This document shows, piece by piece, positions 1 through 64,000 of a DNA stretch of 64,000 nucleotides. Numbering within the stretch: position 1 is the first letter of the stretch; every line of letters begins with the position of its first letter. Below the pieces are notes generated by a model. That model did no database searches, was not told the origin of the DNA, and saw nothing but the letters and a program-made list of their open reading frames with translations. A program made the position numbers and the translations under genes. The DNA lies in NCBI GenBank assembly GCA_004293165.1, contig RDYL01000002.1, positions 186,001 to 250,000 of the forward strand. Direction: 5' to 3'. This DNA comes from Flavobacteriia bacterium. GTDB lineage: Bacteria > Bacteroidota > Bacteroidia > Flavobacteriales > Flavobacteriaceae.

Positions 1-152
1 AAGTAAACGTTGAACAAAAAATAAAGTCAGCACCAAATGGTCAATATCAAATAGGTGTTTTAATAGGTTCATTTATACCCTTTATAGTCTTAGTGGGTAT
101 TGCTTATGCCTTATATTACAGAGCTAAAAAAAAAGATCAAAAATCTAAATAA
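1..152 (+). CDS. C-terminal end of an unknown membrane protein (partial)
   Basis: The reading frame is open from the window edge (first full codon at base 3) to a TAA at 150-152. About 49 residues are visible. A polar stretch is followed by one hydrophobic segment of roughly 20 residues (GVLIGSFIPFIVLVGIAYAL) and a Lys-rich tail (RAKKKDQKSK), which suggests a C-terminal membrane anchor with a cytoplasmic basic end. The stop lies 6 nt before queD, so the two genes are probably cotranscribed. The start is outside the window and I do not recognise the family. Confidence 0.6.
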   Translation, partial: VNVEQKIKSAPNGQYQIGVLIGSFIPFIVLVGIAYALYYRAKKKDQKSK

Positions 153-158
153 GAAATT

Positions 159-608
159 ATGTCAAACATAAGAATTACAAAGCAATTTAACTTTGAAACA
201 GGTCATGCGTTATACGGATATGATGGAAAATGCAAAAATGTTCATGGCCATAGTTACAAACTTTCAGTAACAGTAATTGGAAAACCAATAACTGACAAAA
301 CGAATGTTAAGTACGGGATGGTAATTGATTTTGGTGACTTAAAGAAAATTGTAAAAGAACAAATTGTAGATGTATTCGATCATGCCACAGTTTTTAATAA
401 AAATACTCCTCATATTGAACTAGCACATGAATTAAAATCAAGAGGGCATGATGTTATATTGGTTGACTACCAACCAACAAGTGAAAATATGGTTATAGAT
501 TTTTCAAATAAAATTAAAAACCTTTTACCAGAAAATATTAATTTACATTCCCTTCGATTACAAGAGACCGAAACATCCTTTGCAGAATGGTATGCTTCAG
601 ACAATTAA
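159..608 (+). CDS. queD: 6-carboxytetrahydropterin synthase (QueD/PTPS family)
   Basis: 149 residues, the usual length for QueD. The enzyme converts dihydroneopterin triphosphate to 6-carboxytetrahydropterin in queuosine/7-deazaguanine synthesis. The zinc triad is visible as His16 (FETGHAL) and His29/His31 (NVHGHSY), with the catalytic Cys25 just before. The VIDFGDLK motif and the FDHATV His (about residue 75) follow, and the C-terminal QETETSFAEWY carries the substrate-binding Glu. The family also includes eukaryotic-type PTPS; the short CxxxHGH spacing favours QueD. It follows the upstream membrane gene by 6 nt and is followed by a strong hairpin. Confidence 0.92.
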   Translation: MSNIRITKQFNFETGHALYGYDGKCKNVHGHSYKLSVTVIGKPITDKTNVKYGMVIDFGDLKKIVKEQIVDVFDHATVFNKNTPHIELAHELKSRGHDVILVDYQPTSENMVIDFSNKIKNLLPENINLHSLRLQETETSFAEWYASDN

Positions 609-615
609 ACATAAA

Positions 616-640
616 AAAAGTCCTCAAATTGAGGACTTTT
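616..640. terminator. Bidirectional terminator between queD and the OmpA-like gene
   Basis: A 10-bp perfect stem, AAAAGTCCTC (616-625) with GAGGACTTTT (631-640), closes a 5-nt loop. A-rich and T-rich flanks on either side let it serve both converging genes, queD and the OmpA-family gene ending at 659. Confidence 0.85.
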
Positions 641-658
641 CTTTTAAATATCTATTAG

Positions 659-2524
659 TTACTTCTTAACAATTAAGAATTCACTTCTTCTGTTTTGTGC
701 GTGTTCTTCTTCTGTACATGATTTACAAGCTACTTTTGGTTCACTTTCTCCAAATCCTTGTCCTGAGATTCTTTCTTTTGCAATGCCTTTACTAATTAAG
801 TATTGTACTGTTGCTTTCGCTCTTCGCTCTGATAAATTCATATTGTACTTATCACTTCCTCGGCTGTCGGTGTGCGATTTGGCAAAGATGACCATATTTG
901 GATATTCATTCATTACCATTACCAACTTATTCAACTCTGCTGCTCCATCTGCTGTTATATTGCTTTTGTTGTACTCAAAGTATATTGGCTGTAATATCAC
1001 TTCTTTCTCTGTAATGATTGGCATAATTGGAGTCAATAAGGCTTCTACAACAACTTGATTATTCTCTGCTTTTGCTACTTCAAATACTCCACTCTCATAT
1101 CCTTGCTTTGAAACTTGTGCACTGTAAGCTGTATTACATAATACACCACTTAATGTTTCTCCATTAGAAGTTGTTGTTTGATTTGTAATTGTTGTTTGTT
1201 TTTCATCCACTAACATAACTGTAGCGCCTTCAATAACATTACCTGTTTTAGCATCTTTTACTCTAACTAATGCTTGTACATTACAAACTGGATCTGCTTT
1301 AAAGATATCGTCGTTACCGTCTCTATTACTCGAAAAGAAACCTACTTTCTTTGTCGTATTATAGGTGAATGCAAAGTCGTCTTTTGATGTGTTTACTGGT
1401 TCTCCTACATTGATTGCTTCTGTACCTTTGTTTAAATCCATCTTAAAGACGTCCAATCCACCAAAACCTGTTTTTCCGTTGGAAGAGAAAAACAAAATAT
1501 TGTCTTCGGTTATAAATGGAAAACTCTCATTGGCTTCCGTATTTATTTTTGCACCTAAGTTTTCTGGTGTGCCATATTCGTCTCCGTTTACAGATACTTT
1601 CCAGATGTCCTCACCTCCAAAACCGCCAGTCATATTTGATGAAAAGTATAAGGTTTTTCCATCTTTGCTAATGCTTGGATTTCTTACATCATACGCTTTA
1701 TTGTTAAATGGTAATGGTTTACCGTTTGTCCAATTGTCTCCTTGTTTTGTTGCTTTATATAGATATATCTTACCAAACTTAGCATTCTTTGGTTTGTCTT
1801 TTGTAAACTCCTTTTCATTAAAGCTCTCGCTGCCATAATACATTGTTGCACCATCGTTTGTGATACTCACTGGTCCATCGTGCCATTTGGTATTGATGTT
1901 ATCTACCGCTACTGCATCGCTTATAGTACCATTTGCATTATACGTAGCTCTGTAGATATCCAAATAAGGCTCTTCGTTCCATCCGCTAGTTTTTCTCGAA
2001 GTATTTCGTGAACTTGAAAAATATACATTGTTATCATTGGTAAGTACAGCTCCAAAGTCTGTTTTATCACTACTTACATCTGATTTGGCAATATCATATA
2101 ATTTGGTTTGTCCTTGTAGTTCTGGCAGATAATTTGGCTTACTTACAAATGCTTTAGCTCTTTGGTCATTAGGTGCCAATTGTGCAAACTGTTGCATTTG
2201 TTGATCAGCTTCCTTGAAGTTTCCTTCGGCTTTTAGCATTTGAGCGTATTTGTAATAAGTTTCCGCATCTTGCTTCTGTTCTACTACTTTAGCATACCAT
2301 TTTACTGCTTCTTTGGTATTGAATACATTGTAATAACTCTCTGCTAATTGTTTGTAAACATAGTTATCGGCTTTACTGCCTTCTGCTAGTTTTAAATATT
2401 CTTTTGCAGCATCAACATATTCATATCTATTGAATAACTTATCTGCTGTTTTGGTATATTGGTTTTGTGCACTAAGCATTCCACTTACCATCACAAAACT
2501 TAATGTTACATATAATTTTCTCAT
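659..2524 (-). CDS. OmpA-family outer-membrane protein with TPR and PD40 propeller (PorE-like)
   Basis: 621 residues. Order: signal peptide (about 1-19, ending SAQ), TPR-like helices (about 20-130), a PD40/WD40-type beta-propeller (about 150-420, with repeated 'S.DG..LYFSS' strands), a carboxypeptidase-regulatory-like domain (about 420-500) and a C-terminal OmpA peptidoglycan-binding domain (about 510-621; SHTDSRGS, NLSERRA, GFGESEP). This is the domain order known for PorE of type IX secretion. It is the third gene of an operon behind the adhesin and a PorP/SprF homologue, 20 nt after the latter. I infer a periplasmic, peptidoglycan-anchored partner in adhesin export or attachment. Many flavobacteria have several paralogues, so this need not be the core PorE. 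Confidence 0.85.
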   Translation of the reverse strand: MRKLYVTLSFVMVSGMLSAQNQYTKTADKLFNRYEYVDAAKEYLKLAEGSKADNYVYKQLAESYYNVFNTKEAVKWYAKVVEQKQDAETYYKYAQMLKAEGNFKEADQQMQQFAQLAPNDQRAKAFVSKPNYLPELQGQTKLYDIAKSDVSSDKTDFGAVLTNDNNVYFSSSRNTSRKTSGWNEEPYLDIYRATYNANGTISDAVAVDNINTKWHDGPVSITNDGATMYYGSESFNEKEFTKDKPKNAKFGKIYLYKATKQGDNWTNGKPLPFNNKAYDVRNPSISKDGKTLYFSSNMTGGFGGEDIWKVSVNGDEYGTPENLGAKINTEANESFPFITEDNILFFSSNGKTGFGGLDVFKMDLNKGTEAINVGEPVNTSKDDFAFTYNTTKKVGFFSSNRDGNDDIFKADPVCNVQALVRVKDAKTGNVIEGATVMLVDEKQTTITNQTTTSNGETLSGVLCNTAYSAQVSKQGYESGVFEVAKAENNQVVVEALLTPIMPIITEKEVILQPIYFEYNKSNITADGAAELNKLVMVMNEYPNMVIFAKSHTDSRGSDKYNMNLSERRAKATVQYLISKGIAKERISGQGFGESEPKVACKSCTEEEHAQNRRSEFLIVKK

Positions 2525-2544
2525 TGTACTTTGGTCGCTTTAGG

Positions 2545-3477
2545 TTAGAAGAATCTTGGTGAACTTGATACTTTCTTTGGAAAATTCAAATCAAACAACA
2601 ATATTAACTCGTGAGAAGATGGCGTTGTTACTTTCAAATCCGAAACGATATGATCATATGCGTAACCTATCTTAATTGATGGCGTTACTGCATAATTTAT
2701 CATCGCTCCAAAACTATCTTCTAAACGATACGTTCCTCCTACCTCAAATTTCTGATTGAATAAAAAATTAGCCGATAAATCTAAAGATGTTGGTGCTCCA
2801 AAAGCCGATTTCATCATAAAAAATGGCTTGAACTTAACCGTATCATTAATATCAAAAACATACCCTCCTGTTAAAAAGTAATGCGATGTCTCTGAACCAA
2901 ATTCTAACTCCTCACCTGTTCGTTGGATATCCAAATGTTTTGACTTTAACATATTAGGAACTGATAATCCTAAATAATACTTGTTCGTATAATAGAAAAA
3001 TCCTGAACCTAAATTAAAATAGGTGTTGCTTATATCTTCACTAAAAGCTGGATCACTAGGCTGTGGTAACGTATGATTTATATCACTATACAACCCTACA
3101 TTATGAAACGTTAATCCCACTTTTAATCCAAAGGCTAACTTGTGATCGCCTCCTAAATTTAATGTGTACGAAAAATCTCCATAGACATTGTTCTCCTCAA
3201 CGGGTCCAATCTTGTCTGATATAAAACTAAGACCCATACCAACATTCTTTCCAACTGGAGCATGACCGAAAAATGTCCCCGTAGTAGGTGCATCCTCTAT
3301 CTCAATCCACTGCTTTCGGTATAATAACCCCATCGATAAATTATCCTTACTTCCCGCATAAGCCGGATTCATAACACTCATATTATACATGTATTGTGTA
3401 TAATGTGGGTCTTGTTGTGCTTGTAAGTCTACTATAGTAGAAAATACAACTAAAGCTACTAAATATAGTTTCTTCAT
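2545..3477 (-). CDS. PorP/SprF family type IX secretion membrane protein
   Basis: 310 residues: signal peptide (about 1-20, ending LQAQ), then the family opening QQDPHYTQYMYN.. and NPAYAGS, then alternating beta-strands to the C-terminus, as expected of an outer-membrane barrel. In F. johnsoniae SprF is needed for surface localisation of the gliding adhesin SprB and is encoded right behind it. The same arrangement is seen here: 45 nt behind a giant adhesin with a CHU_C-type C-terminus. I infer that this protein is the dedicated partner that places that adhesin on the cell surface. Confidence 0.92.
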   Translation of the reverse strand: MKKLYLVALVVFSTIVDLQAQQDPHYTQYMYNMSVMNPAYAGSKDNLSMGLLYRKQWIEIEDAPTTGTFFGHAPVGKNVGMGLSFISDKIGPVEENNVYGDFSYTLNLGGDHKLAFGLKVGLTFHNVGLYSDINHTLPQPSDPAFSEDISNTYFNLGSGFFYYTNKYYLGLSVPNMLKSKHLDIQRTGEELEFGSETSHYFLTGGYVFDINDTVKFKPFFMMKSAFGAPTSLDLSANFLFNQKFEVGGTYRLEDSFGAMINYAVTPSIKIGYAYDHIVSDLKVTTPSSHELILLFDLNFPKKVSSSPRFF

Positions 3478-3522
3478 TATTCTTATTTTTTATGGCTGCT
3501 ACCAAAGTAACAGCCTTTTTTA

Positions 3523-6500
3523 TTATTGCTGTCTATTAATATATACCCAACCTGTTTTAGCAGGTAAACCATTAAATTCAATTACATAATAGTATGTACC
3601 ATCTGGTAATTCATTTCCGCTATCAGACTGTCCATACCATTCATTAGAATAATTTGATTTACTATAAACTTTAGTACCATATCTGTTAAATATCTCAACT
3701 TTGCTAACATCATAACCAGATAAATCCCATATATCATTATCTCCATCGTTATTAGGAGAAATACCATTTGGAATTAAACAAAATATATTGTTAATTGTTA
3801 CAAAATCGCTTGTCATACAACCATTTAAAGTAACTTGAATTTCGTAAGTATCAGAACTTGTAACAACTATAGTAGAAGTTGAGCCTAATAAATCACCATT
3901 ACTATTAAACCATTGATATGTTGCATTTAAAGTTTCTGATACATTTAATTCATAATTCACTCCATTACATCCATGAGTAATTGATACAGAAGGCGATACT
4001 AATTGTGCACCATTGCTAAAACTTGCTGATGCTAATGAAGTACATCCACCATTAGTTGCTGTTACTGTATAACTTGTTCCAACTGTCATGCCAGATATTA
4101 CGCCTGCCGCTCCTACTGTTGGACCTACCGGTATAAATATGTATGTATTTGATGCACTATAATTTGTTATAGTTGAACTTCCATCTGATGAACAACTAGC
4201 TGCAACCGATACAATATTTGGTATTGCAGGTGTTGGTAATTGTGCGGCATTGCTAAAACTTGCTGATGCAATTGAAGTACAACTACCATTTGTTGCTGTC
4301 ACCGTGTAACTTGTTCCAACTGTCATACCTGATATTACGCCTGCCGCCCCTACATTTGGTCCAGCTGGTATAAATGTATAGGTATTAGAAGCGCTATAAT
4401 TTGATATAGTTGAACTTCCTGCAGCAGAACAACTAGCTGCAACCGATGTGATAGATGGTACTGCTGGTGTTGGTAATTGTGCAGCATTACTAAAACTTGC
4501 TGATGCTACTGAAGTACATCCGCCATTTGTTGCTGTTACTGTATAACTTGTACCAACTGTCATGCCTGATATTAAACCTGTTGCTCCTACTGTTGGGCCT
4601 ACTGGTAAAAATGTATAGGCGCTAGATGCGTTATAATTTGATATAGTTGAACTTCCATCTGACGAACAATCTGCAGTAATTGATGCGATTGTTGGTGTTG
4701 ATGGTGGTGGTAATTGTGCAGCATTACTAAAACTCGCTGATGCTAATGAAGTACATCCACTATTAGTTGCTGTTACCGTATAACTTGTTCCAACTGTCAT
4801 GCCAGATATTATCCCTGCAACTCCTACTGTCGGACCTGCTGGTGTAAATGCATAGGTATTAGATGCACTATAATTGGATATAATTGAACTTCCATCTGAT
4901 AAACAATCTGCAGCAATTGATGTGATTGTTGGCGTTTCAGTTGGCAGCGGTAAATTAATTGTGAATGTCAATGGACTAGAAGAACAACCTGTCATTAAAT
5001 CTAATGCAACTAAGGAGTATGTTCCTGGAGCCACATTACTAAAATTAACACTAGATTGAGTTGAAGATGTAACACCATTACTTAATGTATACTCATAATT
5101 TGAAACATATAGAGTATAAATTCCAACATTAGAATAATCAGGTAAATTAGGTGCAGTATTTGTCCAATCGATTACTTGCCAATCAGCAGGATTCCAAGTC
5201 ATAGTTGGTAGTACTGCATTAGTATTTCTTCTATAATTGTATCCAACTCCACCTGCTGGGGTAAAAACAACACCATTTACTCCCCAAATATCAACTTCAA
5301 CATCAGTACTAGTTGTTAAAACAATACTATCATTGTTATTAACCCCAGCACAAGTAGTAAAAGTTAAGTCAGGAACAATACCCCCTTGATTAGGGCTATT
5401 ACTTAATTTAACAACAACTACATCATTGTTAGCCAAAATACCACTTAATAATAAATTACAAGCAGGGGCTCCAGTTGTAGAAGTATAAATTTTCAATCTA
5501 TAGTTTGCTAAATCTATTGGAGCACCTGTTCCGTTATAAATTTCAACATAAGTTAAAGAACCTGATTGAGCATCAGTTATCTCAGAAATGAATAAATTCG
5601 TTGGAATATTCAACTGATTATTAACAGGAGAAGTAACTGTGAATGCAGCTGTTTGATTTGAACAAACAGGGTTCTGAGTTATGTTTATAACTGGAACCGG
5701 AATAGAAGTTACAACAACTGTTCCTGTTTGACCATTGATAACATTACTACAAATCCCTAAATTTACACCCGTTAATGTTACTGTAACATTTGAAGTTGGT
5801 AAGTTCATCGATAATGTAACAGTTCCTAATGCACCAATAGTAATTGTTTCTGGTACACCACCATTTACATTGTAAGAAACTAAAGCATTAGGTGTCCCTG
5901 TAATAATGAATTCAGCATTACCTACTCCAAGACAAATATTAGTATCTACTACTGATAAAGTAGCCGTTGGTAAAGCATTTACTAAAACAGATGATGAATT
6001 ACTAACAGGTATTGAACATGAAGTATTAAAAATATTAATTAATTGCATCACAACGTTTCCTGCAGCTGGTGTATTAATAGTGACTGTTGCCAATCCACTT
6101 GTATTTAATGTAGTTGTTTGAGGAACTCCTCCATTTATTGTATAAGTTACATTAAAATTTGGAGAACCTTCAATTGTAAATACAGCATTCGCTCCAACAC
6201 AAATTTCAGTATTTGAAGTAACTTGAGTAATTGAAGGAGAGAAATTTGTAATGACAACTGGAGTTGGAACTAAAATAGTACAACCATTAATTAGGAAGCT
6301 GAAATTAGCATACGTTCCCGTATTTAAACCTGATAAAATGATTTGACCATTTGAATTAGCAATATAATTTATTGGGCCAACAACAACTGAATTATCAGTA
6401 TATGTAACTGAATAAGTTGTTCCAGGAACAAATCCAGAGACTGTTATTGTTCCATTAGAGCTACCACATTGTTCATTTGTAGACGTAAAAATTGGCGATG

Positions 6501-9500
6501 CTTGAATTGTAAAATTCGCAATATAATTTACACCACCATTATTGACTAAAATTGTATCATCACAATCTGTAGTACTATTATTATCTCCAGTTAAATCAAA
6601 ATATAATTCAACTACATAATTTCCTGGAGCTAATAAAGTTAAATCTAATGGCGATTCTGAATCACCTAATACTTCTTGCCATTTCTGATCTCCTGCATTA
6701 CAAGTTCCTCCTGATGCAAAATTTCCTGCAACACAATTATCAAAAAATGGTAAATTTAAAATTGTAAAAGGACCTGGAGCAGTACTTGCTTGATAAATTC
6801 TATAATTTAATCTCGCACTACAAACATTTGAAGTAGGTGTTTTAAAAGATTTTAATTCAGCACCTCTAAGGATAAGATTCCCTGAGTTTTGAACATATGT
6901 TCCTAAATTACTATTTGGGAATATATTTCCACTAGCACCTATTAAATCTGTACCTACACCCGTTACATTATAGAAAGCTCCATCGGTAGCAGTGTTTGTA
7001 CAGTTTTCAACCCATACTGCTGTTGCAAATGAATTAAAAGTACATGTCGCTATTATTTCAACATTCATTTCGAAAGTTGGTGAACATGGGAAAGTAGCAA
7101 CTGTAGGAGTAAACACATATAAAAATGTTCCTGCAGTAGCGGTACTAATTTGCGTAACTGGATTTCCAGCTAAAGCCCATTGTCCTGTAACTCCGTTTAA
7201 TGATGTAGTACTCAATGGAATATTTGCAGCACCTAAACAGATTGCACCAGGAGTAGAAAAAGTTGGTACAATTGTATCATTAAGTGTAACAACAATTTCA
7301 TCATCTATAGTATTAATTCCACATGTAATTCTACATTTATATGTTCCTGATTGATATACCGTCAAAGTGCTTAGTGTTTCTCCAGGAATTAAAACACCAT
7401 TAAAGAACCATTGATAAGCATCAGCAGTTGTATTAGTAGAAACTATTTGATAAGAATCAGCACAAAGTACTTGATTTGTACCTATGTTATTAGTACAAAC
7501 AATATCACAATTCGTAGAACCAGCTCCAGTTCCGTTTAAATTTGTTTGCGTAAATGTAACTGTACCTGGTTGATTACTAAAGTTTGTAATTAACACAATA
7601 TAAATATCATTAAGTTGAGCGTTATTGATAGTGAAATTTTCAACAGAAACAAAAGAATAACTACAAGACGCTATATTATTTGGTATAGTAGTATTTCCGT
7701 CAGGAAAATCATGCAAATCATTACATGATGCAGCAAATTCAGCTGGAGTAAAAGGTCCCCAAATAATATAATCTACATCTATGCCATTACCTGTTGCATT
7801 ATTAGTTTGTGAAATTTGGAAATTTAAATTTCCAGTCTGACTTACTTGCATGAAATACCATGATGGATTTGGAGAAGTACTTAAACAACCTATTGAACCA
7901 TAACTTGGAACACCTACTGAATTCGTGTAAACTAAACCAGTTTCTCCACAAAATGCAGATGCGTCAGAACAATCTACTGGAGTACCAACACACATAGTGA
8001 AAGTAGTATTTTGACCAGCAGTTCCTGTAAAAGTATATACTCTAATATAATAGGTTTGACCTGGAGTTAAATTTGTAGCTATACTACTATTATTATCACT
8101 ACAGTACAATTGCGTTAACGCCCCACATGAACCAGAATATACAACATGATACAAATCTGTTGTGCTTCCTGCAACGTTTACAAGCGTAATATTATGTGTT
8201 CCTTCCGTAGCCGTAAATTGAAACCAAACATCATCATCGTCATTTCCAGCACATCCATTAGGATTAGGAGAAGGTGTTGCTCCTAAAACAGTACCTGTAA
8301 CAGAATTAATACAAGCCGTTCCAATATTCACGGGAACATTTATTGCTGCTGCACATTCGTCATTTGAAATTAAAGTTGCAAAATTTTTAGGGCCTGCCCA
8401 AATACTTGAATCTGTTAGACTACATATAGCTCTAACATATACTTCAAAAGAAGTTGCAGATGGATATCCTGAAAAACTATATGATGGAGTACCTACTGTT
8501 GCAGTTGGTGTTGCTCCAATTGGCGGATATCCAGTTCCGGCAGGCTGAATAATAACTTCCCATTGTGTAGCACCTGCATTATCTGTCCATGTAACAGTTC
8601 CTGAATCAATTGTTATACCACTTACAACAATATTAGTAGGGGCTGGACAAGTTGGTGGTGTACATGAAGCTGGACCAGTATATAAAACTGTTCCTCTTGT
8701 ACCAGTATTGAAAGGCTTATTATAAATTTGAACACCTAAAGGATCAATAATTGAAACACCTACTTCTCCTGGAAAAGTTCCTCCAGTATTCCAAAACAAT
8801 TCAAAAGGTTGGTTACTACATAATGCTACCGTTACATTTACAGGACCTGCACCTGCAGTAAAAGTTCCTCCTATAGTTGCTATTGTTTGACCAAATTGTC
8901 TAATTGTCATTGTATTTCCATTCCAACCATCACCAAAGTCATCTGTCATTCTAAAAATAAAATCACATCGTTGAGAAGCTGCACACAATCCTGTGGTAAA
9001 AGTTCCTGATTCAGATAAAGGGCTTATATTGTCTTGACCACAAATAGCTCTTACATAAAAATCATAAGATGTAGCAGCAGTAAGACCAGTTAAGGTATAA
9101 GAATTATTTGTAGTAATCCCTGTAACAATTGTACCAGCACCTGTTCCAGGAGTAAAACCAACTGCCCCATATTCAACTTCCCATTGAGAGGCACCTGTTG
9201 GGTTGCTCCAACTTAAATTAACAGAAGTATCACCTATAGCTGAAACTAATAAATTAGCTGGCTGTAGACATTGTCTATCAACTTTAACCTTATCTAATAT
9301 CCAACGATCTCCTAACCCACCTGTAACTTCATGAACAAAAGCAATATGCACATTTTGATTGGCATAGGCATCTAACAAAACGAAAAATTGTTGAAATCCT
9401 GTTTCGTTAATTTGTAACTCTGTGTACGTTGCTAAAGTAGTTGTAAATGAAGCGATATTCTGATCAGTAGTTGACAATAATACTTTATAAACACTACCTT

Positions 9501-9813
9501 GTTCTCCACCAGAAACTGATCGAGCAAAAAATCGCACTTGTCCATTTGCCGGCACTGTAACTTGCGGTGTAATCAACCAATCTTGTGCAAGACCAGGGAT
9601 ACTCCCTTCACGTGTTGACATAGCTGAGGCTACGCCAATAGTCCATTGATTAGGAAGTATTGTATTTCTACCCCATGATTGAACAGTTCCAATGCCGTTA
9701 TCTGTTACCACCCAACCAGTAGGGGGAAAAGTCGCACTTTCAAATTCTTCGGACAATTGTCCAAAGGCAAAAAAAGTAAAAAACGACATGAAAAAAAGTA
9801 ATAATTTTTTCAT
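3523..9813 (-). CDS. Giant T9SS-exported surface adhesin with gliding-motility-type C-terminal domain
   Basis: 2096 residues. Domains in order: signal peptide (1-18); a cleaved-adhesin/choice-of-anchor-J-like domain (about 20-180; FESATFPPTGW, W.L.TP); fibronectin type III domains (about 185-270 and 390-475); a long region of Cys-containing beta-sandwich repeats and Ig-like segments (about 480-1390); a lamin-tail-like domain (about 1400-1540; SLTYVEIYNGTG.PIDLANYRL); four 79-residue tandem repeats (1627-1942); an Ig-like segment; and a CHU_C/type-B sorting domain (about 2010-2096; ISPNNDGDNDIWDL, VEIFNRYGTKVY). The last domain predicts T9SS export; such proteins depend on a PorP/SprF partner, and one follows at 45 nt. 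Probable role: cell-surface adhesion or gliding; the ligand is unknown. Confidence 0.9.
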   Translation of the reverse strand: MKKLLLFFMSFFTFFAFGQLSEEFESATFPPTGWVVTDNGIGTVQSWGRNTILPNQWTIGVASAMSTREGSIPGLAQDWLITPQVTVPANGQVRFFARSVSGGEQGSVYKVLLSTTDQNIASFTTTLATYTELQINETGFQQFFVLLDAYANQNVHIAFVHEVTGGLGDRWILDKVKVDRQCLQPANLLVSAIGDTSVNLSWSNPTGASQWEVEYGAVGFTPGTGAGTIVTGITTNNSYTLTGLTAATSYDFYVRAICGQDNISPLSESGTFTTGLCAASQRCDFIFRMTDDFGDGWNGNTMTIRQFGQTIATIGGTFTAGAGPVNVTVALCSNQPFELFWNTGGTFPGEVGVSIIDPLGVQIYNKPFNTGTRGTVLYTGPASCTPPTCPAPTNIVVSGITIDSGTVTWTDNAGATQWEVIIQPAGTGYPPIGATPTATVGTPSYSFSGYPSATSFEVYVRAICSLTDSSIWAGPKNFATLISNDECAAAINVPVNIGTACINSVTGTVLGATPSPNPNGCAGNDDDDVWFQFTATEGTHNITLVNVAGSTTDLYHVVYSGSCGALTQLYCSDNNSSIATNLTPGQTYYIRVYTFTGTAGQNTTFTMCVGTPVDCSDASAFCGETGLVYTNSVGVPSYGSIGCLSTSPNPSWYFMQVSQTGNLNFQISQTNNATGNGIDVDYIIWGPFTPAEFAASCNDLHDFPDGNTTIPNNIASCSYSFVSVENFTINNAQLNDIYIVLITNFSNQPGTVTFTQTNLNGTGAGSTNCDIVCTNNIGTNQVLCADSYQIVSTNTTADAYQWFFNGVLIPGETLSTLTVYQSGTYKCRITCGINTIDDEIVVTLNDTIVPTFSTPGAICLGAANIPLSTTSLNGVTGQWALAGNPVTQISTATAGTFLYVFTPTVATFPCSPTFEMNVEIIATCTFNSFATAVWVENCTNTATDGAFYNVTGVGTDLIGASGNIFPNSNLGTYVQNSGNLILRGAELKSFKTPTSNVCSARLNYRIYQASTAPGPFTILNLPFFDNCVAGNFASGGTCNAGDQKWQEVLGDSESPLDLTLLAPGNYVVELYFDLTGDNNSTTDCDDTILVNNGGVNYIANFTIQASPIFTSTNEQCGSSNGTITVSGFVPGTTYSVTYTDNSVVVGPINYIANSNGQIILSGLNTGTYANFSFLINGCTILVPTPVVITNFSPSITQVTSNTEICVGANAVFTIEGSPNFNVTYTINGGVPQTTTLNTSGLATVTINTPAAGNVVMQLINIFNTSCSIPVSNSSSVLVNALPTATLSVVDTNICLGVGNAEFIITGTPNALVSYNVNGGVPETITIGALGTVTLSMNLPTSNVTVTLTGVNLGICSNVINGQTGTVVVTSIPVPVINITQNPVCSNQTAAFTVTSPVNNQLNIPTNLFISEITDAQSGSLTYVEIYNGTGAPIDLANYRLKIYTSTTGAPACNLLLSGILANNDVVVVKLSNSPNQGGIVPDLTFTTCAGVNNNDSIVLTTSTDVEVDIWGVNGVVFTPAGGVGYNYRRNTNAVLPTMTWNPADWQVIDWTNTAPNLPDYSNVGIYTLYVSNYEYTLSNGVTSSTQSSVNFSNVAPGTYSLVALDLMTGCSSSPLTFTINLPLPTETPTITSIAADCLSDGSSIISNYSASNTYAFTPAGPTVGVAGIISGMTVGTSYTVTATNSGCTSLASASFSNAAQLPPPSTPTIASITADCSSDGSSTISNYNASSAYTFLPVGPTVGATGLISGMTVGTSYTVTATNGGCTSVASASFSNAAQLPTPAVPSITSVAASCSAAGSSTISNYSASNTYTFIPAGPNVGAAGVISGMTVGTSYTVTATNGSCTSIASASFSNAAQLPTPAIPNIVSVAASCSSDGSSTITNYSASNTYIFIPVGPTVGAAGVISGMTVGTSYTVTATNGGCTSLASASFSNGAQLVSPSVSITHGCNGVNYELNVSETLNATYQWFNSNGDLLGSTSTIVVTSSDTYEIQVTLNGCMTSDFVTINNIFCLIPNGISPNNDGDNDIWDLSGYDVSKVEIFNRYGTKVYSKSNYSNEWYGQSDSGNELPDGTYYYVIEFNGLPAKTGWVYINRQQ
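3988..4935 (-). repeat. Four in-frame tandem repeats of 237 bp (79 residues) in the adhesin
   Basis: Equivalent landmarks (the codons for FSNAAQL) recur at 4014, 4251, 4488 and 4725, exactly 237 bp apart. Each unit runs from TPTI.S..A.C through SNYSAS.TY and GP.VG to SGMTVGTSYTVTATN and ASASFSN. Units are highly alike at DNA level, so copy number could change by recombination or be miscounted in assembly. Confidence 0.95.
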
Positions 9814-9846
9814 TGTTATTTTATAGTTATGGTTTGATTAATTATC

Positions 9847-9854
9847 CAAAGTTA
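9847..9854 (-). promoter_or_regulatory. Predicted -7 element of the adhesin operon
   Basis: The plus strand reads CAAAGTTA, i.e. TAACTTTG on the minus strand, an exact TAnnTTTG match 34 nt before the adhesin start. No clear TTG -33 element is present. Confidence 0.6.
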
Positions 9855-9880
9855 CATAATAAATTAACCTAAAAACTTAA

Positions 9881-9920
9881 TATCGATAAAATGCATTTTT
9901 TATCGATAAAATGCATTTTT
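9881..9920. repeat. Perfect 20-bp tandem duplication with nested palindromes, candidate operator
   Basis: The 20-mer TATCGATAAAATGCATTTTT occurs twice in direct succession. Each copy holds two palindromes, TATCGATA and AAAATGCATTTT. The pair sits between the predicted -7 elements of the divergent adhesin operon (9847-9854) and lpxH (9940-9947), covering the upstream zone of both, as a regulator binding site would. Confidence 0.7.
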
Positions 9921-9939
9921 TACCATTATATAATTTATG

Positions 9940-9947
9940 TATATTTG
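9940..9947 (+). promoter_or_regulatory. Predicted -7 element of lpxH
   Basis: TATATTTG matches TAnnTTTG and lies 18 nt before the TTG start of lpxH. Confidence 0.6.
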
Positions 9948-9965
9948 TAAAATAAACAAATAATT

Positions 9966-10718
9966 TTGAAAATAAACTCAAAAATCTATTTTGCATCCGA
10001 TCAACATTTTGGAGCTCCAACGCCAAAAATGAGTTTCCCTAGGGAACAAAAATTTATTAATTGGCTAGATGAAATAAAAAAAGATGCCGATGCAATTTTT
10101 CTTTTAGGTGATTTATTCGACTTTTGGTTTGAGTACAAAACTGTTGTCCCAAAGGGATTCATAAGGGTTTTGGGAAAATTGGCAGAAATTAAAGATTCTG
10201 GCATTCCAATCTATTTTTTTGTAGGAAATCATGACTTATGGATGAGCGATTATTTCCAAAAAGAACTAAACATTCCTGTTTATCATGATAATCAAGAATT
10301 CACATTTAATGGAAAAACATTTTTGATTGGTCACGGCGATGGAAAAGGCCCAGGCGATATGGGTTACAAACGCATGAAAAAAGTGTTTACCAATCCGTTT
10401 TCAAAATGGTTATTTCGTTGGTTGCATCCCGATATTGGTGTAAAATTGGCTCAATATTTATCCGTAAAAAACAAATTGATTTCTGGAGCCGAAGATGTAA
10501 AATATTTAGGCGAAGACAATGAATGGTTAGTACAATATTGCAAACGAAAGTTAGAAACAAAACTATACAATTTCTTTGTTTTTGGTCACCGTCATTTGCC
10601 TTTAGAAATTGAATTAACACCAAATTCAAAATACATTAATTTAGGCGATTGGATTGGCTACTTCACTTATGGGGTTTTTGATGGAGAAAAAATGGAATTG
10701 AAAGAATTCAAAAACTAA
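9966..10718 (+). CDS. lpxH: UDP-2,3-diacylglucosamine diphosphatase (LpxH-type metallophosphoesterase)
   Basis: 250 residues. Metallophosphoesterase signature blocks are in order: SDQHFG (Asp12/His14), LLGDLFDFW, VGNHDLW, GHGDG and FGHRHLP. The FDFW and GNHD context and the size fit LpxH/LpxH2, which cleaves UDP-2,3-diacylglucosamine to lipid X in lipid A synthesis at the inner-membrane surface. The start is a TTG at 9966: no ATG lies between the upstream in-frame TAA (9948) and the first motif, and a promoter lies just upstream. The stop overlaps the stop of the convergent MFS gene by 4 nt. Function is reliable to family level; generic phosphoesterase activity is the alternative. Confidence 0.88.
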   Translation: MKINSKIYFASDQHFGAPTPKMSFPREQKFINWLDEIKKDADAIFLLGDLFDFWFEYKTVVPKGFIRVLGKLAEIKDSGIPIYFFVGNHDLWMSDYFQKELNIPVYHDNQEFTFNGKTFLIGHGDGKGPGDMGYKRMKKVFTNPFSKWLFRWLHPDIGVKLAQYLSVKNKLISGAEDVKYLGEDNEWLVQYCKRKLETKLYNFFVFGHRHLPLEIELTPNSKYINLGDWIGYFTYGVFDGEKMELKEFKN

Positions 10719-11980
10719 ATTGTCCCCAAATCTTTTTCGATGTCCAATTCTCTGAATTTTGGTGAGGCTACAGCAGTAACGCCCACAATTCCTAATGTCA
10801 TCATGCCTCCAAAAACTACGGCAGGAACTACTCCCATAATTTTGGATGCTAAACCACTTTCAAAAGCACCTAATTCATTAGACGAACCCACAAAAATCGA
10901 ATTCACAGAAGACACACGTCCGCGCATATGGTCAGGAGTGTAAATTTGAAGAATAGTTTGTCGAATTACGACAGAAATTCCATCGGTAACGCCACTCAAA
11001 AATAAAGCTACAACGGATAACCAAAAGTTGGTCGATAATCCGAAAATGATAATACAAACCCCAAATCCGAAAACGGCTAACAACAAATTTTTACCTGCTT
11101 TTTGATGTAACGGAATAGAGGTAGCCACTAACATCGTAATCAACCCGCCAATAGCTGGTGCTGCTCTCAAAATTCCGAAACCTTCTGAACCCACTTTTAA
11201 AATATCTTGCGCAAAAATAGGCAATAAGGCTACCGCTCCTCCAAATAAAACAGCAAACATATCAAGCGAAATCGCATTCAAAATAGGTTTTGAATGAAAT
11301 ACAAACGACAATCCTTCTTTCAAACTTTTGAAAATCGGTTCGCCTATTTTTGGATTTAAAATAGGTTTTCTTTCAATTTGTGTCAGTACGATTAGAGCTA
11401 TTACAACACAAAAAACCACAAAAACCAACGACCAAAACACGCCAACCCAACCAATTGCAAATCCTGCTAATGCCGGTCCGATTACTGCCGCAACTTGCCA
11501 AGTAGAACTGCTCCATGTCGCTGCGTTTGGTTGTTCTTTTTTAGGAATAATTAATCCCAATAAACTAAAAACAGACGGAATTAAAAAAGCACGAATGATG
11601 CCGCCCACAAAAACTAAAGCATAAATGCCGTAAAGAATTGTGTTTTGTGAATAAGAAGCTATAAAATTGGGATGCACCAACAAACATAGCAAAGCACTAA
11701 TTGTTGCTAATCCTGAAAAACATTTAATCAACAAACCTCTCTTTTCGTTTTGATCTACAATGTGTCCAGCAAACAAAGCCATACTTATCGCCGGAATAAT
11801 CTCCATTAACCCAATTAAACCTAGTGATAATGGATCTTTTGTCATGCGATACACTTCCCATTCAATCAACACAAATTGCATCGACCAAGCCAATACAATA
11901 AACAATCGCATGGCTAAAAACCAGCGAAATTCGGGAATTCGTAAGGAAGAAAAAGGGTCTTTTTTAGATTTTGATGCCAC
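10715..11980 (-). CDS. MFS transporter, MFS_3/EntS-like group
   Basis: 421 residues with about 12 hydrophobic segments and a short basic cytoplasmic N-terminus (SKSKKDPFSSL). The pattern FRWFLAMRLFIVLAWSMQFV, then a loop with GHIVDQNEKRG after the second helix and QIYTPDHMRGRVSSV in the second half, is typical of the MFS_3 group containing the enterobactin exporter EntS. I infer a proton-driven exporter; the substrate cannot be read from the sequence. It is a single gene convergent with lpxH (4-nt overlap), 65 nt downstream of recJ on the same strand, so read-through from recJ is possible. Confidence 0.85.
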   Translation of the reverse strand: MASKSKKDPFSSLRIPEFRWFLAMRLFIVLAWSMQFVLIEWEVYRMTKDPLSLGLIGLMEIIPAISMALFAGHIVDQNEKRGLLIKCFSGLATISALLCLLVHPNFIASYSQNTILYGIYALVFVGGIIRAFLIPSVFSLLGLIIPKKEQPNAATWSSSTWQVAAVIGPALAGFAIGWVGVFWSLVFVVFCVVIALIVLTQIERKPILNPKIGEPIFKSLKEGLSFVFHSKPILNAISLDMFAVLFGGAVALLPIFAQDILKVGSEGFGILRAAPAIGGLITMLVATSIPLHQKAGKNLLLAVFGFGVCIIIFGLSTNFWLSVVALFLSGVTDGISVVIRQTILQIYTPDHMRGRVSSVNSIFVGSSNELGAFESGLASKIMGVVPAVVFGGMMTLGIVGVTAVASPKFRELDIEKDLGTI

Positions 11981-12012
11981 GAATGCACTCTAATTAATTT
12001 TTCAAAAAATAT

Positions 12013-12042
12013 AAACTGAACACTCGATACTGAACACTAAAC
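12013..12042. repeat. Short intergenic direct repeat
   Basis: ACTGAACACT occurs twice, followed by a third partial ACACT, between the MFS gene and recJ. It has the look of the degenerate interspersed repeats of flavobacterial intergenic regions. No gene is seen here. Confidence 0.4.
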
Positions 12043-12045
12043 ACT

Positions 12046-13734
12046 TTATCTAATATCGCGTAATTGCAGTTGCAAAGTTACAGTATCTTTCCATTCATTT
12101 TCTTCCAATGAAAAAATAGCATCAAATTTATTTTTATGAGAAACTACATCTAATTTATTTCCCAATCCAAAACCAATTGCTCCAAAATTTTCTGAATTAC
12201 CTTGTTTTACAAATGCTTTTAAATGTTCGTTATCTGCACCTAACGTTTTAGCATAACCGGAATCCGTAAGTTCTTTTGCAAGAAATAGCGGTGTCATATT
12301 TTGAGGTCCGAAAGGTTCAAATTGCCTCAAAAGACGCATTAACTTTGGATTAAGTTCTGACAATTCGATTTCGGCATCGTATGAAATTTCAGGAATTAAT
12401 AAATCGGGATGAATGGTTTCTTGGACTATTTTTTCGAAGGCATTTTTGAAATTTTCGTAGTTTTCTTCCAAAAGTGTCATTCCAGCCGCATACATGTGGC
12501 CACCGAATTGTTCCAAATGTTCCGCACAAGCTTCCAAGGCATTATATACGTCGAAATCTTTCACTGAACGGGCTGAAGCCGCTAATTTTTCTCCACTTTT
12601 TGTAAAAACAATGGTTGGACGATAATAATTTTCAACCAATCGTGAAGCCACAATTCCGATAACCCCTTTGTGCCAATTTTCTTGATATACAACCGTTGAA
12701 AATCGGTTTTGCTCGTTATTTTCTTCAATTTGGAGTAAAGCTTCTTTGGTAATTTGTTTGTCTAATTCTTTTCTATCGGAATTATGTTGCTCGATTTCGG
12801 AGGCAAATTGCTCCGCTTGTTCTAAATCATATTCGGTTAATAAAGCAACGGCTTCGTTTCCGTGTTTGATTCTTCCTGCAGCATTGATTCTTGGTGCTAC
12901 GATAAAAACAACATCAGTAATTGTCAAGACTTTCTTCTTTACATTTTGAATCAAAGCCTTAATTCCTGGTCGCGGATTGGAATTAATGACTTCCAATCCA
13001 AATTTTGCCAATACCCGATTTTCACCCGTAATCGGAACAATATCTGCTGCAATTGCTGTTGCTACTAAATCTAAATACAATACTAAATCATCAATGGTTT
13101 GGTTTCTGTTTTCGGCTAAAGCCTGAATCAATTTAAACCCGACACCGCAGCCGCATAATTCATCATACGGATACGAACAATCTTCGCGTTTTGGATCTAA
13201 AACTGCAACCGCATCGGGTAAAATATCGCCTGGTCGGTGATGGTCGCAAATAATAAAATCGATGTTTTTTGCTTTGGCATAATTGACATGATCAATCGAT
13301 TTAATACCACAATCCAATGCGATAATTAAGGAAATATCGTTGTCTTCGGCATAGTCAATTCCCATGTAAGAAATGCCGTAACCTTCTGCATATCTATCGG
13401 GAATATAGGTCGCCACATTCGGATAAAAACTACGTAAATAACTTGAGACTAAAGAAACAGCGGTTGTTCCATCGACATCATAATCACCGAAAACTAGGAT
13501 GTTTTCATTATTAGCAATGGCTTTTTCAATTCGTACAACAGCTTTGTCCATATCTTTCATCAGATACGGATTATGCAAATCGGCTAAAGTGGGACGGAAA
13601 AAGGTTTTGGCTTGTTCGAAGGTTTCAATGCCTCGCTGAACTAATAATTTTGCGATGATTGCATCGACTTGAAGAGCACTTTGAATGGCTTGTACTTTTT
13701 CTGGATTTGGCTTAGATTTTGGATTCCAACGCAT
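12046..13734 (-). CDS. recJ: Single-stranded-DNA-specific exonuclease RecJ
   Basis: 562 residues, close to the usual 560-580. DHH-family motifs are present: VFGDYDVDGTTAVSL (motif I), ALDCGI, the DHH itself in ICDHHRPGD, and AVLDPKR. The DHHA1 region RINAAGRI.HG follows and the C-terminal OB-like domain runs to the end. RecJ degrades 5' single-stranded DNA ends in RecFOR recombination and repair. It starts at the ATG at 13734, with a -7 element about 60 nt upstream. The three catalytic-site blocks are intact. Confidence 0.95.
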   Translation of the reverse strand: MRWNPKSKPNPEKVQAIQSALQVDAIIAKLLVQRGIETFEQAKTFFRPTLADLHNPYLMKDMDKAVVRIEKAIANNENILVFGDYDVDGTTAVSLVSSYLRSFYPNVATYIPDRYAEGYGISYMGIDYAEDNDISLIIALDCGIKSIDHVNYAKAKNIDFIICDHHRPGDILPDAVAVLDPKREDCSYPYDELCGCGVGFKLIQALAENRNQTIDDLVLYLDLVATAIAADIVPITGENRVLAKFGLEVINSNPRPGIKALIQNVKKKVLTITDVVFIVAPRINAAGRIKHGNEAVALLTEYDLEQAEQFASEIEQHNSDRKELDKQITKEALLQIEENNEQNRFSTVVYQENWHKGVIGIVASRLVENYYRPTIVFTKSGEKLAASARSVKDFDVYNALEACAEHLEQFGGHMYAAGMTLLEENYENFKNAFEKIVQETIHPDLLIPEISYDAEIELSELNPKLMRLLRQFEPFGPQNMTPLFLAKELTDSGYAKTLGADNEHLKAFVKQGNSENFGAIGFGLGNKLDVVSHKNKFDAIFSLEENEWKDTVTLQLQLRDIR

Positions 13735-13793
13735 AGTTTAATTACGAATTAAAAATTATGAATTATTTTATTTTGGCTTATATACTTGAATGA

Positions 13794-13801
13794 CAAAGGT
13801 A
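13794..13801 (-). promoter_or_regulatory. Predicted -7 element of recJ
   Basis: CAAAGGTA on the plus strand is TACCTTTG on the minus strand, an exact TAnnTTTG, giving a leader of about 55 nt. Confidence 0.6.
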
Positions 13802-13813
13802 TAAATATTTTTC

Positions 13814-13846
13814 AAACCTGACAGGTTTTCGAAACCTGTCAGGTTT
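13814..13846. terminator. Long inverted repeat between recJ and the OsmC gene
   Basis: Arms AAACCTGACAGGTTT (13814-13828) and AAACCTGTCAGGTTT (13832-13846) are perfectly complementary around a 3-nt loop. Each arm is also an odd-length palindrome around its centre. It lies 4 nt past the OsmC stop and probably terminates that transcript. The same unit is a familiar flavobacterial interspersed repeat (from memory, not searched). Confidence 0.65.
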
Positions 13847-13850
13847 AATT

Positions 13851-14276
13851 TTACTCGTTATGATAAAAAATTGCCACCTCAACTTTAGCAAATTGACGGA
13901 ACATTTTCATCACACCACAATATTTTTCTACCGATAAATTCACGGCTTTTTCTAGCTTTTTCTCGTCTAAATTGTTACCGTAAAAATGGTAATCGACTTT
14001 TACTGTGTGATACGTTTTTGGATGTTCTTCAGTTAGTTCACCTGATGTTTCAATTTTAAAATCAGCAACTTCTAACTTCATTTTTTCTAGTAAAGAAGCG
14101 ACGTCTAAACCGGTGCAACCCGCTAAAGCCGATAACATTAACGCTTTGGGACGCAAGCCTTTTCCTTCGCCTCCATTTTCAGGACCAGCATCAATTGAAA
14201 TGATGTCGCCACTAGGATTCGTGGACTCAAATTGCATGTTAGCTTTCCAGGTGGTGGTTATGTTGTGTGTTTCCAT
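13851..14276 (-). CDS. OsmC/Ohr family peroxidase-like protein
   Basis: 141 residues, the standard OsmC-fold length. The N-terminal strand (TTTWKANMQFES) and the GLRPKALMLSALAGCTGLDVASLL helix hold the first conserved Cys. The second Cys is in VEKYCGVMKMF near residue 120. The Cys pair is what thiol-dependent OsmC/Ohr peroxidases use against organic hydroperoxides. The TWKANMQFES...AGCTG.DV pattern resembles the broad YhfA-like branch of OsmC more than Ohr, so the peroxide substrate is uncertain. It is a single gene, probably transcribed alone, with a hairpin right after it. Confidence 0.85.
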   Translation of the reverse strand: METHNITTTWKANMQFESTNPSGDIISIDAGPENGGEGKGLRPKALMLSALAGCTGLDVASLLEKMKLEVADFKIETSGELTEEHPKTYHTVKVDYHFYGNNLDEKKLEKAVNLSVEKYCGVMKMFRQFAKVEVAIFYHNE

Positions 14277-14465
14277 TTTTCTAAATATAAAAAATTATAA
14301 AAGTGTCCTATAAAAAAATCAATAAAATCAACATATTTAGTAAAATAAAAAAATATGATTAATCTTAAATATTTGATTTTAAGTTGTTTATGTTTTTTCA
14401 ATATGTCCTATTTTTTAAAAAAAACCAAAATTAAATTTGCAGAACAATTTTAAAAAAATGATTAG

Positions 14466-14473
14466 TACTTTTG
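14466..14473 (+). promoter_or_regulatory. Predicted -7 element of the small membrane peptide gene
   Basis: TACTTTTG matches TAnnTTTG, 5 nt before the run of ATG codons at 14479 and 39 nt before the peptide start at 14513. Confidence 0.5.
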
Positions 14474-14478
14474 AATCA

Positions 14479-14511
14479 ATGATGATGATGAAAATGCTTA
14501 ATGAACAATAA
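14479..14511 (+). CDS. Possible Met-rich leader peptide (10 codons)
   Basis: Four consecutive ATG codons, then AAA ATG CTT AAT GAA CAA TAA, would encode MMMMKMLNEQ. It begins 5 nt after a -7 element and ends one base before the ATG of the next small frame, so ribosomes could couple the two. Five of ten residues are Met, which recalls amino-acid-sensing leaders. There is no visible terminator hairpin behind it, so it may simply be a cluster of ATGs. Confidence 0.25.
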   Translation: MMMMKMLNEQ

Positions 14512-14512
14512 C

Positions 14513-14680
14513 ATGGAAAATAGCTTTAATATATTTCAACACTTTAATGGAAAATACTTTTACAAATCCATACGCTTGATTGTTTTTTGGGCAATCCTCC
14601 CTATAATACTAACTTCAATATTTTTGATTTTTCAAAATCCAGATTTATTTATAAAAATTATTAAGACAATTTTGCATTGA
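14513..14680 (+). CDS. Small single-pass membrane protein (55 residues), hypothetical
   Basis: An ATG-to-TGA frame coding 55 residues lies in the 427-bp gap between the OsmC gene and rsmI. It has a polar N-terminus (MENSFNIFQHFNGKY), then one strong hydrophobic helix (LIVFWAILPIILTSIFLIF, about residues 23-41), then a short basic C-terminus ending KTILH. It is preceded by a -7 element and a tiny Met-rich frame. The clean topology supports a real gene but I know no family. It converges on rsmI, ending 23 nt before it. The rest of the gap (14277-14460) is AT-rich and I see nothing else in it. Confidence 0.45.
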   Translation: MENSFNIFQHFNGKYFYKSIRLIVFWAILPIILTSIFLIFQNPDLFIKIIKTILH

Positions 14681-14703
14681 TTTCTTTTCTGGTTGTGGCG
14701 GAA

Positions 14704-15381
14704 TTACTTCAAACTCTTCCCACCTACAACCACAACAATCTCTCCTTTAGCGGGTTTTGCTTCGAAGTGTTTTAACACTTCTTCGGCAGTTCCTCTAACG
14801 GTTTCTTCGTGTAATTTGGATAATTCTCGGGAAACAGAAACAGGTCTGTCGGCTCCGAAATATTGTGCAAATTCGGCCAAGGTTTTGTTTAATTTGTGTG
14901 GTGAAACGTAGAAAATCATGGTGCGATATTCTTCTTGTAAAGCTAAAAATCGGGTTTGTCTTCCTTTTTTATCGGGTAAGAAGCCTTCGAATACGAATTT
15001 ATCATTGGGTAAACCGCTATTTACCAATGCCGGCACAAAAGCAGTTGCGCCTGGTAAACATTCCACATCAATTCCGTTTTCCACACAAGCGCGTGTAAGC
15101 AAAAATCCTGGGTCGGAAATGGCTGGAGTACCTGCATCACTAATTAAAGCAATGGTTTCGCCAGCTTGTAATCGCTTCACCAAATTTTCAACGGTTTTGT
15201 GTTCGTTGTGCATGTGGTGGCTGTGCATGTGGGTAGCAATTTCGAAGTGTTTTAGCAATTTTCCGCTGGTACGCGTGTCTTCTGCTAAAATTAAATCGAC
15301 TTCTTTAAGCACTTTAATCGCACGAAAAGTCATGTCTTCTAAATTGCCAATGGGCGTAGGAACTATGAATAACTTACCCAT
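14704..15381 (-). CDS. rsmI: 16S rRNA (cytidine1402-2'-O)-methyltransferase RsmI
   Basis: 225 residues of the tetrapyrrole-methylase fold. Opening motif LFIVPTPIGNLEDMTFRA, then ILAEDTRTSGKLL, ALISDAGTPAISDPG (SAM binding), CLPGATAFVPALV.SGLP and FEGFLP. It methylates C1402 in the 30S decoding centre. Family members are often about 280 residues; this one lacks the C-terminal extension, a common short form in Bacteroidota. Its ATG follows the stop of the acidic upstream protein with no spacer, so translation is probably coupled. Confidence 0.94.
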   Translation of the reverse strand: MGKLFIVPTPIGNLEDMTFRAIKVLKEVDLILAEDTRTSGKLLKHFEIATHMHSHHMHNEHKTVENLVKRLQAGETIALISDAGTPAISDPGFLLTRACVENGIDVECLPGATAFVPALVNSGLPNDKFVFEGFLPDKKGRQTRFLALQEEYRTMIFYVSPHKLNKTLAEFAQYFGADRPVSVSRELSKLHEETVRGTAEEVLKHFEAKPAKGEIVVVVGGKSLK

Positions 15382-16371
15382 TTATGAAAACTTTTTCTCC
15401 ACAACTTCCATGAAACGCGCTTCGAATTCTTCGCAGCCTTCCCAATTGTTATAATCTGGTTTTACGAAATCTAAAACAAACGATTTTGCTTCTTCAAAAC
15501 TATCAAACGTATTCAATTGTGAAACGACGCGGTTAAAATCATCCGAACTTCCTCCAAATAATTTTTTCTCAAATCCAATTCTATCGTTCAAACCAAAAGA
15601 AATTGTTTTATTCAATCGATCGTTTAATGAGCTTATTTTTGGTTCATGGACTAGTTTTTCAATGGTAGCTTTTACTTCTACTTCTAATACTTTTGGTTCC
15701 GAAGTTTCGGAATCAGCAACAGGTTCTGGCTGAACCTCTTCTTTTACTTCTTGCACTGGTGGAGTTACTTCCGAAGTTTCGGAATCAAAAATAGTATCGT
15801 TTGCTTTTTCAACCTCAGCAGGAACGTCTTCTACTTTTACAAAATCTAATTCTTGGTAATCGTGTACTAATAAATCTTCAAACGAAATTTGTTTTGCTGG
15901 TTCTGCTGCTTTTGGTTCCGAAGCTACGGAATCAGCAATTGGCTCTTCTTCAATTATTTCTTCCTCAATTGGTTCTTCTTCCATTGGAGTCATCAAAACT
16001 TCTTCCTCCTCCTCATCATCTTCAACAACTAATTCTGCAATTACGACTTTTTCTTCCACAATAGGTTCAGCAACAACTTCTTCTACTGCTGGAGCAACAT
16101 CTACGTGAACTGCCTCTGAAGTTTCAACAACTTTTTCCTGAATTGGCGCATTAAAAACTTCCGTAGGCATTCCTTCTAATTTTTCAACTAAAACTTCTTC
16201 CGAAATTTCGTTTTTAACCATTTCGAAATTCTCTTCATAAAAGCGTAAAATCGTCAATTGATCGTACAAATTTTTAGCTTCTTGCTGTAATTTAAGCGTT
16301 TCTGAATGGTTTTTTAACTTTAAAATTCGGTGGGCAATACTGATTAATTCAGCGGTTACTCTTTTCTTCAT
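15382..16371 (-). CDS. Highly acidic protein of unknown function upstream of rsmI
   Basis: 329 residues. The N-terminal 60 are helical (KKRVTAELISIAHRIL.., LYDQLTILRFYEENF). The middle, about 60-230, is very rich in Glu/Val/Ala with recurring SETSE.. and ASEPKA elements and looks disordered. The C-terminal 100 residues (SLNDRLNKTISFGLNDRIGF onward, ending EFEARFMEVVEKKFS) look folded and are likely the conserved part. No signal peptide. Its stop abuts the rsmI start, and it is divergent from tdk with interleaved promoters. I do not recognise a function. The N- and C-terminal segments could be protein-binding ends of a flexible tether. Confidence 0.8.
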   Translation of the reverse strand: MKKRVTAELISIAHRILKLKNHSETLKLQQEAKNLYDQLTILRFYEENFEMVKNEISEEVLVEKLEGMPTEVFNAPIQEKVVETSEAVHVDVAPAVEEVVAEPIVEEKVVIAELVVEDDEEEEEVLMTPMEEEPIEEEIIEEEPIADSVASEPKAAEPAKQISFEDLLVHDYQELDFVKVEDVPAEVEKANDTIFDSETSEVTPPVQEVKEEVQPEPVADSETSEPKVLEVEVKATIEKLVHEPKISSLNDRLNKTISFGLNDRIGFEKKLFGGSSDDFNRVVSQLNTFDSFEEAKSFVLDFVKPDYNNWEGCEEFEARFMEVVEKKFS

Positions 16372-16412
16372 AACTTTATTAGATGGAATTGAATATATCG
16401 ATAGTTTTTTAA

Positions 16413-16420
16413 TAATTTTG
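16413..16420 (+). promoter_or_regulatory. Predicted -7 element of tdk
   Basis: TAATTTTG is an exact TAnnTTTG, 52 nt before the tdk ATG. It lies 9 nt from the opposing element at 16430-16437. Confidence 0.55.
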
Positions 16421-16429
16421 TTTTGCTTA

Positions 16430-16437
16430 CAAAGGTA
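16430..16437 (-). promoter_or_regulatory. Predicted -7 element of the acidic-protein/rsmI operon
   Basis: CAAAGGTA on the plus strand is TACCTTTG on the minus strand. Its start site would fall in the 9-bp gap next to the tdk promoter. Confidence 0.6.
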
Positions 16438-16472
16438 GCAGAAAATAATTTTTAACGTACGAAAGATACAAA

Positions 16473-17069
16473 ATGTTTCTCGAAAATACCGTAAATCAAC
16501 AAGAACAATTTGGCTGGATTGAAGTAATTTGTGGCTCCATGTTTTCGGGTAAAACCGAAGAATTGATTCGCCGCTTAAAACGCGCTCAGTTTGCTAAACA
16601 AAAAGTAGAAATCTTTAAACCGGCTGTCGACACAAGATATGACGACGAAATGGTGGTTTCGCACAATAAAAATCAAATTCGTTCTACACCCGTTCCTGTT
16701 GCTGAAAACATTCGAATTTTAGCACAAGGTTGCGATGTCGTTGGTATTGACGAAGCCCAATTTTTCGATGAAGAAATTGTTGCCGTTTGTAATGATTTAG
16801 CCAACTCTGGAATTCGAGTGATTGTTGCCGGATTGGATATGGATTTTAAAGGAAACCCTTTTGGACCAATGCCTGCGCTTATGGCTACAGCCGAATATGT
16901 AACCAAAGTACACGCTGTTTGTACGCGCACGGGAAATTTGGCCCATTATAGTTTTAGAAAATCGAATGATGAAAAACTAGTCATGCTAGGCGAAACCGAA
17001 GAATATGAACCTTTGAGCCGTGCCGCATACTACAGAGCCATTCGCGAACATAAAGAAGAAAAAGAGTAA
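16473..17069 (+). CDS. tdk: Thymidine kinase (type II)
   Basis: 198 residues. Walker A is [11 protein letters not shown], the Walker B-like segment is [11 protein letters not shown], followed by [15 protein letters not shown] and the lasso [11 protein letters not shown]. It phosphorylates thymidine in pyrimidine salvage. The usual zinc-binding CxxC pairs of the lasso domain are reduced: only [16 protein letters not shown], with one Cys, is visible, so this enzyme probably lacks the structural zinc. The next gene starts one base after the stop with a TTG, so murF-alr is translationally coupled. Confidence 0.95.
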
Positions 17070-17070
17070 T

Positions 17071-19515
17071 TTGAATCTCAATATCACCCATATTATTTCG
17101 TTTTGTAAAGGCGTTTTTCACGGAAATTCGACTGAGTTTACTGCAAGTCATATTTCCATAGACAGCCGTTCGTTGCAAAACGGAAGTAACACTTTGTTTT
17201 TCGCTATCAAAGGACAAAATCACGATGCACATTTGTATTTGGAAGAGTTGATTGCAAAAGGCGTTCGCTATTTTGTGGTTGAATATATTCCAGAGCATTT
17301 GTACGAAAAAGCGAATTTCATTATCGTTGAAAATTCGCTAAAAGCATTGCAAAAAACTGCGATTGGGTATCGAAAACAATTCGAGTTTCCATTTGTGGGA
17401 ATTACCGGAAGCAACGGAAAAACCATAGTAAAAGAATGGTTGAATTTCTTGTTGAGTCCGAATCATTTGATTGTTCGAAATCCAAAAAGTTATAATTCGC
17501 AAGTCGGCGTACCCTTATCGATTTTAGCGATTGAAGGAAATTACGATTTCGGAATTTTCGAAGCTGGAATTTCGTTACCGAATGAAATGATGAATTTAGA
17601 ACACATCATTCAACCGAAATACGGAATTTTAACAAATATTGGTTCTGTTCATGACGAAGGTTTTGCGAATCGCGAAGCCAAAATCAAAGAGAAAGTACAA
17701 CTTTTTGAAAATTGTTCCGATATTTTACTAGAAAAGAATGCTGAAATTGAAGTTTTACTTCCAAAAAACAGCCAAAAACACACTTGGAGTTTTACCGATG
17801 TAAACGCCAATCTTTTTGTTTCGAAAAAAAATGAGAATGGAAAAACTGAATTAAGTTTTAAAAACGCAACCAAAACTTTTAGTATAACAATTCCATTTTC
17901 TGATGAAATTTCAATTGAAAATGTAATTACTTGTGTGAATTTCATGTTATTTTTAGGCGAAGAAATTACGTTTATACAACATCGAGTTGCGGAATTATAT
18001 CCTGTAGAATTAAGACTTCAAGCCATAAAAGGCATCAATAATTGTTTGGTAATCGATGACAGTTATTCTGTGGATTATCAATCCTTGAAAATTGCGTTAG
18101 ATTTCTTAGAACAACAAAAATTACACGATAAAAAAACAATTATTTTATCCGATATTTTTACGAGTGGTGGTGCTATTGAAACGCTTTACAATCAGGTAAA
18201 ACAATTACTTTCGAAAAATAAAATCGAGCGCATTATAACCATTGGCGAAACCATTGGAAAACAATTGAACGATTTACCCAATGTGATTTCGTTTGCCACT
18301 ACGCAAGAATTTTTACAACAATTCAATACGCAATCGTTTCAAAACGAAACCATCTTAGTGAAAGGCGCACGTGGTTTCAACTTTCATGAAATTGTGGTTT
18401 TGTTGGAAGAAAAAAATCACGAAACCATATTAGAAATTAATCTTGATGCGATTAGTTACAATCTGAATTTCTACAAATCCAAACTGAAGCACGACACCAA
18501 AATTATGGTGATGGTAAAAGCGTTTGGCTACGGAAATGGTGGTTATGAAATTGCGAAATTGCTCGAGCATCATAAAGTCGATTATTTAGGTGTTGCGTTT
18601 GCCGATGAAGGCATCGAATTACGAAAAGCCGGAATTACGACTCCAATTATGGTTTTAAATCCTGAAAACAATAGTTTTAGAGCCATGATTGCTTATAATT
18701 TAGAGCCTGAAATTTATTCGATTACGGGTTTACAAGCTTTTGTGAAAATTGCCCAACACCAAAATATTTCCCACTACCCGATTCATATTAAATTGGATAC
18801 AGGAATGCATCGCTTAGGATTTGAACCGCATTTGATAGACGAATTGTGTTCGTTATTAAAAAATAACAATTTTATTAAAGTAAAAAGTGTGTTTTCGCAT
18901 TTAGCCGCAAGTGATGATTTACAATTCGACGATTTTACAAAATTGCAATTTCAACGCTTTGATGCGATGTATTCGGAATTAGAGAACGTATTGCCTTCAA
19001 AACCGATTCGCCATATTTTAAACACTTCTGGAATTTTCAATTATTCGGAAAAACAGATGGAAATGGTGCGATTAGGCATTGGTTTGTATGGGATTGGAAA
19101 TTCGGAACAAGAATTGAAAGTGTTGGAAAATGTGAGCACTTTAAAAACAATCATTTCTCAAATAAGAGAAGTTTCAGCCGAAGAAAGCATTGGTTACAGC
19201 CGAAGATTTCGAGTGACTCAAAAAATGAAAGTTGCTACGATTCCAATTGGCTATGCCGATGGCATTCGAAGAGCTTGGGGCAATGAAAAAGGATTTGTCA
19301 TCATCAATAATCAAAAAGCGACCATCTTAGGTTCGATTTGTATGGACATGATGATGGTAGATGTTACGAATATTTCTTGCAAAACTGGAGATGAAGTGAT
19401 TGTGTTTGGAAAAAACCCAAAAGTAACCGAAATAGCAAGTGTTATTGGCACGATTCCCTATGAAATTCTGACTGGGATTTCGCAACGTGTAAAGCGAATT
19501 TTCTATAAAAATTAA
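17071..19515 (+). CDS. Bifunctional UDP-MurNAc-tripeptide:D-Ala-D-Ala ligase / alanine racemase (MurF-Alr fusion)
   Basis: About 815 residues. N-terminal MurF half (about 1-445): SIDSRSL, GITGSNGKTIVKEWL (ATP loop), FEAGISLPNEM, NIGSVHDEGF, IDDSYSVDYQSL. C-terminal Alr half (about 450-815): EINLDAISYNL, MVKAFGYGNG with the PLP Lys, HIKLDTGMHRLGF, IGYSRRF with the catalytic Tyr, and IPIGYADGIRRAWG. One protein makes D-Ala and adds D-Ala-D-Ala to the murein precursor, as is usual in Bacteroidota. A GTG at 17020 would also be in frame but sits inside tdk; the TTG at 17071, in the junction TAATTTGAA, is the better start. Confidence 0.92.
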   Translation: MNLNITHIISFCKGVFHGNSTEFTASHISIDSRSLQNGSNTLFFAIKGQNHDAHLYLEELIAKGVRYFVVEYIPEHLYEKANFIIVENSLKALQKTAIGYRKQFEFPFVGITGSNGKTIVKEWLNFLLSPNHLIVRNPKSYNSQVGVPLSILAIEGNYDFGIFEAGISLPNEMMNLEHIIQPKYGILTNIGSVHDEGFANREAKIKEKVQLFENCSDILLEKNAEIEVLLPKNSQKHTWSFTDVNANLFVSKKNENGKTELSFKNATKTFSITIPFSDEISIENVITCVNFMLFLGEEITFIQHRVAELYPVELRLQAIKGINNCLVIDDSYSVDYQSLKIALDFLEQQKLHDKKTIILSDIFTSGGAIETLYNQVKQLLSKNKIERIITIGETIGKQLNDLPNVISFATTQEFLQQFNTQSFQNETILVKGARGFNFHEIVVLLEEKNHETILEINLDAISYNLNFYKSKLKHDTKIMVMVKAFGYGNGGYEIAKLLEHHKVDYLGVAFADEGIELRKAGITTPIMVLNPENNSFRAMIAYNLEPEIYSITGLQAFVKIAQHQNISHYPIHIKLDTGMHRLGFEPHLIDELCSLLKNNNFIKVKSVFSHLAASDDLQFDDFTKLQFQRFDAMYSELENVLPSKPIRHILNTSGIFNYSEKQMEMVRLGIGLYGIGNSEQELKVLENVSTLKTIISQIREVSAEESIGYSRRFRVTQKMKVATIPIGYADGIRRAWGNEKGFVIINNQKATILGSICMDMMMVDVTNISCKTGDEVIVFGKNPKVTEIASVIGTIPYEILTGISQRVKRIFYKN

Positions 19516-19582
19516 CAAACTATTTTAAATTTTGTATTTTCGTTATACTAAAATTAAAACTAACTCTTAAAAAATAAAAAGT

Positions 19583-19960
19583 ATGGGAATGATTTCAGAA
19601 TTTAAAGATTTTATTGCTAAAGGTAATGCAATGGACTTAGCTGTAGGAGTAATTGTTGGTGCTTCGTTTGGAGCGATTGTAAACTCTTTGGTTTCGGATG
19701 TAATAACACCTGCCTTATTAAACCCTGCCTTAAAAGCAGCTCAAGTTGAAGATTTAGCCGGATTAAAAACCGATGGTGGTATTTTATATGGTAAATTTTT
19801 AGCAGCTGTTATTAGTTTCTTAGTTATTGCCTTTGTTATCTTTTTATTGGTAAAAGCAATGAACAGCATGAAGAAAAAACAGGAACCAGCTCCAGCGGCT
19901 CCAGCAGGACCAACACAAGAGCAATTGTTAGCTGAAATTAGAGATTTATTGAAAAAATAG
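19583..19960 (+). CDS. mscL: Large-conductance mechanosensitive channel MscL
   Basis: 125 residues. The N-terminal amphipathic helix and TM1 are characteristic: EFKDFIAKGNAMDLAVGVIVGASFGAIVNSLV. TM2 (FLAAVISFLVIAFVIFLLVKAMN) follows, then a charged linker and the short C-terminal helix EQLLAEIRDLLKK. It forms the homopentameric emergency valve against hypo-osmotic shock. Single gene, followed by a strong terminator. Confidence 0.97.
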   Translation: MGMISEFKDFIAKGNAMDLAVGVIVGASFGAIVNSLVSDVITPALLNPALKAAQVEDLAGLKTDGGILYGKFLAAVISFLVIAFVIFLLVKAMNSMKKKQEPAPAAPAGPTQEQLLAEIRDLLKK

Positions 19961-19991
19961 TCAATACCGCTACATTATATATTCTAATTAA

Positions 19992-20017
19992 ACCCCGATT
20001 CGTCGGGGTATTTTTTT
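19992..20017 (+). terminator. Rho-independent terminator after mscL
   Basis: ACCCCGA (19992-19998), TTCG tetraloop, TCGGGGT (20003-20009), then a run of seven T. Confidence 0.93.
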
Positions 20018-20063
20018 GGCGGAAACAATTCACAAAAATTCATATTCATAATAAAATATTCTA

Positions 20064-20071
20064 TAAATTTG
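20064..20071 (+). promoter_or_regulatory. Predicted -7 element of the GHKL-ATPase gene, 4 nt before its ATG
   Basis: TAAATTTG is an exact TAnnTTTG; the ATG at 20076 follows after 4 nt, so the transcript would be leaderless or the true start is the in-frame ATG at 20097. Confidence 0.6.
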
Positions 20072-20075
20072 AAAA

Positions 20076-20987
20076 ATGAATGAGTATAATTTAAAAATGG
20101 AATATTTAGCAATCTCCCATGAAAACACATTGGAAGCTTGTAATAATTTTGTTAATTTTTATCTTGAAAAACCAAATACTAATTTAATCATAGATTTTAG
20201 TAATTGTGTTTTTTTATATCCTGATTATGCTCTACTTTTACTTTGCTCCATTAAGTATATTGAGAGCAAAGGACATGAAGTACATGGCAAAATCAAATTA
20301 GACAAATCAAAATCAATTTATCAATATTTACTGAAAATGGATTTTTTCAGAAATCTAAAAATTGATTTACCAAAAATTGAAGCAAATGAAAAAGATTATA
20401 GTTTTGTAGAGATTCAAACTTATAATTCTGAAAACCAAATAGACGTTCAAAACAGAATAATGAAAGTACTTCGAGAAAAAAGTGTAATTGATGATGATGT
20501 TTTTACTTGTCTTGATTATTGTTTAAATGAAGTGCTTGATAATATTCTAAACCATTCAAAAGAAAAGCAAGGTTGGGTTGTTGCTCAATATTTTGGAAAT
20601 CTTAATCAAATCAGATTAATGGTTGCTGATCACGGCATAGGAATTTGTAAAGCACTTAATGAAAAATACAATTTCACAGAAGAAGAAGCATTACAAAATT
20701 GTATTGTAAGTGGTATCACTAACGGAAGAGGTCAAGGGCATGGTTTGTATGCGACTTCCTTATTTGCTTCTGAAAACAAAGGATGGCTAAGTATTATATC
20801 TGGAAATAAAAAACTTGATGTTAATGAATATGAATCTAAAGTAATAGATATTAAACATTGGCAAGGTACTTGTGTATATCTTAGAATAAACACTAATGTA
20901 GTTGTTGATTATAAATTATTTACTGATCGACATTATGACCAAAAAGAACATTTATTTGATATGCTATTTGGAGATAATGAATCTTAA
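20076..20987 (+). CDS. STAS-like/GHKL-ATPase two-part protein (HATPase_c), probable regulator
   Basis: 303 residues, no signal or membrane segment. The first ~120 residues resemble a STAS-like fold: NLIIDFSNCVFLYPDYALLLL followed by a conserved-looking KSKSIYQYLLKMDFF helix. The second half is a histidine-kinase-type ATPase: N-box CLNEVLDNILNH (about 147-158), G1-like DHGIGI (about 185-190), G2-like GRGQGHGLYA (about 218-227). No phospho-acceptor His domain precedes it, so it is more like an anti-sigma-factor kinase than a sensor kinase. The next gene is a stand-alone STAS-like protein, the natural partner. The target of the pair is unknown. Alternative start: 20097. Confidence 0.75.
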   Translation: MNEYNLKMEYLAISHENTLEACNNFVNFYLEKPNTNLIIDFSNCVFLYPDYALLLLCSIKYIESKGHEVHGKIKLDKSKSIYQYLLKMDFFRNLKIDLPKIEANEKDYSFVEIQTYNSENQIDVQNRIMKVLREKSVIDDDVFTCLDYCLNEVLDNILNHSKEKQGWVVAQYFGNLNQIRLMVADHGIGICKALNEKYNFTEEEALQNCIVSGITNGRGQGHGLYATSLFASENKGWLSIISGNKKLDVNEYESKVIDIKHWQGTCVYLRINTNVVVDYKLFTDRHYDQKEHLFDMLFGDNES

Positions 20988-21032
20988 TTAGTTTAATAAC
21001 ATATTATTAAGTATATTTTATATAAATTTATA

Positions 21033-21040
21033 TATCTTTG
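21033..21040 (+). promoter_or_regulatory. Predicted -7 element of the STAS-like gene
   Basis: TATCTTTG is an exact TAnnTTTG, 19 nt before the ATG at 21060, so the small partner can be expressed apart from the ATPase gene. Confidence 0.6.
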
Positions 21041-21059
21041 CACCATAAAAGAGCAGAAA

Positions 21060-21329
21060 ATGTCACAAACAATTCAATTTAAAAAAATAGGCACTAGCTT
21101 AGGCACTCGCGATTTGGGAGCTAGAATTCGCGTATCTATACAAGAAGAGGTTGAAAAAAACGACAAAGTTTTTTTAGATTTTCAAGATGTAGATGTAATA
21201 ACAAACTCTTTTGCTAACGAATGTTTTGGCAAATTAAGAGAAGCCATCTCAACTGAAACTTTTAGACAAAAAATCGCTTTTATAAACACGAATGATTTTA
21301 TCCAAAGAGTAATTATTTCAGCTCTTTAG
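21060..21329 (+). CDS. STAS-like domain protein (DUF4325 type)
   Basis: 89 residues and a complete domain. An early helix segment (GTSLGTRDLGARIRVSIQEEV) leads to a strand and helix with the family hallmark VFLDFQDVDVITNSFANECFGKL; DUF4325 proteins usually show DF..V..I.SSFADE.FGKL here. The Ser/Thr around TNSF occupies the place where anti-anti-sigma STAS proteins are phosphorylated. It lies 72 nt behind the GHKL-ATPase gene with its own promoter, and a terminator follows. I infer partner-switching between the two; neither the sigma factor nor the effector is visible nearby. Confidence 0.8.
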   Translation: MSQTIQFKKIGTSLGTRDLGARIRVSIQEEVEKNDKVFLDFQDVDVITNSFANECFGKLREAISTETFRQKIAFINTNDFIQRVIISAL

Positions 21330-21347
21330 AATTTAAATAATAAATGA

Positions 21348-21376
21348 AAAGCAATCTTAACAGATTGCTTTTTTTA
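21348..21376 (+). terminator. Terminator after the STAS-like gene
   Basis: AAAGCAATCT (21348-21357) pairs with AGATTGCTTT (21362-21371) around a TAAC loop and is followed by further T residues. Confidence 0.88.
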
Positions 21377-21492
21377 TTCCTAAGAATCCTAATCGTTGTG
21401 CTATCTCTGCAAATGACACAAAAACTCCAAATAACTTCAATTTGATAAAATCCCGTTACAAATCAAAACTTTTGTTATATTTTCATCAATAT

Positions 21493-21524
21493 TTGCTAAG
21501 TCGTTTGAATATTCTATATTTTTG
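21493..21524 (+). promoter_or_regulatory. Promoter of asd
   Basis: A -33 TTG (21493-21495), 21-bp spacer and -7 TATTTTTG (21517-21524) fit the Bacteroidota primary sigma consensus; leader of about 20 nt before the ATG at 21549. Confidence 0.7.
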
Positions 21525-21548
21525 CATCATTAAATAACACACATCAAA

Positions 21549-22538
21549 ATGAAAGTAGCCATAGTTGGCGCTACCGGAATGGTAGGCGAAATAATGCTTC
21601 AAGTATTAGCAGAACGTAATTTTCCTGTAACCGAGTTAATTCCAGTTGCTTCTGAAAAATCAGTTGGGAAAGAAATCGAATGGAAAGGTAACACCTATAA
21701 AGTAGTAGGTTTACAAACCGCTGTAGATATGAAACCTGAGATTGCTTTGTTTTCGGCAGGTGGAGAAACTTCTTTAGAATGGGCTCCAAAATTTGCTGCT
21801 GCAGGAACAACCGTAATCGATAATTCTTCTGCTTGGCGAATGGATGCTACTAAGAAATTAGTCGTTCCTGAAATCAATGCTTCCATTTTAACTAAAGAAG
21901 ACAAAATTATTGCGAATCCAAACTGTTCTACGATTCAAATGGTAATGGCTCTAGCGCCTTTACATGCTAAATATGACATCAAACGTATTGTAGTTTCTAC
22001 TTACCAATCCATTACGGGAACAGGAGTAAAAGCCGTGCGTCAGTTAGAAAATGAATATGCAGGAATTGAAGGTGAAATGGCATACAAATATCCAATTCAC
22101 CGAAATGCCATTCCTCAATGTGATAGTTTTGAAGAAAACGGTTACACCAAAGAAGAAATGAAATTGGTGCGCGAAACACAAAAAATCTTAAACGACAACA
22201 CCATTGCCGTAACAGCAACTGCCATTCGTATTCCAGTCGTTGGCGGACATAGTGAAGCTGTAAACATCCAATTTGAGAATGATTTTGATGTGAACGAAGT
22301 TCGTCAAATTTTACAAAATACACCTGGTGTAACAGTTCAAGATAATTTAGATAACTATACCTATCCAATGCCAATTTATGCACAAGGAAAAGATGATGTT
22401 TTTGTAGGTAGAATTAGAAGAGACGAAAGCCAAGCTAACACCTTAAATATGTGGATTGTGGCTGATAACTTGAGAAAAGGTGCTGCTACGAATACCGTTC
22501 AAATTGCGGAATATTTGGTTGCAAATAATCTAGTATAA
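21549..22538 (+). CDS. asd: Aspartate-semialdehyde dehydrogenase
   Basis: 329 residues. NADP-binding VGATGMVGEIMLQVL, GGETSLEWAPKFAAAG, the catalytic Cys in ANPNCSTIQMV (about residue 127), YQSITGTGVKAV, and the substrate-binding RIPVVGGHSEAVN. It reduces aspartyl phosphate to aspartate semialdehyde, the branch point to lysine/diaminopimelate, threonine and methionine. It is a monocistronic gene with its own promoter and a downstream hairpin. Confidence 0.97.
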   Translation: MKVAIVGATGMVGEIMLQVLAERNFPVTELIPVASEKSVGKEIEWKGNTYKVVGLQTAVDMKPEIALFSAGGETSLEWAPKFAAAGTTVIDNSSAWRMDATKKLVVPEINASILTKEDKIIANPNCSTIQMVMALAPLHAKYDIKRIVVSTYQSITGTGVKAVRQLENEYAGIEGEMAYKYPIHRNAIPQCDSFEENGYTKEEMKLVRETQKILNDNTIAVTATAIRIPVVGGHSEAVNIQFENDFDVNEVRQILQNTPGVTVQDNLDNYTYPMPIYAQGKDDVFVGRIRRDESQANTLNMWIVADNLRKGAATNTVQIAEYLVANNLV

Positions 22539-22544
22539 TTTTAG

Positions 22545-22600
22545 CCCCGGATTACACAGATTTACACGGATTAAATCCTTTTGAATCCTTTAATCCGTGG
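22545..22600. repeat. Interspersed intergenic repeat after asd
   Basis: A stretch of the GGATTACACAGATTTACACGG type, with an 11-bp inverted repeat CACGGATTAAA (22565-22575) / TTTAATCCGTG (22589-22599). Such units recur in flavobacterial genomes (from memory). It is non-coding and may extend the asd 3' end. Confidence 0.5.
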
Positions 22601-22611
22601 CAAAAACAAAT

Positions 22612-22674
22612 AACCACGAACTAGCGAATAAGTCATCAAAACTTAAAAATTCGTTAATTCGTGGTTTGTTTTTT
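22612..22674 (+). terminator. Hairpin with T-run downstream of asd
   Basis: AACCACGAA (22612-22620) pairs with TTCGTGGTT (22658-22666), the stem extends inward with two mismatches, and TGTTTTTTT follows. Probable asd terminator built from a second repeat unit. Confidence 0.6.
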
Positions 22675-22693
22675 TGCTTTACTTTAAAAGCAG

Positions 22694-22701
22694 TATCTTT
22701 G
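22694..22701 (+). promoter_or_regulatory. Predicted -7 element of the metal-uptake operon
   Basis: TATCTTTG is an exact TAnnTTTG, 5 nt before a GTG start at 22707. Its position rules out earlier in-frame starts such as 22674. Confidence 0.6.
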
Positions 22702-22706
22702 TGGTT

Positions 22707-23051
22707 GTGAAAAAGAAAATACTTTATACAAACATTGGCTTGATGCTCGCAGTACTATTTGCTGTGTGCTACCAATCGGTGCATACTTTTTCGCACGAAC
22801 ACCATCTGAAAACAGAATGTTGTGATGATTCGCATCATTTGACTTTAAAAACTTCTGAAAAAACAGTTAGCGAAAGTGAAGATTGTCCTGTTTGTGACTT
22901 CAAATTCGTGGCTTTTCTTTCACCAGAAGTTTTACATTTTAATTTTATTCCTTCGTTTTACGAAATTCCCTATCAATTTAATAGTAATGAAACTAGCATT
23001 ACGTTTGAAGGAAATTCGTTCTACCTTCGTGGTCCACCAGCTTTAGTTTAA
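22707..23051 (+). CDS. His/Cys-rich small exported or membrane protein upstream of a TonB receptor
   Basis: 114 residues from the GTG at 22707. N-terminus KKKILYTNIGLMLAVLFAVC looks like a signal peptide or anchor. A cluster of possible metal ligands follows: FSHEHH, ECCDDSHHL, and CPVCDF, then a conserved-looking tail with FYLRGPPA. I chose this start because the promoter overlaps any earlier one and KKK then opens the signal sequence. It is 64 nt ahead of the TonB receptor and likely cotranscribed. I infer a periplasmic metal-binding or sensing accessory, perhaps for zinc or copper. The family is not one I can name. Confidence 0.7.
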   Translation: MKKKILYTNIGLMLAVLFAVCYQSVHTFSHEHHLKTECCDDSHHLTLKTSEKTVSESEDCPVCDFKFVAFLSPEVLHFNFIPSFYEIPYQFNSNETSITFEGNSFYLRGPPALV

Positions 23052-23115
23052 AAATATATTACGACATCATTATCAAAAATAATGATACGTTGTTGTTTCA
23101 TTTAAACTAAAAGAA

Positions 23116-25497
23116 ATGCGATTCATATCGATATTATTTTTCTTTTTGGTTGGCTTTTTCGGATACGCTCAAGTTACAATTACAGGTGTTATTTCGGATG
23201 AAAATGGCTTACCACTAAGAGATGCTCACGTACACATTGCTAATAAAACTACTTCTACGGATGTTAATGGAAGTTATGTTTTATCAGACATTCCAAAAGG
23301 AAAACAGAAACTCTATATTTCGTTTATAGGTTATCATGCTATTGCTGAAACTATCGAAATTTCAACCGATTTAACTATCAATCGTCAATTGAAATTAGAT
23401 GTTACCAAATTAGAGGATATTACTATTCAACAACTTTCGAATTCAAAAAGCGAAAGTAGTAACGAACAAGTTTTGAAAAGCGCTACTATTGAAAAATTTA
23501 GCAATCAAACCTTGGGTGAAGCCTTGAAAGAAGTTTCTGGTGTTTCCATTTTAAAAACTGGAAGTACTATTGTTAAACCTGTAATTAATGGTTTACATAG
23601 TAGTCGTGTACCTATCATCAACAATAATGTTCGATTAGAAGACCAACATTGGGGAACGGAACACGCACCTAATTTTGACATCAATGCAGCTGGAAAAATC
23701 ACGGTAATTAAAGGCGCTTCTGCTTTGCAATATGGTGGTGATGCGATTGGCGGAATTGTTGTCATCGAACCTGAAGTGATTAAAAAAGATACTTTAGTTG
23801 GAAAAACAATTCTCAACTTAGCTTCTAATGGAATGGGCGGAAGCTTGAGTTCAAGTCTTCAAAAAGGCAATCGCTATGGTTGGAGTTGGAATGCTTTAGG
23901 AACTTTCAAATATTTAGGAGATAGAGAAACGCCTGATTATGTGTTGTCAAATTCGGGAAATCGCGAACAAAATTTTTCAGGAGGCATTCGTTTTACCAAA
24001 GAAAAGTATAATTTCAATGCGATGTATAGTTTTTACAATGCACAAATTGGCATCATTAAAGCTTCGCATATTGGAAATGTAAACGATTTATACAATTCCA
24101 TCAACAACCAACAACCAAGTGTTATTGAACCTTTTAGTTATTCGATTGATGCACCAAAACAAGAAGTACAACACCATTTAGCTAAAATAAATTTCCAAAG
24201 ATGGCTTAGTGAAAACACTTCAATAGATTTGCAATATGCTTTTCAATTCAACAATCGTTTAGAATTTGATGTTCGAAGAACGAGTACTACAACTAAAAAA
24301 GCTGCTTTAGATTTACAATTAGCAACCCACACTTTTTTAGCCGATTATAAAACGGTTATTGGAAATTGGCGATTGAAATCGGGATTGAATTTGGGCTATC
24401 AAAATAATTTTGCCAATCCAGAAACAGGTGTTCGTCCACTAATTCCAAGTTATGAAAAATTGGATGCTGGCTTGTACGGAATTGCCGTTTATAAATTCGA
24501 CAATGCAACTTCGTTAGAATCGGGAATTCGTTATGATTTTTCGACTATCGAAGCGACCAAATATTATTTAAAATCAAGATGGATTGAACGTGGCTATGAT
24601 GCTGAATTTTCTCATTTTATTGTGGGTGACGAAGGTAATCAATGGCTTACAAAACCTACTTTTGATTATCATAATTTTACAGCAAACATCGGATTTAAAA
24701 AGCAATTGCATCATGAAATGGAATGGCTAGTGAATGTAAGTTTGGCTTCGCGAAATCCAAATCCGTCCGAATTATTTAGCGATGGATTACATCATTCAAC
24801 TGGTCAAATTGAATTAGGTGATTTACGATTAGAAAAAGAGCAAGCATACAAATTCAACACCACTTTTAAAAAAGATTGGAAATCGTTTCAAGTGCAAGTT
24901 AATCCGTTTGTAAATCGAATTTCGAATTTCATATATTTGCAACCTATTGGATTTGAAACTACCATTCGTGGCGCTTTTCCAGTTTGGGAATTCAAACAAA
25001 CAGAAGCTTTGTTAACTGGTTTCGATGTTAATACCAAATGGACTATCTCTAATCATTTTTCGCACGAATTAGGATTAGCCTATGTAAATGGACAAAATCT
25101 AAGTACTGATGAGTATTTAATAGACATGCCACCATTTGTAATCAATAACAAAATTCAATATAAAAACGAATCTTGGTTCAATTTAGTTGCCGAATTAAAA
25201 AGCGAACTAGTTTTCAGACAAAACTATTTCCCAAATTATAACTTTGAAACGAATATCATTGTGAATAATGCATTAACCCCTGTTTTGGTTGACATTAGTT
25301 CCCCTCCAAAAGGTTACCATTTATTACATTTTTACAGCGAAATGACTTTTAAAATCAATAAAAAAAATAGTTTAATTACCTCTTTTAGTGTTCAAAATAT
25401 AATGAATACAACGTATCGAGATTACCTAAATCGTCAACGTTTTTTTGTAGACGAAATGGGTAGAAATATTCAAATTCAATTAAAATTTAATTATTAA
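23116..25497 (+). CDS. TonB-dependent receptor with carboxypeptidase-regulatory domain, ZnuD-like
   Basis: 793 residues. Signal peptide (about 1-18, FFGYAQ), CarboxypepD_reg-like domain (about 20-95; ITGVISDENGLPLRDAHV, SFIGYH), plug (about 110-230; LGEALKEVSGVSI, KPVINGLHSSRVPI, IKGASALQYGGDAIGG) and a 22-strand-type barrel ending IQIQLKFNY with the aromatic C-terminus of outer-membrane proteins. In the plug, DQHWGTEHAP resembles the His-containing loop of zinc receptors of the ZnuD group. The His/Cys-rich protein upstream and the lipoprotein 16 nt downstream support metal uptake energised by TonB. Substrate is an inference. Confidence 0.88.
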   Translation: MRFISILFFFLVGFFGYAQVTITGVISDENGLPLRDAHVHIANKTTSTDVNGSYVLSDIPKGKQKLYISFIGYHAIAETIEISTDLTINRQLKLDVTKLEDITIQQLSNSKSESSNEQVLKSATIEKFSNQTLGEALKEVSGVSILKTGSTIVKPVINGLHSSRVPIINNNVRLEDQHWGTEHAPNFDINAAGKITVIKGASALQYGGDAIGGIVVIEPEVIKKDTLVGKTILNLASNGMGGSLSSSLQKGNRYGWSWNALGTFKYLGDRETPDYVLSNSGNREQNFSGGIRFTKEKYNFNAMYSFYNAQIGIIKASHIGNVNDLYNSINNQQPSVIEPFSYSIDAPKQEVQHHLAKINFQRWLSENTSIDLQYAFQFNNRLEFDVRRTSTTTKKAALDLQLATHTFLADYKTVIGNWRLKSGLNLGYQNNFANPETGVRPLIPSYEKLDAGLYGIAVYKFDNATSLESGIRYDFSTIEATKYYLKSRWIERGYDAEFSHFIVGDEGNQWLTKPTFDYHNFTANIGFKKQLHHEMEWLVNVSLASRNPNPSELFSDGLHHSTGQIELGDLRLEKEQAYKFNTTFKKDWKSFQVQVNPFVNRISNFIYLQPIGFETTIRGAFPVWEFKQTEALLTGFDVNTKWTISNHFSHELGLAYVNGQNLSTDEYLIDMPPFVINNKIQYKNESWFNLVAELKSELVFRQNYFPNYNFETNIIVNNALTPVLVDISSPPKGYHLLHFYSEMTFKINKKNSLITSFSVQNIMNTTYRDYLNRQRFFVDEMGRNIQIQLKFNY

Positions 25498-25513
25498 AAC
25501 ACAATTTAAAATT

Positions 25514-26080
25514 ATGAAAAACTTAAAACTTATAGCATTATTAGTAATTCCTACATTATTTTCAACTTCTTGCTCAAACGATGACTCAGCAGTAAACGAA
25601 GAAGAAGTTATTACAACTGTTAGAGTTACACTTGTAGGTGGCGGTCAAACAATTATTTTAGAATCTAAAGATTTAGATGGTGATGGACCAAATGATCCAG
25701 TTTTAACTCCAATTGGAGGAGGTGCTTTAGTAGCAGGAACTACTTACACAGGTTCGACAGAATTTTTAAATGAATTAGAAAGTCCAGCAGAAGATATTAC
25801 AATAGAAGTACATGAAGAAGGTGTTGACCACCAAATATTTTATTTTTTAGGATCCTCAATAGGAACTATAACATATGATGCAGAAGACATTGACTCCAAC
25901 GGAAACCCTATTGGATTGAACTTTACGCTAGTTGCTGGAACTTCTGGCTCAACAGGAACATTAACTGTTACTTTAAGACATTTGCCAAACAAAACGGCTC
26001 CAGGTGTTAGTGAAGGAAGTATTACAAATGCAGATGGAAACACAGATGCAGAAGTTTACTTTCCAATTACAGTAAACTAA
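25514..26080 (+). CDS. Lipoprotein behind the TonB receptor
   Basis: 188 residues. Lipoprotein signal with Cys at about residue 20 (LFSTSCSNDDS). The mature part is all-beta with acidic, Gly-rich turns (SKDLDGDGPNDP, AEDIDSNGNPIGL) of a kind that can bind divalent ions. HEEGVDHQIFYFLG and LRHLPNK carry His residues. It ends ITVN without a T9SS tail. It is the last gene of the operon with the ZnuD-like receptor (16-nt gap) and is closed by a terminator. I take it as a surface or periplasmic substrate-binding partner; function not established. Confidence 0.8.
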   Translation: MKNLKLIALLVIPTLFSTSCSNDDSAVNEEEVITTVRVTLVGGGQTIILESKDLDGDGPNDPVLTPIGGGALVAGTTYTGSTEFLNELESPAEDITIEVHEEGVDHQIFYFLGSSIGTITYDAEDIDSNGNPIGLNFTLVAGTSGSTGTLTVTLRHLPNKTAPGVSEGSITNADGNTDAEVYFPITVN

Positions 26081-26100
26081 ACAAATTACTATAAGATAAA

Positions 26101-26126
26101 AAAACGACTGAAATTTCAGTCGTTTT
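26101..26126. terminator. Bidirectional-looking terminator after the lipoprotein
   Basis: AAAACGACTGAAA is followed directly by its reverse complement TTTCAGTCGTTTT; T-rich sequence follows on the plus strand. Confidence 0.88.
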
Positions 26127-26159
26127 TGTTTTTTAACAAATCTTTAAATTCAATTTGAA

Positions 26160-26167
26160 TATCTTTG
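26160..26167 (+). promoter_or_regulatory. Predicted -7 element of the first S9 peptidase
   Basis: TATCTTTG matches TAnnTTTG, 20 nt before the ATG at 26188. Confidence 0.55.
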
Positions 26168-26187
26168 TTCTCATCAATAAATAATTT

Positions 26188-28290
26188 ATGAAAAAAACAA
26201 TAACAATATCGGCTATTGTTTGTACACTTTTTATGAACGCACAAACAAAAATCAATTATCCTGAAACAAAAAAAATCGAACAAGTTGACTCGTATTTTGA
26301 CGTAAAAATTAACGATCCATATCGTTGGCTAGAAGACGACAGAAGCGCTGAAACCGAAGCATGGGTAAAAGCTCAAAATGTAGTTACTTATGGATATTTA
26401 GAGCAAATTCCATACAGAAATAAGCTAAAAACCAGAATGGAACAATTATGGAATTATGAAAAAATTTCAGCTCCATTTAAAGAAGGTGACTATACGTATT
26501 ACTACAAAAATAACGGTCTTCAAAATCAATCCGTTTTATACCGAAAAGATAAAGCAGGAAAAGAAGAAATCTTTTTAGATCCAAATACGTTTTCAAAAGA
26601 TGGAACCACTTCATTAGGTGGGTTAAATTTCAGTAAAGACGGAAGTTTAGTTGCTTATGCCATTTCAGAAGGCGGAAGTGATTGGAGAAAAGTAATTGTA
26701 ATGGAAGCTAAAACCAAAAAAATCATTGGCGATACCATTGTGGATGTGAAGTTTAGCGGGGTTTCTTGGTACAAAAACGAAGGTTTCTATTATTCAAGCT
26801 ACGACAAACCGGTGGGAAGTGAATTATCAGCAAAAACGGACCAACATAAATTATACTATCACAAATTAAACACATCGCAAAAAACGGATAAATTGGTTTT
26901 TGGTGGTGATATCAAAAGAAGATATGTAGGTGGTGGCGTTTCTGAAGATGAAAAATACTTATTTATTACTGCAGCAAATTCAACTTCAGGAAACGAGTTG
27001 TACTATTTAGATTTATCGAAACCAAATAGTAAAATTGTAACGTTAATTGATACTTACGAAAACGACAATGATGTTTTAGATAATAAAGGTTCTAAAATTT
27101 ATTTAGTTACCAATTATAAAGCGCCAAACAAACGTGTGGTAACTTTTGATTTATCTAATCCAGCTAAAGAAAATTGGAAAGATTGCATTGCTGAAACCGA
27201 AAATGTATTGTCGCCAAACACGGGTAGTGGTTTCATTTTTGCAAGTTACATGAAAGATGCTGTTTCGTTTATTAAACAATATGATTACAACGGAAAATTA
27301 GTACGTGATATTCAATTGCCAGGTATTGGAACTGCTAACGGTTTTGGCGGAAAAGAAAAAGAAACCACCTTGTATTTTTCGTTCACCAATTATGTAACCC
27401 CAGGAACTACCTATACATTCGACCCTAAAACCGGAAAATCAGCAATTTATCAAAAACCAAAAGTTGATTTTAATTCGGCAGATTACGAGTCAAAACAAGT
27501 GTTTTATACTTCAAAAGACGGTACAAAAGTTCCGATGATTATCACCTATAAAAAAGGAACAAAATTAAACGGACAAAATCCAACAATTTTATATGGTTAT
27601 GGCGGATTTAATGTAAGTTTAACGCCTGCTTTTAGTATTTCCAATGCCGTTTGGTTAGAAAATGGAGGAGTTTACGCTGTTGCGAATTTACGCGGTGGTG
27701 GTGAATATGGTAAAAAATGGCACGATGCAGGAACACAATTAAAAAAACAAAACGTTTTTGATGATTTCATTGCTGCAGCCGAATATTTGATTAATGAAAA
27801 ATACACCTCATCTGATTATTTAGCGATAAAAGGAGGTTCAAATGGAGGTTTGTTAGTAGGAGCAGTTATGACACAGCGTCCAGATTTAGTAAAAGTGGCA
27901 TTACCAGCAGTTGGTGTTTTAGACATGTTGCGTTACCACACATTTACAGCAGGAGCAGGTTGGGCTTACGATTACGGAACTTCTGAACAAAGTAAGGAAA
28001 TGTTTGAATACATCAAAGGATATTCACCAGTTCACAATGTAAAAGCAGGTGTAAAATATCCAGCTACCATGGTAACAACTGGAGATCATGATGACCGAGT
28101 AGTTCCTGCACACAGTTTCAAATTTGCAGCAGAATTGCAAGCAAAACAAGCGGGTGACAATCCAGTTTTAATTCGAATTGATGTAAATGCGGGTCACGGA
28201 GCTGGAAAATCTGTAGCCGCTACCATTCAAGAAAATGTGGACATGCAAGTTTTCACCCTTTACAATATGGGTGTTAAAGAGTTAAAATAA
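26188..28290 (+). CDS. Prolyl oligopeptidase family protein (S9A), exported
   Basis: 700 residues. Signal peptide (about 1-19, CTLFMNAQ), then the S9A N-terminus (YPETKKIEQVDSYFDVKI.DPYRWLEDD), a seven-bladed propeller (about 70-420) and an alpha/beta hydrolase domain. The catalytic triad is visible: Ser in KGGSNGGLLVG, Asp in GDHDDRVVP, His in NAGHGAGKS. It cleaves short peptides after proline, here in the periplasm or outside. The REGGGEYG-like stretch LRGGGEYGKKWHDAG is typical of prolyl endopeptidases. Single gene between terminators. Confidence 0.93.
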   Translation: MKKTITISAIVCTLFMNAQTKINYPETKKIEQVDSYFDVKINDPYRWLEDDRSAETEAWVKAQNVVTYGYLEQIPYRNKLKTRMEQLWNYEKISAPFKEGDYTYYYKNNGLQNQSVLYRKDKAGKEEIFLDPNTFSKDGTTSLGGLNFSKDGSLVAYAISEGGSDWRKVIVMEAKTKKIIGDTIVDVKFSGVSWYKNEGFYYSSYDKPVGSELSAKTDQHKLYYHKLNTSQKTDKLVFGGDIKRRYVGGGVSEDEKYLFITAANSTSGNELYYLDLSKPNSKIVTLIDTYENDNDVLDNKGSKIYLVTNYKAPNKRVVTFDLSNPAKENWKDCIAETENVLSPNTGSGFIFASYMKDAVSFIKQYDYNGKLVRDIQLPGIGTANGFGGKEKETTLYFSFTNYVTPGTTYTFDPKTGKSAIYQKPKVDFNSADYESKQVFYTSKDGTKVPMIITYKKGTKLNGQNPTILYGYGGFNVSLTPAFSISNAVWLENGGVYAVANLRGGGEYGKKWHDAGTQLKKQNVFDDFIAAAEYLINEKYTSSDYLAIKGGSNGGLLVGAVMTQRPDLVKVALPAVGVLDMLRYHTFTAGAGWAYDYGTSEQSKEMFEYIKGYSPVHNVKAGVKYPATMVTTGDHDDRVVPAHSFKFAAELQAKQAGDNPVLIRIDVNAGHGAGKSVAATIQENVDMQVFTLYNMGVKELK

Positions 28291-28307
28291 TTTAAATATA
28301 TATTCAA

Positions 28308-28342
28308 AAAATCCCGCAAGCTTTTAAAGTTTGCGGGATTTT
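28308..28342. terminator. Terminator between the S9A peptidase and the AIM24-like gene
   Basis: AAAATCCCGCAA (28308-28319) pairs with TTGCGGGATTTT (28331-28342); both converging genes can use it. Confidence 0.88.
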
Positions 28343-28358
28343 ACATTTTTGTTATCGT

Positions 28359-29162
28359 TTAAAATCTATTATCACCATCTAACATTCTACCTAATCCACC
28401 TAAAAGGCTTCCTTCTTCTCTTCCACTTCCACCTGCTTTTGGTGCCGATGCTATAATTCTATCTGCTAAACGGGTAAATGGCAACGATTGAATGTAAACT
28501 GTTCCTGGGCCTCGAAGTGTTGCAAAAAAAACACCTTCACCTCCAAAAAACGTATTTTTGATACCTCCCACGAATTCAATATCATAATCTACATCTTTAG
28601 TAAAACCAACTAAACAACCTGTATCTACAAGAAGTAATTCTCCAGATTGTAATTCTTTTTTAGCTAAAGTTCCACCTGAATGTACGAAAGCCATTCCATC
28701 TCCTTCTATTTTTTGCATAATGAAACCTTCGCCACCAAACAAGCCTGTTCCCAATTTTTTAGTAAATTCGATTCCAACGGAAACGCCTTTTGCAGCGCAC
28801 AAAAAAGAGTCTTTTTGACAAATAAATTTTCCGCCAAATTGCTGTAAATCAATTGGAACAATTTTTCCAGGATAAGGTGATGCAAAAGAAACTTTCCTTT
28901 TTCCAAAATCTTGATTTTGATAAGCGGTCATAAACAAACTTTCGCCCGTTAAAACTCTTTTTCCAGCAGAAAGTAATTTCCCAAAAATGCCTTGTTGTTG
29001 GTCTTGACTACCATCACCAAAAATAGTTTCCATTTTGATGCCATTTTCCATCATCATAAAACTACCTGCTTCGGCCACTACAACCTCTTGCGGATCTAAT
29101 TCAATTTCTACATATTGCATCTCTTCACCATAAATATGGTAATCTATTTCGTGTGCTTTCAT
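28359..29162 (-). CDS. AIM24 / TIGR00266 family protein
   Basis: 267 residues. Beta-rich, with the family start ([33 protein letters not shown]), Gly-rich middle ([24 protein letters not shown]) and [24 protein letters not shown]. No signal peptide. Family members occur in bacteria and mitochondria (AIM24), and no biochemical role is firmly known. The C-terminus ends in a Gly/Ser-rich tail ([15 protein letters not shown]). It lies 58 nt after the SDR gene on the same strand and may be cotranscribed with that operon. Confidence 0.85.
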
Positions 29163-29220
29163 AATTTTAGTTTTATAAATATGTCGCTCACAAAAAACAA
29201 AAGTTACTGAAAATTGAAAA

Positions 29221-30039
29221 TTATTTCAGGGTATATTTTCTAATTAGACAATTGAACAGTTTGTAACCTAATCCTCTTCGAAGAAATTTCATCAAATTCG
29301 CGTCAAAACCAATCGTATATCTTCTAAATTCTTTATTGGGATTTTCTGCGATTTTGTATAATTTATTAATAATTAACGGCGTTAGGGTTGTGTTTTTATT
29401 TGATTTTTTTTGAAGTAAATCAGTTACTTTATTCATCAAATCATTATATGACTTTACAGAAGTAGTAGAGCATTTAGTGACATTTTTTTGAAAAGAAGTG
29501 GGTGCATTTCCAAATTGAACAGTACAAACTTTTATATTTAAATCATACAATTCGTATGCCATGCATTCTGAAAAACTTTCAACCGCTTGCTTTGTGGAAT
29601 GATAAAAACTTCCTAAAGGTAGATTAACCAACCCCGCAATAGAAGATATATTAATAAAAAGTCCGCTTTTTTGTACTCTAAAAACAGGAATAAAAGCTCT
29701 ACAAACCTTAACAACTCCCAACCAATTTATATTTATAATAGCATCTATTTTTTTATCTTCTGAGAGTTCTACAAAACTTCTATAACCAACACCCGCATTA
29801 TTAATAATTACATCGATTTTTGGATTTTCAAGAATAATTTTTTGCTTAGCAGATTCTATACTTTCAGAACAAGCTACATCTAATTCATAGCATTTAATAT
29901 TGGAATGAAATTTTAAACTTTCTGCTTCATCAAGAGATAACATCGTAGCAATTACATTCCAACCTTTATCTGCAAAAAAAAGTGCTGTTTGCTTTCCAAT
30001 TCCACCAGCTGCTCCAGTGATTAATACTGTTTTTTTCAA
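29221..30039 (-). CDS. Short-chain dehydrogenase/reductase (SDR)
   Basis: 272 residues. The NAD(P)-binding [26 protein letters not shown], catalytic Ser in [11 protein letters not shown] and Tyr/Lys in [10 protein letters not shown] are all present, i.e. a classical SDR. The hydrophobic C-terminal region ([21 protein letters not shown]) may touch the membrane. Substrate unknown. The start overlaps the mtgA stop by 4 nt, so the two are translationally coupled. Confidence 0.85.
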
Positions 30040-30764
30040 TATTTTAATTTTACATAACTAATTTCTCTACTAATTTTCGCCTTTCTTCTATTGATGTAGG
30101 AAGAAGAATTGGATGCTTTATACCTTCTTGGACTCGGTAATATGGCTGCTATTCCTGCTGCTTCATAACGAGTTAAACTAGAAGCATCTTTTCTGTACCA
30201 ATGTTTTGCTGCTGCTTCTGCTCCATAAACGCCATCACCCATTTCAATACTATTCAAATAAACTTCCATGATGCGTTTTTTACCCCAAATTAGTTCAATT
30301 AAAACAGTATAATAAGCTTCTAAACCTTTTCGAACATAACTTCTGCCTTGCCAAAGAAAAACATTTTTTGCCGTTTGTTGTGAAATGGTACTTCCGCCTT
30401 TTAAACGTTTCCCTTTTTGATTATTCTGGAAAGCTTTTTGCATAGCTTCAAAATCGAAACCAGAATGTTCTAAAAAACGACCATCTTCGCTAGCAATAAC
30501 TGCTTTTTGAAGATTCAATGAAATTTCTTCTATTGGCACCCAGTCGTGACTGCAAACCATGTCTTTTCCTTCTTCATTGTGTTCTAAAGCTCTCATTCCC
30601 ATAAGTGGTGTAAATGGAACTGGAACAAATTTCAATAGCAAAACAACGAAAAAACTAATAATATTAAACCATAAAAAAAGCAACCAAAAGAAACGTACTA
30701 TCTTTTGACCTGTAGTTCTTTTTTTTGTAGGTGACTTTTTACTTGAAGTGATTTTTTTTGCCAT
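30036..30764 (-). CDS. mtgA: Monofunctional biosynthetic peptidoglycan transglycosylase
   Basis: 242 residues. A basic cytoplasmic N-terminus (KKITSSKKSPTKKRTTGQK), one TM helix (about 28-48) and a GT51 domain. Motifs: the catalytic Glu in ASEDGRFLEHSGFD, RLKGGSTISQQTAKNVFLW, RKGLEAYYTVLIELIWGK.RIMEVYLNSIEMG, and GVYGAEAAAKHWY. It polymerises lipid II glycan chains in the periplasm without a transpeptidase domain. Middle gene of a tight operon (1 nt after the FAD oxidoreductase stop, 4-nt overlap with the SDR gene). Confidence 0.95.
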   Translation of the reverse strand: MAKKITSSKKSPTKKRTTGQKIVRFFWLLFLWFNIISFFVVLLLKFVPVPFTPLMGMRALEHNEEGKDMVCSHDWVPIEEISLNLQKAVIASEDGRFLEHSGFDFEAMQKAFQNNQKGKRLKGGSTISQQTAKNVFLWQGRSYVRKGLEAYYTVLIELIWGKKRIMEVYLNSIEMGDGVYGAEAAAKHWYRKDASSLTRYEAAGIAAILPSPRRYKASNSSSYINRRKAKISREISYVKLKY

Positions 30765-30765
30765 T

Positions 30766-31878
30766 CTATATTAAATCTGCTAATTCTTGTCCGACTAAAC
30801 TGCCTATGGCAACACCCATTCCTCCCATACGTACTCCACAATAGACATTATTTGAAAGTTGTTCTACGATTGGTTTTTTATGTGTTCCCACACCCATTGT
30901 ACCGCTCCATCGGTGTTCAATTTCAAACTTTTGATGGGGTAAAATTACTGTTTTTAACAACTCTTCCAAACGATTTTGAATCAATTCTGTTGTATCGTGC
31001 GAAGTTGTGGTTTCGCCTGCAAAATCTAAGTTTCTTCCACCACCAAAAAGAATTCTATCATTGATATTTCTAAAATAAAAATAACCTTTATCTAAGTGAA
31101 AAGTGCCTCTAATATCTAAATTCGGAATTGGTTTTGTAATTAACACTTGGGCTCTTGCGGGTTGCACTTGATTGTTAGTTAATTGCGAAGCAAAACCATT
31201 TGTCGTGAACAATAATTTATTTGTTTTAAAGGTGATTCCGTTGGTTACAACCTCAACTGCATCATTTACTTCTTCAAAATTTGTTACGGTTTGACTGTTT
31301 AAAATCAGAATATCGTTTTGATGTGCTTTTTTTAGTAAAGCCTGCATCATATTTCCTGTATCGATTTGTGCTTCAAACGGATTGAAAATCAAGTTTTCAA
31401 AAATGCCTCCAAAATTAAATCGATCTACTTCTTTAGAGAAAACATCCGATTTAAAAAGCGGTTTTATGATGTCGTTGATAAAAGAAATCTTCTGAATACA
31501 TTCGTTATAATACGATTCATCTTCTTTTAAAAACAGCTCGTAACCACCGTAAGGCTTTAGATCAATTATAGAATCACCGAGATTTTTTCGAAGCAATTGC
31601 AAACCTGCATATCGTTTTTGAATGAGTTGAATTACTTCTTCTTCGGTATGGGTTTTTAAATCGTCTATGATTTCGGAAATACTTCCAAAACAAGCAAAAC
31701 CAGCATTTTTTGTACTTGCCCCTTGTGGCAAAATTCCTTTTTCAAGAATTAAAATTTTAGCAGCGGGAAATCGTTCGCGCAGTGCTAATGCAGTATGTAA
31801 ACCAACAATTCCACTACCTACGATAGTAAAATCAACATTTGAAAACCAATTTTTTAATTCCCAATAACTAAGTTGCAT
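30766..31878 (-). CDS. FAD-dependent oxidoreductase (DAO family)
   Basis: 370 residues. The Rossmann motif is FTIVGSGIVGLHTALAL with the acidic end LILEKG, followed by GASTKNAGFACFGS. The C-terminal substrate/FAD region is HRWSGTMGVGTHKKPIVEQL and VYCGVRMGGMGVAIGSLVG. It belongs with D-amino-acid oxidase/glycine oxidase-type enzymes. The substrate is not evident; no covalent-flavin motif is recognised. First gene of the operon leading into mtgA and the SDR enzyme, though the three do not form an obvious pathway. Confidence 0.87.
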   Translation of the reverse strand: MQLSYWELKNWFSNVDFTIVGSGIVGLHTALALRERFPAAKILILEKGILPQGASTKNAGFACFGSISEIIDDLKTHTEEEVIQLIQKRYAGLQLLRKNLGDSIIDLKPYGGYELFLKEDESYYNECIQKISFINDIIKPLFKSDVFSKEVDRFNFGGIFENLIFNPFEAQIDTGNMMQALLKKAHQNDILILNSQTVTNFEEVNDAVEVVTNGITFKTNKLLFTTNGFASQLTNNQVQPARAQVLITKPIPNLDIRGTFHLDKGYFYFRNINDRILFGGGRNLDFAGETTTSHDTTELIQNRLEELLKTVILPHQKFEIEHRWSGTMGVGTHKKPIVEQLSNNVYCGVRMGGMGVAIGSLVGQELADLI

Positions 31879-31969
31879 GAATACCTGATTAAAAAAGTAA
31901 ATGTAATAATTTGTTTTTAGTTATACACTAAATCTCGTTATTTGCGTTATGATATTTAAAATCGAAAAA

Positions 31970-33424
31970 ATGAGAATTTATTTACTTTTAACAACATTGT
32001 TTTTTACACAACTTTTTTCAGCACAAAATGTGACTAAAAAAATTACGCTTATTTTTAAAAAAAGTAATTATCATTTTGAAGAAACCTCCGGATTTAAAAG
32101 AATGAATGCATTAGTTAATTATTCAGAATTTAACTCGTACAAGGAAACTTATCTGTCGCCAAATAATAAAGAGAAAAACGATACAATAGAATTGAATATT
32201 GAATCGGACAAGATTTTTTTAATCCACAATTGGAAAGAATTGAACAAAAGTTCACGAGTTATTTTGTACACCAATGACCTGGTTGAAATTGATTATGAGA
32301 ATGGTTATCCTAATTTCAAAATAGTAAACCGCGAAGTAAAACCGTTTGATTTGAATTTAGAACAGCAATTAAATCTTAGTTTTCCGATTGATAATTATGT
32401 CTTTTTTCAAAACAACAAAAGAAGTAGAAATTCAAAAGAAGAAAAGGAATATAAAACGGAATTAGCAAACTTTATCCAGAATTCTAAAATAGCATTGGAT
32501 GAACTTTTAAATTCGGATAAAATTTCAAAAGAAACGTATGATTCTCAATTGAATTATATCACATTTTACTCCTTAAACACAGATTCAAAAACAAATTTCT
32601 CTGATTATCAAAATAACCTTAAAAATGAAGCACTAATTTGGATAAAATCGTATCGCTTTTTCTTAGAATTATATGTGAAAAATGAATTTAAAATCAAGAA
32701 ATACGAAAAAGAAATTAAAGATTTTGAACTAAAAACTGCTAACAACAAAACAAAAACCAAAGATATTAGCATGCAATATGAAGATAACGAAAATAGTTTC
32801 CTTCAAATTGAAAAATCGGACTTGCTTTCTGCTAAAGCGAAAGAATATTTATTGTATGTCTACTTAAATAGAATTGCAAAAACAGATTCGCAAAAGCTAT
32901 CTACATACATTGCAATCTTTAAAAAATATTCGAACGATGACAAATTGATAGAAGGTTTTGAAAGTGCTTTTTTAGTCAATGTAGAAGCGTTAAAACAAAA
33001 TACTTCTGAAGTCATTTTGTATGATGAGAACAAAAAAGCAACCAGCTTATCGGCGATTATTGAAGCTAATAAAGGAAAAGTAATCTATATTGATTTTTGG
33101 GCTAGTTGGTGTGCGCCATGTAGAGCTGCGCTTCCAGCTTCAAGAAAATTACATGATGAATATAAAAATGTTGTTTTTTTATATTTGTCTACCGATTCTA
33201 ATTTTGAAGCATGGAAAAAAGCAAATCAATTTGAGAAATTAACAGAGAACAGTTATTTCATCATCAATCCAAAAACTTCTGAATACTTAAAAAAACTGGC
33301 TATTGATTTTATTCCAAGATATGTATTATTAGATACGAAGGGAGAAATATCAAATCCAAAAGCACCTTCACCTGATTCTGATAAAATTAAGCAAGAGCTG
33401 AACTCCTTGTTACAAATTAAATAA
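31970..33424 (+). CDS. TlpA-like thioredoxin-domain protein, exported
   Basis: About 484 residues from the ATG at 31970; an upstream ATG at 31949 would add seven residues before the signal peptide (RIYLLLTTLFFTQLFSAQ), so I prefer the later start. The first ~340 residues are helical and Lys/Glu-rich with no known domain. The C-terminal ~140 are a TlpA/ResA thioredoxin fold: VIYIDFWASWCAPCRAALP with the redox CxxC, and FIPRYVLLDTKGEI with the cis-Pro. It is a periplasmic thiol-disulfide reductase candidate. Proteins with this layout are common and variable in Bacteroidota. Confidence 0.87.
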   Translation: MRIYLLLTTLFFTQLFSAQNVTKKITLIFKKSNYHFEETSGFKRMNALVNYSEFNSYKETYLSPNNKEKNDTIELNIESDKIFLIHNWKELNKSSRVILYTNDLVEIDYENGYPNFKIVNREVKPFDLNLEQQLNLSFPIDNYVFFQNNKRSRNSKEEKEYKTELANFIQNSKIALDELLNSDKISKETYDSQLNYITFYSLNTDSKTNFSDYQNNLKNEALIWIKSYRFFLELYVKNEFKIKKYEKEIKDFELKTANNKTKTKDISMQYEDNENSFLQIEKSDLLSAKAKEYLLYVYLNRIAKTDSQKLSTYIAIFKKYSNDDKLIEGFESAFLVNVEALKQNTSEVILYDENKKATSLSAIIEANKGKVIYIDFWASWCAPCRAALPASRKLHDEYKNVVFLYLSTDSNFEAWKKANQFEKLTENSYFIINPKTSEYLKKLAIDFIPRYVLLDTKGEISNPKAPSPDSDKIKQELNSLLQIK

Positions 33425-34108
33425 TTAATTCGTAGGCTTTTTTCTTGCTTTAATCGCTTTCATTATCAATGGAAACGAGGTTACAGCAATTAAGATTAAA
33501 ATTATGGTTTCTATATGTTTCTTTAAATCAATTCCTAATTCTTCATTAAACAATCCATATAAATAATGCCCCGCAAAAACCAATAGGAACGACCATAATA
33601 GCGAACTTAACACGTTATAGAACATAAATTTGCTTTTTGGCATGTGCACAATTCCGGCAATAATGGGCACAAATGTTCTAACGATAGGTAAAAAACGAGC
33701 AAATATGATAGCTTTTCCACCGTGTTTTTCAAAAAATGCTTGTGACTCGTATAAATATTTCTTTTTGAAAAAGAAACTATCTTCTTTATTGTATAAAAAT
33801 TGACCGCTTTTTGCACCAAACCAATAGCCGAAAACATTTCCTAACGTAGCTGCTGAAGCAATTAATAAAGCTAAAATAGTAACATTCGACAAATCACTTG
33901 GAATCATGAAAAAGGTTTCTACTAACTCACGGCTGTAAATTCCCGAAAGAAATAACAAACTATCACCTGGTAAAAAGAATCCAGCAAACAAACCAGTTTC
34001 TGCAAAAACAATAAACAAAACCATATAAATTCCAACAGGAATTCCACCGATTTCCATTGTAATATAGAATTCTGGATTAAAAAGTTTGGTCCAATGAAAA
34101 TTATCCAT
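33425..34108 (-). CDS. DedA/VTT family membrane protein
   Basis: About 227 residues from the ATG at 34108 (MDNFHWTKLFN); an in-frame ATG at 34141 also exists but lies deeper inside the symporter gene. DedA hallmarks: ETGLFAGFFLPGDSLLFLSG, GNVFGYWFGAKSG, FFEKHGGKAIIFARFLPIVRTFVPIIAG. About five membrane segments. DedA proteins are linked to membrane-potential homeostasis, lipid scrambling and undecaprenyl-phosphate flipping; which applies here is open. The start overlaps the upstream gene's stop by 8 nt. It converges with the thioredoxin-like gene with no spacer. Confidence 0.92.
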   Translation of the reverse strand: MDNFHWTKLFNPEFYITMEIGGIPVGIYMVLFIVFAETGLFAGFFLPGDSLLFLSGIYSRELVETFFMIPSDLSNVTILALLIASAATLGNVFGYWFGAKSGQFLYNKEDSFFFKKKYLYESQAFFEKHGGKAIIFARFLPIVRTFVPIIAGIVHMPKSKFMFYNVLSSLLWSFLLVFAGHYLYGLFNEELGIDLKKHIETIILILIAVTSFPLIMKAIKARKKPTN

Positions 34109-35342
34109 GTTGTTCTTCTGATTTAGCTTCCCATTTATCAATTGCGGCAGTTGACAATGCGTTTCCTAAAACATTCGTCATACTTCTTGCCATATCACAA
34201 AAATGGTCAATTGGTAAAATTAATGCAATTCCTTCAGGCGGAATACCAAACATCGCACAGGTTGCCACAACTACAATTAATGAAGCTCTTGGCACACCTG
34301 CCACACCTTTACTCGTTAACATTAACACCAATAGCATCGTTAATTGTTCACCCAAAGACATATCGATTCCGTATACTTGTGCAATGAAAATACTGGCAAA
34401 AGTCATGTACATCATACTACCGTCTAAGTTAAAAGAATAACCAAGCGGCAAAGTGAAAGAAACTATTTTAGGCTGACAACCAAAACGTTCTAATTCTTCT
34501 ACCATTTTTGGAAATACAGCCTCACTACTAGTGGTTGAAAAAGCGATTAATAATGGACTCTTAATTCGTTCCAACAATACAAATAAACGTTTTCCTAATA
34601 TCAAATAACCCACCGTAAGTAATATCCCCCAAAGCACTAAAATCCCTACAAAAAAGGCTCCTAAGTATTTAGCATATAAGGTAAAAACTTCAAATCCGTG
34701 TTTGGCAATAGCACTTGCTACCGCACCTAAAACACCTAATGGCGCTGTCCACATGATATAGGTCACCATTTTTAAAATCACGTGCGACACAGTGTCTAAT
34801 AATTTTAAAACTGGCTTTGCTTCTTTCTTACTAAAAGCTGCTAATGCCACACCAAACAAAATGGAAAAAATTACAATTTGTAAAATTTCATTAGTAGCCA
34901 ATGCTTCAAATAAACTTTTTGGAATCACGTGTTTTACAAACTCTTCTAACGAAAATCCTTTGGAATTTTCTAACAATTCGGAAGCACTTGAGGTATCTTC
35001 TAATTTAATTGTTGTGCCTTTCCCTGGCGCAAAAAAGTTTACCAAAACCATTCCCAACAACAATGAGATTAAAGATGCGGAAATAAACCAAGCCATTGCT
35101 TTTCCTCCTACTCTTCCTACCATTTTCATGTCGCCCATTTTTGCAATTCCAACCACTAAAGTTGAAAAAACCAATGGAGCAATAATCATTTGCACTAATC
35201 GGATAAATATGGTACCCAATAGCTTGATGTTTTTAGAAAAAACGTCTATTGAATCAGGCATCTGATAATGCACAATTCCGCCAAGAATAATTCCAATAAT
35301 AAGCGAAACAATGATTAATATAAATAGTTTATTATTCTTCAC
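34101..35342 (-). CDS. Dicarboxylate/amino acid:cation symporter (DAACS family)
   Basis: 413 residues with about eight membrane helices and two hairpins. Family motifs: FIRLVQMIIAPLVFSTLVVGIA, the Ser-rich hairpin IAFSTTSSEAVFPKM, GYSFNLDGSMMYMTFASIFIAQ, and a C-terminal VLGNALSTAAIDKWE. It probably imports glutamate, aspartate or C4-dicarboxylates with Na+ or H+ (GltP/GltT/DctA relatives); the substrate cannot be chosen with confidence. It overlaps the DedA gene by 8 nt, so the two are cotranscribed. Confidence 0.92.
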   Translation of the reverse strand: MKNNKLFILIIVSLIIGIILGGIVHYQMPDSIDVFSKNIKLLGTIFIRLVQMIIAPLVFSTLVVGIAKMGDMKMVGRVGGKAMAWFISASLISLLLGMVLVNFFAPGKGTTIKLEDTSSASELLENSKGFSLEEFVKHVIPKSLFEALATNEILQIVIFSILFGVALAAFSKKEAKPVLKLLDTVSHVILKMVTYIMWTAPLGVLGAVASAIAKHGFEVFTLYAKYLGAFFVGILVLWGILLTVGYLILGKRLFVLLERIKSPLLIAFSTTSSEAVFPKMVEELERFGCQPKIVSFTLPLGYSFNLDGSMMYMTFASIFIAQVYGIDMSLGEQLTMLLVLMLTSKGVAGVPRASLIVVVATCAMFGIPPEGIALILPIDHFCDMARSMTNVLGNALSTAAIDKWEAKSEEQHG

Positions 35343-35425
35343 GGTACTATATATTTTAGTTTGTGAAAATAGGTATATTTTTTTAAAAAAGAACTACATT
35401 TAGCATCGTTTTAAATTTAATCAGT

Positions 35426-37339
35426 ATGAAAAAATACATTTTTCTCGTTTTCAGCATGATAACCATGAGTACATTAGCACAACAAAACCTAACTCCAGAA
35501 ACCTTATGGCAATTAGGTAGAGTAACTCCATTAGGAATTTCAAAGGATGGAAAACTATTAGTTTATAAAGTGGGAACACCTTCTGTGGAAGAAAATAAAA
35601 TCAATTCAAAATATTACTCTGTGCCAGTTGGTGGAGGGAATGCAACTTTATTAGAAAAAATTGACGGCTTAATTGCTGATAAAAGTGTTTCGCCAAATGG
35701 TCAAGAATACATCAGTGTTGAACAAGTAAAAGTTGAGAAAGTATTGGGTTCAGATTTGTATCCTAAATTATCAAAAACTACTGCACAAATCTACACAGGT
35801 TTAGATTATCGTCATTGGGACACTTGGAATGACGGCACACATAACCATTTATTTGTGGGATTACTTGCTAAAGAAAATGAAAAAGTTTTAGCTCCGATTG
35901 ACATTATGCCAAACGAACCTTATGATTCCCCTCAAAAACCTTTTGGTGGTGATGAAGATTATGTTTGGTCACCAGATGGAACAAAAATCATCTACGTTTG
36001 TAAAAAGAAAGCGGGAACTGCTTATGCAACAAGCACCAATACCGATTTATACGAATACGATTTAGCTACAAAAACCACAAAAAATCTTACCGAAAGTAAT
36101 TTAGGTTACGATACCCATCCAACTTTTTCTCCAAAAGGCGATTTATCTTGGTTACAAATGAAACGCGATGGTTTTGAAGCCGATAAAAATGATATTATCG
36201 TTCGTCATAGAGGATTAGATATTAATTTAACTGTTGGTTGGGATGGAACAGTAGATAGTTTTACTTGGAGTAACGATGGGAAAAAAGTATACTTCATTGC
36301 GCCAATCAAAGGGACAAAACAACTTTTTGAAGTCAATTTTCCTGGTTTAACAAAAATTGTGGTTCGTGTAACACAATTAACAGATGGTGATTTTGATGTG
36401 AATGCCGTTGTTGGTTTTTCAGGAACTTCAGTTTTAGTAACTAGAAACGATATGAATCGTGCTCCAGAAGTTTATTCGTATGATTTAGTTAAGAAAACTT
36501 GGAAACAAATTACCAAAGTTAATGATGAAGCTTATGCTAAAATCAGTGCTAGTAAAACAGAAAAACGTTGGGTTACGACAACCGATGGTAAAAAAATGTT
36601 GGTTTGGGTAATTTTACCACCAAACTTTGATAAAACTAAAAAATATCCAGCACTTTTATACTGCCAAGGTGGACCACAAAGTGCGTTGACACAATCGTAT
36701 TCATTCCGTTGGAATTTCCAATTAATGGCTTCGCAAGGTTATATTATTGTAGCACCCAACCGAAGAGGAATGCCAGGACACGGAACCGCTTGGAACGAAC
36801 AAATTTCAGGAGATTGGGGCGGACAAGTAATGGATGATTACTTAGCTGCCATTGATGATGTTGCCAAAGAATCGTACGTAGACAAAACGCGTTTAGGTGC
36901 TGTGGGTGCTAGTTACGGGGGTTATTCTGTATTTCAATTAGCTGGAATTCACAAAAATCGTTTCAAAACCTTCATTTCGCACTGTGGAATTTTCAATACA
37001 GAAAGCATGTATGGAACTACGGAGGAAGTTTTCTTTACGAATTGGGATTCAGGTGGCGCTTATTGGGAAAAAGATAATGCAACAGCGCAAAAAACGTATA
37101 ACGAATTCAATCCAATTAAGTTAATCAACAACTGGAATACTCCGATTTTAATTATTCAAGGCGGAAAAGATTACCGTGTGCCAATTGGACAAGGACAAGA
37201 AGCCTTTCAAGCGGCTCAATTAAAAGGAATTAAAAGTAAATTCTTGTTGTTCCCAGATGAAAACCATTGGGTATTAAAACCACAAAATGCATTGGTTTGG
37301 CAAAAAGAATTTTTTGGTTGGTTGAAAGAAACGCTGTAA
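35426..37339 (+). CDS. S9 family peptidase (DPP IV/acylaminoacyl-peptidase type), exported
   Basis: 637 residues. Signal peptide (about 1-18, MSTLAQQ). PD40-like propeller (about 40-370; YVWSPDGTKIIYV, FTWSNDGKKVYF) and an S9 hydrolase domain. Catalytic Ser in GAVGASYGGYSVFQLAG, Asp in IQGGKDYRVPIGQG, His in FPDENHWVLKP. The GASYGGY motif puts it in the S9B/S9C branch, unlike the S9A enzyme at 26188. It is a periplasmic dipeptidyl- or acylaminoacyl-peptidase for peptide scavenging. Single gene ending in a palindromic terminator. Confidence 0.93.
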   Translation: MKKYIFLVFSMITMSTLAQQNLTPETLWQLGRVTPLGISKDGKLLVYKVGTPSVEENKINSKYYSVPVGGGNATLLEKIDGLIADKSVSPNGQEYISVEQVKVEKVLGSDLYPKLSKTTAQIYTGLDYRHWDTWNDGTHNHLFVGLLAKENEKVLAPIDIMPNEPYDSPQKPFGGDEDYVWSPDGTKIIYVCKKKAGTAYATSTNTDLYEYDLATKTTKNLTESNLGYDTHPTFSPKGDLSWLQMKRDGFEADKNDIIVRHRGLDINLTVGWDGTVDSFTWSNDGKKVYFIAPIKGTKQLFEVNFPGLTKIVVRVTQLTDGDFDVNAVVGFSGTSVLVTRNDMNRAPEVYSYDLVKKTWKQITKVNDEAYAKISASKTEKRWVTTTDGKKMLVWVILPPNFDKTKKYPALLYCQGGPQSALTQSYSFRWNFQLMASQGYIIVAPNRRGMPGHGTAWNEQISGDWGGQVMDDYLAAIDDVAKESYVDKTRLGAVGASYGGYSVFQLAGIHKNRFKTFISHCGIFNTESMYGTTEEVFFTNWDSGGAYWEKDNATAQKTYNEFNPIKLINNWNTPILIIQGGKDYRVPIGQGQEAFQAAQLKGIKSKFLLFPDENHWVLKPQNALVWQKEFFGWLKETL

Positions 37340-37396
37340 AAAGTTCAAGGACAAGTTCAAAAAACAAATTAAAGCTGAAATAAAAAATTGAGTATA

Positions 37397-37428
37397 AAAA
37401 AAGCGATTTCAATTGAAATCGCTTTTTT
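37397..37428. terminator. Bidirectional terminator between the S9 peptidase and accC
   Basis: A 32-bp perfect palindrome centred at 37412/37413 (GCGATTTCAATTGAAATCGC core, A-run and T-run on the sides) serves both converging genes. Confidence 0.92.
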
Positions 37429-37433
37429 AGTTT

Positions 37434-38783
37434 TTATTCTTGAGGGTCTTTCATTACAAAAGATTCCATAAATTTTGTAGTGTAATTTCCAGCCACATAA
37501 TCTGGTTCGTCCATTAATTGTCTGTGGAATGGAATGGTAGTTTTGATTCCTTCGATTACGAACTCATCTAAAGCACGCTTCATTTTATTGATAGCCTCTT
37601 CTCTTGATTGTGCTGTTGTAATCAACTTAGCAATCATCGAGTCATAATTTGGCGGAATTGTATATCCTGCATAAACGTGAGTATCTAAACGTACTCCGTG
37701 TCCTCCTGGCGCATGTAAAACCGTAATTTTACCTGGTGAGGGGCGGAAATCGTTATATGGATCTTCTGCATTTATACGACATTCTATTGAGTGTAATTGT
37801 GGGTAGTAGTTTTTACCTGAAATAGGCACGCCGGCTGCCACCATTATTTGCTCACGAATTAAGTCATAATCAACCACTTGCTCTGTAATTGGATGTTCTA
37901 CTTGGATACGCGTATTCATTTCCATGAAGTAGAAGTTTCTGTGTTTGTCAACCAAGAATTCAACCGTTCCAGCTCCTTCGTATTTAATATATTCTGCTGC
38001 TTTAACTGCTGCAATACCCATTGCTTCACGTAATTCATCAGTCATAAAAGGTGACGGAGTTTCCTCAGTTAACTTTTGGTGACGACGTTGTACCGAGCAA
38101 TCTCTTTCTGAAAGGTGACATGCTTTTCCGTAAGAATCTCCAACTACTTGAATTTCGATATGACGTGGTTCTTCGATTAATTTTTCTAAGTACATGCCAT
38201 CATTACCAAAAGCCGCAGCCGACTCTTGACGAGCACCTTCCCAAGCTTTTAATAAATCTTCTTTTTTCCAAACAGCACGCATTCCTTTTCCACCACCACC
38301 AGCAGTTGCTTTAAGCATAACTGGATAACCAAATTCATCGGCTAATTTTTCGGCTTCTTCATACGAATCTAAAATACCAACTGAACCTGGCACACATGGA
38401 ACACCTGCTTCAATCATAGTTGATTTTGCTGATGCTTTGTCTCCCATACGATCAATCATTTCTGGAGAAGCTCCAATGAATTTAATACCGTGTTCTTGAC
38501 AAATTTTAGAAAACTTAGCGTTTTCAGATAAGAATCCATATCCTGGGTGAATAGCATCTGCGTTTGTAATTTCTGCAGCCGCTATAATATTTGACATTTT
38601 TAAGTAGGATAAATTACTTGGAGGTGGTCCAATACAAACCGCTTCGTCAGCAAATTTTACGTGCAAACTATCTGCGTCTGCTGTAGAATATACTGCAACT
38701 GTTTTGATGCCCATTTCTCTACAAGTTCTAATTACACGAAGTGCAATTTCCCCTCTATTGGCAATTAATATTTTTTTAAACAT
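37434..38783 (-). CDS. accC: Acetyl-CoA carboxylase, biotin carboxylase subunit
   Basis: 449 residues, standard length. N-terminal [28 protein letters not shown]-grasp loop [21 protein letters not shown].., [26 protein letters not shown] and the C-terminal INAEDP. It carboxylates biotin on AccB with ATP and bicarbonate, the first step of fatty-acid synthesis. Last gene of the pdxA-yceD-rpmF-fabH-accB-accC cluster, 108 nt after accB. That gap carries an interspersed repeat. Confidence 0.97.
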
Positions 38784-38850
38784 GTTTTTTTAATTAGATA
38801 ATTAGACAATGGGTCAATTAGACAATTATAAAGATAGACGTTCTACCTTC

Positions 38851-38875
38851 TTGTCATCCTGAGCTACGTCGAAGG
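38851..38875. repeat. Fragment of an interspersed repeat between accB and accC
   Basis: TTGTCATCCTGAGCTACGTC followed by GAAGGG resembles the GTCATCCTGAGC..GTCGAAGG unit found in many Bacteroidota intergenic regions (from memory). Just before it, AATTAGACAAT occurs twice (about 38793-38825), a second repeat type also seen after recX. Confidence 0.5.
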
Positions 38876-38891
38876 GCTAACTTCTAACTTA

Positions 38892-39377
38892 TTATGATGG
38901 ATCAACTAAGAATAATGGTTGATCAAATTCAACTGGAGAAGAATCATCTACTAAAATTTTCACGATTTTTCCTGAAACTTCTGATTCGATTTCGTTGAAT
39001 AATTTCATTGCTTCAATTACACAAAGAACATCTCCTTTTCCAATAGTTGTACCTACTTCTACAAACATTGGTTTGTCTGGTGCTGGTTTTCTATAGAAAG
39101 TTCCAATAATAGGCGATTTAACAGTAATGTATTTAGCATTATCATCAGAAGCTGGTGCAGCAATTGCATCAGAAACTACTGGCGGAGCTACTACTTGCGG
39201 AGCTGCCATTTGTGGCGCAGCTTGCATTGGCATTTGTTGCACATAAGTTGTAGTGCTCTCTGTACCTTCTGTTGTAGTTTTTATGGTGATTTTAAAATCG
39301 TCCATTTCTAATTTTACTTCTGTAGCGCCCGATTTGGCTACAAATTTGATTAGGTTTTGAATCTCTCTAATATCCAT
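38892..39377 (-). CDS. accB: Acetyl-CoA carboxylase biotin carboxyl carrier protein
   Basis: 161 residues. N-terminal DIREIQNLIKFVAKSGATEVKLE, a Pro/Ala-rich linker (about 50-80) and a biotinyl domain with the biotinylated Lys in CVIEAMKLFNEIE and PIGT-like IIGTFYRKPAPD before it. It carries carboxybiotin between AccC and the transcarboxylase. It lies 26 nt after fabH. Confidence 0.96.
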   Translation of the reverse strand: MDIREIQNLIKFVAKSGATEVKLEMDDFKITIKTTTEGTESTTTYVQQMPMQAAPQMAAPQVVAPPVVSDAIAAPASDDNAKYITVKSPIIGTFYRKPAPDKPMFVEVGTTIGKGDVLCVIEAMKLFNEIESEVSGKIVKILVDDSSPVEFDQPLFLVDPS

Positions 39378-39403
39378 AATATTTGATTTAGTTTAGTTTG
39401 TTT

Positions 39404-40399
39404 TTATTTTGTGTAAGCCCATTTTAAATAAATAGCACCCCATGTGAATCCACCACCAAAAGCAGCAAAGATAAGGTTATCCCCTTTTTTTAACTGGTTT
39501 TCAAAATCGGATAATAATAAAGGAAGGGTTGCCGAAGTGGTATTTCCGTATTTTTGAATGTTAATCAAGACTTTAGATTCGTCTAATTCCATTCGGTTTG
39601 CAGTAGCATCGATAATTCTTCTATTTGCCTGATGTGCTACTAACCAGTTCACATCATCATGAGATAAGTTATTACGTTGCATAATTTTCTCACTCACATC
39701 AGCCATACCAGAAACGGCGTATTTGAATACTGTTTTTCCGTCTTGAAAAACAAAATGTTGCTTATTTTTTAAAGTTTCTTCTGAAGGAGGTAAAATAGAA
39801 CCCCCTGCTTCAATTTTTAAGAATTCTCTTCCGATTCCATCACTTTTTAGAATTTCATCTTGAAGACCTAATCCATCTGTATTTGGTTCAAACAATACAG
39901 CTCCTGCTCCATCACCAAAAATGATACAAGTAGCTCTGTCCGTGTAATCAATAATAGATGACATTTTATCGGCACCAATTAATAAAACCTTTTTATATTT
40001 TCCAGAGGCGATATAAGCTGAGGCTGTCGACATGCCGAAAAGAAAGCTTGAACATGCCGCTTGTAAATCATATGCAAAAGCATTTGTTGCGCCAATTTCT
40101 GTTGCCACATAAACTCCTGTAGAGGCTACAGGCATATCTGGTGTTGCGGTTGCCATAATCACTAAATCAATTTCTTTAGGATCTAAATTGGCTTTTTCTA
40201 ATAAGTTTTGAGCGGCTTTAATTGCCATATAAGAAGTACCTTGCCCTTCTTCTTTCAACAATCTTCTTTCTTTAATTCCGGTACGACTGGTAATCCATTC
40301 GTCATTAGTATCTACTAATGTTTCCAATACTTGATTCGACAGAACAAAGTCGGGAACATAAGAACCTACTGCCGTAATTGCTGCTGTTATTTTATTCAT
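39404..40399 (-). CDS. fabH: Beta-ketoacyl-ACP synthase III
   Basis: 331 residues. Catalytic Cys in LQAACSSFLFGM, His in WLVAHQANRRIIDA, Asn in KYGNTTSATLPLLL, plus TDxWI-type TNDEWITSRTGIKERR and FGDGAGAVLF. It condenses acetyl- or branched-CoA primers with malonyl-ACP to start fatty-acid synthesis. Flavobacteria make iso-branched acids, so a branched primer is plausible. About 167 nt downstream of rpmF with a hairpin between, so it may have its own promoter as well as read-through. Confidence 0.97.
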   Translation of the reverse strand: MNKITAAITAVGSYVPDFVLSNQVLETLVDTNDEWITSRTGIKERRLLKEEGQGTSYMAIKAAQNLLEKANLDPKEIDLVIMATATPDMPVASTGVYVATEIGATNAFAYDLQAACSSFLFGMSTASAYIASGKYKKVLLIGADKMSSIIDYTDRATCIIFGDGAGAVLFEPNTDGLGLQDEILKSDGIGREFLKIEAGGSILPPSEETLKNKQHFVFQDGKTVFKYAVSGMADVSEKIMQRNNLSHDDVNWLVAHQANRRIIDATANRMELDESKVLINIQKYGNTTSATLPLLLSDFENQLKKGDNLIFAAFGGGFTWGAIYLKWAYTK

Positions 40400-40519
40400 C
40401 TTCGATTAATTTTTCTTTCTGAAATTTTAAGGTTCAAAAAGTGGTGGAAATTACAAAAAAAATTTCAAACGAATCCTATTCACTTTTATAAATTATAGCG
40501 TGAATGGGTACTTAACAAA

Positions 40520-40544
40520 AAAACTCTCACAATGTGAGAGTTTT
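40520..40544. terminator. Hairpin after rpmF
   Basis: AAAACTCTCAC (40520-40530) pairs with GTGAGAGTTTT (40534-40544). On the minus strand it ends in T residues, so it can terminate or attenuate the yceD-rpmF transcript ahead of fabH. Confidence 0.75.
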
Positions 40545-40566
40545 CTCTATTTTTTTCTTGATGCAA

Positions 40567-40761
40567 TTAAGCTACTGCTTCATTTTTATCAATTACAACT
40601 TGACCTCTGTAATACATTTTCCCTTCATGCCAGTAAGCTCTGTGGTATAAATGTGCTTCACCAGTTACTGGACATGTAGCGATTTGAGCTACTGTCGCTT
40701 TGTAATGTGTTCTTCTTTTATCTCTTCTTGTAGACGACTGTCTTCTCTTAGGATGTGCCAT
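40567..40761 (-). CDS. rpmF: 50S ribosomal protein L32
   Basis: 64 residues. [19 protein letters not shown] opening and a C-terminal region with only one Cys ([14 protein letters not shown]), i.e. a form without the four-Cys zinc ribbon, so zinc-independent. Paired with yceD (9-nt gap) and fabH as in many bacteria. Confidence 0.97.
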
Positions 40762-40770
40762 TGTTCTATT

Positions 40771-41304
40771 TTATTTATCCGTTAATAGTTTTTTTAAATT
40801 CTCCCATCTAGGGTCAATATCATTATTTTGTTCTTCTTTTTGTTCTTTAGGAGAAAGCGATTCCAATTTATCAATTACATCTGTTAAAGAACCATCTTTA
40901 ATTCCAGGATGTACTCTTCGTAAAGGAACTGACAATACAATTGATTCATAAATGTATTGCGCCACATTTACTTGAAATTCGCCATGTGGTAATATGAGCA
41001 ACTCCTCATTATCATTATTAAAGGCATCTCCAAACTTTACTAAAAGTTTCAATTTTCCTTTAATTGGCAAATCAAACTCTTCTCCAGACACATCGCAAGG
41101 TACATTTACAGTTCCTTTGTGCTTAAAGTCGAGTTCAAGCATAGTGCTTTTCTTCTCTAAAACAATATTTACTTTGACTGAAACGGCATTAAATTCGTCA
41201 TAATCAAAGTTCTTAAAGAACGTATTATCTATTTGATAATCAAACTGATGCTTCCCTATTTTTAATCCCACAAAAGGAATCAAATATTCTTTTAAATTGT
41301 TCAT
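40771..41304 (-). CDS. YceD family protein (DUF177)
   Basis: 177 residues. DUF177 features: LEKKSTMLELDFKHKGTVNVPCDVSGEEFDLPI and VPLRRVHPGIKDG near the end, with an acidic tail (KEEQNNDIDPRWENLKKLL) that includes the characteristic DPRW. YceD is nearly always encoded before rpmF and has been tied to 23S rRNA accumulation and ribosome assembly. Its own promoter lies at 41335-41342. Confidence 0.92.
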   Translation of the reverse strand: MNNLKEYLIPFVGLKIGKHQFDYQIDNTFFKNFDYDEFNAVSVKVNIVLEKKSTMLELDFKHKGTVNVPCDVSGEEFDLPIKGKLKLLVKFGDAFNNDNEELLILPHGEFQVNVAQYIYESIVLSVPLRRVHPGIKDGSLTDVIDKLESLSPKEQKEEQNNDIDPRWENLKKLLTDK

Positions 41305-41316
41305 AACAACAGTTTT

Positions 41317-41331
41317 ACCTTTTTAAAAGGT
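41317..41331. promoter_or_regulatory. Palindrome in the yceD-rpmF 5' leader
   Basis: ACCTTTTTAAAAGGT is an odd-length palindrome between the predicted start of transcription and the yceD ATG (41304). It could be a leader hairpin or operator for ribosomal-protein autoregulation; no direct evidence. Confidence 0.35.
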
Positions 41332-41334
41332 GTG

Positions 41335-41342
41335 CAAAGATA
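41335..41342 (-). promoter_or_regulatory. Predicted -7 element of yceD-rpmF
   Basis: CAAAGATA on the plus strand is TATCTTTG on the minus strand, an exact TAnnTTTG. Confidence 0.6.
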
Positions 41343-41385
41343 TAAAATATTTATAAATTCAAACTAGTTGTAAACATTTTTTTGT

Positions 41386-42435
41386 TTATAACTGCTTTTC
41401 TTTTGTTTTTAAAGGGTTTTTAATAAGCTCTTGATAGTCATTTCTTTTGTTATAAATATCAATTGCTAAATAAACCGCCTCCTTAAAGGACTCGTGATTA
41501 GCCACTCCTTTTCCTGCAATTTCATAGGCTGTGCCATGATCAGGCGAAGTTCTAATTTTATTTAAACCTGCCGTGTAATTTACTCCATTACCAAATGATA
41601 AGGTTTTAAAAGGGATTAATCCTTGGTCATGATACGTTGCAATTACTGCATCGTATTTCTCATATTGTGCCGAACCGAAAAATCCATCCGCTGGAAAAGG
41701 TCCGAAAACCATATTTCCTGCTTCAAATAATTTTTTCAAAGCAGGCTTGATTATTTTTTCTTCTTCTTGACCTATAACACCATTATCTCCTGAATGTGGA
41801 TTCAATCCTAAAACAGCTACTTTAGGTTTTTCAATTTCAAAATCTTCTTTTAACGTTTGAATAATCGTTTTGATTTTACTTGAAATTAATTTTTCATTCA
41901 AATGTTTTGCTACTTCATTTACTGGGACGTGGTCTGTTAACAAACCGACACGTAAATCATCATGCACCATTAACATTAAAGCATCGCCTTCCAATTCTTT
42001 ATCCAAATAATCGGTATGACCAGGAAATTTAAATTCTTCTGATTGAATATTATACTTATTAATAGGTGCTGTTACCAAAACATCTACAAAACCTTCTTTT
42101 AATGCTTTAGTAGCTGCAACAAAAGATTTTATAGCGTAACTTCCCACCACATCATCATTTTTACCGAATTCCAAATTAACCCCTTCGCGCCAAACATTTA
42201 AAACATTAATTTTACCTACAACAAGCTGTTCTAATTTATCTATGCCGTGAATAGCTGCATCTAATTTTAATTCTTTCTTTAAAAAAGATACAATTTTTAC
42301 ATTCGCAAAAATTACAGGCGTACATAATTCTAACATTCGAGTATCTTCAAATGTTTTTAAAATAACCTCGCTTCCAATACCATTTAAATCTCCAATTGAA
42401 ATTCCAACAATTATATTTTCTGCTTTTTTAACCAT
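41386..42435 (-). CDS. pdxA: 4-hydroxythreonine-4-phosphate dehydrogenase
   Basis: 349 residues. GISIGDLNGIGSEVILKT start, metal-binding His in FPGHTDYLDKEL, GLNPHSGDNGVIGQEE, and AVIATYHDQGLIPFKTLSFG with the second metal His. It oxidises 4-phosphohydroxy-L-threonine in pyridoxal-phosphate synthesis (DXP-dependent route). Divergent from ribE with interleaved promoters, and 81 nt upstream of yceD. Confidence 0.96.
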   Translation of the reverse strand: MVKKAENIIVGISIGDLNGIGSEVILKTFEDTRMLELCTPVIFANVKIVSFLKKELKLDAAIHGIDKLEQLVVGKINVLNVWREGVNLEFGKNDDVVGSYAIKSFVAATKALKEGFVDVLVTAPINKYNIQSEEFKFPGHTDYLDKELEGDALMLMVHDDLRVGLLTDHVPVNEVAKHLNEKLISSKIKTIIQTLKEDFEIEKPKVAVLGLNPHSGDNGVIGQEEEKIIKPALKKLFEAGNMVFGPFPADGFFGSAQYEKYDAVIATYHDQGLIPFKTLSFGNGVNYTAGLNKIRTSPDHGTAYEIAGKGVANHESFKEAVYLAIDIYNKRNDYQELIKNPLKTKEKQL

Positions 42436-42455
42436 GACAAATGTGATTTATTGCT

Positions 42456-42463
42456 TACTTTTG
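42456..42463 (+). promoter_or_regulatory. Predicted -7 element of ribE
   Basis: TACTTTTG matches TAnnTTTG, 30 nt before the ATG at 42494. Only 5 nt separate it from the opposing pdxA element. Confidence 0.6.
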
Positions 42464-42468
42464 ATGTG

Positions 42469-42476
42469 CAAATTTA
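42469..42476 (-). promoter_or_regulatory. Predicted -7 element of pdxA
   Basis: CAAATTTA on the plus strand is TAAATTTG on the minus strand, 33 nt before the pdxA ATG. It overlaps the predicted ribE start site. Confidence 0.6.
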
Positions 42477-42493
42477 GTAAAATTAAATCAGTT

Positions 42494-43084
42494 ATGTTTA
42501 CCGGAATTATAGAAACGCTCGGAATTATAAAAGAAATCGAAAAAGATCAGGAAAACCTGCACTTAACGATAGAATCTGAAATTACTCACGAATTAAAAAT
42601 TGACCAAAGTGTAGCACATAATGGAATTTGTTTAACCGTTATAAAAATTGAAAACAAAAACTACACAGTTACAGCTATTAAAGAAACTATTGATAAAACT
42701 TCTATTGGATCATGGAAAGTTAACGATGTTCTAAATTTAGAACGCGCTATGAAACTTGGCGACAGACTTGACGGACACATTGTTCAAGGACACGTAGATC
42801 AAACTGGAACGTGCACTAATATTAAAGAAGCAAACGGAAGTTGGGTTTTTACATTTGAATACGATGCCTCATTAAACAATATTACCATTGAAAAAGGTTC
42901 AATTACAGTAAACGGAACAAGCTTAACAGTAGTAAACTCTGGATTAAACACTTTTAGTGTAGCCATTATTCCTTACACATTTGACCACACTAATTTTAAC
43001 ACCTTTAAAGTTGGCACAAAAGTAAATTTAGAATTTGATGTAATTGGAAAATACGTAAGTCGATTGAATGAATTGAGAAAATAA
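42494..43084 (+). CDS. ribE: Riboflavin synthase, alpha subunit
   Basis: 196 residues from the ATG at 42494 (MFTGIIETLGII), the invariant family start; an upstream in-frame ATG at 42434 lies before the promoter and is not used. Two lumazine-binding halves: SVAHNGICLTVI, LGDRLDGHIVQGHVDQTG and the second-half SITVNGTSLTVV with FDVIGKYV near the end. It dismutates two 6,7-dimethyl-8-ribityllumazine to riboflavin. Unlinked here to other rib genes except ribF 10 kb away. Confidence 0.95.
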   Translation: MFTGIIETLGIIKEIEKDQENLHLTIESEITHELKIDQSVAHNGICLTVIKIENKNYTVTAIKETIDKTSIGSWKVNDVLNLERAMKLGDRLDGHIVQGHVDQTGTCTNIKEANGSWVFTFEYDASLNNITIEKGSITVNGTSLTVVNSGLNTFSVAIIPYTFDHTNFNTFKVGTKVNLEFDVIGKYVSRLNELRK

Positions 43085-43094
43085 GAAAACACTC

Positions 43095-43313
43095 TTATAA
43101 AGAGCCTTTTCTTATAAATATATATTTTTTAGATAGATAATACCCAGAAACTAATGCCAAAACAAATAGTATAAATAAGTCTCCATCAATTGACATTCCT
43201 GGTGGAGGTGGAGGTCCAGACGGTGGGGGTGGCTCTATTGGATCTGCAGCTAAGAGACTATTACAACTTAAAAGAAATACTAAAACATTTATAACTTTAT
43301 TCATTATTATCAT
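43095..43313 (-). CDS. Small Pro-rich exported protein with a C-terminal sorting-type helix (CTERM-like)
   Basis: 72 residues; start at 43313 (MIIMNKV..) or the Met at 43304. Signal peptide to about residue 22 (SLLAADP), a Pro-rich linker (IEPPPPSGPPPPPGM), then SIDGDLF, a hydrophobic helix (ILFVLALVSGYYL) and a basic end (SKKYIFIRKGS). This tripartite tail (short motif, helix, basic cluster) fits exosortase-type CTERM signals. Bacteroidota have a PID-type version, and here the motif reads SID. I recall the family but could not search it. The body between the signals is almost nothing. Confidence 0.65.
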   Translation of the reverse strand: MIIMNKVINVLVFLLSCNSLLAADPIEPPPPSGPPPPPGMSIDGDLFILFVLALVSGYYLSKKYIFIRKGSL

Positions 43314-43439
43314 TATTAGGTCAAACTAAGGAAAATATGTATAATAACTATTATATAAAATGTAAGAAATTACAACTACACAAAAAGTATAATTTGTATT
43401 AACTTAATTTTAGCAGGCAGTATTCTTCTTTAAAAAATG

Positions 43440-43513
43440 TGGTCCCACCTGGGCTCGAACCAGGGACCACCTGATTATGAGTCAGGTGCTCTAACCAACT
43501 GAGCTATAGGACC
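43440..43513 (-). tRNA. tRNA-Met (CAT)
   Basis: The minus strand folds as a cloverleaf: acceptor GGTCCTA/TGGGACC, D-arm GCTCAGTTGGTTAGAGC, anticodon stem CCTGA/TCAGG with loop CTCATAA (anticodon CAT), T-arm CCTGGTTCGAGCCCAGG. CCA is not encoded. The C-T-CAT-AA loop fits elongator Met. An Ile2 tRNA (lysidine-modified CAT) cannot be excluded by eye; initiator features (GGG/CCC below the anticodon) are absent. Confidence 0.88.
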
Positions 43514-43570
43514 AGTATTGTGTTGCAATATTAAGACTATTTTTTATTGCAAGCAAATCTTTTTTTAACT

Positions 43571-43972
43571 TTATCTCATTTCTTGGCAAAGCTCAATCAA
43601 CACACCATTTGTACTCTTTGGATGAAGAAATGCAACTAACTTATTATCAGCGCCTTTTTTAGGAGTTTCATTCAAAACCACAAAACCTTCATTCTTTAAC
43701 CGATCAATTTCTGCTAAAATATCTTGCACATCAAATGCAATATGATGAATTCCTTCTCCTTTTTTTTCTAAAAATTTAGCAATTGAGCTATTCGAATTGG
43801 TAGCTTCTAACAATTCTATTTTATTTGGCCCATTCATGAAAAAAGAAGTTTTAACCCCTTCGCTTTCTACTTCTTCTTGTTTATAAGGAGGTGTTCCAAA
43901 CAACTTTTCAAACAAAACATTAGACAATTCCAAACTATTCACAGCAATTCCAATATGTTCAATCTTTCTCAT
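43571..43972 (-). CDS. mce: Methylmalonyl-CoA epimerase (VOC family)
   Basis: 133 residues. Two VOC beta-alpha-beta units. Metal ligands: His6 in KIEHIGIAV, His in EGIHHIAFDV, Glu in GVLIELCQE. It interconverts (R)- and (S)-methylmalonyl-CoA for propionate metabolism. Length and EGIHHIAF fit MCE rather than glyoxalase. Monocistronic, next to tRNA-Met, with a promoter just upstream. Confidence 0.93.
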   Translation of the reverse strand: MRKIEHIGIAVNSLELSNVLFEKLFGTPPYKQEEVESEGVKTSFFMNGPNKIELLEATNSNSSIAKFLEKKGEGIHHIAFDVQDILAEIDRLKNEGFVVLNETPKKGADNKLVAFLHPKSTNGVLIELCQEMR

Positions 43973-43997
43973 GTATTTTTATTAATTTAAAGACGAA

Positions 43998-44005
43998 CAA
44001 AGTTA
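43998..44005 (-). promoter_or_regulatory. Predicted -7 element of mce
   Basis: CAAAGTTA on the plus strand is TAACTTTG on the minus strand, 25 nt before the ATG. Confidence 0.55.
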
Positions 44006-44080
44006 ACAAAAATCAAACAACGTTTAAGCAATCAAACTTACATATACTTATAAAAGAATACGCCTTGATGAAATTTTATG

Positions 44081-44088
44081 TATTTTTG
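44081..44088 (+). promoter_or_regulatory. Predicted -7 element of rbfA, 4 nt before its ATG
   Basis: TATTTTTG is an exact TAnnTTTG; the ATG of METNRQKK is at 44093, so the mRNA would be leaderless. No other start is available nearby in the frame. Confidence 0.65.
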
Positions 44089-44092
44089 CATC

Positions 44093-44485
44093 ATGGAAAC
44101 AAATAGACAAAAAAAAATAGGAGCACTTTTACAAAATGACTTAGTTTCAATTTTGCAGGGCGAAATTCGAAAAAACAATATTAATAACTTACTAATTTCA
44201 GTTTCAAAAGTAAATGTAACTTCTGATTTATCTATTGCTAAAGTGCATTTAAGCATATTTCCTACTGAAAAGGCTCCTGAAATTTTAGAGGCCGTTAAAA
44301 GTAACGCTCCTCTTATAAAGCACGATTTGGCGCAACGTGTAAAAAATCAATTACGCAAAGTTCCAAATCTAATTTTCTATATTGACGACAGTTTAGATTA
44401 TATCGAAAAAATTGATAAAGCCCTAACCGGCGAAGAAAATCCTATTGAAAATCCAGATTTATTAGAGAAAAGAAAGAAATCGTAA
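44093..44485 (+). CDS. rbfA: 30S ribosome-binding factor A
   Basis: 130 residues from the ATG at 44093; the ATG at 44078 lies before the promoter. Family motifs: RQKKIGALLQNDLVSIL, ISVSKVNVTSDLSIAKVHLSIFP, LAQRVKNQLRKVPNLIFYIDDSLDYIEKIDKAL. It assists maturation of the 16S rRNA 5' end on the 30S subunit, notably in the cold. Its stop is one base before the TTG start of the FtsX-type permease. Confidence 0.94.
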   Translation: METNRQKKIGALLQNDLVSILQGEIRKNNINNLLISVSKVNVTSDLSIAKVHLSIFPTEKAPEILEAVKSNAPLIKHDLAQRVKNQLRKVPNLIFYIDDSLDYIEKIDKALTGEENPIENPDLLEKRKKS

Positions 44486-44486
44486 T

Positions 44487-45686
44487 TTGAACCTTTCCTA
44501 TTACATAGCAAAACGTTACGCTGTAAGTTTCAGCAAAAACAAAGCAATCAATATAATTACAGGGATTGCTTCCGTTGGAATTATAGCAAGTACTATGGCT
44601 CTTTTTGTTTTCTTATCTGTATTTAGCGGATTGAAAGAATTTAGTCTAAATTTCGCAAATGCTTCTGATCCAGACTTACGAGTTGAAACTTCCGCTGGAA
44701 AAACTTTTTTTTTAAATCCTATCGAAGAAGAACAACTTAAAAAAAGCCATTACATAAATTCTTACAGCAAAATTATTGAAGAACGCGTATACTTTATGTA
44801 TGACAGCAAAGAACTCTTTGCTTATATTAAAGGAATTGACAATCGATTCATCCAAGTCACTAATTTTAATAAAAACTTATATGCCGGAGAATGGCTTGAA
44901 GCCAATTCAGAAAATGTAGTTGTAGGTGCAGATATTAGTAGAAAATTAGGCTTGGGTTTATTTGATTATAACAATGGCTTAGAGGCTTTTGCACCAAAAC
45001 CCGGAAAAGGTGATATTGAAAATCCGAACGAAGCTTTCAACAAAGCATTATTGTTTCCATCTGGGATATATTCAATTAACGAAGAATTAGACAGCAAATA
45101 TGTGTTTTGTTCTATTGAAGTTGCGCAACATTTTTTAGGCCTAAAAGACAACGAAATAACTAATCTTGAAATCAAATTAAAGCCAAACGCAGACGAAACT
45201 AAAGCTCGAGCTGAACTTGCTCAAATTTTAGGAAAATCAATTAAAATAAAAAACAGAGCCCAACTTAATGATTCGCTGTATAAAATGCTCCAATCTGAAA
45301 ATTTATTCATTTATTTATTCAGCACATTAGTTGTTATCCTAACATTATTTTGTCTTGCAGGAGCTATTGTAATGATCATCATTGATAAAAGAGATAATTT
45401 AAAAACATTATACAATATTGGCGTAACACAAACTTCTATTCGGACCATATTCTTTACCCAAGGAATTATAATAACCTCATTTGGATTAGTACTTGGATTA
45501 GTACTTGCCATCGGTATTATTTTACTACAACAACATTTTTCTTTTATTATGATTACTCCAACAATGCCTTATCCAGTTCTTTTTGAATGGAAAAACATAG
45601 CAATTGTTGTAACAACCATTATAATACTCGGCTTTATCTCATCTTGGATTGCTTCGGGTACAGTGAATAAAAAATTGTTTAAATAA
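44487..45686 (+). CDS. FtsX-like ABC transporter permease (LolC/LolE type)
   Basis: 399 residues from a TTG at 44487, in the junction TAATTTGAA after rbfA. N-terminal AKRYAVSFSKNKAINIITGIASVGI leads into TM1. A large periplasmic MacB-like domain (about 50-265) precedes three C-terminal helices with the FtsX domain (TLFCLAGAIVMIIIDKRDNLKTLYNIG, TIIILGFISSWIASG). The short coupling-helix DKRDNLKTLYNIGVT fits LolC/E lipoprotein-release permeases. No ATPase gene is adjacent. I infer lipoprotein release from the inner membrane; another FtsX substrate is possible. Confidence 0.88.
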   Translation: MNLSYYIAKRYAVSFSKNKAINIITGIASVGIIASTMALFVFLSVFSGLKEFSLNFANASDPDLRVETSAGKTFFLNPIEEEQLKKSHYINSYSKIIEERVYFMYDSKELFAYIKGIDNRFIQVTNFNKNLYAGEWLEANSENVVVGADISRKLGLGLFDYNNGLEAFAPKPGKGDIENPNEAFNKALLFPSGIYSINEELDSKYVFCSIEVAQHFLGLKDNEITNLEIKLKPNADETKARAELAQILGKSIKIKNRAQLNDSLYKMLQSENLFIYLFSTLVVILTLFCLAGAIVMIIIDKRDNLKTLYNIGVTQTSIRTIFFTQGIIITSFGLVLGLVLAIGIILLQQHFSFIMITPTMPYPVLFEWKNIAIVVTTIIILGFISSWIASGTVNKKLFK

Positions 45687-45689
45687 ACA

Positions 45690-46187
45690 TTATTCTTTAG
45701 GCAAAGGAGCTCCTACTGCAACATCACAACGATGACCTTCTTGTCCGTGCGGTGGATTCATTCCTGGAAGAGTAGTTGTTCCTACTATAGTTGCAGTCCC
45801 ATTTTTTGAATTCACATTCATTACAGGTTTATCTTCTGATTTTTTATTAACCACATTGGTTGTTGTTTGCGGTTGTTTGTTGGCAATTGGTTTTGAGTTC
45901 AATGGCGCTCCAACAGGAATTTCGCATTTGTGACCTGGTTGCCCGTGCGGAGGATTCATTCCTGGGCTAGTTTGTGCTGGACTTGGCGTTGATGGCTGGG
46001 CGGTTTGCTGCATAGTTTGCTGTTGTGCTTGAACTTGATTTCCAACACGCTGCTTCAACCACGCTTCACCAGAAAAAGGTTGTGTTTTCTGCTGTGATGC
46101 TTCTACTGGTTTTACTTCTTCGTCTTTTTTACAAGATATAAACAAAATCGAAACTAAAATAGTTGCCAAAAGTAATTGCTTTTTCAT
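45690..46187 (-). CDS. Lipoprotein with two PGMNPPHGQ..GH.C repeats, unknown function
   Basis: 165 residues. Lipoprotein signal with Cys at residue 19 (LFISCKKDEE). The mature part is Gln/Pro/Thr-rich and low-complexity except for two near-identical 22-residue elements: PGMNPPHGQPGHKCEIPVGAPL (about 85-106; P-H-G-Q, G-H-x-C, V-G-A-P-L) and the C-terminal copy with EGHRCDVAVGAPL. Each holds two His and one Cys, so metal or haem contact is possible but unproven. The gene converges with the FtsX-type gene with a 3-nt gap and has its own promoter. Confidence 0.8.
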   Translation of the reverse strand: MKKQLLLATILVSILFISCKKDEEVKPVEASQQKTQPFSGEAWLKQRVGNQVQAQQQTMQQTAQPSTPSPAQTSPGMNPPHGQPGHKCEIPVGAPLNSKPIANKQPQTTTNVVNKKSEDKPVMNVNSKNGTATIVGTTTLPGMNPPHGQEGHRCDVAVGAPLPKE

Positions 46188-46209
46188 CTTATTATTTTTT
46201 TATAGTTCT

Positions 46210-46217
46210 CAAAGATA
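46210..46217 (-). promoter_or_regulatory. Predicted -7 element of the PGMNPPHGQ lipoprotein gene
   Basis: CAAAGATA on the plus strand is TATCTTTG on the minus strand, 22 nt before the ATG. Confidence 0.6.
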
Positions 46218-46411
46218 AAACTTTATATTTTGTTTTTGAAATGTTGTATTTAAATTTCTAGAAATTCAAAAAATAAAGTCACCATTATCACCTTGAAAGC
46301 TAGTAAAAAACGAATTAAATAATACTAACTCAAATTTATTTTATTTTTTCGTTGGTTAGTTCTATTGTTGTAAAAAAATAATTACAATCTTTAGGATACT
46401 TATTAAAATTG

Positions 46412-46663
46412 TTATTCCAAATGTGAGCTCATGAAATTTCTAATGTAAAACACTTCTCTTTTAATACTCTCTTTATCATTTTTTAAGAAAAAGAACGAAT
46501 ATATTTTTCTATCTTTTGTTAAAATATTTAAATAATAAATCTTAACAATAAGAAAATTAATGAATTTGATATTGATTTTATCTATATCATTTAGATTAAA
46601 AATACTCAATTTGCGAAATCTAACTATCTCAATTGTTTTATTCTCTTTAAAAATAATTTTCAT
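46412..46663 (-). CDS. Hypothetical 83-residue protein in an AT-rich region
   Basis: 83 residues, rich in Ile/Lys/Phe/Asn (MKIIFKENKTIEIVRF.., FINFLIVKIYYLNILTKDR). Alternating hydrophobic strands and a final helix (KESIKREVFYIRNFM) could make a small beta-sheet domain. No signal peptide and no recognised family. The surrounding DNA is distinctly AT-richer than the neighbours, so chance reading frames are shorter on composition grounds, which mildly supports a gene. I see no promoter match. The flanking spaces 46218-46411 and 46664-46907 hold nothing I can name. Confidence 0.4.
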   Translation of the reverse strand: MKIIFKENKTIEIVRFRKLSIFNLNDIDKINIKFINFLIVKIYYLNILTKDRKIYSFFFLKNDKESIKREVFYIRNFMSSHLE

Positions 46664-46907
46664 TTTATATAATAGATTCTAGATTAAACTTAATTTACAA
46701 CTTAATTGTATTAATAAATATTTAGTATTTATTTCAAAAGTAAACCTAAAAAAAAGGAAAATAAAATTTAGCATTAAAATTTAGAAAAAACGATATATAT
46801 TTTAAAAAAATAGTAACCTTTTTAATATTGTATTACATAGTAAAAAATTGACGAATTAATTTTTTATAGTACATTCGCAATTATAAACTTACATAAAGAA
46901 ATGGTTC

Positions 46908-48083
46908 ATGTTTACACAAATTCTAATCTTTTTCTCATTATTCGTAGGTATTCTAGGATTTTTTGTCGTTTTTTTATTATTTTTTTCCTACAAATCAAAT
47001 AAAATTGTCAATGGTTATCTTGCTGTTATTTTTTTTATGGCATCATTACGTTCGATTTTTAGTGTCATAGAAAATTATATCTTATTACCATTTTTAACCC
47101 TAAATTTATCTGCTTTATATTCTCTCTCATTAATAGCTGCCCCTTGTGTATATCTATACTTGATATCTTTAATAAAAGACATTAAAGTTTTTCAACCTAA
47201 AAATTTGCTCCATTTCATTTTTCCAATTGTATTGTTTTCTTATTTTGTATTTCTACATCATAGAATAGTCTTATATCATAACATATTTGAAATTGGATTG
47301 GAGTTGTGTGTAATATTATATATTGCTATTTATTTCTTTAAAATTTTAAAGATATATTTTAAAATCTTAAAGAAAAATAATAAAGAATTAATTAGCCCTA
47401 AGCATTATCAAATAATAAAAAACTGGTTAAACTTTATTTTTATAATTATTATTCTAATTTTTATTAGACTTTTAATTGTACTATGCTTCGAAGTTTGTGC
47501 TGGGGAAAAATTTTCAGGACAAACAATTTCAATAACTCAAAGTTTTTTATTATTGTTGGTTTTTTTGAAAATTCTAATGAGTCCCGAAATTCTTTTTGGA
47601 TATCCAAAATTAATTAAACAAATAGCTGGTTTAAATAATGAAATTAAAATAAATGATTTTATCTGGGAACCAACCATTCTAAATATATCAAACAAGCAAG
47701 AGTTTAAATTACAAACTAAAATAGCAAATAAAACAAATTCATATATAATTGCAATTGACAATTTTGTTGCAAAAGAAACTCCTTTTAGAGATTCAAATTA
47801 TTCAATTAATGATTTATCTAATAGTTTAAATATCCCTTCAAGTCATTTAGCGTATATTTTTAAATACCACTGTAAGTTGTCGTTCGTTGAGTACAAAAAT
47901 TACTGCAAAATTAATGATTCTTTACATCTAATAAGCAATAATTTTTTAGCGTCAAAAACATTTGATGCATTGGCATACAAAGTGGGGTTTAAGTCTTATA
48001 ATTCTTTTTTTATCTATTTTAAAAAGCAGACTAACTATTCCCCTAAAGATTACTTATCAAACCAATACAAAAATTTAAACTAA
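46908..48083 (+). CDS. Membrane-anchored AraC-family transcriptional regulator
   Basis: 391 residues. The N-terminal ~235 residues hold about seven hydrophobic helices (ILIFFSLFVGILGFFVVFLLFF, ..). After a linker, the C-terminal ~110 are an AraC-type double helix-turn-helix: YSINDLSNSLNIPSSHLAYIF and FDALAYKVGFKSYNSFFIYFKKQTNYSPKDYL. It is a one-component membrane sensor that binds DNA directly, an architecture frequent in Bacteroidota. Target unknown; neither neighbour is an obvious regulon. The 202 bp downstream hold a weak hairpin (48164-48182) and no gene. Confidence 0.85.
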   Translation: MFTQILIFFSLFVGILGFFVVFLLFFSYKSNKIVNGYLAVIFFMASLRSIFSVIENYILLPFLTLNLSALYSLSLIAAPCVYLYLISLIKDIKVFQPKNLLHFIFPIVLFSYFVFLHHRIVLYHNIFEIGLELCVILYIAIYFFKILKIYFKILKKNNKELISPKHYQIIKNWLNFIFIIIILIFIRLLIVLCFEVCAGEKFSGQTISITQSFLLLLVFLKILMSPEILFGYPKLIKQIAGLNNEIKINDFIWEPTILNISNKQEFKLQTKIANKTNSYIIAIDNFVAKETPFRDSNYSINDLSNSLNIPSSHLAYIFKYHCKLSFVEYKNYCKINDSLHLISNNFLASKTFDALAYKVGFKSYNSFFIYFKKQTNYSPKDYLSNQYKNLN

Positions 48084-48240
48084 ACTGGTATAAATAAAAC
48101 CTAAATCAAAGTATATGTATTCAATACCTATGCCGTGATATGAATTATGATACTAATCAGAAAAATAGATTTTAAATCTATTCTATATTTCGTTTGCCTG
48201 ATTAATCTAGATTCAAAAATTGTATTGGAAATTAAAAATA

Positions 48241-48281
48241 AAAATCCTTAATTAACTTGTTTAAAGCTGATTAAGGATTTT
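48241..48281 (-). terminator. Terminator of tRNA-Leu
   Basis: AAAATCCTTAAT (48241-48252) pairs with ATTAAGGATTTT (48270-48281); on the minus strand it starts 5 nt past the tRNA 3' end. Confidence 0.7.
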
Positions 48282-48285
48282 AAAG

Positions 48286-48365
48286 TACCCGGAGTGGGAA
48301 TCGAACCCACACACCTAAGTACACGAGTTTGAGTCGTGCGCGTCTACCAATTCCGCCATCCGGGC
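48286..48365 (-). tRNA. tRNA-Leu (CAA)
   Basis: The minus strand reads GCCCGGATGGCGGAATTGGTAG at its start, an acceptor stem GCCCGGA/TCCGGGT, anticodon stem CACGA/TCGTG with loop CTCAAAC (anticodon CAA), a class II variable arm, and T-arm GTGGGTTCGATTCCCAC. CCA is not encoded. Confidence 0.95.
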
Positions 48366-48473
48366 AATGGAAAAATGATGGTTAAATCATTAAGTGGGTG
48401 CAAATGTAAAAAATATTTCTGCAATTCATAAAAAAATAGTTAAAAATATCCTTTCAGAGTTCGATTTTATTTC

Positions 48474-48481
48474 TAAATTTG
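48474..48481 (+). promoter_or_regulatory. Predicted -7 element of prs
   Basis: TAAATTTG matches TAnnTTTG, giving a leader of about 45 nt before the ATG at 48533. Confidence 0.6.
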
Positions 48482-48532
48482 CACCTCGTTAACACGACAC
48501 AACACTAACTAACTACTAAACAATAAATTAAC

Positions 48533-49474
48533 ATGCTGTATCAAGAACCGGAAGCAAAAATTTTTGCATGTTCTCAGAGTGTGTATCTAGCTGAACAAAT
48601 TGCTGAAAAGTATGGTGTTCAGATGGGTAAAATTACGTTCTCTAAATATAGTGACGGCGAATTTCAGCCTTCTTTTGAAGAATCAATAAGAGGATTGCGT
48701 GTATTCCTAGTTTGTTCTACCTTTCCAAGTGCAGACAATTTAATGGAATTATTATTGATGATAGATGCAGCAAAAAGAGCATCTGCCAGACATATTACCG
48801 CAGTGATCCCTTACTTTGGTTGGGCAAGACAAGATAGAAAAGACAAGCCAAGAGTGCCAATTGGAGCTAAATTAGTTGCAAAACTATTGGAAACTGCTGG
48901 AGCTACTCGAATTATGACGATGGATTTACATGCTGATCAAATTCAAGGTTTCTTTGAAAAACCAGTAGATCATTTGTTTGCTTCAACCATCTTTTTGCCT
49001 TATGTGAGAAGTTTAAATCTAGAAAATTTAACCATCGCATCTCCAGATATGGGAGGTTCAAAAAGAGCGTATGCTTATTCTAAATTTTTAGAATCTGATG
49101 TAGTAGTTTGTTACAAGCAAAGAAAAAAAGCAAATGTAATTGATACCATGGAGTTAATTGGAGATGTAAAAGGCAGAAATGTTATCTTAGTTGACGATAT
49201 GATTGACACTGGAGGAACATTAGCTAAAGCAGCTGATGTAATGATGGAAAAAGGCGCATTAAGTGTTAGAGCAATATGTACACATCCTATATTATCGGGT
49301 GAAGCGTATGAAAAAATTGAAAACTCTCAATTATTAGAGTTAATTGTTACCGATTCTATTCCGTTACGAAAAGAATCAAATAAAATCAGAGTGGTAAGTT
49401 GTGCCCCATTATTTGCTGAAGTAATGCACATGGTACAAAACAACAACTCTATAAGTGGAAAATTTTTGATGTAA
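48533..49474 (+). CDS. prs: Ribose-phosphate pyrophosphokinase
   Basis: 313 residues. FSDGE-like KYSDGEFQPSFEESIRG, the flexible-loop YFGWARQDRKDKPRVPIGAKLVA, MDLHADQIQGFF, SPDMGGSKRA, and the PRPP loop NVILVDDMIDTGGTL. It makes PRPP for nucleotide, histidine and NAD synthesis. Followed after 47 nt by rplY/ctc; in many bacteria these are neighbours, along with pth. Confidence 0.97.
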   Translation: MLYQEPEAKIFACSQSVYLAEQIAEKYGVQMGKITFSKYSDGEFQPSFEESIRGLRVFLVCSTFPSADNLMELLLMIDAAKRASARHITAVIPYFGWARQDRKDKPRVPIGAKLVAKLLETAGATRIMTMDLHADQIQGFFEKPVDHLFASTIFLPYVRSLNLENLTIASPDMGGSKRAYAYSKFLESDVVVCYKQRKKANVIDTMELIGDVKGRNVILVDDMIDTGGTLAKAADVMMEKGALSVRAICTHPILSGEAYEKIENSQLLELIVTDSIPLRKESNKIRVVSCAPLFAEVMHMVQNNNSISGKFLM

Positions 49475-49521
49475 TCAAGAAACCACTTTAATAAGTATTT
49501 ATTAATTATATATATATTACA

Positions 49522-50124
49522 ATGAAATCAATTACGATTAAAGGATCAGAAAGAGAAAACGTAGGTAAAAAGGCAACTAAAGCCGTACGTGATGCTGGAA
49601 TGGTTCCTTGCGTTATCTACGGAGGAAATCAGCCAGTTCATTTTGTTGCAGACGAAAGAGCATTTAAAGATTTAGTTTACACTCCAAACGCACACACAGT
49701 TGTAATTGAGTTAAACGGAGCGTCTTTCAATGTAATTATGCAAGACATTCAGTTTCACCCAGTTTCTGATAAAATTTTACACATTGACTTTTTCCAATTA
49801 AGTGATGACAAAGAAATCATCATGGAAGTACCTGTTAAAATCACAGGAACTTCTCCAGGGGTATTATTAGGAGGTGTTTTACGTTTAAACCAACGACGTT
49901 TAAAAGTGAAGGCTTTACCTAAAAACTTACCTGACTTTGTTGAAGCAAGTATTTCTGAATTACAAATGGGTAACAAATTGTATGTAACTAAATTAGAAAC
50001 AAACAATTTCAAATTAATGCACCCAGACAACACTGTTGTTTGTCAAGTAAGAATTTCTCGTGCTGCAATGAAAGCTGCTCAAGAAGCTGCAAAAGCAGAA
50101 AAAGGTGGAAAAAAGAAAAAATAA
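49522..50124 (+). CDS. rplY: 50S ribosomal protein L25/general stress protein Ctc
   Basis: 200 residues, the long Ctc form. N-terminal L25 domain ([33 protein letters not shown]) and a TL5-type C-terminal domain (about 95-185; [19 protein letters not shown]). The tail is Lys-rich ([10 protein letters not shown]). It binds 5S rRNA. Cotranscription with prs is likely. Confidence 0.95.
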
Positions 50125-50148
50125 TTTCTTTACAAACTATACAAAAGA

Positions 50149-50178
50149 AGCATCAGTTTTTACTGGTGCTTTTTTTAT
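50149..50178 (+). terminator. Terminator after rplY/ctc
   Basis: AGCATCAGT (50149-50157) pairs with ACTGGTGCT (50162-50170), one G-T pair, then a T-run. Confidence 0.85.
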
Positions 50179-50215
50179 GCTTTCAACTTTCTAAACTTTG
50201 TACTACTTTTACCTC

Positions 50216-50836
50216 ATGAACTGGTTTTTAACTCTATTTAAGAAAAACAAAAAAGAAGACACTACTCCAATGAAGAAATTTCTAATCGTTGGGCTTGGAA
50301 ACATAGGCTCAGAATATGCAAACACAAGACACAATATTGGTTTTAAAGTTTTAGATTACATAGCCAACCAAGAAGGCATTTCTTTTCAAAAAGTGAAATT
50401 GGGTGAAGTTGCCGAGCTAAAAATAAAAGGAAGAACCTTATTGTTGTTAAAGCCAAATACCTTCATGAATTTGAGTGGTAAAGCGGTTAAATATTGGTTA
50501 GAAAAAGAAAACATTGAAAAAGAAAATATGTTGGTCATAACCGATGATTTAAATTTAGCTTTTGGCACCATTCGAATAAAAACCAAAGGAAGCGATGGCG
50601 GTCATAACGGGCTTAAGAACATTCAATTACTATTAAACTCATCAGAATATCCACGCTTTAGATTTGGAATTAGTGATGCCTTTAAGAAAGGGCAACAAAT
50701 CAACTATGTTTTGGGCGAATGGGATGCTGAAGAAAAAGAAAAACTAAAAGAAAGACTTGAAATCAGTTCAGAAATAGTAAAATCGTTTGCCTTAGCTGGT
50801 TTAAACAATACCATGAATATTTTTAATGGAAAATAA
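50216..50836 (+). CDS. pth: Peptidyl-tRNA hydrolase
   Basis: About 206 residues from the ATG at 50216; the enzyme core starts at MKKFLIVGLGNIG (in-frame ATG at 50270), which is an alternative start giving 188 residues. Catalytic His in YANTRHNIGF, plus LLKPNTFMNLSGKAV, TDDLNLAFGTIRIKTKGSDGGHNGLKNI and RFGISD. It frees tRNA from peptidyl-tRNA drop-off products. The extra 18 basic residues at the front (NWFLTLFKKNKKED) are seen in flavobacterial relatives as far as I recall. Confidence 0.93.
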   Translation: MNWFLTLFKKNKKEDTTPMKKFLIVGLGNIGSEYANTRHNIGFKVLDYIANQEGISFQKVKLGEVAELKIKGRTLLLLKPNTFMNLSGKAVKYWLEKENIEKENMLVITDDLNLAFGTIRIKTKGSDGGHNGLKNIQLLLNSSEYPRFRFGISDAFKKGQQINYVLGEWDAEEKEKLKERLEISSEIVKSFALAGLNNTMNIFNGK

Positions 50837-50888
50837 TGCATAATACAAATTTATTTAATAAAAAAATAGTTTTTTTATTTTAATTTAA

Positions 50889-50896
50889 TAAATTTG
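50889..50896 (+). promoter_or_regulatory. Predicted -7 element of the M43 metalloprotease gene
   Basis: TAAATTTG matches TAnnTTTG, 31 nt before the ATG at 50928. Confidence 0.6.
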
Positions 50897-50927
50897 TCAA
50901 CAAACTATAATCAAACTATAATTGAAC

Positions 50928-52997
50928 ATGAAAAAAATTACATTATTCTTATTTTATTTAACTTTCTTATTTTCTATCAACATAGTAGGTCAAGTAAAAA
51001 AGAAAGCTGTGCGTTTTGGAAATGAATTTACTTCTGAAAAAAGAAGTCCTGATGGCCATATTCGATGCGCTACAGATGAATACGAAGCGTTTTTACAGGC
51101 AAATCATCCCGAAAGGATGAATAGAGAACAATTTGAGACTTTTCTTGCTTCCAGCAATAAATCAAACAATAAAGACAATTTAAACGAAATTAATTCTCAA
51201 TCAGGCGGAATAATATACATTCCAGTTGTTGTGCATGTAATTCACAATGGTGATGCTTATGGCGTTAATGAAAACATAACAGACGAGCAGGTGCAATCAC
51301 AAATAACTGTAATGAATCAAGATTACAGAAGAATGGCAGGAACCCCTGGATTTAATAATAATGCTGTTGGTGCCGACGTACAAATTGAATTTGTATTAGC
51401 AAAAGTTGACCCTAACGGAAATCCAACGAATGGAATTAACAGAGTTAACTTGTGCCAAGCCTACTGGGAAATGGGTACTATAGACTCTACTGTAAAACCA
51501 ACAACAATTTGGAACCCTACACAATACATGAATATGTGGTCTGTTAATTTTGGCGGTACATCTGCAGATCTTTTAGGATACGCGCAGTTCCCAAGCAATG
51601 GTACTACAACTGCTAATACTGATGGGGTTGTAGCGGGTTATAGTTATTTTGGAAGTCAGAGTATTTATCCTGCAGGAAATTTTTCAGCTCCTTACAACCA
51701 AGGAAGAACTATGACTCATGAAGTAGGTCATTTCTTAGGGCTTTACCACACGTTCCAAGGAGGTTGTTCAGGAGAAAATGCCACAGCAGGGGATTTATGT
51801 GCAGACACGCCCGCAGTACGCATACCTAATTATGGGTGTACACCCATTAATACATGCCCAACAGGTGCTAACGATATGATTGCGAACTATATGGATTATA
51901 CTGATGACTCATGTATGAATATTTTTACTGCTAATCAAAAATCTAGAATAACGTCTGTTATGAATACATTTCCAAGAAGATTAGACTTAAAATCATCTAC
52001 AAAAGATCAAGCAATCCCATTGTTTGCAAACGATGCAGAAGTAATAATTGAAAACTTATGCGTTAGTGTTCAGCCTACTTGTACATCACCTAATCCTACT
52101 TCACCTGCAAAATCTGTATTATTATATAATAGAGGAACATCAAACTTAACTTCTGCTACATTAAGTTACAATATGAATGGTGGAACTAGCTTCTCACAAA
52201 ACTGGACTGGAAATCTTGCGCCGAATAAATATGCTTTAGTTACTTTAACAAACTCAACAATTAATGGATTATTAACTGTATCAATAGCATCAGCAAACGG
52301 AACAACTGACCAAAGAACTACTAACAATACTGCAACTAAAACATTTGGGACTAGCGGTTCATTAGCCTATGCAAATTCAACTTCGTTTACTTTCAATTTA
52401 ACAGGAGATGCATATGGTAATGAAATAACTTGGACATTAAAAAATCAAGCAGGAACTACTTTATATAGTGGTGGAACGTATACTGAAGAAGCTACGGGAG
52501 GAACATACCCTTTAGTTACAAATCAAGTATGGAATTTACCAGCCAATGGTTGTTATTATTTAACAGTAAATGATTCTTATGGTGACGGATTATTTGATGG
52601 TGTTGGTCAAGGCTATTATACTGTAACTGCTGGAAGTACTACTGTTGTAAATGTTACTGATTTTGTTGCCAGTGGAAATCCTGCTAATACACCAATCTCA
52701 AGAGTAAGTTATTTTACTAATAATGCTACGCTTTCAACAGATACATTTAATTTATTAGAAGATGTGAGTTTATATCCAAACCCTTCTAATTCATTTTTCA
52801 CAATTAATGTTCCTGATGGAATTGAGAGAACTGGAAAAATAGAAATATACAATAATCTTGGACAAAGAATTGATGGAAAATCAATTCAATCTGAATCTGA
52901 TTTAAATGTCAATGTTTCTAGTTATGCTGATGGTGTTTATTTTTTAAACTTAACTATTGGAGGTGGATCTAAAACTTTAAAATTTATAAAAAATTAA
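50928..52997 (+). CDS. Secreted M43-family zinc metalloprotease with T9SS sorting domain
   Basis: 689 residues from the ATG at 50928. Signal peptide (about 1-22), short propeptide, catalytic domain (about 90-350) with zinc motif MTHEVGHFLGLYH (HExxHxxGxxH, about residue 263) and Met-turn IANYMDYTDDSCM. A beta-sandwich region follows (about 360-600; SLAYANSTSFTFNLTGDAYGNEITWTL). A type-A sorting domain closes it (about 610-689; LLEDVSLYPNPSNSFFTINV, IEIYNNLGQRI, GVYFLNLTIGG). Pappalysin-like secreted protease for external protein. A strong terminator follows. Confidence 0.94.
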   Translation: MKKITLFLFYLTFLFSINIVGQVKKKAVRFGNEFTSEKRSPDGHIRCATDEYEAFLQANHPERMNREQFETFLASSNKSNNKDNLNEINSQSGGIIYIPVVVHVIHNGDAYGVNENITDEQVQSQITVMNQDYRRMAGTPGFNNNAVGADVQIEFVLAKVDPNGNPTNGINRVNLCQAYWEMGTIDSTVKPTTIWNPTQYMNMWSVNFGGTSADLLGYAQFPSNGTTTANTDGVVAGYSYFGSQSIYPAGNFSAPYNQGRTMTHEVGHFLGLYHTFQGGCSGENATAGDLCADTPAVRIPNYGCTPINTCPTGANDMIANYMDYTDDSCMNIFTANQKSRITSVMNTFPRRLDLKSSTKDQAIPLFANDAEVIIENLCVSVQPTCTSPNPTSPAKSVLLYNRGTSNLTSATLSYNMNGGTSFSQNWTGNLAPNKYALVTLTNSTINGLLTVSIASANGTTDQRTTNNTATKTFGTSGSLAYANSTSFTFNLTGDAYGNEITWTLKNQAGTTLYSGGTYTEEATGGTYPLVTNQVWNLPANGCYYLTVNDSYGDGLFDGVGQGYYTVTAGSTTVVNVTDFVASGNPANTPISRVSYFTNNATLSTDTFNLLEDVSLYPNPSNSFFTINVPDGIERTGKIEIYNNLGQRIDGKSIQSESDLNVNVSSYADGVYFLNLTIGGGSKTLKFIKN

Positions 52998-53019
52998 TTT
53001 TATAAAATATTTATAAAAT

Positions 53020-53049
53020 AAAAAGGATTGAATTCGTTCAATCCTTTTT
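53020..53049 (+). terminator. Terminator after the M43 metalloprotease gene
   Basis: AAAAAGGATTGAA (53020-53032), TTCG tetraloop, TTCAATCCTTTTT (53037-53049). Confidence 0.93.
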
Positions 53050-53070
53050 ACTTTGCATTAAATTATCATT

Positions 53071-54003
53071 TTGAAAATATACAATTCACTTACATCTTTT
53101 ATCAGTTCAAGAAAAACAATTGTAACAATTGGTACTTTTGACGGAGTTCATCTAGGACATAAATCTATACTAGATAAATTGACTCAAGCAACAAATAAAG
53201 GAGCATATGAAACAGTTGTCCTTACCTTTTTTCCTCACCCAAGAATGGTACTACAACAAGACGTTGCTATTAAATTATTAAACACCATTGATGAAAAAGC
53301 AACACTACTTGAAAATTACGGAATTGACGCCTTAATTATTCATCCATTTGATACCGCTTTTTCTAATTTATCTGCTGAAGAATTTGTAAAAAACATTTTA
53401 GTAGACCAATTAAACATCCATAAAATTATTGTTGGTTATGATCATCGTTTTGGAAAAAACAGAACCGCTGATATTAATGATTTGATTTCATTTGGCGAAA
53501 AATATGATTTTGAAGTAGCACAAATTGGTGCTGAAGAAATTGATGAAATTGCAATTAGTTCCACTAAAATTAGAAAAGCTTTATTAGAAGGCGATGTTAA
53601 ATTAGCCAATCAATATTTAGGCTATTCCTATTTTATTTCGGGAAAAGTGATTGAAGGTAAAAAAATAGGAAGAACTATAGGTTTTCCTACAGCGAATATC
53701 GAGATAAATAAAAACTACAAATTACTGCCTAAAAATGGCGTTTATGTTGTTTCTAGTGCTATAAATAATATTGTTTATTTTGGGATGATGAACATTGGAA
53801 ACAACCCAACTATTGGTGATAACGAACAAACCATTGAAGTTCATTTTTTTGAACTAAATCAGGATATTTATGGAGAAAATATACAAATCTCTATACTGAA
53901 ACACATTCGAGAAGAACAAAAATTCAGCAACATTGATGAATTAAAAATCCAACTTGAACACGACAAAGCTTTTTCTCAAAACTATCTTAAGAATTTGATT
54001 TAG
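53071..54003 (+). CDS. ribF: Bifunctional riboflavin kinase/FAD synthetase
   Basis: 310 residues from a TTG at 53071; no ATG is available between the upstream terminator and the first motif. N-terminal nucleotidyltransferase: IGTFDGVHLGHKSIL, VLTFFPHPRMVL, VGYDHRFGKNRTA, ISSTKIRKALLEGDV. C-terminal riboflavin kinase: SGKVIEGKKIGRTIGFPTANIE, NGVYVV, MNIGNNPTIG, EVHFF. It makes FMN and FAD from riboflavin. Confidence 0.95.
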   Translation: MKIYNSLTSFISSRKTIVTIGTFDGVHLGHKSILDKLTQATNKGAYETVVLTFFPHPRMVLQQDVAIKLLNTIDEKATLLENYGIDALIIHPFDTAFSNLSAEEFVKNILVDQLNIHKIIVGYDHRFGKNRTADINDLISFGEKYDFEVAQIGAEEIDEIAISSTKIRKALLEGDVKLANQYLGYSYFISGKVIEGKKIGRTIGFPTANIEINKNYKLLPKNGVYVVSSAINNIVYFGMMNIGNNPTIGDNEQTIEVHFFELNQDIYGENIQISILKHIREEQKFSNIDELKIQLEHDKAFSQNYLKNLI

Positions 54004-54014
54004 CTATTTTACTA

Positions 54015-54050
54015 AAAAATTCCCGATGTAGATGAACATCGGGAATTTTT
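54015..54050. terminator. Bidirectional terminator between ribF and the M20 dipeptidase
   Basis: AAAAATTCCCGATGT (54015-54029) pairs with ACATCGGGAATTTTT (54036-54050) around a 6-nt loop. Confidence 0.93.
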
Positions 54051-54052
54051 TT

Positions 54053-55441
54053 TTATTTTGTCATTTCAGTGAAATACTTGTAGAATAATGGAATGGTTTC
54101 GATTCCTTTTAGGTAATTGAAAACTCCAAAATGTTCGTTGGGTGAGTGAATTGCATCACTGTCTAATCCAAATCCCATTAAAATCGTTTTAGACTTTAAT
54201 TCTTTTTCAAATAAAGCAACAATAGGAATACTACCCCCAGAACGAACTGGAATAGCAGGAACTCCAAAAGTCTCTGTATAAGCTTTATTTGCCGCTCTAT
54301 ATCCAACGCTGTCAATTGGTGTAACATAGCCTTGTCCTCCATGATGAGGCGTTACTTTTACTTTAACCGATTTTGGCGCGATACTTTCAAAATGATTTTT
54401 GAATAACAGAGTAATTTCTTCCCAATCTTGGTTTGGCACTAAACGCATTGATATTTTAGCAAATGCTTTACTTGCTATAACTGTTTTAGCTCCTTCACCA
54501 GTATATCCACCCCAAATTCCGTTTACATCTAAAGTAGGACGAATAGAATTTCTTTCATTCGTTACATATCCTGCTTCTCCATAAACTTCGTCAATAGCTA
54601 AAGCATTTTTATATTTTTCTAATGAAAAAGGGGCTTTTGCCATTTCAGCTCTTTCAGCAGCCGATAATTCTTCTACTTTGTCATAAAAACCAGGAATAGT
54701 AATGTGATTATTTTCATCGTGTAACGAAGCTATCATTTTGGTCAACACATTGATTGGATTTGCAACTGCGCCACCATATAAACCAGAGTGTAAATCTCTA
54801 TTAGGTCCTGTAAATTCTACCTCAACATAACTCAAACCTCTCAAACCTGTTGTAATAGAAGGCTGTTGATTTGAAATCATTCCAGTATCCGAAATTAAGA
54901 TTACATCGTTAGCCAATTTTTCTTGATTTCTTTCTACAAACCAACCCAAGCTTTTTGAACCTACTTCTTCCTCACCTTCAATCATAAATTTTACATTACA
55001 TGGCAAGCAATTATTTTGAATCATGTATTCAAAAGCTTTCACATGCATATACATTTGACCTTTATCGTCACATGCACCACGAGCAAAAATAGCGCCTTCT
55101 GGATGAATTTCTGTAGTCTTAATAACAGGCTCAAAGGGTGGCGATGTCCATAATTCCATTGGATCTGGTGGTTGCACATCGTAATGACCATACACTAAAA
55201 CTGTTGGCAAATTCTTATCGATTATTTTTTCTCCGTAAACTATCGGATAACCTGGTGTTTCGCAAAGTTCTACAAAATCACATCCTGCTTTTACTAAACT
55301 TTCTTTTACAGCCTCGGCAGTTACTACCACATCATGAGCATAAGCACTATCCGCACTTACAGAAGGAATCTTTAAAAGCTCAATTAATTCATTTAAGAAA
55401 CGCTCTTTATTTTCTTGAACGTATTGTTTTATATTGTCCAT
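54053..55441 (-). CDS. M20 family dipeptidase
   Basis: 462 residues. Zinc-site motifs: LVYGHYDVQPPDPMELW, GACDDKGQMYMHVKA, FMIEGEEEVGSKSL, LISDTGM, and the C-terminal RSGGSIPIVALFE and GFGLDSDAIHSPNE. The dimerisation domain lies at about 190-320. It resembles carnosinase/CNDP-like dipeptidases of M20A that hydrolyse dipeptides in the cytoplasm. No signal peptide. Single gene with its own promoter. Confidence 0.94.
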   Translation of the reverse strand: MDNIKQYVQENKERFLNELIELLKIPSVSADSAYAHDVVVTAEAVKESLVKAGCDFVELCETPGYPIVYGEKIIDKNLPTVLVYGHYDVQPPDPMELWTSPPFEPVIKTTEIHPEGAIFARGACDDKGQMYMHVKAFEYMIQNNCLPCNVKFMIEGEEEVGSKSLGWFVERNQEKLANDVILISDTGMISNQQPSITTGLRGLSYVEVEFTGPNRDLHSGLYGGAVANPINVLTKMIASLHDENNHITIPGFYDKVEELSAAERAEMAKAPFSLEKYKNALAIDEVYGEAGYVTNERNSIRPTLDVNGIWGGYTGEGAKTVIASKAFAKISMRLVPNQDWEEITLLFKNHFESIAPKSVKVKVTPHHGGQGYVTPIDSVGYRAANKAYTETFGVPAIPVRSGGSIPIVALFEKELKSKTILMGFGLDSDAIHSPNEHFGVFNYLKGIETIPLFYKYFTEMTK

Positions 55442-55461
55442 TTTTTTGAATTGATAAAGTT

Positions 55462-55469
55462 CAAAAATA
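55462..55469 (-). promoter_or_regulatory. Predicted -7 element of the M20 dipeptidase gene
   Basis: CAAAAATA on the plus strand is TATTTTTG on the minus strand, 20 nt before the ATG. Confidence 0.55.
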
Positions 55470-55526
55470 CGAAAAAATAAATAACAAAACTCAATGTAAT
55501 AATCTATAAAGTAGCGGTAAATTACT

Positions 55527-55534
55527 TATTTTTG
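55527..55534 (+). promoter_or_regulatory. Predicted -7 element of recX
   Basis: TATTTTTG matches TAnnTTTG, 14 nt before the ATG at 55549. Confidence 0.55.
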
Positions 55535-55548
55535 AAAAAATACAGTAT

Positions 55549-56040
55549 ATGAAAAGAGATTTTACACCAATAAATATAAATGAAATTCGAGCTAAGATGG
55601 AATATTACTGCGCTTACCAAGAGCGATGTTACAAAGAAGTAGAAGAAAAACTGTATTCGTTTAGTCGTAATCAATCGGAAAAAGATGAAATTTTAACCTA
55701 TCTTATCGAAAATAATTTCATCAATGAAGAACGATTTGCCCAGAGTTTTGTTCGCGGCAAACACAATTATAAATTTTGGGGTAAAAACCGCATTGTAAAC
55801 GAATTAAAATTTCGAAACATCTCTTCTCGAAATATTCAAACTGCTTTAAAAGAGATTCCTGAGACTGTTTATATAGAAAATTTCCACAAATTAGCGGAGA
55901 AAAATTGGGAAAGTATTACCGCGCCAAAAGGCCCAAAAAAGAATAAAAAATTTGTCGATTTCTTACTTCGTAAAGGCTACGAAACGAATTTGATTTATGA
56001 GAAGTTGAATGAATTAGACAATGAGACAATGTGCCAATGA
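55549..56040 (+). CDS. recX: Regulatory protein RecX
   Basis: 163 residues of helical repeats: KMEYYCAYQERCYKEVEEKL, ILTYLIENNFINEERFAQSFVRGKHNYKFWGKNRIVNEL, KKFVDFLLRKGYETNLIYEKL. The NFINEERFAQSFV..K....WGK.RI pattern is the RecX signature. It binds and inhibits RecA filaments. The last residues (DNETMCQ) are encoded by an intergenic repeat that runs over the stop, so the native C-terminus has probably been altered. Confidence 0.92.
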   Translation: MKRDFTPININEIRAKMEYYCAYQERCYKEVEEKLYSFSRNQSEKDEILTYLIENNFINEERFAQSFVRGKHNYKFWGKNRIVNELKFRNISSRNIQTALKEIPETVYIENFHKLAEKNWESITAPKGPKKNKKFVDFLLRKGYETNLIYEKLNELDNETMCQ

Positions 56041-56092
56041 GGCAATGTGTCGAATAATTGACTCATTGGCATATCATCAAATTGACACATTA
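56018..56092. repeat. Interspersed repeat covering the recX 3' end
   Basis: Variants of GACAATG/GCCAATG/GGCAATG are reiterated, then inverted: AATGTGTC (56044-56051) pairs with GACACATT (56084-56091), and GCCAATGAG pairs with CTCATTGGC. It spans the recX stop and ends just before the thiL promoter. A related AATTAGACAAT pair lies between accB and accC. Confidence 0.6.
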
Positions 56093-56096
56093 ACCC

Positions 56097-56104
56097 TATC
56101 TTTG
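56097..56104 (+). promoter_or_regulatory. Predicted -7 element of thiL
   Basis: TATCTTTG matches TAnnTTTG, 15 nt before the ATG at 56120. Confidence 0.6.
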
Positions 56105-56119
56105 CAAAAAAAATAATCC

Positions 56120-57166
56120 ATGTTAGAAAATAAAGACCAATCAAGAACCAGTTTGTCGCAATTAGGTGAATTTGGCTTAATTGAACATTTAACTAAAAAC
56201 TTTGCCATTACACACGAGTCAACACTTACAAGCATTGGAGACGATGCAGCTGTATTAGATTTTGGCGATAAAAAAGCGGTAATTTCTACTGATTTATTAG
56301 TAGAAGGTGTTCATTTTGATTTGGCGTATATGCCTTTAAAACACTTAGGATACAAAGCCGTTGTAGCCAATGTTTCTGATATTTGCGCCATGAATGCGAC
56401 TCCAAAACAGATTACGGTTTCGATAGCAGTATCGAATCGTTTTCCATTGGAAGCTTTGGAAGAATTATTTGAAGGTATTGCATTGGCCTCAAAAATATAC
56501 AATGTGGATGTAATTGGTGGTGATACGACTTCTTCTCAAAAAGGATTAATTATTAGTATTACAGCTATTGGTGAAGCTAATTTAGAAGATATTGTATATC
56601 GAAATGGCGCAAAAGTAACCGACTTATTAGTCGTTTCTGGCGATATTGGTGCGGCTTACATGGGATTACAAGTTTTAGAACGCGAAAAACAAGTATTCCA
56701 AGTAAATCCAAATAATCAACCTGATTTAGAAGCATATACCTATTTAATCGAGCGTCAGTTAAAACCAGAAGCACGTAACGATGTTAAAGAATTATTAGAA
56801 AAATTAGAAATTAAACCAACTGCTATGATTGATATTTCGGATGGTTTATCGTCTGAAATTTTACATTTATGCAAACAAAGTAATGTTGGATGTAATTTAT
56901 ACGAAGAAAAAATTCCTGTGGATCCGCAGTTGATTAATGTGTGTGAAGAATTCAATTTAGACATTACCACAATTGCCTTAAGCGGTGGCGAAGATTACGA
57001 ATTGTTATTCACCATTGCCATGGAAGATTTTGACAAAATTAAAGGGAATCCAAATTTCACCATCATCGGACATATGGTTGAGGCTCAAGAAGGGAATCAT
57101 TTAATTACCAGAGCGAATACGAAGATTGAATTGAAAGCTAGAGGGTGGAATGCTTTGAGTGAGTAA
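56120..57166 (+). CDS. thiL: Thiamine-monophosphate kinase
   Basis: 348 residues. GDDAAVLDFGDKKAVISTDLLVEGVHFDL, NVSDICAMNATPKQI, GGDTTSS, VSGDIGAAYMGL, MIDISDGLSSEILHL and LSGGEDYELLFT are the ThiL/PurM-type ATP and metal sites. It makes thiamine diphosphate from the monophosphate. No other thi gene is nearby. The 189 bp after it hold only degenerate repeat sequence. Confidence 0.96.
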   Translation: MLENKDQSRTSLSQLGEFGLIEHLTKNFAITHESTLTSIGDDAAVLDFGDKKAVISTDLLVEGVHFDLAYMPLKHLGYKAVVANVSDICAMNATPKQITVSIAVSNRFPLEALEELFEGIALASKIYNVDVIGGDTTSSQKGLIISITAIGEANLEDIVYRNGAKVTDLLVVSGDIGAAYMGLQVLEREKQVFQVNPNNQPDLEAYTYLIERQLKPEARNDVKELLEKLEIKPTAMIDISDGLSSEILHLCKQSNVGCNLYEEKIPVDPQLINVCEEFNLDITTIALSGGEDYELLFTIAMEDFDKIKGNPNFTIIGHMVEAQEGNHLITRANTKIELKARGWNALSE

Positions 57167-57204
57167 TTTTCAATAAAAAAATAGAAACGAAATAACTAAA
57201 ACGT

Positions 57205-57290
57205 CAATTCGAGTGATTTTATGAAGGAAAAATGCTAATTTTTGCTTTGTAAAATTGTATTGAGAACTAATGAGGTGATTTTTGGCTCGT
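57205..57290. repeat. Degenerate interspersed repeat after thiL
   Basis: The stretch with ACGTCAATTCGAGTGATTTT, ATGAAGG and GTATTGAGAAC resembles the TCGAGTGATTTTATGAAGG..TATCGAGAAC units of flavobacterial intergenic regions (from memory). No coding potential is seen. Confidence 0.35.
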
Positions 57291-57355
57291 CCTAAAACAG
57301 ATATTTACAAGTAATTTTTATTGATTTTCTACAATACAGTTCGGCAAATAAGCAA

Positions 57356-57628
57356 CTAAAATAAGTCGCTGTGAGTTCCAGTATTTGTAAGGATTAGTCT
57401 TAGTTTGTTGTCATCTTGCAACCAAACTAACAACCAATCAGGTTTTATATGGCATTCCCATAATCCGTCATAATTTCCAGATAATTTGTGGGGTTTATAT
57501 TTTGCTGGTAACTTTCCAGTTTCTTTTAATAGTGTAATTACTGTTTGTAATTTTTCAATATCATAACCACGCTTTACACAAAGTTTGTAGTCTTTTTTGA
57601 ACTTATTAGTAAATGAAATAGAATACAC
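57356..57628 (-). CDS. Type II toxin, YafQ/RelE family mRNA interferase
   Basis: 90 residues from a GTG at 57628. Strands and helices of the RelE fold: FTNKFKKDYKLCVKRGYDIEKL, ..LPAKYKPHKLSGNYDGLWECHIKPDWLLVW and the C-terminal LRLILTNTGTHSDLF. HKLSG, HI.PDWLL and the TGTHSDLF end are YafQ hallmarks; the last His is the catalytic residue in YafQ. It would cleave mRNA on the ribosome. Its GTG overlaps the antitoxin stop by one base. Confidence 0.92.
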   Translation of the reverse strand: MYSISFTNKFKKDYKLCVKRGYDIEKLQTVITLLKETGKLPAKYKPHKLSGNYDGLWECHIKPDWLLVWLQDDNKLRLILTNTGTHSDLF

Positions 57629-57834
57629 TATGCGCTTAATTTCTTAAACAAATCATCTACACTTTTTACTTCGGTTACACCAATTCCCTTTTTGGCGTCT
57701 TGAATAGCTTTTTCAGTTGCAGCATTATAACGAGGTTCATAGGTTTCAACCTTTATGTATGGTAAACTTTTAAGATACTCAAGCAGTGCTTTAGTCTCTT
57801 TTTTACGTTGGTCAAATTTTATAATTACTTCCAT
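57628..57834 (-). CDS. Antitoxin of the YafQ-type toxin (DUF2683-like)
   Basis: 68 residues from the ATG at 57834 (MEVIIKFDQRKKETKALLEYL); an in-frame ATG at 57864 lies at the promoter and is less likely. After a short beta-strand and helix comes a linker with YEPRYNAATEKAIQDAKKG and a C-terminal helix SVDDLFKKLSA, the part that wraps toxins of this type. DUF2683-like antitoxins are commonly paired with YafQ/RelE toxins in Bacteroidota. Stop overlaps the toxin start by 1 nt. Confidence 0.85.
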   Translation of the reverse strand: MEVIIKFDQRKKETKALLEYLKSLPYIKVETYEPRYNAATEKAIQDAKKGIGVTEVKSVDDLFKKLSA

Positions 57835-57853
57835 AATAGTAGTCTTTAACAAA

Positions 57854-57861
57854 CAAATATA
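57854..57861 (-). promoter_or_regulatory. Predicted -7 element of the toxin-antitoxin operon
   Basis: CAAATATA on the plus strand is TATATTTG on the minus strand, 19 nt before the antitoxin ATG at 57834. Confidence 0.55.
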
Positions 57862-57941
57862 CAAAATTTATTCCAAAATAATACCCCTAAAAATGTTTAA
57901 CTTTTGGAGGCATATTCAAATGACAACTGTGAATTTCTTTT

Positions 57942-58249
57942 TTAGAACTTAGGATTGCTTTTATCAAAAGGTAAGCTTTTATCATTTTCATAAAGCAGTA
58001 TAGCCCCTGAATAGCGATCAAATGCCACTCTTTTAATTTTAGTTCCTGTAGTTGTTTCCCAATAATTTCCATAATCTGCGACTACTTCATGATACAGCAA
58101 ACTGTCTTCTTCTGACAAACTCATTTCTATTTCAGATGGAGGTGTATCATATTCTTGAATGGTAATTGTACCGCCTCTTACCTGTTTTATGTTTTGTTTG
58201 TTTTGGCAGGAAAGTAAAATCAGCATTAAGAAAAAAAAATAAATTTCAT
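57942..58249 (-). pseudogene. Small lipoprotein gene with a possible frameshift in a 9-base A/T run
   Basis: As read, the frame is open from an ATG at 58226 and gives 94 residues that begin inside the lipobox (MLILLSCQNKQN). An ATG at 58249 opens MKFIFFF, which would continue into LMLILLSC to make a textbook lipoprotein signal peptide, but the two are one base out of phase. The mismatch falls in the run of nine A on the plus strand (58231-58239); ten would join them. The mature part (ITIQEYDTPPSEIEMSLSEED.., WETTTGTKIKRVAFDRYSGAILLYEND) is a small unknown domain. Either a slippage-switchable gene, an inactivated one, or a sequencing error. The start at 58226 would also yield a poor but usable lipobox. 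Confidence 0.6.
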
Positions 58250-58321
58250 TTGGAACTATTTATTCTTAAGTGTGTATAATTTATTCATATTACTAGCTTT
58301 TAATTACTGATTTTTCAATTA

Positions 58322-58358
58322 AAAACTAATGCCTCGAGAGATTTGAGGCATTAGTTTT
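58322..58358. terminator. Terminator after the M4 metalloprotease gene
   Basis: AAAACTAATGCCTC (58322-58335) pairs with GAGGCATTAGTTTT (58345-58358) around a 9-nt loop. Confidence 0.92.
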
Positions 58359-58367
58359 AATATAAAT

Positions 58368-61300
58368 TTACTGTTTCACAATCCTAACCGACTTACTCGT
58401 TTTCTCCCCGTTAAAATTTAGGATGTACAAGCCACTTTGTAGTTCGGTTAAATCTAATTCTTCTTGCTCTAAAACGGCATTAAAACTGCCTTCTTTTACT
58501 TTTTGCCCTAAAGCATTGTAGATTTCATAAGAACTTACATACTCTTTTGAAGTTATGAAAATTTTTGAAGAGGTTGGGTTTGGATAAACAATTATACCCT
58601 CATTTAATTCAAAATCACCACTGCTTAAAGTTGTAGAATTATAATTCGCACTCCAGCCATTACTTCTCAATGCTTCATCCGACAAGAATAAAACATACAT
58701 ACTAGAACTAGTTGATGTTACTGAGGATGGTAATGTTGTACCTGTGAATTGCCCTAATACTGGCGCTGAACTATTAGCTCCATCAAAAACAATTACACCA
58801 TCATAATTTAATTCTGTGTCAAAAGAAGTAAAAGATAATGTAATAGTATTTGCAGTTGTTGGTTGTATTAACCAAGCACATTGTGAATTATTTGCATATT
58901 TATCAGTACCACTTCCATCAGAAAAAGTACCACTTGGAGCAGTTAAAGTTGTAACAGATGAATTGCAATAAGAATTTTGAGTAGAAGTATAATAAGCAGA
59001 CCAACCTTGAAAAGTATCTGAAATATCAGAAGTAAATTTAATAAACATACTACCACCTGAAGAAGAAATTGCTTGTGGAATATTATTGCCTGTAAATTTA
59101 CCAATCAGTGTTGCACTTGCAGAGGCACCATCATAAACTTCAACCACATCATAAATAGAATTACCATCTGTAGAAGCTTGTTCTAAATCAAATTCTGTAA
59201 AATTTAATGTTATACTCGTTGCATTTGGCGGCTGAATTAACCAATTACAATTACTATTATTACAGTAATTATTTGTTCCACTACCATCTGAAATAACACC
59301 GTAATCTGATGTATTCAAAGTTGTTGTTCCTGTACAAAATGAAGAACCTGTTGATGTATAGTTTGCACTAAAACCTTGTAATGATGTTGAAAAATCTGAA
59401 ATAAAAGCAACTACCATAACACCAGTTGAAGAAGATACTGAGGCAGGTAACGAAGTGCCTGAATAAGCCGCAATTGGAGTTGTAGCTGTTAAACTATCAT
59501 AAATTACCACGCCGTCATAATTTAATTCTGTATTAAATGAAGAAAAGTTCAAAGTTACACTTGTTGCACAGGGTGGTGCTATATACCAATAACACTTTTG
59601 ATTATTTGTATAATTATTGGAACCTGAACCATCACTAAAAGACCCTGCTGGTGTTGTTAACATTGTTAGTCCACCACAAGCTGGAGTTGACATAACCGAA
59701 GTGTAGTTTGCTGACCAACCCCCAAAAGTATCTGTAGCATCAGATGTAAACTTTACGCACATTGCTCCTACACCTGCTGTAGTAGAAATTGTTGGAGGTA
59801 ATGTATTGCCCCACCAAGTAGCCAAAACAGGATAAGTATCATCTGGACCGTCATAAACAGTAACTATATCATAGGTAGCCTCTGTATCAAAAGCTGTAAA
59901 ATTTAATGAAATTTGTGTTGCACCCGCAGGTGCAATTACCCATTTACAACTTGAATTATTTCCATAATTTGCAGAACCACTACCATCTGTAAAAGTTCCG
60001 CTTGATGCAGTTAATGAAGTAGTTCCAGAACAAAAACTATTTGGGTCATTTCCTATACCGACAGCATACCAAGCGTTTCTAACTGCAGTATATTCTGGCG
60101 AAGGATTACCATATAATTCTTGTGCGGCTAATAATGAACCATAATAGGAATCCATATATGTTGAATTAGGACTTGGCAAATAAGTAGTTAAGTTTTTATA
60201 CGCGATTTGTCGTGCTTTATTAATTCCAATAGAAGTTACTGAATATGTATTATTTAAATCATTAGTTCCAGTGATTGTTGATGTAGAAGTGTTTTGAGCA
60301 AGTAAATAAAACCAATAGTTTTGAACACCACTATTATAATGAACCCCACCATAATCAAAGTTAATGTCAGTTGGATTTTTCCAATATTGCCCACTATTGT
60401 ATGTATCTGGATGTTGCTTTAAACTTGGCTCCTCCATTGACCTTAAAAAATTTCCACTTGGCAATTTTACATCTTCACCAATTGTCCAATTTGCTGTTAA
60501 TGGTTTTGTGTAAAACTCGATACAAGTGCCAAATATGTCAGAAAATGATTCATCCAATGCTCCTGATTCACCTTGATAAACCATCGGAGAAAATGATGAA
60601 TTTCTTTTTTCTACAACCATATGAGTAAATTCATGCCCCTCAACATCAAGGCCAACAACTGGATTCATTGAATTACCATCACCCATTCCATACATCATAA
60701 AATTATAGGGAGAAGGCCTAGCACCAGCATTATTTGGGCTTCTATTATTTTGTAATTGATAATCAGGAGGATTTATATAATTTTTTATTACACTACCATT
60801 ACCATCATAACTATTACGATTGAATACATTTAAATAAAAATCATACGTTTTTTGCATACCCCAATGAACATCAAGAGCTGGATTATTATTGTTTACAACA
60901 TAGCTACCACTATTTCCGCTGGTAGTCCAATTTCCGCTATTAGAACCAATAACAAAGCCACCACCTAAATCATCACCACCTACAGGGTCATAATCCCAAA
61001 TTTCAACTGTATATGGCTGTGAAACTAAGGGGATATATAAATTAAAAGTTACCGTTGGAAATGTATTATTAATATAAGAGTCTCGACCATTATATACTAT
61101 TTCGTTAGAAGCATTTTTAACTTTGATATATAAATCTGGACTTGTATCACCAATAGCCGAATACCACCAATTTTGGGAAATATTAGATATAGTGAATTTT
61201 GTTAAAGCTGGATAAGTTGTCCAGGTAGTAGAATTATTTATATAATCTATTGAATTTGGATATCCACTAGTAGTATAGTCACTGGCATTTGTTGCGTCAA

Positions 61301-62204
61301 AAGTTTGAATATTACGTGTATTATCTCTTAATCTATATCCGCCATTGTAACTATCAGTAATTATGGATTGAGTGCCACTATACATAGTATTTGCAGTTGC
61401 TGGTGTATCTGCTAATACTGCATTTTCAGAATTACTTACATCATACTTGAAAGGCATAAAAGGTTTTTTCTCAATTACCTTTTCACTATCAGTACTCATA
61501 CAATTAGTAACTAAACTAATTGTATTTAAAATAGTACCATTATTAGCATCAATGTAAACATTAGCCATAACAAATGGATTGGCTGAATCTATTCTAACTC
61601 TATGAACAAATTTAAAGTCAAAACTTACGCCATTTGGTATTTTAGCTATTATAGTTTCTACAGGATATGTATTTATTAAATCGGTAACTTTTAGATGCTC
61701 TTTTGCATTGATAACGGCATTTTCAATCGAAACAATTGGGTTAACGTCTGTTTTTTCAAATTGAGCTATTTGACCGTTAGAAGCATAAACGATACCATTT
61801 TTAGCATGTAACATTAATATTGCCCCTTCAATTGATACATTTTTGTAGTATTGCTGATAATAATTATGAGTTAAATTTAATTCATCTGTTTTTGAAGATA
61901 ATAATACAAAAGAATGATTGTCATCTAAATTGAACCAAGAGTTAAAATCTTTAGATAGTTGTTCTGTTGTTTTATTTTCTTTTGATAAATCAACATAAAA
62001 AGAGCCATTATGGTTTTCTATTTTTAGCTTTGATTTTTTTATTGTGTCATTTGTTTTAGGAGCTAAAACATTTTGACTTGTAGTGCCTTTCTTTATTTGA
62101 AAAGGATTTACAATTGTTGGAGGGGTAATATTTTTTTGAGAAAACATGCCAATGCTTAACAAAAGCATTAAAAGATTAAGCAAAAGAGTAATTTTGTTTT
62201 TCAT
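58368..62204 (-). CDS. Secreted M4 (thermolysin-type) metalloprotease with four CUB-like domains and T9SS sorting domain
   Basis: 1278 residues. Signal peptide (about 1-22, GMFSQK), FTP/PepSY propeptide (about 45-215), a P-domain-like insertion (about 280-420), M4 catalytic domain (about 425-720) with VEGHEFTHMVVE (zinc, about residue 523) and GALDESFSDIFG (third ligand Glu), then four CUB-like domains of 110-120 residues starting near 725, 842, 958 and 1081 (each C...L....G.F.DGSG...Y.NN..C.W.I.P). The type-A sorting domain starts near 1200 (GIIVYPNPTSSKIFI, YEIYNALGQKV, SGLYILNFNG). Exported by T9SS to degrade external protein. Last of three genes, 10 nt after the membrane gene. Confidence 0.94.
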   Translation of the reverse strand: MKNKITLLLNLLMLLLSIGMFSQKNITPPTIVNPFQIKKGTTSQNVLAPKTNDTIKKSKLKIENHNGSFYVDLSKENKTTEQLSKDFNSWFNLDDNHSFVLLSSKTDELNLTHNYYQQYYKNVSIEGAILMLHAKNGIVYASNGQIAQFEKTDVNPIVSIENAVINAKEHLKVTDLINTYPVETIIAKIPNGVSFDFKFVHRVRIDSANPFVMANVYIDANNGTILNTISLVTNCMSTDSEKVIEKKPFMPFKYDVSNSENAVLADTPATANTMYSGTQSIITDSYNGGYRLRDNTRNIQTFDATNASDYTTSGYPNSIDYINNSTTWTTYPALTKFTISNISQNWWYSAIGDTSPDLYIKVKNASNEIVYNGRDSYINNTFPTVTFNLYIPLVSQPYTVEIWDYDPVGGDDLGGGFVIGSNSGNWTTSGNSGSYVVNNNNPALDVHWGMQKTYDFYLNVFNRNSYDGNGSVIKNYINPPDYQLQNNRSPNNAGARPSPYNFMMYGMGDGNSMNPVVGLDVEGHEFTHMVVEKRNSSFSPMVYQGESGALDESFSDIFGTCIEFYTKPLTANWTIGEDVKLPSGNFLRSMEEPSLKQHPDTYNSGQYWKNPTDINFDYGGVHYNSGVQNYWFYLLAQNTSTSTITGTNDLNNTYSVTSIGINKARQIAYKNLTTYLPSPNSTYMDSYYGSLLAAQELYGNPSPEYTAVRNAWYAVGIGNDPNSFCSGTTSLTASSGTFTDGSGSANYGNNSSCKWVIAPAGATQISLNFTAFDTEATYDIVTVYDGPDDTYPVLATWWGNTLPPTISTTAGVGAMCVKFTSDATDTFGGWSANYTSVMSTPACGGLTMLTTPAGSFSDGSGSNNYTNNQKCYWYIAPPCATSVTLNFSSFNTELNYDGVVIYDSLTATTPIAAYSGTSLPASVSSSTGVMVVAFISDFSTSLQGFSANYTSTGSSFCTGTTTLNTSDYGVISDGSGTNNYCNNSNCNWLIQPPNATSITLNFTEFDLEQASTDGNSIYDVVEVYDGASASATLIGKFTGNNIPQAISSSGGSMFIKFTSDISDTFQGWSAYYTSTQNSYCNSSVTTLTAPSGTFSDGSGTDKYANNSQCAWLIQPTTANTITLSFTSFDTELNYDGVIVFDGANSSAPVLGQFTGTTLPSSVTSTSSSMYVLFLSDEALRSNGWSANYNSTTLSSGDFELNEGIIVYPNPTSSKIFITSKEYVSSYEIYNALGQKVKEGSFNAVLEQEELDLTELQSGLYILNFNGEKTSKSVRIVKQ

Positions 62205-62214
62205 GATTGTTTAT

Positions 62215-62883
62215 TTAATTTGTTGCATTAAATGGGTGATTGAATAATTCTTTTAGTGAAAAATAAGTTAAAAAGACACTATAAATTGATAAAATGAAAA
62301 CTCCAGTATTTAATGATTTTTTTAAAAGACATAAATTTTCAAAATCAAAATAAATTGTAAATAATGCAACAATTATGATTAATAGAAAAAGAATTATTAA
62401 ATACTTTACAGCTTCAAAATGTGCTTTTCTATATTGATTTAATTCAGGCATTGCTGTTTTAAAACAAAACTCAATATTCCGTTTATCTGACATCAACATA
62501 GTATAATCTTCACTAAGGTTGTTGTTCTTCGAATAAACTAATTTTTCATCGATTTTAGGAATTAGTTTCAAATAATTTCTTTCATACTGGCTTTCAAATA
62601 ATACATATCCATAATACTCGTATTTAGTCAAAATCGCATTGAATTTCTCCATATTTCTTTTAAGTGCGTCATCTATTAAATTCAGCCTAATAGTTAAAAC
62701 CGCTACAACTATTGTGAATAATAAGCCTTCAATTTGAATTATTGATGATAAAATAGTATCGCTTTTATTTCCAACGAAAAAAATATTACAATTGTAATAT
62801 TCTATAATTGATAACAGGTAAGCCATTGAACCTGAGAATAGTATTGGCAAAATTATTTGCTTAAAAAATAATTTGGGATTCAT
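62215..62883 (-). CDS. Membrane protein of unknown function with four helices
   Basis: 222 residues. Two N-terminal hydrophobic segments (IILPILFSGSMAYLLSII, IIQIEGLLFTIVVAVLTIRL), a charged cytoplasmic helical middle (about 75-150; LKRNMEKFNAILTKYEYY, MPELNQYRKAHFEAV) and two C-terminal segments (YLIILFLLIIIVALFTIYF, GVFILSIYSVFLTYFSL). No family recognised. It sits between the DUF1036 gene (16-nt gap) and the M4 protease gene (10-nt gap), clearly one operon, so an accessory role in export or sensing of that protease is conceivable but unproven. Confidence 0.8.
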   Translation of the reverse strand: MNPKLFFKQIILPILFSGSMAYLLSIIEYYNCNIFFVGNKSDTILSSIIQIEGLLFTIVVAVLTIRLNLIDDALKRNMEKFNAILTKYEYYGYVLFESQYERNYLKLIPKIDEKLVYSKNNNLSEDYTMLMSDKRNIEFCFKTAMPELNQYRKAHFEAVKYLIILFLLIIIVALFTIYFDFENLCLLKKSLNTGVFILSIYSVFLTYFSLKELFNHPFNATN

Positions 62884-62899
62884 TTTTTAGTTTGTACAA

Positions 62900-63793
62900 T
62901 TAATTAAAAGTCCATTTATTTACACCGGGAACTACATTTCTTTTAGTAAACTTCTTTTTACTCCAACAATCTTTAGTATCGGCAAATTTTATTTTAAAAG
63001 CTTGAGTAGCATCAACACAAAATTGCCCATCACCAGACCCCCATTCGGTTACTAATCCTTGTCGTCCTCTTATATAGACATTACCTGTGTAATTTCCAAT
63101 ATCAATTGTTCTATTACTATATGGCTGTATTGTATACCAACCTACTGAAGTCCAACATTTGTCGTTATTGTCATAATAGGCATAACAAGCACTAATTTCA
63201 GAACCCGTGTTGTTGTAAAATTCTATAAAAGTAGAAGCTTGAGAAGTTGGAGTATTATAAGTTGTTTGAGGGGCAATTTGAACAGCATTAGAATTATTGG
63301 AAGACATTAAATACAATTCAGGTTCTCCGTCTAGAAAAAAACGCTTTAAGTAAGTATAATCTAATCTATCATTGGAAATATCTTTAAAATAACTCACTGG
63401 CATCATGGCGTTAGTAGCATCACCCATTTTTGGTTGGTCTATAACTCCAGCAGCGTTTATTAAAACACTTAATTTATCTGGATTATAAGTTTGCCCAAAC
63501 GAATTTGTGATAAATCTAACTGCATAACCTGAAGCAGTTATATAAGTGTTACCATCTGGGAGCGATTGCTTTTCGATACTTAATCGTTGATTTATAACTA
63601 TGTAATTCCCGTTTTTTGTGTAAGCAACTCTCATATAATTATTTCCATAACTATATGTATCATTAAGTACCATCAAACAATCATACTTAATATTCCCTGT
63701 ATAAAAAGTAATTTCACAAATTGTTGTTTTTGCCTCAGATTTACTTGAAATAAAAAACAATGATAAAATCAAAATTCCTAATATTTTTTTCAT
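62900..63793 (-). CDS. Exported protein with a C-terminal DUF1036-like domain
   Basis: 297 residues. Signal peptide (about 1-21, SKSEAKT). The N-terminal half (CEITFYTGNIKYDCLMVLND.., LDGEPELYLM) is of unknown fold. The C-terminal ~105 residues match DUF1036: SACYAYYDNNDKCWTSVGWYTIQPYSNRTIDIGNYTG.VYIRG, then TEWGSGDGQFCVDATQAFKI, with paired Cys that could form disulfides. DUF1036 is usually found alone in exported proteins of proteobacteria and cyanobacteria; role unknown. First gene of the M4-protease operon, divergent from an XRE regulator. Confidence 0.8.
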   Translation of the reverse strand: MKKILGILILSLFFISSKSEAKTTICEITFYTGNIKYDCLMVLNDTYSYGNNYMRVAYTKNGNYIVINQRLSIEKQSLPDGNTYITASGYAVRFITNSFGQTYNPDKLSVLINAAGVIDQPKMGDATNAMMPVSYFKDISNDRLDYTYLKRFFLDGEPELYLMSSNNSNAVQIAPQTTYNTPTSQASTFIEFYNNTGSEISACYAYYDNNDKCWTSVGWYTIQPYSNRTIDIGNYTGNVYIRGRQGLVTEWGSGDGQFCVDATQAFKIKFADTKDCWSKKKFTKRNVVPGVNKWTFN

Positions 63794-63823
63794 GTGTCTT
63801 TGCTTTTAAATTATATAACTTCA

Positions 63824-63831
63824 CAAATCTA
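63824..63831 (-). promoter_or_regulatory. Predicted -7 element of the DUF1036/M4-protease operon
   Basis: CAAATCTA on the plus strand is TAGATTTG on the minus strand, 30 nt before the ATG. Confidence 0.55.
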
Positions 63832-63870
63832 ACAAATAATTTTATCACATTTTACAAATATTTACCTTTT

Positions 63871-63919
63871 ATTACGCATATATGTATAAAATGCGTAATT
63901 TTACTTACTCACAAGTGAG
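63871..63919. promoter_or_regulatory. Two inverted repeats in the divergent DUF1036/XRE promoter region
   Basis: ATTACGCAT (63871-63879) pairs with ATGCGTAAT (63891-63899). Closer to the XRE gene, CTCAC (63908-63912) pairs with GTGAG (63915-63919). They lie just upstream of the XRE -7 element and within about 90 bp of the operon start on the other side, so they are candidate binding sites of the XRE protein. Confidence 0.5.
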
Positions 63920-63921
63920 CA

Positions 63922-63929
63922 TAATTTTG
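63922..63929 (+). promoter_or_regulatory. Predicted -7 element of the XRE regulator, 4 nt before its ATG
   Basis: TAATTTTG is an exact TAnnTTTG; ATG at 63934 follows after 4 nt, implying a leaderless transcript. Confidence 0.6.
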
Positions 63930-63933
63930 TATT

Positions 63934-64000
63934 ATGCAACATCGAGGCGAAATCATCAAAGAGGCAGTGTACAAAAGTGGCTTTCCCATAACAGAGCTAG
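63934..64000 (+). CDS. XRE-family transcriptional regulator, N-terminus (partial)
   Basis: The first 22 codons before the window ends: MQHRGEIIKEAVYKSGFPIT and on. The pattern G..I..AV..SGF.IT.LA is the first helix and turn of a Cro/CI-type helix-turn-helix in small flavobacterial XRE proteins. It is divergent from the DUF1036/M4-protease operon, with palindromes between. It probably regulates itself and perhaps that operon. The rest of the gene is outside the window. Confidence 0.6.
   Translation, partial: MQHRGEIIKEAVYKSGFPITEL

Follow-up and report, generated by a model that had tools for sequence, protein, structure and literature searches.

Among described systems, those nearest to the protease considered here are two M4 metalloproteases of Flavobacterium columnare that are predicted to be exported by the T9SS, as given in the available part of PMC9936825. 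For DUF1036, the literature searched yielded a single paper naming the family (PMC10687234), whose available sections list a Candidatus Liberibacter DUF1036 protein as an interaction hub, give no function for it, and report the L. crescens counterpart to be essential. Within the Flavobacteriaceae, DUF1036 is also one of the modules, along with DUF7477 and a domain here called the N-domain, that are carried by caspase-family proteins in genomes G175, G344, G500, and G668.

Here we analyzed a 64,000-nt stretch of a Flavobacteriaceae genome (hereafter the window), near the end of which a DUF1036 gene, a membrane-protein gene, and an M4/CUB protease gene are headed by a divergent small HTH ("XRE") gene. 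We hold it to be probable, with restrained confidence, that these three genes form an accessory cassette, headed by a regulator and exchanged horizontally, that serves one T9SS-exported metalloprotease, with the DUF1036 protein acting as a non-catalytic partner. Judged by sequence comparison, the three-gene unit as such amounts to a local variant rather than a new machine in fixed form, because its middle gene is not common to its relatives.

Layout of the cassette and its protease

The three genes were called as ORFs on the reverse strand: the DUF1036 gene at 62900–63793 (297 aa), the membrane-protein gene at 62215–62883 (222 aa), and the protease gene at 58368–62204 (1278 aa). Their coordinates bear out the gaps of 16 nt (DUF1036 to membrane protein) and 10 nt (membrane protein to protease) given in a preliminary description of this DNA, and the genes may be co-transcribed. 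A terminator-like hairpin follows the protease gene on the same strand (58322–58358; 14-pair stem in the fold, loop of 9; −19.7 kcal/mol, z −7.0), and none of 200 shuffles folded equally well. It is absent from the list of the terminator scan (1 found, 2.3 expected), the loop limit of which is 8; a sigma-70 scan gave 43 matches against 36.0 expected.

The protease combines an FTP propeptide motif (61770–61913, reverse strand; residues 98–145), M4 catalytic and alpha-helical domains (60039–60935, reverse; residues ~424–722), four CUB domains (58629–60032, reverse; residues ~725–1192), and a T9SS type A sorting tail (Por_Secre_tail; 58386–58589, reverse; residues 1206–1273). All were assigned by Pfam, together with a PDB sequence search for the M4 and CUB regions and TIGR04183 for the tail, and the M4, M4_C, FTP, Por_Secre_tail, and CUB matches (the last in four stretches) all exceed the Pfam cut-offs, in agreement with the earlier description of a T9SS-tailed, thermolysin-type enzyme with four CUB-like domains. 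The M4 models score 76.0 (PF01447) and 151.1 bits (PF02868), and the search against PDB sequences gave a thermolysin match at 1.1e-40. Residues H524, E525, H528, E552, and H622 are invariant across the three orthologues aligned; by comparison with thermolysin, we take them to be the HEXXH...E zinc and catalytic residues and the later catalytic histidine. The domain models and these residues place the enzyme among M4 proteases, and proteolytic activity is predicted.

The sorting tail reaches 46.6 bits with PF18962 (cut-off 27) and 46.7 with TIGR04183 (cut-off 23), and is also found in the orthologous proteases of G092 (31.2 bits) and G039 (46.0 bits). Together with SprA, the T9SS component looked for, which scores 2971.7 bits in the window's genome, it suggests that the protease is exported by the T9SS. 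Comparison with the G039 orthologue gives a dN/dS of ~0.21, indicating purifying selection. The enzyme thus resembles the F. columnare pair in its FTP propeptide, thermolysin-type catalytic domain, and predicted T9SS export, but differs in its four CUB domains, none being listed for the pair in the available part of PMC9936825, and in its location in a strain-variable cassette with a DUF1036 gene and a divergent regulator.

The DUF1036 protein and the middle gene

The DUF1036 protein has a signal-like N-terminus (judged by eye), an N-domain at residues ~22–165, and a C-terminal DUF1036 domain, with the PF06282 match confined to residues 191–278 (29.7 bits, cut-off 23). Its counterparts in G092 and F. 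aciduliphilum score 26.2 and 29.3 bits; identity is 78% to the former protein and 79% to the C-domain of the latter. The gene is also under purifying selection relative to G092 (dN 0.15, dS 1.29, dN/dS ~0.12). The structure prediction was too poor for use (mean pLDDT 38), and a PDB sequence search with a five-row DUF1036 alignment gave no match at E up to 1. A PF06282 scan of 397 genomes of the family found three, a lower bound because in the window's genome, where one copy is known, it returned 0 candidates.

The N-domain is fused to a caspase in G500, G668, G175, and G344, and in G500 DUF1036 is fused as well. These caspase-family proteins thus share with the window's protein a signal-like start and the N-domain, and in G500 DUF1036 too; in the window, by contrast, the two domains form a protein of their own, and the protease, an M4 enzyme, is encoded apart from them. 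Since caspase-family proteins of other genomes contain these domains, the DUF1036 protein may assist secreted hydrolases as a partner without catalytic function, in substrate recognition or control. The earlier view that DUF1036 is usually an orphan is contradicted within this family, where it is linked to T9SS hydrolases and also fused to caspases.

The membrane protein reached no family cut-off in the profile scans. Its hydropathy profile has three strong stretches, and the fourth helix previously described corresponds to a weaker one near residues 190–211, seen by eye only; a single-sequence structure model is helical at low confidence (mean pLDDT 58). The GC content of its gene is 24.2%, against 33.0% for the window. 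No orthologue was found in 149 other genomes of the genus, with one weak local match in G053 (E 8e-4), and the middle gene elsewhere is unrelated, being a 93-aa ORF in G092 and a 123-aa ORF in F. aciduliphilum. Among these 150 genomes, the weak match aside, the membrane protein was thus found in the window's own alone, and the suggestion that it senses or helps to mature the protease finds no comparative support. A role as an immunity protein was also considered and is set back, because the middle genes are unrelated in relatives with an orthologous enzyme and so do not track it. We regard the protein as a lineage-specific component.

Linkage and probable exchange among genomes

The cassette lies in a strain-variable segment of 7412 bp (7.4 kb; L002:951–8362), of which positions 57950–64000 fall within the window. 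The segment is missing from G115, a genome of the same species, and we infer a gain by insertion in the window's genome and not a deletion in G115. The exact trio was not found in any other genome searched. This DUF1036 subfamily was found in three genomes (the window's, G092, and F. aciduliphilum), and in each the order is the same, with the DUF1036 gene followed by an unrelated small gene and a large T9SS-tailed hydrolase gene, beside a divergent HTH gene; the hydrolase is an M4/CUB protease in two and an alpha/beta-hydrolase in one. Conservation is thus found for the DUF1036 gene, T9SS hydrolase, and divergent HTH gene (3/3), but not for the membrane protein. Of the new accessory set initially proposed, the part that gains some comparative support is the accessory role of the DUF1036 protein, and not the specific trio or the membrane protein.

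Orthologues sit at other, unrelated genomic places near recombinase-like genes: that of G092 lies near a serine recombinase and a transposase-like ORF, and the G039 protease adjoins a tyrosine recombinase and an hsdM-like gene (names assigned by reading the ORFs). Viral contigs gave no match for the DUF1036 protein, the protease, or the membrane protein, and no plasmid place covered 80% of the DUF1036 protein or of the protease. A match on a Bernardetia plasmid is annotated as caspase family.

The genes might instead be chance neighbours in a variable, repeat-bounded stretch, perhaps co-expressed but without joint function, the protease merely digesting extracellular protein. Such a reading, which we consider unlikely though still worth reckoning with, is consistent with the different middle gene in both relatives, the full-length protease orthologue in G039 without a DUF1036 gene, the many unrelated genes adjoined by the regulator family, and the distant DUF1036 genes of G510 and G175, which have no adjoining secreted hydrolase in the stretches read. 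It is harder to reconcile with a DUF1036/small gene/T9SS hydrolase order kept in all three genomes at unrelated places, and with the tight spacing and strong hairpin of the window, although G092 has its three genes further apart (58 and 74 nt).

We find it improbable that the cassette serves antagonism, with the exported hydrolase harming competitors and one small protein shielding the producer. Its strain variability, T9SS tail, and variable small gene beside the hydrolase would fit, as would the predicted defence genes (a type IIG enzyme, an HpaII system, and PDC-M62-like pairs) at four of seven other non-housekeeping regulator loci and the link between T9SS and polymorphic toxins proposed in PMC7073777 (available part). 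The TANFOR toxins treated in that part are likewise found in Bacteroidetes, with T9SS genes nearby and variable small genes. However, TANFOR is absent from the Pfam matches of the cassette (Pfam may lack such a model), and the window's enzyme is conserved where the small gene varies: when the window is compared with G092, identity is ~70% over the catalytic and CUB domains, yet the middle genes are unrelated, the reverse of what matched immunity predicts. The enzyme is, moreover, an M4 protease of the ordinary kind, propeptide included. An effector–immunity (polymorphic toxin) pair, in which the small gene is matched to its effector, was not borne out, the proteases of the two genomes being orthologous and the small genes unrelated.

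The regulator gene and the predicted promoters

The regulator gene (102 aa, ORF) starts at 63934 on the forward strand and runs past the window end at 64000 (L002:6935–7243). Its assignment as an XRE regulator stands as far as a small divergent HTH gene exists, but no curated HTH model was reached over its cut-off: the Pfam models Csa1 (21.7, cut-off 27) and HTH_23 (18.8, cut-off 24.6) and NCBIfam PRK04140 (23.6, cut-off 263) all fall below, and a PHROG transcription regulator matches at E 7.5e-4. Its mode of action may resemble that of small HTH repressors. Short phage-type HTH repressors are alike in size and HTH region, with relatives on two viral contigs (31% and 45%) and the YWKDKY-type tail present in L103 too; unlike them, the window's regulator family is chromosomal, with about half of its loci at one housekeeping-flanked place.

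The family occurs in 15 of 249 genomes of the genus, and the regulator is under purifying selection relative to G597 (dN/dS ~0.07). Because 8 of 17 loci (excluding L091 of G621, a broken 39-residue fragment only) are without any such cassette and seven more lie beside other genes, the regulator is not specific to proteases. Two further searches of 125 genomes each, with large overlap, added no strong new loci and four matches at E 3.9e-5 to 8.5e-5. In both the window and F. aciduliphilum, an orthologous regulator gene adjoins the cassette and is transcribed away from it. Eight other genomes have this regulator and a PfkB-type gene as neighbours, and in F. aciduliphilum the two are separated by the cassette; the HTH protein of G092 is unrelated to that of the window (BLASTP).

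The inverted repeat noted at 63871–63919 in the 140-nt gap between the divergent genes is real, with 9-nt arms at 63871–63879 and 63891–63899, but 40 of 1000 dinucleotide shuffles contain arms of at least 9 nt. The case for a regulatory site is supported instead by an overlapping dyad, TACGCATATATGTATA (63873–63888; consensus TACaCA-N4-TGtGTA), which is present in 12 of 16 regions upstream of related regulators (L083 excluded, its start codon not being matched) and absent from four (L086, L088, L089, and L090; 9–10 mismatches). In a gapless alignment of the 16 regions with arms of 6 and a spacer of 4, position −61 was the best of 95 starts tried (64 of 96 paired cells), a conservation that is not an independent test because the regions are related; a scan of the window alone for the pattern was not significant (2.28 expected with one mismatch).

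On the operon side, a −7 box, TAGATTTG (63824–63831, reverse strand), with 0.13 expected by chance in the gap, predicts a start at ~63819; for F. psychrophilum, the available part of PMC9723704 gives TAnnTTTG at −12 to −5 as the sigma-A consensus. A second box, TAATTTTG (63922–63929, forward strand), would put the regulator's transcription start at its ATG, suggesting leaderless transcription, a reading limited to the window, G597, and G588 because T at −12 occurs in only 3 of 16 upstream regions.

In the likeliest reading of these elements, the small HTH protein is autoregulated: it would bind the dyad at 63873–63888 and control both its own promoter and that of the operon at 63824–63831. The operon would then yield a DUF1036 protein that has two domains and is exported, a membrane protein specific to the lineage, and a large M4 metalloprotease with its own propeptide, which would leave via the T9SS and hold its substrate or a surface with its four CUB domains. 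It is doubtful, in our judgement distinctly so, that the regulator controls only itself and sits beside the cassette as a hotspot effect. The dyad (≤4 mismatches) is found in five of seven upstream regions examined from cassette-less loci, where the next gene is 251–320 bp off, as such a reading would have it; yet the operon-side −7 box lies at −110, −110, and −109 from the regulator ATG in three genomes, and homology spans it in all three, these sequences being related and not independent cases.

In G597 and G588, the regulator and intergenic region are homologous to approximately the predicted transcription start of the cassette, and the next gene differs. A rather unlikely extension of control by the HTH protein is that its gene and both promoters form an exchangeable expression head, with cargo swapped at about the transcription start. 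The cargo operons would then comprise, no more probably, T9SS hydrolases paired with a DUF1036 protein, lipoproteins, and other exported proteins. Equally speculative is that DUF1036 with the N-domain serves secreted hydrolases in general as a partner module, either as a fusion with caspases or as a separate protein next to M4 proteases and a lipase-like enzyme.

DUF1036, a little-studied family, thereby gains a testable role as a partner of secreted hydrolases, and Flavobacterium strains may differ in their exported enzymes through one regulator and promoter block with different cargo.

Anatomy and strain variability of the protease cassette

The cassette is encoded on the minus strand and comprises a DUF1036 gene (62900-63793), a gene for a 222-aa membrane protein (62215-62883) and an M4/CUB protease gene (58368-62204); these three ORFs, their strand and the 16- and 10-nt gaps match the preliminary description. 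The large protein contains an FTP propeptide, both M4 domains, four CUB stretches and a C-terminal sorting domain (T9SS tail), each above the Pfam cut-off, and SprA is encoded in the same genome. The residues that we take to be zinc-binding and catalytic do not vary across three aligned orthologues. In the 297-aa first protein, the DUF1036 match is confined to residues 191-278. The gene of the regulator, a 102-aa HTH protein, is divergent from the cassette, starting at 63934 and ending outside the window. A near-symmetric hairpin (58322-58358; z -7.0) lies 3' of the protease gene. The perfect inverted repeat noted earlier exists, but 40 of 1000 shuffles equal or exceed it. Approximate dN/dS values of 0.21 (protease), 0.12 (DUF1036) and 0.07 (regulator) indicate purifying selection.

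G115, a same-species genome, lacks 7412 bp (L002:951-8362, on the window's own locus extended past the window end) and has 14 bp instead; one border of this indel falls inside a dispersed palindromic repeat. The DUF1036, membrane-protein and regulator genes are all missing from G115, where a close protease relative was not found either (best E 4e-9). The genome sets searched were subsets of a larger group: in a set of 150 from the genus, the DUF1036 protein occurs in two (its own and G092, Flavobacterium sp. Ww15), the membrane protein in its own besides one weak local match, and the full-length or nearly full-length protease in three (its own, G039 and G092), with some part of the protease matched in 146. 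A two-row alignment of the DUF1036 protein against 398 genus genomes matched its own, G092 and G668, the last only in the N-domain (residues ~22-165), and a single scan of 84,980 species genomes recovered two loci, in G092 and F. aciduliphilum. We conclude that the region is a genuine cassette that varies between strains, lies beside a regulator gene and encodes an M4/CUB protease predicted to be exported by the T9SS.

Immediately beyond the window, a palindromic repeat array (L002:7244-8740; core TGTATCGAGAAC / GTTCTCGATACA) lies between the regulator and glyS, and G115 carries similar DNA (79%) at 137 kb. A 96-aa ORF (L002:8066-8356) with inverted repeat copies on either side (82% complementary over 38 nt) resembles a GIY-YIG nuclease on reading and weakly matches a PHROG endonuclease (E 0.0014); array and ORF are possibly a repeat-linked mobile unit. 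Adjoining the indel, and common to both same-species genomes, are a YafQ-type toxin gene above cut-off and a RelB-like antitoxin gene that falls short of its cut-off at 17.3 against 22.4 bits (57356-57864). Past the hairpin, the final 8 nt of a 94-aa lipoprotein-like ORF (57942-58226) lie outside the indel border.

DUF1036 and secreted hydrolases

The proposed tie between DUF1036 and a secreted protease was upheld and widened, but the trio including the membrane protein (1/3 genomes) is not conserved. The order DUF1036, small gene, T9SS hydrolase recurs in all three genomes that yielded this DUF1036 subfamily, and the hydrolase is an M4 enzyme in two. In G092, a divergent 119-aa HTH gene, its product unrelated to the window's regulator by BLASTP, is followed by the DUF1036 gene, a 93-aa ORF, a 1435-aa protease (M4 domains, four CUB stretches and T9SS tail) and a lipoprotein-like gene. 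In F. aciduliphilum, the order is a divergent orthologue of the window's regulator, a PKD lipoprotein-like gene, the DUF1036 gene, a 123-aa ORF and a 589-aa alpha/beta-hydrolase with a T9SS tail. As counter-cases, the four-CUB protease of G039 stands alone between recombinase-like and hsdM-like genes, and no secreted hydrolase adjoins the more distant DUF1036 genes of G510 and G175 in the stretches examined. The G510 gene overlaps a membrane-protein gene unrelated to the window's (BLASTP).

The N-domain was identified in six of 249 family genomes scanned, its own counted. It is fused to caspase in G668, G500 and G175, to caspase and DUF7477 in G344, and to DUF7477 with no caspase match in G298 and G206; G191 has an extra, weak match (E 5.5e-4), left unassigned. 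Signal peptides were called by eye. A single G500 protein joins N-domain, DUF1036 and caspase, and a Bernardetia plasmid match spanning residues 24-185 is annotated as a caspase family protein. We infer that the DUF1036 protein may be a partner of secreted hydrolases, so called because N-domain and DUF1036 are also fused to caspases elsewhere. Small lipoprotein-like genes come after N-domain caspase genes (L057:8685-9119, L094:259-675, L054:6468-6962); the G500 and G175 products are related (32%, E 4e-17), that of G668 weakly at most.

Compared with G039, the T9SS tail of the protease is 38% alike and the catalytic and CUB domains ~80%; compared with G092, these values are 20% and ~70%, with the N-terminal part likewise lower (37-52%). 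Because the tails are much less alike than these domains, they may be exchanged.

The regulator and its upstream region

Relatives of the regulator occur in 15 of 249 genus genomes. Of 18 loci inspected, a set that takes in L002 and F. aciduliphilum, 17 have its gene. Judged by neighbour names assigned by reading ORFs, eight of the 17 lack cargo, with rnhA- and purN-like genes flanking one end and PfkB- and purF-like genes the opposite end. F. aciduliphilum shares these flanks, but there the DUF1036 cassette lies between regulator and PfkB, and three extra ORFs (72, 106 and 385 aa) separate rnhA from the regulator. Eight loci, including the window's, are at other places; neighbours at the seven others include a type IIG enzyme, an HpaII system, PDC-M62-like pairs and T9SS-tailed proteins. 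At L078, L080 and L081, an AAA ATPase/HNH-like pair near regulator relatives matches the PADLOC candidate system PDC-M62 (at L081, the ATPase alone was scanned). Distant relatives are also present on two viral contigs (L103:4968-5354, 31%; L104:180-448, 45%).

Across the 16 upstream regions compared, positions -61 to -46 form a dyad with the consensus TACaCA-N4-TGtGTA, and a -7-like box stands immediately 5' of the start codon. The dyad has at most four mismatches in 12 regions, none in the window (63873-63888), and is absent from four; the strict -7 box occurs in three (window, G597 and G588). In F. psychrophilum, TAnnTTTG spans -12 to -5 relative to the transcription start (PMC9723704); read with this spacing, the window's box would set the regulator's transcription start at its ATG.

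The window's regulator and upstream region are 82.9% identical to G597 over 409 bp and 73.6% to G588 over 431 bp. Homology stops at 63819 (G597) and 63816 (G588), and 63819 is also the predicted start of the operon transcript. The first ORF of at least 50 aa past the junction encodes the DUF1036 protein in the window, a 143-aa lipoprotein-like protein in G597 and a 601-aa T9SS-tailed protein in G588. Because these three cases are few and related, and the ends of local alignments are uncertain by some bases, we keep as a novel, less probable case the reading of an exchangeable head, in which the regulator block would be constant and the cargo beyond it would differ.
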